Source: an uncultured Sutterella sp.
GTDB taxonomy: Bacteria > Pseudomonadota > Gammaproteobacteria > Burkholderiales > Burkholderiaceae_F
DNA length: 13,532 nucleotides
Assembly (NCBI GenBank): GCA_900552195.1
Contig: URYO01000014.1
Coordinates: 1 to 13,532 of the forward strand
Direction of reading: 5' to 3'
Position numbers and translations under genes: made by a program. Positions 1 through 13,532 of the stretch are shown here, one piece after another. How positions within the stretch are numbered: the first letter of the stretch is position 1; each line of letters opens with the position of its first letter. Under the pieces are notes generated by a model. The model saw nothing but the letters and a program-made list of their open reading frames with translations. It was not told the DNA's origin and did no database searches.

Positions 1-34
1 GACCGTCTAAGTTAAAGCGGACTTCTTCAATCAT
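1..34 (-). CDS. hisI: HisI, phosphoribosyl-AMP cyclohydrolase (N-terminal fragment, cut by window edge)
   Basis: An ATG at 34-32 opens a frame that runs off the window and reads MIEEVRFNLDG. This resembles the start of HisI proteins, which usually begin with a short acidic/basic stretch and then a D-x-x-G-L-V-P-V-I motif. It lies 14 nt after the hisF stop. An AAGGA ribosome-binding site overlaps the hisF TAA, about 11 nt before the ATG. The position directly after hisF is where Burkholderiales his operons carry hisI. HisI hydrolyses the adenine ring of phosphoribosyl-AMP in the third step of histidine synthesis. Only 11 codons are visible, so the call rests mainly on gene order; no catalytic residue can be checked. 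Confidence 0.6.
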   Translation of the reverse strand, partial: MIEEVRFNLDG

Positions 35-48
35 TCTCGAAACGATCC

Positions 49-810
49 TTAGTCAAGACGGACAGGAATACCGCGCTCCTGCATATAGCGCTTGGCTTCT
101 TCGATGGTGTATTCGCCAAAGTGGAAAATCGAAGCGGCGAGTACCGCATCGGCATGACCTTCAACAATGCCGTCAACCAAATGCTGGAGATTTCCGACGC
201 CGCCGGAGGCAATCACCGGGATCGAAACCGAGTCGCTCACAGCGCGTGTCAGTTCCAGATCAAATCCGGCTTTCGTTCCGTCGCCGTCCATGCTGGTGAG
301 AAGAATTTCGCCGGCGCCGAGCTTTTCAACTTTCTTTGCCCACTCAACCGCATCAATGCCTGTCGGCGTTCTGCCGCCGCGGGTATAAACCTCCCACGTG
401 CCGTCGCTTCTGCGCTTAGCATCAATGGCAACCACAATGGCCTGACTGCCGTAAATCGAAGAGGCCTCGGCAATCAAATCGGGATTATTGACGCCCGCGG
501 AGTTAATCGAGACTTTATCCGCACCGGCATTTAATAAACGGCGAACATCTTCCGCTTTACGCACCCCTCCGCCGACGGTCAACGGAATAAAGACCTGAGC
601 CGCAACGTCCTCAATCACTTTGAGAATCAGATCTCTTTCGTCCGAAGTCGCCGTGATATCCAGAAAGGTCAGTTCATCGGCGCCCTGCTCATCGTATCGG
701 CGAGCAATTTCCACCGGATCTCCGGCGTCTCTCAGGTCGACGAAATTCGTTCCCTTGACCACGCGGCCGCCGGTCACGTCTAAGCACGGAATGATGCGTT
801 TTGCGAGCAT
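49..810 (-). CDS. hisF: HisF, imidazole glycerol phosphate synthase cyclase subunit
   Basis: HisF uses ammonia delivered by HisH to convert PRFAR into imidazole glycerol phosphate and AICAR. The product is 253 residues, the usual length for this (beta/alpha)8 barrel. The two catalytic aspartates are where expected: Asp11 in the opening KRIIPCLDV segment and Asp130 in VVAIDAKR. The phosphate-binding glycine loops are visible as TVGGGVR (about 78-84) and IASGGVG (about 200-206). The ATG at 810 is 4 nt after the hisA stop, with an AAGGA ribosome-binding site about 8 nt before it inside the end of hisA, so translation is probably coupled. The next gene, hisI, begins 14 nt downstream. Its partner hisH lies two genes upstream in the same transcript. 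Nothing looks unusual. Confidence 0.97.
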
Positions 811-814
811 GAAT

Positions 815-1588
815 TTATCCTTCGTTATTGGCCTGATTGTCTTTTGCGGCTTCTGTCGCCTCGACTAAATCAAGCGCCTGTGTGAAGTCCAAGGTACCTT
901 CGTAAAGAGAGCGGCCCAAAATCGCCATCGTCACGCCGTCGTCTTCAACGGCAAGCAGCTTGCGGATGTCATCCAGGTCTCGGATACCGCCGGAAGCAAT
1001 AACGGGAATAGACAGCTGGCTGGCTAATTCGGCCGTGGCTTCAACGTTGCAGCCGGTAAGCATGCCGTCACGGCTGATGTCGGTGTAAAGAATGGCATCC
1101 ACACCGTAGCCTTCGAATTTCTTAGCTAAGTCAGTGGCAGAGTGTCCAGTGTTCTTTGTCCAGCCGTCGGTCATAACCATACCGTCTTTGGCATCCAAGG
1201 AAACAATGACGCTGCCGCCGTACTCACTGCAGACGTCATGCAGGAATCCCGGAGCTTTCACGGCAGCCGTTCCGATCACGACATAGTCCACGCCGAGGTC
1301 GAGCACTTCGCCGACGCGTTCCAGCGTGCGCATACCGCCGCCGACTTCAATTTCAACGTCTTCTGCGAATTCACTGCAGATCTTGCGGATCACGGAAAGG
1401 TTCACGGGCTTTCCGCTTCTGGCCGCATCCAAGTCAACCAGATGCAGACGTTCGGCGCCGAGTTCAACCCAATGACGGGCCTGAGCAACGGGGTCGGTAT
1501 TGAAGACAGTAATGTTGGAAGTTAAATCTCCCTGGCGAAGACGAACACAGTGCCCGTCTTTAATGTCAATAGCGGGAATTAACAACAT
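815..1588 (-). CDS. hisA: HisA, ProFAR isomerase
   Basis: HisA isomerises ProFAR to PRFAR (an Amadori rearrangement), supplying the substrate of HisF/HisH. The 257-residue protein has the half-barrel duplication shared with HisF. The catalytic acids are Asp8 in [11 protein letters not shown] and Asp132 in VSLDAKDG. Phosphate loops are EVGGGMR (about 81-87) and IASGGIR (about 216-222). The start is ATG at 1588, 12 nt after the hisH stop; the ribosome-binding site is weak (GAG about 9 nt before the ATG). The last ten residues or so, rich in Ala, Asn, Glu and Lys, run past the conserved barrel and are probably a disordered tail. PriA-type dual function with TrpF is not suggested, since this is an ordinary his operon. 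Confidence 0.97.
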
Positions 1589-1600
1589 GATAAATACTCG

Positions 1601-2236
1601 TTAAGGATTCCAAGTCAAAAAGTTTTGGTAGAGAGCTAAACCGGCTGCAGCGCTTTTTTCAGGATGGAACTGCGTTGCAAAAACGTTGTCGCGGGCGACA
1701 GCCACGGTGACTTCCTCGCCGTAGAACGTCGTTCCGACGGTCAAGTCTGCTTCTGTCGGTTTGGCGTAATAGCTGTGAACAAAATAAAACCAAGCACCGT
1801 TGGTGATACCGTTCCACATGGGATGTTCGCGGGTCTGCGTCACCTGGTTCCAGCCCATCTGAGGAACTTTGAGGCGTGCGCCAGTTTGATCCACACGGTC
1901 GGAAGCAAAGCGAACGACGTCGCCCGGGAAAATGCCCAGGCCCGGCGTATCGCCTTCTTCACTGTGTTCGAAGAGCATCTGCTCGCCCACACAAACGGCA
2001 AAGAACGGTTTGTTTCGGATCGCGTCACGCACCGCTTCTTCCATACCGGTCGTGCGAAGATTCTTCATGCAGTCGGGCATCGCGCCCTGTCCGGGGAAGA
2101 CCACACGGTCTGCTTTCAGAACCTCTTCGGGGTCACCGGTGACCAGCACCTGCGTGCTGATCGGTGCAATTTTTTCAATGGCTTTGCTGACGCTGCGCAG
2201 ATTGCCGGAGCCGTAGTCAACGATGGCTATTTTCAT
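1601..2236 (-). CDS. hisH: HisH, imidazole glycerol phosphate synthase glutaminase subunit
   Basis: HisH hydrolyses glutamine and channels ammonia through the HisF barrel. The 211-residue protein is a class I glutamine amidotransferase of normal length. The triad is visible: Cys82 in [10 protein letters not shown], and His191 and Glu193 in QFHPEKS. The N-terminal [13 protein letters not shown] segment and [12 protein letters not shown] (oxyanion-strand region) are typical of HisH. The nucleophile elbow reads CVGEQ rather than the commoner CLGMQ, a mild variant that keeps the Cys and Gly. Its ATG overlaps the hisB stop by 4 nt (ATGA at 2236-2233), indicating translational coupling. hisA follows after 12 nt. 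Confidence 0.97.
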
Positions 2237-2823
2237 AACACACCTTTTGTGGACGGGATAACGTTGCGGGCGCGGGGATCGTACTCGCAGGCCATGCGCA
2301 GCGCGCGGCCGAAGGACTTAAAGACGGACTCGCACTGATGATGAGCGTTGATGCCGCGCAGATTGTCAATGTGGAGCGTGATGCGGGCATTGTTCGCGAG
2401 CGCCAGGAAGAACTCTCTCGGCAACTGGGTATCAAATTCGCCGATCATCGCGGCAGTGAAATCGACATTCCAGACCAAATAAGGACGGCCCGAGATATCC
2501 AAAACCGTGCGTGAGAGCGCTTCATCAAGCGGCACGTAGGCAGAGCCGAAACGTGTGATTCCGGCTTTGTCGCCTAATGCTTTGGCCAGACACTGGCCCA
2601 TCGCGATTCCAATATCTTCAACGGAGTGGTGTCCGTCGATATGAAGATCACCGTCGCACATCACGGTTAAATCGATTTGGCCGTGGCGTGCAATCTGGTG
2701 CAGCATGTGGTCGAAGAATCCGATACCCGTACGAATATCAGCTTTACCGGTGCCGTCAAGATCCATCGATACCAGGATCGATGTTTCTGCCGTCTGACGC
2801 TTTACATCGGCTCGTCTCGTCAT
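2233..2823 (-). CDS. hisB: HisB, imidazoleglycerol-phosphate dehydratase (monofunctional)
   Basis: HisB dehydrates imidazole glycerol phosphate to imidazole acetol phosphate. The 196-residue protein is the stand-alone dehydratase and lacks the N-terminal HAD phosphatase domain of the E. coli bifunctional form, so histidinol-phosphate phosphatase must be encoded elsewhere. The manganese-binding motifs are present: GFFDHML (about 35-41), DGHHSVED (about 63-70) and NAHHQCES (about 159-166). The ATG at 2823 is 10 nt after the hisD stop; its AAGGA ribosome-binding site overlaps the hisD TAA. The product of this step is the substrate of HisC, yet hisC is absent from the usual position just upstream. 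hisH overlaps the 3' end by 4 nt. Confidence 0.97.
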
Positions 2824-2833
2824 GATGAAATCC

Positions 2834-4144
2834 TTATTTCTTTTCCAGATCGTGAACGCGGTACATGGCGCTGGCAGCGTGGGCCGTCAGGAATTCGCCG
2901 CGGGCAAGCACGTCGGCAATACGGCCGAGTTTTTCTGCGCCGTGTTTGCTGACCTTCAAAACGCTCATGCGTTTCTGGAAGTCCCAAACACCGAGCGGGG
3001 AAGAATAGCGGGCGGTGCGGGAGGTCGGAAGAACATGGTTCGGGCCGGCACAGTAGTCGCCTAAAGCTTCGCAAGTGTAAGGGCCGACGAAGAGCGCACC
3101 GGCGTGGTGAATCTGGTCAATGTATTTGTCGGCGTCCTGAACAGAGAGTTCCAAGTGTTCGGGAGCGATCGTATCGGCAACCTTGCAGGCTTCTTCAATG
3201 GAACGCGTCACGATGATGGCACCGCGGTTATTGAGCGAAGCGGAAATGATGTCTTTGCGGGACATGCCTTTGATCTGACGATCAATGGATTCGGCCACTT
3301 TGTCGGCAAATTCGGCGTCATCGGTCAGCAAAATTGCCTGAGCCAATTCGTCATGTTCTGCCTGGCTGAAAAGATCCATAGCAATCCAGTCAGGATTGGT
3401 CTTACCGTCGCAAATCACCAGAATTTCAGAAGGACCGGCGATCATATCAATGCCGACGGTACCGAACACATAGCGCTTGGCAGCAGCCACGTAGGCGTTG
3501 CCCGGTCCGACGATCTTGTCAACGGCAGGAATAGTTTCCGTGCCGTAAGCCAAAGCGGCAATGGCTTGCGCGCCGCCGATGGTGTAGCACTCTTTAACGC
3601 CGGCCAGGCAGGCCGCGGCAAGAACGAGCTGATTGGGTTTGCCGCCCGGAGTCGGAACAACCATCACAATCTTCTTGCAGCCGGCAACGTGAGCAGGCAT
3701 GGCGTTCATCAGAACGGAAGACGGGTACGCGGCTTTACCGCCAGGAACATAGAGACCGACGGAATCGAGCGGAATGTAGCGGATGCCGAGCTTTGTTCCG
3801 TCTTCTTCCGTAATGGACCAGCTCTGTCCGAGTTCGTGTTCGTGGAACTCGCGGATACGTTGAGCAGCCTGAGTCAGGGCGTCTTTCTGGTCTTTCGGAA
3901 GCGTTTCAAGAGCTTCTTTCAGGTCGTCTTCGGTCAGACGGAATTCGGCAACGCTCTTGGCGTCCATATGGTCGAAACGATTGGTGTACTCAAGGACGGC
4001 CTCGTCCCCTCTGGCGCGGACATCCTGAACGATGGCTTCGGCGCGGCGTGTGATTTCGGGATCAACAGAGCTGTCGACTGCAACAAGCTCAGAGAATTTG
4101 GCCGCGAAATCGGGCTGCTGTGTATTCAATCTTCTAATGCTCAT
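2834..4144 (-). CDS. hisD: HisD, histidinol dehydrogenase
   Basis: HisD carries out the last two steps of histidine synthesis, oxidising histidinol to histidine with two NAD+. The 436-residue length is typical. Zinc and catalytic residues are all recognisable: Gln261 and His264 in FSQAEHDE, Glu329-His330 in IAPEHLEL, Asp363 in GDYCAGPNH and His422 in LTAHAASA. The family signature around [13 protein letters not shown] (about 232-244) and the [12 protein letters not shown] segment (about 131-142) are intact. The ATG at 4144 overlaps the hisG stop by 4 nt (ATGA). It is followed by hisB after 10 nt, with no hisC between. A long plus-strand open frame opposite this gene is a codon-usage shadow. 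Confidence 0.98.
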
Positions 4145-4782
4145 TCTTTTTTCACCGTGTTTGCAAAAATTTCGATTAAGGGCAGCAGTTCCTGGCGCTT
4201 CAACTTCATTGCGGTACTGCCGACGATGAGGCGGGAGGAGATGTAGTCAATCGTCTCCACCTCAACTAAGTTGTTTGCTTTAAGTGTTGCTCCGGTACTC
4301 ACCAAGTCAACAATGGCGTCCGACAAACCGGAAATCGGAGCTAACTCCATCGAGCCGTAGAGTTTGATGAGATCAACATGCACACCGACGCGCGCATAGT
4401 AGTCTCTCGAGTACTTCATGTACTTGGTCGCGATTCTTAAGCGTGCACCGCGTTTGACGCGGGCGGCGTAGTCAAAATCGCGGGGACAGGCTACGCACAT
4501 GCGGCATTTGGCGATATTGAGGTCCAAAGGTACATAAAGACCGGCGCCGCCGTGTTCGTACAAGGAGTCCTTGCCGGCAACGCCCATGTCGGCTGCGCCG
4601 TACTGGACGTAGGTCGGGACGTCGCTCGCGCGGACAACCACGATTCTCAGATCCGGATTATTGGTTCCGATAATGAGCTTGCGGGAAGTTTCCGGATCTT
4701 CTAACGGATAAATTCCGGCTGCGGCCAAAAACGGAAGCGTCTCAGTAAAGATTCTTCCCTTTGATAATGCCAACGTAATCAT
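4141..4782 (-). CDS. hisG: HisG, ATP phosphoribosyltransferase catalytic subunit, short form
   Basis: HisG condenses ATP and PRPP to phosphoribosyl-ATP, the committed and feedback-controlled step of histidine synthesis. At 213 residues it is the short form, which lacks the C-terminal ACT-like histidine-binding domain and in known cases works as a hetero-octamer with HisZ (a HisRS paralogue). hisZ is not in this window. The N-terminus LALSKGRIF (about 4-12) and the PRPP-binding loop region [14 protein letters not shown] (about 159-172) support the call. Its ATG overlaps the murA stop by 4 nt (ATGA at 4782-4779), and hisD overlaps its own stop the same way. Control by histidine would therefore depend on the unseen HisZ. 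Confidence 0.97.
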
Positions 4783-6032
4783 GCTTTTACTCTCTTAATC
4801 TTGGCGCCGAGGGACGAAAGTTTCTGCTCCATTTTTTCGTAGCCGCGATCCAAGTGATAAATACGATCCACCGTCGATTCGCCGTCGGCTGCTAAAGCGG
4901 CAATCACGAGCGCAGCACTGGCGCGCAGGTCGGTTGCCATCAACGGGGCTCCGGAAAGAAGATCGACGCCGCGCACCACGGCATTGTTGCCGTCAATGGT
5001 GATATCGGCCCCCAAACGTTGCAGTTCGGGTACGTGCATAAAGCGGTTCTCAAAAATCGTTTCGGCAACGTGCGAAGCACCCTTGGCTGTCGTATTGAGC
5101 GCCATGAACTGGGCCTGCATGTCGGTCGGGAATCCGGGATACGGAGCCGTGCGGATATCCACAGCCTGATGTTCCCCTGTGCCGTCAACCTCGATCCAAT
5201 CATCTCCGACGGTTACTTTGGCGCCGGCTTCTTCGAGCTTCTCGATCACTGCGGTCAGCGTATGGGGATCGCAGTCTGTCACTCGAACTTTGCCTTTAGT
5301 CATCACGGCGGCAACCAGGAAGCTTCCGACTTCGATACGGTCGGAAATCACGCGGTAAGTCGTTCCGTGAAGTTTTTTGACGCCTTCGATTTCCATCTGA
5401 GGAGATCCGATGCCCTTGATCTTGGCACCCATCTTCACCAGACAGTTCGCCAAGTCAGCGACTTCGGGTTCACGGGCAGCGTTGGCGAGCACGGTTGTGC
5501 CTTCGGCCAGAACGGCGGCCATTAACAGATTTTCCGTGCCGGTCACAGTCACCATGTCGGTCACGATATTGGTGCCGATAAGCTTGTCAGCATGCGCCGT
5601 GACGTAGCCGTGTTCAATAGAAATATCGGCCCCGAGTGCTTTGAGACCTTTGATGTGCTGATCTACAGGACGAGCTCCGATCGAGCATCCGCCGGGCAGC
5701 GACACTTGGGCCTTTCCGAAGCGTGCGAGCAGCGGGCCGAGCACCAGAATGGAAGCACGCATCGTTTTAACTAAATCATAAGGAGCTTCGGTTGAAGTAA
5801 TATGCGAGGCATCGATCGTCACTTTATGACCTTCCTGCGTGACCTTGCAGCCGAGTTCCTCTAAAAGCTTAAGCATGGTATGAACGTCAGCCAGATCCGG
5901 CACGTTCACAAAAGTCATCGGCTCATCTGTAAGAAGTGCGCAAGCCAAATGGGGAAGAGCCGCATTCTTAGCTCCGGAAGCTTTGATCTCACCTTCAAGC
6001 GCGACACCGCCGGTGATAACTAATTTTTGCAC
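4779..6032 (-). CDS. murA: MurA, UDP-N-acetylglucosamine 1-carboxyvinyltransferase
   Basis: MurA transfers enolpyruvate from PEP to UDP-GlcNAc, the first committed step of peptidoglycan synthesis in the cytoplasm. The 417-residue protein is full length. Key residues: Lys22-Asn23 in [10 protein letters not shown], Cys116 in [13 protein letters not shown] (the residue alkylated by fosfomycin; Cys, not the resistant Asp), Asp304 in FPTDMQAQ and Arg396 in HLDRGYEK. The start is GTG at 6032, supported by GGAG seven nt upstream and by the conserved MQKLVITGG opening. It heads a cotranscribed set with hisG (4-nt overlap), as is common in Burkholderiales. The bcs cluster lies upstream; in related genomes bolA or ABC-transporter genes often sit there. 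Confidence 0.97.
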
Positions 6033-6062
6033 TGAACAACTCCAATCGAATCAGCGTCTTGA

Positions 6063-6086
6063 GCGTTAACCTCCGCGTTAACTCTC
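6063..6086. repeat. Imperfect 12-bp tandem repeat upstream of murA
   Basis: Two adjacent 12-bp units (6063-6074 and 6075-6086) share GCGTTAAC and differ only at two pyrimidine positions. Each contains the palindrome GTTAAC, so the palindromes are spaced about one helical turn apart. They lie 31-54 nt before the murA GTG. They could be an operator or simply a local duplication; no known binding site is recognised. Confidence 0.5.
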
Positions 6087-6107
6087 TTAATTTATGGACA
6101 AAATGAG

Positions 6108-6135
6108 TTTAAAGCGTGATCTCGAGTTTAACCAA
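6108..6135 (-). promoter_or_regulatory. Weak candidate sigma-70 promoter for murA-his
   Basis: On the minus strand, TTGGTT (6135-6130) and TTTAAA (6113-6108) are separated by 16 nt and match the -35 and -10 consensus at 3/6 and 4/6 positions. They sit about 75-100 nt before the murA start in the only sizeable spacer of the window, where a promoter is expected. The match is poor and overlaps an inverted repeat, so this is only a candidate. Confidence 0.2.
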
Positions 6136-6142
6136 GATCACG
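6115..6142 (-). terminator. Perfect 8-bp inverted repeat, possible bcsG terminator or operator
   Basis: CGTGATCT (6115-6122) and AGATCACG (6135-6142) form a perfect 8-bp stem with a 12-nt loop, 18 nt after the bcsG stop. On the minus strand it is followed by an interrupted T-rich stretch (CTTTAAACTCATTTTG) rather than a clean U-run. It may be a weak intrinsic terminator closing the bcs operon, or a dyad bound by a regulator of murA. The hairpin itself is certain; its role is not. Confidence 0.4.
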
Positions 6143-6160
6143 GCAATGATTTTTAGATTT

Positions 6161-7813
6161 TTACTTAGCGTATTCGCGCCAATCTTTGTTATCCATCTTG
6201 ACGTAGTCCTTGCCTTTATAGTTCACGACCTTGGCATTGGCATTCTCAGAAACAGAATGCGTCTGCGGCAGGTCTTTCACAAGGTCTTTCAGAGGAACTT
6301 CCCCTTCCGGTTTTCCGAAGTAGTTAGTCTCTAGAACACGGCCGATCAGAGAGCTCACGGCAAGATAGCTCGTCTTAGTATCTACGGTAACCGGGCTGTC
6401 TGCGGGCGTTACGCCGATGAATTTCACCAAAGCAGGCACATGTGTAATGGCCGGGCTCGGAATATCACGCAAGTGCGCGACCTGAACCTTGTCGCCCTTT
6501 TCCGCTGCGCCATGCTCCGGCACAACAACCAGCATGACCTTGCGTCCGCTCTTTTCCAGATCGGTAATCAGGCTGCCTAAGTCATCGAGCATGGCCTGAG
6601 CTCTGGGTTTGAACGGAGCTAAACGGCGCTTGTTGGCAAAACGGTTGCCGTCATGCAGCGCGATCATGTTGATAAAGGTTGCACTTCTGCCGCCCTTGTC
6701 CGCAGCAATGGTGTTTTCGTAATCCTTAAAGACGGCGCGGGCGTCCCCGATCGGCTCTTCGTCAAAAGAGTCATAGCGCTTCGGATACTTCATTTCCGCA
6801 AGCTGCGGTGAAAGCCCGGCCAGATGACGCAGACTTTGATAGAAGTTGTCGTACTTACCGCTGTGGTCCATGAAAACGTGCTGGTTGTAGCCCAAACGAG
6901 CCAGACGGTTCATGATTTCGCAGTCGGGATTGCGGCCTTCGTACAGATCTTCATGAGAAGGCTGTCCGCAGACCGACTTCAGCAGACGCAGCGCAGCCGG
7001 ACCGGAATAAGACGTCGCGGAGTTAAAGTTCTCGAAGCGGATATTGAACTGCTTGAGAACTTCGTGATTTTCCAGACCCACGGCCTTCAAGTCGTCGTTG
7101 GAAAGTGAGCAGATATTCAGCAGAAGAATATCGAACGGCGTTGAATCTTTCGCCAGCTTGTCCGGCCACTCGGCTCTGCGGTCTTTTTCCGTGTCGTGGA
7201 AACGCTTCAGCCATTCATCGAGATTCTTTGAGGTAGGTTCAGCAGTCTGAGGAATGAGGTCGCTCTTCTTTTCTTCTTCTGCCGGTTTCTTGGCGTTGTC
7301 AACTGAAGCGACAACCTCAGTTGCCGGCGCCGGTGCTCTGAGCTGGGCCACAAAGGGCTGCCAAAGCGGTGCGCAAAGAAGAATAAACAAATAGCCGACA
7401 GTAAACGTCGTCACGCGGATATAGTCACGGATTGCGTAATAGATGATGATGAGCGCGATTCCGGCGCCGATCATCTCAAAGTTCAAAAAGTTCAGAGCTG
7501 AGTCGAGGAGATAGCCGCTTTCCATCGCCGCAAGGTTATGGAAGTTGCCTCGAATGCTGTCCAACCCCGGCAGCCAGCTTTCGGAGTAAACCAATGCGGC
7601 TGCACAGACCACGGCAACTAAAGTACGAAACCAGCGCAGATAGCGGTTGCCGATCGGGAAGAGGACAAAAACCAAGAGCAGAACATTCTGCAGAAGGTTC
7701 AGCGAGAGATATCCGAACCCTCCGAGTAAAAATTCTCCGATAAAAAATACATTCCACAGACCGAGGCCGGTCCATTTCACTTTCGTCTGCTTGTTTTTTT
7801 CAGTCGCAGCCAT
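6161..7813 (-). CDS. bcsG: BcsG, cellulose phosphoethanolamine transferase
   Basis: BcsG transfers phosphoethanolamine from phosphatidylethanolamine to glucose residues of nascent cellulose. The 550-residue protein has an N-terminal membrane part (helices at about 20-40, 42-58, 62-76, 110-128 and 135-152), a charged Lys/Glu/Pro linker (about 170-200) and a periplasmic alkaline-phosphatase-fold domain. The zinc ligands of E. coli BcsG (Cys243, His396, Glu442, His443) correspond to Cys235 in NICSLS, His387 in ALHDGN and Glu433-His434 in VVPEHGAA. The nucleophile Ser278 corresponds to Ser270 in TSYSGPA by its 35-residue spacing from the Cys. The C-terminal LPQT..VSEN.NA block is also conserved. 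It starts 18 nt after bcsZ without a strong ribosome-binding site. E. coli has bcsG in a separate bcsEFG operon; here it is within the synthase cluster. Confidence 0.95.
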   Translation of the reverse strand: MAATEKNKQTKVKWTGLGLWNVFFIGEFLLGGFGYLSLNLLQNVLLLVFVLFPIGNRYLRWFRTLVAVVCAAALVYSESWLPGLDSIRGNFHNLAAMESGYLLDSALNFLNFEMIGAGIALIIIYYAIRDYIRVTTFTVGYLFILLCAPLWQPFVAQLRAPAPATEVVASVDNAKKPAEEEKKSDLIPQTAEPTSKNLDEWLKRFHDTEKDRRAEWPDKLAKDSTPFDILLLNICSLSNDDLKAVGLENHEVLKQFNIRFENFNSATSYSGPAALRLLKSVCGQPSHEDLYEGRNPDCEIMNRLARLGYNQHVFMDHSGKYDNFYQSLRHLAGLSPQLAEMKYPKRYDSFDEEPIGDARAVFKDYENTIAADKGGRSATFINMIALHDGNRFANKRRLAPFKPRAQAMLDDLGSLITDLEKSGRKVMLVVVPEHGAAEKGDKVQVAHLRDIPSPAITHVPALVKFIGVTPADSPVTVDTKTSYLAVSSLIGRVLETNYFGKPEGEVPLKDLVKDLPQTHSVSENANAKVVNYKGKDYVKMDNKDWREYAK

Positions 7814-7831
7814 GCTCAGAACTTAACTTTA

Positions 7832-8929
7832 TTAGTTGTTTTTAGGTGTCATTGTTTTAACGGCCACGTTGTCGGTAGGCAGAATCAGGCGCCCCTTCTC
7901 GTCGAAGGCATAGGTGCGGTTATCAAAGCCCAGACCGAAAACAGTCAGCACGTTGCGGTAATAATTATCGCCCTTCATTTCCGTCGAGGTGAGCACCGTA
8001 CGAATCACCGCACCGGCCTTATCTGCAGCCACATAGGGCAGAAAGCAGGCGCCGAAAGCATTGACCTGACGATTGTTGACAGTCATGTCGCCGATGTTGA
8101 CTTTTTCAGGCGGAATATTGGTTGCCTTGACGAGATTAATCATCGGTTCGTACTGGCGCATCAGCACTTCATAGTTCTGATCTTTAGGCGACAGAATGCC
8201 GGACCACAGGTAGGTTCGGATGGCGTTGTAGCTGCCTTCCATCTGCTGAGGATCGACAAGGCGTCCCTGAGCGTCAAATTTAGCCCAGTCCGGCGCCACA
8301 CCGCTCGGAGAGCAGCGCACCATGGCGTTGATGGAACCTTCCAGCACCGGGAGCCAATACGGATCGTAATCGGCAAAGCGGCGCAGGATGTGCGGCGGAT
8401 AGTAGCTTGGGTTGATGGTGATCACGCCCTTCTCTTCAAATCCGACGCGGCCCGGAAGGATGATCTTGCCGACGGTCGGCACGTCACGAACGAGCTCTTT
8501 AAGCTTGGCAAGGTAACCGTCAGCCTTCGGAAGGTAGGAAGGATCATTCCAGATGCGGGCCGCTTCGATCAGACAGTAGGCAATCCACATGTCCGAGTCG
8601 GTGGCGTTGTTGGTATCCAAGATCTTGCCTGTTCCATTGGGCTTGCCGTCCGGAATACCCCAAAGCCAAGCAGGCTGATTTTCGCCGAGATTCTTTTCCG
8701 TCCAGGCAAACATCTCGTCAAAAGCCTTTTTGTCATTGGCAACCAGAGCGAAGAACATCCCGTAGGACTGTCCTTCAGAAGTCGTAATCAGCTTGGCTTC
8801 GCTGTAGTCAACGACGCGGCCTTCGGGCGTAAGATTCGTTGCTTTAAATTGATCCCAAAGTTCCCAGGCACCCGCAGGAGCTGCGAACACGGCAGAGATC
8901 AGGCAGGCAAGAAGAAAGTTCTTTTTCAT
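7832..8929 (-). CDS. bcsZ: BcsZ, periplasmic GH8 endo-1,4-beta-glucanase with altered catalytic base
   Basis: BcsZ is the periplasmic cellulase of bacterial cellulose systems, thought to trim or detangle nascent glucan. The 365-residue product has a signal peptide (residues 1-21, cleavage after AGA) and the GH8 alpha/alpha-barrel. The general acid equivalent to E. coli Glu55 is Glu52 in TTSEGQSYGMFF, and the substrate-positioning acidic motif is NNATDSDMW (about 107-115). The expected catalytic base (Asp243 in E. coli, in SSYDAIR) is Asn235 here, in GSYNAIRTYLW; the codon at 8227-8225 is AAC. The enzyme may therefore be inactive, slow, or use another base as some GH8 subfamilies do. It starts at ATG 8929 with a strong AGGAAGGAG ribosome-binding site, 18 nt after bcsB. 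The rest of the fold looks intact, so this is not an ordinary decaying gene. Confidence 0.95.
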   Translation of the reverse strand: MKKNFLLACLISAVFAAPAGAWELWDQFKATNLTPEGRVVDYSEAKLITTSEGQSYGMFFALVANDKKAFDEMFAWTEKNLGENQPAWLWGIPDGKPNGTGKILDTNNATDSDMWIAYCLIEAARIWNDPSYLPKADGYLAKLKELVRDVPTVGKIILPGRVGFEEKGVITINPSYYPPHILRRFADYDPYWLPVLEGSINAMVRCSPSGVAPDWAKFDAQGRLVDPQQMEGSYNAIRTYLWSGILSPKDQNYEVLMRQYEPMINLVKATNIPPEKVNIGDMTVNNRQVNAFGACFLPYVAADKAGAVIRTVLTSTEMKGDNYYRNVLTVFGLGFDNRTYAFDEKGRLILPTDNVAVKTMTPKNN

Positions 8930-8947
8930 GTTGTGGTCTCCTTCCTC

Positions 8948-11212
8948 TTAGTTGCGGCGGTTGCGGAAGCGGATTAAAGAATGCATCAGGTAGTAGATGC
9001 CACCTGCAAAGAGCAGTGCGCACACCAATGTGAAGAGCACAAGAAGAAGCGGCTGGTCTAAGAGCGAATACCAAACTCTCTGGTGCCACGGCAGGGATCC
9101 TGTGTAGTAGTCAGGGCCCACCATGTAGCTCGCAGGCTGAGCATTCGGTTTGAATATCGCCACACCGCCACCGACCATCTTCAGGTCTCCAGGGTTCATC
9201 AGGCGTTTGTTCAGGAGGTAGCTTCCGTCCTGACCGTCACCTAAGATTGCGACGACCGAGCGGCCGCTGCCGTACGGAGATTCATACTGAGCAATCGTGG
9301 CAATGCCGGTGTCTTCCGTGACAGTGGACTGAGGAGCAGCGTCTTTAGACTTTGCTTCGAAATTAGACTTCAAGTTGCCTTTAACTTTTTCAAGAATAAT
9401 CTCGGGCTCAAGTTTGCCGAGATTATCGATATCGGCGCTGTTTTCAGCAAAGACCAGAATGTCGCGGTGCTGAGCGTTATCATTCTGGATGGCAGAGTCG
9501 AACGTAACTTTCGTGACGGGAGCACCCGTCTGCGCACCGAAGCGGCCCATTGTATTGAGCATCGTCGTCATGACGTTAGCCGGCGCATCTTTCTTCATCA
9601 GCACCAAGGTCTGAGACAAGTCGGCATACTTCGTAAACGGATAGCCGCTCACGGTAAAGAGCTTCAGATCCGGCAGGCGTGCAAAGTGATAGAAACCGGA
9701 GAAGTCGATCGTGGAGTTCGGATCGATTTCCACCTGGTTCGGAATCAAGGTCACGGACTTGCAGTTGGCCTGAGTTCCGCCGTCAACCGCCAAACCGTAT
9801 TGGAAGTCAAACGTCAGCTGATTTTCCGCGGACAGCAGGCGGCTCGGAATCGATGTGTTGTTCCACAGATTTGCCAAGCCATTAATGAACGAGAACTGCG
9901 ACATAAACGAGTTGCTCGTTTTTGTCGGGCTCAGGTCATAGGACTCGACCAACTGGTCATTCAGCAGGAAACGCATCTGGGCCGGTTCTCCGCCCATCGG
10001 ACGCGTGTAGCGATAGCGTAGGTCTAGATTCACATTGCTGCGATTGACCATGAAAAGGTCCGGCGGGAGACGTACGTCGAGCTTGATCGGAGCCGGATGC
10101 AGACCGGTGCTGGTGAGCTGGCCGCGATACTTGGAAAGCTTCTCGAACGGAATCTTTTGATCGGTGTTGACCCAAGACGGCGCGTCATAAGCCTTGCGAT
10201 CCGGTTCGCCTTTGAAGTTTTCAATCGTGACCATACCGCCGGCAATTCCTGCGTCAGCAGCCGCCAGATAACGGGCAGCTGTCAGCAGATCATCGGCGTT
10301 GCGCCCGGCAATCACCAAAACCTTGGCGTATAAGCTGTTCGGCGCATTAACGATCGAAATCGTTGGCGCTTCGACTCTGGGCAGGAACTTCAGGAAGTCG
10401 GGACGGCTGTCGTTGGTGACAAAAGCGACATAGTTCTGCTCGGCCGGCTGTTCGTTGTAGTAGACCGGGAATTCAATTCCGCGCCACTCGGAGCGCACAC
10501 CGGCCCATGAAGCAAGTACCGCGGCAGCTTCTTTGAAGCGATTATCAGGTGTAGAAGCAAAAACCATCGGCAGCGTCGTTGCAGACGGACTGATGGTGTT
10601 GACAAAAGGCGCCGGCAGGATCGAAAGATCATTGGCCAAACGCAGCTTCTGAGTATTCAAAGACAGGTAGCTCGAAGAGTCGACCGTCAGCCATAAAGCA
10701 GGATTTGCGGGAGAGCCGCAAATCTGCGTGTACTGACCGACAAACTCCAGCGTCAGGCGGTTGGAGCTGTCAAACTGCTTCGCATTGAGATCGACTGTGG
10801 CGGAAACCTGATTGCCGAGCTGATCTTTGGTAATCGGAAGACTCTTCTGCAGCTGGCCGTTTAAGTAAACATTGAGCTGGCTCTGCTGAGGAATCAGGGC
10901 CGGAGACGGCGTGTAGCGGAGCGTGACCGAAGCCTTGGAAATCAGCTCGTTCTTTGCAGAATAAAAACGGAAAGATCTTTCGTTGTAGATGCCTGTCATC
11001 TTGATCTGTTCAATCGCTCCTTCCGTGGAGTAATTAAACAAGGGGCTGTCTTTGCGGATCACCGGGATTTCGTCTGTCCGGAAGGCCGGCTGAACATCCC
11101 GCATAAATGTGGCGGGTTCAGGGGCGGCGGACGCAACGCTCGCAAGAGCTACACTCAGTGCGCAGAGCACTGTACCGGATAGAAGAAGAGAGAATCTTTT
11201 ATTCTTAAACAT
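8948..11212 (-). CDS. bcsB: BcsB, cellulose synthase periplasmic regulatory/partner subunit
   Basis: BcsB is the membrane-anchored periplasmic subunit that pairs with BcsA; its C-terminal anchor is needed for synthase activity, and its carbohydrate-binding and flavodoxin-like domains guide the polymer outward. The 754-residue protein is of normal length. It has a signal peptide (1-29, cleavage near ASA-A), two carbohydrate-binding-domain regions (about 65-180 and 375-510), the conserved block around PNSTIDFSGFYHF (498-510), and a C-terminal helix at about 721-747 followed by a basic cytoplasmic tail RFRNRRN. The ATG at 11212 lies 28 nt after the bcsA stop, with a GGAAG sequence about 12 nt upstream. 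Without the bcsA 3' duplication the spacer would be 68 nt. bcsZ follows after 18 nt. Confidence 0.96.
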   Translation of the reverse strand: MFKNKRFSLLLSGTVLCALSVALASVASAAPEPATFMRDVQPAFRTDEIPVIRKDSPLFNYSTEGAIEQIKMTGIYNERSFRFYSAKNELISKASVTLRYTPSPALIPQQSQLNVYLNGQLQKSLPITKDQLGNQVSATVDLNAKQFDSSNRLTLEFVGQYTQICGSPANPALWLTVDSSSYLSLNTQKLRLANDLSILPAPFVNTISPSATTLPMVFASTPDNRFKEAAAVLASWAGVRSEWRGIEFPVYYNEQPAEQNYVAFVTNDSRPDFLKFLPRVEAPTISIVNAPNSLYAKVLVIAGRNADDLLTAARYLAAADAGIAGGMVTIENFKGEPDRKAYDAPSWVNTDQKIPFEKLSKYRGQLTSTGLHPAPIKLDVRLPPDLFMVNRSNVNLDLRYRYTRPMGGEPAQMRFLLNDQLVESYDLSPTKTSNSFMSQFSFINGLANLWNNTSIPSRLLSAENQLTFDFQYGLAVDGGTQANCKSVTLIPNQVEIDPNSTIDFSGFYHFARLPDLKLFTVSGYPFTKYADLSQTLVLMKKDAPANVMTTMLNTMGRFGAQTGAPVTKVTFDSAIQNDNAQHRDILVFAENSADIDNLGKLEPEIILEKVKGNLKSNFEAKSKDAAPQSTVTEDTGIATIAQYESPYGSGRSVVAILGDGQDGSYLLNKRLMNPGDLKMVGGGVAIFKPNAQPASYMVGPDYYTGSLPWHQRVWYSLLDQPLLLVLFTLVCALLFAGGIYYLMHSLIRFRNRRN

Positions 11213-11240
11213 ATCTGACCGAGATCTTCCGAATTACTCA

Positions 11241-13532
11241 TTAATCCGTATTATTTCTAACTGCGTAAGATTTTAGTTTGTTATTACGCGCTATGAGCCG
11301 ATGAAATTGTTTTAGGCAAATTGTTTTAGGCAAGTAGAGCGGATGGGTTTCCTCAAAAGGAGAATTCTTGTTTTCGCGTCTAAGTGACGGGACTCGAGGA
11401 ATAAAACTGATGACCCACTTAAATGTCCAAACCGAGGCCTTCAGGAACCAGCCGGCCTGAGGATTCGAAAAATGCGCAAATGCCTCAGCGCCCATGCGCG
11501 CCATGTGCAGCAGCGCAAAGAAGCCGTCAAACATGCCATAGTCTCTAACCTTCGCTTGTCTCTGGATCCAAATATCCGGCGTTCCGAACGTGCACTCGAC
11601 ATATTCCATTTCTTTGGTACGCGTCGGCTGAGAGACCAAAAGCTCGACAACGCCGTTTTCAAAAGCGGCCGTCACTGTGCAGTCAAACGTTGTCGAAGGC
11701 TTTTTCTTAGGGCCAAAAACCAGCTTTACAGGCTCTTCGAGCGAAACCTTGCTTAGGTCTGAAGCGTTTTTCAAGTCTACGACGCAGTCTTTCTGAGAGA
11801 AAGCGGACATAACGGCCGGAATCGAAATCTCTCCGACCTGAAGGTGTACCGGTGCGGTGAAGGACACACGCGGGAATTTGCGTTTCTGGACACTTTCGAC
11901 CGTCACGGCCATCGCGGCAAACAGAATGATCAGGTTGTAGATAATCCAGCCGAGGTTGATCAAAAGCATCAGAACTTCGTAGGCGCTGGCTCCGACCATT
12001 CTGTAGAGGCCGATAAAGAAGCCGGCCAGGTTTAGGAGCAGCAAATAGAAGTACGGACGAGCGACAGCCCAGTCCAAATATTCTTTATCAATTACGCCAC
12101 CCTTAGCCGTCACGTTGAATTTACCCTTGTGAGGCGCGATAAGTGCAACGAGTGTCGGCACGAAGATGTACCAGGATAAAATCGTTTCATAGAGCGCGCT
12201 GATAAACGGGAATCGATAGCCGCGGTGAATCATGTACGTCGTCATCGTGGAGTGAACCATATGCGGGATCAGGTACACGAAAATAGCGATCGCACTGGCG
12301 TAAATCACGTAGATATTGGCAAAGAGGAACGGCAGCGGAGCGATTAAGAAGATGATTCGCGGCAGTCCGTGCAGGAAGTGGATCATCGCATTTAAGAAGC
12401 ACAGGCGCTGCGGAATCGTCAGGCCCTTGCCGAAAAGCGGATTATCCAAGCGGAAAATCTGCACCATGCCTCGGGCCCAGCGGATTCGCTGTCCGATATG
12501 CGCCGCCAAAGTTTCCGTACTCAGACCGGCAGAAAGGGGCGTACTTAAGAAAGCCGAAGACCAGCCTCTGCGGTTGAGCTTCAAAGAGGTATGCGCGTCC
12601 TCGGTCACCGTTTCCACAGCAATGCCGCCGACTTCTTCCAATGCTTTACGGCGCATGATGGCACAGGAGCCGCAGAACATCGTTGCGTTCCATGTGTCAT
12701 TGCCCTTCTGAATGAAGTCATGGAAGAGCGAGTTCTCATTCGGAACATTCTCTTTGAGATGCAGGTTCTTTTCAAACGGGTCCTGCGAGTAAAAGTGATG
12801 AGGCGTCTGCACCAGAGCGATTTTCTCGTCCTTTAAGAACCAGCCCATCGTCTTTTGCAGGAACGTTTTTACCGGTACGTGGTCGCAGTCAAAGATGGCA
12901 ATGAAGTCGCCCTTAGTGATGCCCATCGCGTGGTTAATGTTGCCGGCCTTGGCGTGCTTGTGTTCTTCGCGCTCGATATAGCCGGCGCCGACTTCACAGG
13001 CAAAGTCTTTAAATTCCTTACGACTGCCGTCGTCCAAGATATAAACATTGAGTTTTTCTTTGGGCCAGTCTACGGTGAGCGCTGCGTACACCGTCGGTTT
13101 CACAACGTCCAGCGGTTCGTTGTAAGTCGGAATGAAAATATCGACACTCGGCCAGCGCTCCTTATCCTTCGGCAAAGAGGCGGGTTTACGGTCAAGCACC
13201 CAGCAGACCTGGAAGTAGCCGAGCAGCATCACGATGAAGGCATAGGTTTCAGCGATGATCAGCAGCCATGTAAAGATCACAGAGGTGTAGCTGTTGGGAT
13301 TCAGTGTTTCCGAATAACGCCACCAAACGTAGCGGGACGACACGATGACCGAAATCACGATCAGCATCAGCAGCGTAAAGCGGGTTTGCGCCTGAAAGAG
13401 TGTAAGCGCGATCACACCTAAGATCAGCAGGAAGATGACTTGTTCTTCCAAACTGAAGGGCTGAGTGATACAGAGCACGTAGAGCACGAAGCCGATCGCG
13501 AGCAAAAAGCCCACGAAGATCTTCTTAAAAAG
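11241..13532 (-). CDS. bcsA: BcsA, cellulose synthase catalytic subunit (N-terminus outside window)
   Basis: BcsA polymerises UDP-glucose into beta-1,4-glucan and moves it through its own membrane channel. Numbering here is from the GTG at 13514, but the frame is open to the window edge (LFKKIF precedes it) and E. coli BcsA continues well N-terminal of the matching CVTQPF segment, so the true start is probably outside. The GT2 core is complete: DDG 161-163, DCD 209-211, HAKAGNINHA about 187-196, TED 304-306, QRIRW 342-346 and the gating loop FNVTAKGG 466-473. The flanking membrane helices are present. The PilZ domain follows: RKFPR (545-549) satisfies RxxxR, but the D/N-x-S-x-x-G motif is degenerate, AFSQKD (571-576). 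The last 25 residues (733-757) arise from a 14-bp tandem duplication that shifts the frame. bcsB follows 28 nt downstream. Confidence 0.96.
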   Translation of the reverse strand, partial: LFKKIFVGFLLAIGFVLYVLCITQPFSLEEQVIFLLILGVIALTLFQAQTRFTLLMLIVISVIVSSRYVWWRYSETLNPNSYTSVIFTWLLIIAETYAFIVMLLGYFQVCWVLDRKPASLPKDKERWPSVDIFIPTYNEPLDVVKPTVYAALTVDWPKEKLNVYILDDGSRKEFKDFACEVGAGYIEREEHKHAKAGNINHAMGITKGDFIAIFDCDHVPVKTFLQKTMGWFLKDEKIALVQTPHHFYSQDPFEKNLHLKENVPNENSLFHDFIQKGNDTWNATMFCGSCAIMRRKALEEVGGIAVETVTEDAHTSLKLNRRGWSSAFLSTPLSAGLSTETLAAHIGQRIRWARGMVQIFRLDNPLFGKGLTIPQRLCFLNAMIHFLHGLPRIIFLIAPLPFLFANIYVIYASAIAIFVYLIPHMVHSTMTTYMIHRGYRFPFISALYETILSWYIFVPTLVALIAPHKGKFNVTAKGGVIDKEYLDWAVARPYFYLLLLNLAGFFIGLYRMVGASAYEVLMLLINLGWIIYNLIILFAAMAVTVESVQKRKFPRVSFTAPVHLQVGEISIPAVMSAFSQKDCVVDLKNASDLSKVSLEEPVKLVFGPKKKPSTTFDCTVTAAFENGVVELLVSQPTRTKEMEYVECTFGTPDIWIQRQAKVRDYGMFDGFFALLHMARMGAEAFAHFSNPQAGWFLKASVWTFKWVISFIPRVPSLRRENKNSPFEETHPLYLPKTICLKQFHRLIARNNKLKSYAVRNNTD
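11304..11331. repeat. Perfect 14-bp tandem duplication inside the 3' end of bcsA
   Basis: The unit AAATTGTTTTAGGC occurs twice in direct succession (11304-11317 and 11318-11331), followed by two further matching bases. Because 14 is not a multiple of three, the second copy changes the bcsA reading frame. With one copy the frame would end at adjacent TAA TAA codons at 11286-11281. Confidence 0.95.

Follow-up and report, generated by a model that had tools for sequence, protein, structure and literature searches.

The bcsZ gene of the window (the whole 13,532-nucleotide stretch of DNA analysed here) encodes a GH8 periplasmic endoglucanase of 365 amino acids (positions 7832 to 8929, minus strand), in which Asn235 (codon AAC, 8225 to 8227, minus strand) occupies the canonical general-base position, that of E. 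coli Asp243. Changes between Asp and Asn at this position have occurred many times in BcsZ, and an acid in the loop preceding it is statistically coupled to Asn in part of the cases. Since the Asn swap is recurrent and often accompanied by a neighbouring loop acid, the enzyme has probably stayed active, and its base may have moved. Judging from these sequence comparisons, we give about an even chance to the reading that the window encodes a working periplasmic endo-beta-1,4-glucanase, part of the cellulose synthase complex, whose general base has been relocated. The initial annotation of this DNA had recorded the Asn in an otherwise intact motif, and alignment confirmed this, with the rest of the GH8 active site intact; that the Asn/Asp swap is widespread and recurrent goes beyond that annotation.

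The window protein scores 198 bits against the GH8 profile PF01270 (curated cut-off, 24), falls within the (alpha/alpha)6 fold of that family, and has BcsZ as its whole-protein match. Its gene adjoins bcsB (8948 to 11212, minus strand; PF03170, E = 1.2e-172) and the cellulose synthase gene bcsA (11241 to 13532, minus strand; glycosyltransferase 2 and Cellulose_synt domains), whose start lies beyond the window and whose ORF continues in locus L149. With bcsG, which encodes a pEtN transferase homologue of 550 amino acids (6161 to 7813, minus strand; PF11658, E = 1.7e-159), the gene order is bcsA-bcsB-bcsZ-bcsG. GH8 subfamily a, marked in the excerpted source by an Asp base where CelA has Asp278, does not accommodate the window protein, which has Asn235 there. 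Subfamily b reportedly (Adachi, 2004) has Asn at the base position and a base Glu in the preceding loop, and presumably includes the chitosanases CSN-MN and ChoK (as GH8b). The window protein shares the Asn and has two acids in the preceding segment, Glu231 at -4 from Asn235 (codon GAA, 8237 to 8239, minus strand) and Asp226 at -9 (codon GAT, 8252 to 8254, minus strand), our first and second candidates for a relocated base, in an offset and loop unlike those of CSN-MN E261 (-10).

For the comparative analysis, 643 of 649 sequences were reduced to 313 non-redundant representatives of BcsZ and close GH8 enzymes, of which at least six (L173, L174, L181-L183 and L279) are more distant GH8 members and not plain BcsZ. 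The general acid Glu52 (8774 to 8776), Asp111, Asn173, Tyr176 of the NPSY motif (8402 to 8404) and Arg238 of the NAIR motif (8216 to 8218) are identical in 313 of 313. Asp113 (8591 to 8593), matched by motif to the -1 subsite Asp of AfmE1 (Asp95) and EbBcsZ (Asp115) as described in source excerpts, is Asp in 312. All of these codons lie on the minus strand, and the coordinates of Glu52, Asp113, Tyr176 and Arg238 were obtained by arithmetic. From its conserved motif, Tyr176 is assumed to be equivalent to AfmE1 Tyr160, named in the excerpted source, and to position the nucleophilic water. Glu52, Asp113, Tyr176 and Arg238 are all invariant within the 174 representatives that carry Asn at the base position. 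The base is therefore the one catalytic position that moves. That the other catalytic residues are frozen argues against decay, and also against a pure binding protein, whose acid could drift; the initial annotation's reading of a precise functional change stands, and pseudogene decay was ruled out on the invariant residues.

Asn at this position is widespread among the relatives of the window. Among the best 120 of 1570 homologues plus the query, Asn was found in 110 of 121 sequences, Asp in nine, Ile in one and a gap in one. BcsZ is present in 34 of the 67 genomes of the window's family, and the 38 family loci read divide into 32 with Asn and six with Asp; they derive from 40 matches, two of which, fragments in G012, were left out of the count (L063, a named record whose match spans the same coordinates as these fragments, has Asp). 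Both an Asn and an Asp copy occur in four genomes (G051, G056, G059 and G060), an Asp copy only in G026 and G027. The close named loci are from Parasutterella, Turicimonas, Sutterella and Duodenibacillus. Because 32 of 38 family loci carry Asn, the residue is not a strain mutation, and sequencing error was likewise ruled out. Deamidation, by which Asn would become Asp, was considered; Asn-Ala, the pair found here, is a slow site for it. The window's own genome, G000, yielded one BcsZ match; compared with window positions 7046 to 13151, it differs at 4 of 4095 and 8 of 1587 compared bases, so that it represents either a very close relative or a second assembly, not the identical record; its BcsZ protein is identical.

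The same alternation extends beyond the family: the Asn, for which the initial annotation had suggested an alignment check among related genomes, is not confined to one lineage. A scan for related loci returned none from the single sequence and 548 from alignment A1, of which 80 were kept; across 148 loci plus the query (some genes fetched twice) there were 76 Asn, 72 Asp and one Glu. The 120 listed homologues of L133 (Burkholderiales), which include Cupriavidus, Paraburkholderia and Dyella, comprised 115 Asn and five Asp, and the 120 listed for Cedecea davisae BcsZ comprised 113 Asp and seven Asn. Class- and family-wide genomes added 140 further sequences, some of them re-fetches, and the final 313 representatives had Asn in 174, Asp in 136 and Glu in three. 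Three Burkholderiales BcsZ (L148, L276 and L277) have Glu at the base position. An IQ-TREE tree, from which the base column and the twelve preceding columns had been left out, implied 26 Asn/Asp changes over the 310 N/D representatives, at least 17 of them forced by well-supported (starred) branches; the tree has long branches and is unrooted, so these changes carry no direction. FastTree, applied to the first 200 representatives, gave 22 changes over three states, one of the states being a single Glu.

We found an acid at positions -4 to -7 relative to the base in 152 of 174 Asn forms, as against 42 of 136 Asp forms, and an acid at -4 itself in 85 of 174 against five of 136. As kinship inflates such raw counts, we used independent pairs on the tree. 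With 17 such pairs on the IQ-TREE tree, the -4 to -7 acid changed in the same direction as Asn in 6.6, in the opposite direction in 0.2 and not at all in about 10 (median p 0.03, range 0.004 to 0.69 over random pairings); for -4 alone the figures were 5.6 in the same and 0.1 in the opposite direction (median p 0.03). A scan of residue classes over the whole protein (2768 column/class tests, uncorrected for multiple testing) gave modest top hits, and non-acid classes (hydrophobic at 225, Lys at 193 and Lys at 209) reached ranks equal to that of the loop acid. For this reason the loop signal was evaluated as an acid window among 197 windows. Within the first 200 representatives, the four overlapping windows that immediately precede the base took ranks 1 to 4 of 197 and the next controls were much weaker; in the larger set, single columns gave a net of about 5.0 for -4 compared with 3.3 for the best of 125 control columns, the -4 to -7 window having been picked after viewing the first set, which the larger set includes. 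Restricting the comparison to 59 representatives of new sequences only, the -4 signal held (12 of 21 Asn forms, two of 36 Asp forms), and the -4 to -7 signal was weak (13 of 21 and 15 of 36). Swaps between relatives illustrate the coupling: AESAYN in L235 faces AQGAYD in L238 (84% of tree columns equal), AESAYN in P0158 faces AQSAYD in P0168 (76%), and AESAYN in P0212 faces AQGSYD in P0230 (76%).

Among acid windows from -4 to -10, the coupling is restricted to the -4 to -7 loop acid. An acid at -9 or -10, the chitosanase-like place, is enriched in Asn forms (129 of 174, against 55 of 136 Asp forms) but is uncoupled on the tree (3.5 vs 2.6 pairs). A single replacement acid conserved in all Asn forms was also considered and rejected: an acid somewhere from -4 to -10 is present in 173 of 174 Asn forms, but in 119 of 136 Asp forms as well.

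Which acid would serve in the window protein was considered in the light of known systems, for which we drew on excerpts of the papers cited here and of PMC5407803, PMC13363691, PMC5829257, PMC9318390 and PMC9615241. The E. coli and Enterobacter enzymes have E55/D243 and E54/D242, respectively, with Ile at -4, whereas the window protein has Asn235 and an acid at -4. BpEG, a GH8 endoglucanase of Burkholderia pyrrocinia, is reported to have 11.2 U/mg on CMC, its authors quoting 5.2 U/mg for the E. coli enzyme, and from a homology model Glu83 was named as its proton donor and Glu271 as its acceptor (PMC6987409). In the BcsZ of the congener B. ambifaria, Glu84, Asp145, Pro210, Trp231, Glu272 and Arg279 correspond to six residues given for BpEG at a constant offset of one, and Asn276 stands at the base position with Glu at -4. 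Judged from this congener, BpEG is very probably an Asn form, because 85 of the 90 N/D representatives with a -4 acid are Asn and five are Asp. BpEG would then resemble the window protein both in the same conserved residues, including the Glu at -4, and in the Asn; its B. ambifaria counterpart differs in being only 39% identical to the window protein, and the 9.8 kb read of L233 showed no BcsG. Glu231 is the equivalent of Glu271, the acceptor named in the BpEG excerpt.

The chitosanases point to the other acid. In CSN-MN (GH8), E74 and the loop residue E261 are named as catalytic, and in model simulations E261 hydrogen-bonds N271, the residue after the +2-subsite Y270, according to the excerpted text (PMC6362164). 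For inverting enzymes, a separation of 6 to 12 Å between acid and base is quoted. The Asn beside the +2 Tyr and the base Glu in the preceding loop, described for both CSN-MN and ChoK, would parallel the window protein, with N271 as the presumed counterpart of Asn235 on the strength of the Tyr-Asn neighbourhood and with no alignment behind it. Asp226, at -9, lies near the -10 offset of E261 from N271. The window's 17 closest homologues, some of them near-identical, have the -4 acid in nine and the -9 acid in 16. Covariation and BpEG speak for Glu231, local conservation and the chitosanase position for Asp226, and the data do not decide between them.

In the mechanism we propose, Glu52, Asp113 of the -1 subsite and Tyr176 as holder of the water, conserved as described, would keep their roles, and Asn235, aligned in the place of the helix-capping Asp, would hold the preceding loop by a hydrogen bond, as proposed for the GH8 chitosanase. 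A loop acid before it, most likely Glu231 and possibly Asp226, would deprotonate the attacking water. The role of the enzyme, taken over from E. coli, would be that of BcsZ generally, the cutting of stray or jammed glucan in the periplasm. The initial annotation had raised the use of a different base, as in Asn-bearing GH8 subfamilies, and this is the best reading, though unproven, given the covariation of the loop acid, the chitosanase precedent and the putatively Asn-bearing, active Burkholderia counterpart, the last two seen in excerpts. If the coupled loop acid is indeed the catalytic base, a wider and more tentative reading, which we regard as possible while stopping short of favouring it, is that the BcsZ base acts as an evolutionary shuttle that has moved between helix and preceding loop many times with the other catalytic residues frozen. 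Relatives about 76 to 84% alike would then use different bases for the same inverting reaction, the location of the base possibly serving as a tuner of the rate or pH at which glucan is trimmed in the periplasm.

The main rival is that the Asn forms are low-gear hydrolases that have no true general base: Asn235 would only orient the water or act as an imidic tautomer, slow hydrolysis would suffice for clearing stray chains, and the loop acids would rebalance charge. We take this to be a serious possibility, if a doubtful one. A precedent is the GH45 subfamily C endoglucanase PcCel45A, which, as excerpts describe it, resembles the window protein in being an inverting cellulase with Asn in place of the base Asp, and differs from it in belonging to GH45, not GH8, and in that the Asn itself is proposed to be an imidic-acid base. 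The fold of PcCel45A is unrelated to that of GH8. In the GH8 xylanase TtGH8 the same Asp-to-Asn change, D281N, leaves around 0.1% of activity, and products were visible in D281N crystals after a long xylohexaose soak (excerpt of PMC6173055). GH8 base mutants are described as drastically reduced in activity and not dead; Enterobacter BcsZ D242A barely acts on bacterial cellulose, and the authors suggest that a weakly nucleophilic water may still finish the reaction (excerpt of PMC8805304). E. coli D243A still supports cellulose secretion, at a much reduced level, and E55A supports none above background (excerpt of PMC11379886). Our own counts also fit slow Asn forms in part. Of the 174 Asn forms, 22 have no acid at -4 to -7; the N/D pairs that are closest to each other, three in number, show no loop-acid change (L090/P0292, 88%; L075/L078, 86%; P0146/P0134, 86%); and the net loop charge at -4 to -10 averages -1.8 for Asn forms and -0.1 for Asp forms. 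However, the activity of BpEG, the presumed Asn form, exceeds that quoted for the E. coli enzyme, and the coupling of acid and Asn lies right beside the site. In the genus g345 (15 loci, L169 and L219-L232), 14 loci are Asn and none of these has a -4 to -7 acid, L231 being the sole Asp; the genus offers a natural test of Asn in the absence of a loop acid.

The Asn form as a non-hydrolysing subunit that binds or guides cellulose, as the initial annotation had entertained, fares worse, and we consider it unlikely. E. coli BcsZ D243A, like E55A, failed to digest CMC in a plate assay, in keeping with such a role for a protein that lacks the Asp (excerpt of PMC11379886), and the substrate-binding residues known from BcsZ structures (excerpt of PMC8805304) are kept in Asn forms. 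However, all 174 Asn forms keep Glu at position 52, with Tyr176 and Asp113 likewise invariant, and a presumed Asn form, BpEG, is active (excerpt of PMC6987409). In E. coli, moreover, CMCax or the unrelated Cel9M restores secretion to about the wild-type level, and the authors' view is that BcsZ activity, not a structural role, is required (excerpt of PMC11379886).

A base away from the canonical position with Asn in its place is already known from GH8 chitosanases, and Glu271 has been proposed for BpEG, as source excerpts show. Repeated switching of the BcsZ base to Asn, in part coupled to a loop acid, was not found in the titles and abstracts of open-licence PMC papers, among the matches listed. 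The catalytic bases of glycoside hydrolase families are regarded as fixed landmarks, Asp243 being the one used for BcsZ. If the base of this enzyme, which many cellulose operons encode, has moved repeatedly, motif-based calls of a 'dead' BcsZ would be mistaken in Paraburkholderia, Cupriavidus, Dyella and gut Sutterellaceae, and natural pairs such as P0158/P0168 would offer a clean comparison for studying how the base of an inverting enzyme is relocated. If the Asn forms are slow instead, they would reveal how small an amount of hydrolysis is enough for cellulose export. Both outcomes matter for the question of what BcsZ does.

We surveyed the operons by tblastn with the window's BcsA, BcsB, BcsZ and BcsG and E. 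coli BcsC, within the stretches read. Family Asn-form loci with long flanks have bcsA-bcsB-bcsZ-bcsG (L040, on a short contig, without bcsA), with a BcsC match only in L048, and the family Asp-form copies L033-L036 have bcsA-bcsB-bcsZ-bcsC with no BcsG match. This pairing favours a specialisation of the Asn form for pEtN-modified cellulose made by the neighbouring BcsG, a speculation of the initial annotation, as does the finding that Cel9M in place of E. coli BcsZ lowers pEtN modification, by which the two steps may be linked (excerpt of PMC11379886). However, the pairing fails outside the window's family, and a link of the Asn form to BcsG was rejected. The Burkholderiales Asn loci L157, L159 and L163 have a BcsC match and no BcsG match in the 14 to 15 kb read, and E. 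coli, which makes pEtN-cellulose, has the Asp form, according to the source excerpts. Neither state, then, needs the modification, and we regard the specialisation as highly unlikely. BcsG and BcsC are both matched in L059 and L061, Asn loci of the Succinivibrionaceae type, and in the Enterobacterales Asn loci L078, L086 and L096 bcsC adjoins bcsZ. Two cellulose operons per genome were seen in G060, G051, G059 and G056, one with Asp, a BcsC match and no BcsG match (L033-L036), the other with Asn, a BcsG match and no BcsC match (L152-L155).

In the stretch read, bcsC is not beside the window operon (6161 to 13532); the related loci examined were L150-L155, L039-L056 and L058. The BCSC_C domain is absent from the window's own genome (G000, 99.98% complete), with a positive E. 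coli control, and was found in nine of the 34 family genomes with BcsZ and not in the other 25; a full-length BcsC query against G000, run with no positive control, gave no match. The glucan of the window operon may cross the outer membrane by another route or stay periplasmic. Upstream of bcsA in L149, on the other strand (2320 to 3392), we noted by eye two ORFs, one of them small, lipoprotein-like and containing a glycine-rich stretch, the other Ala/Gln/Lys-rich and secreted-looking; the former has a counterpart, also seen by eye, beside the operon in L150. Several homologues (P0015, P0024, P0060, P0077 and P0104; 437 to 484 residues) bear a C-terminal tail in which Ala, Pro, Glu and Lys abound, and the window protein ends without such a tail.
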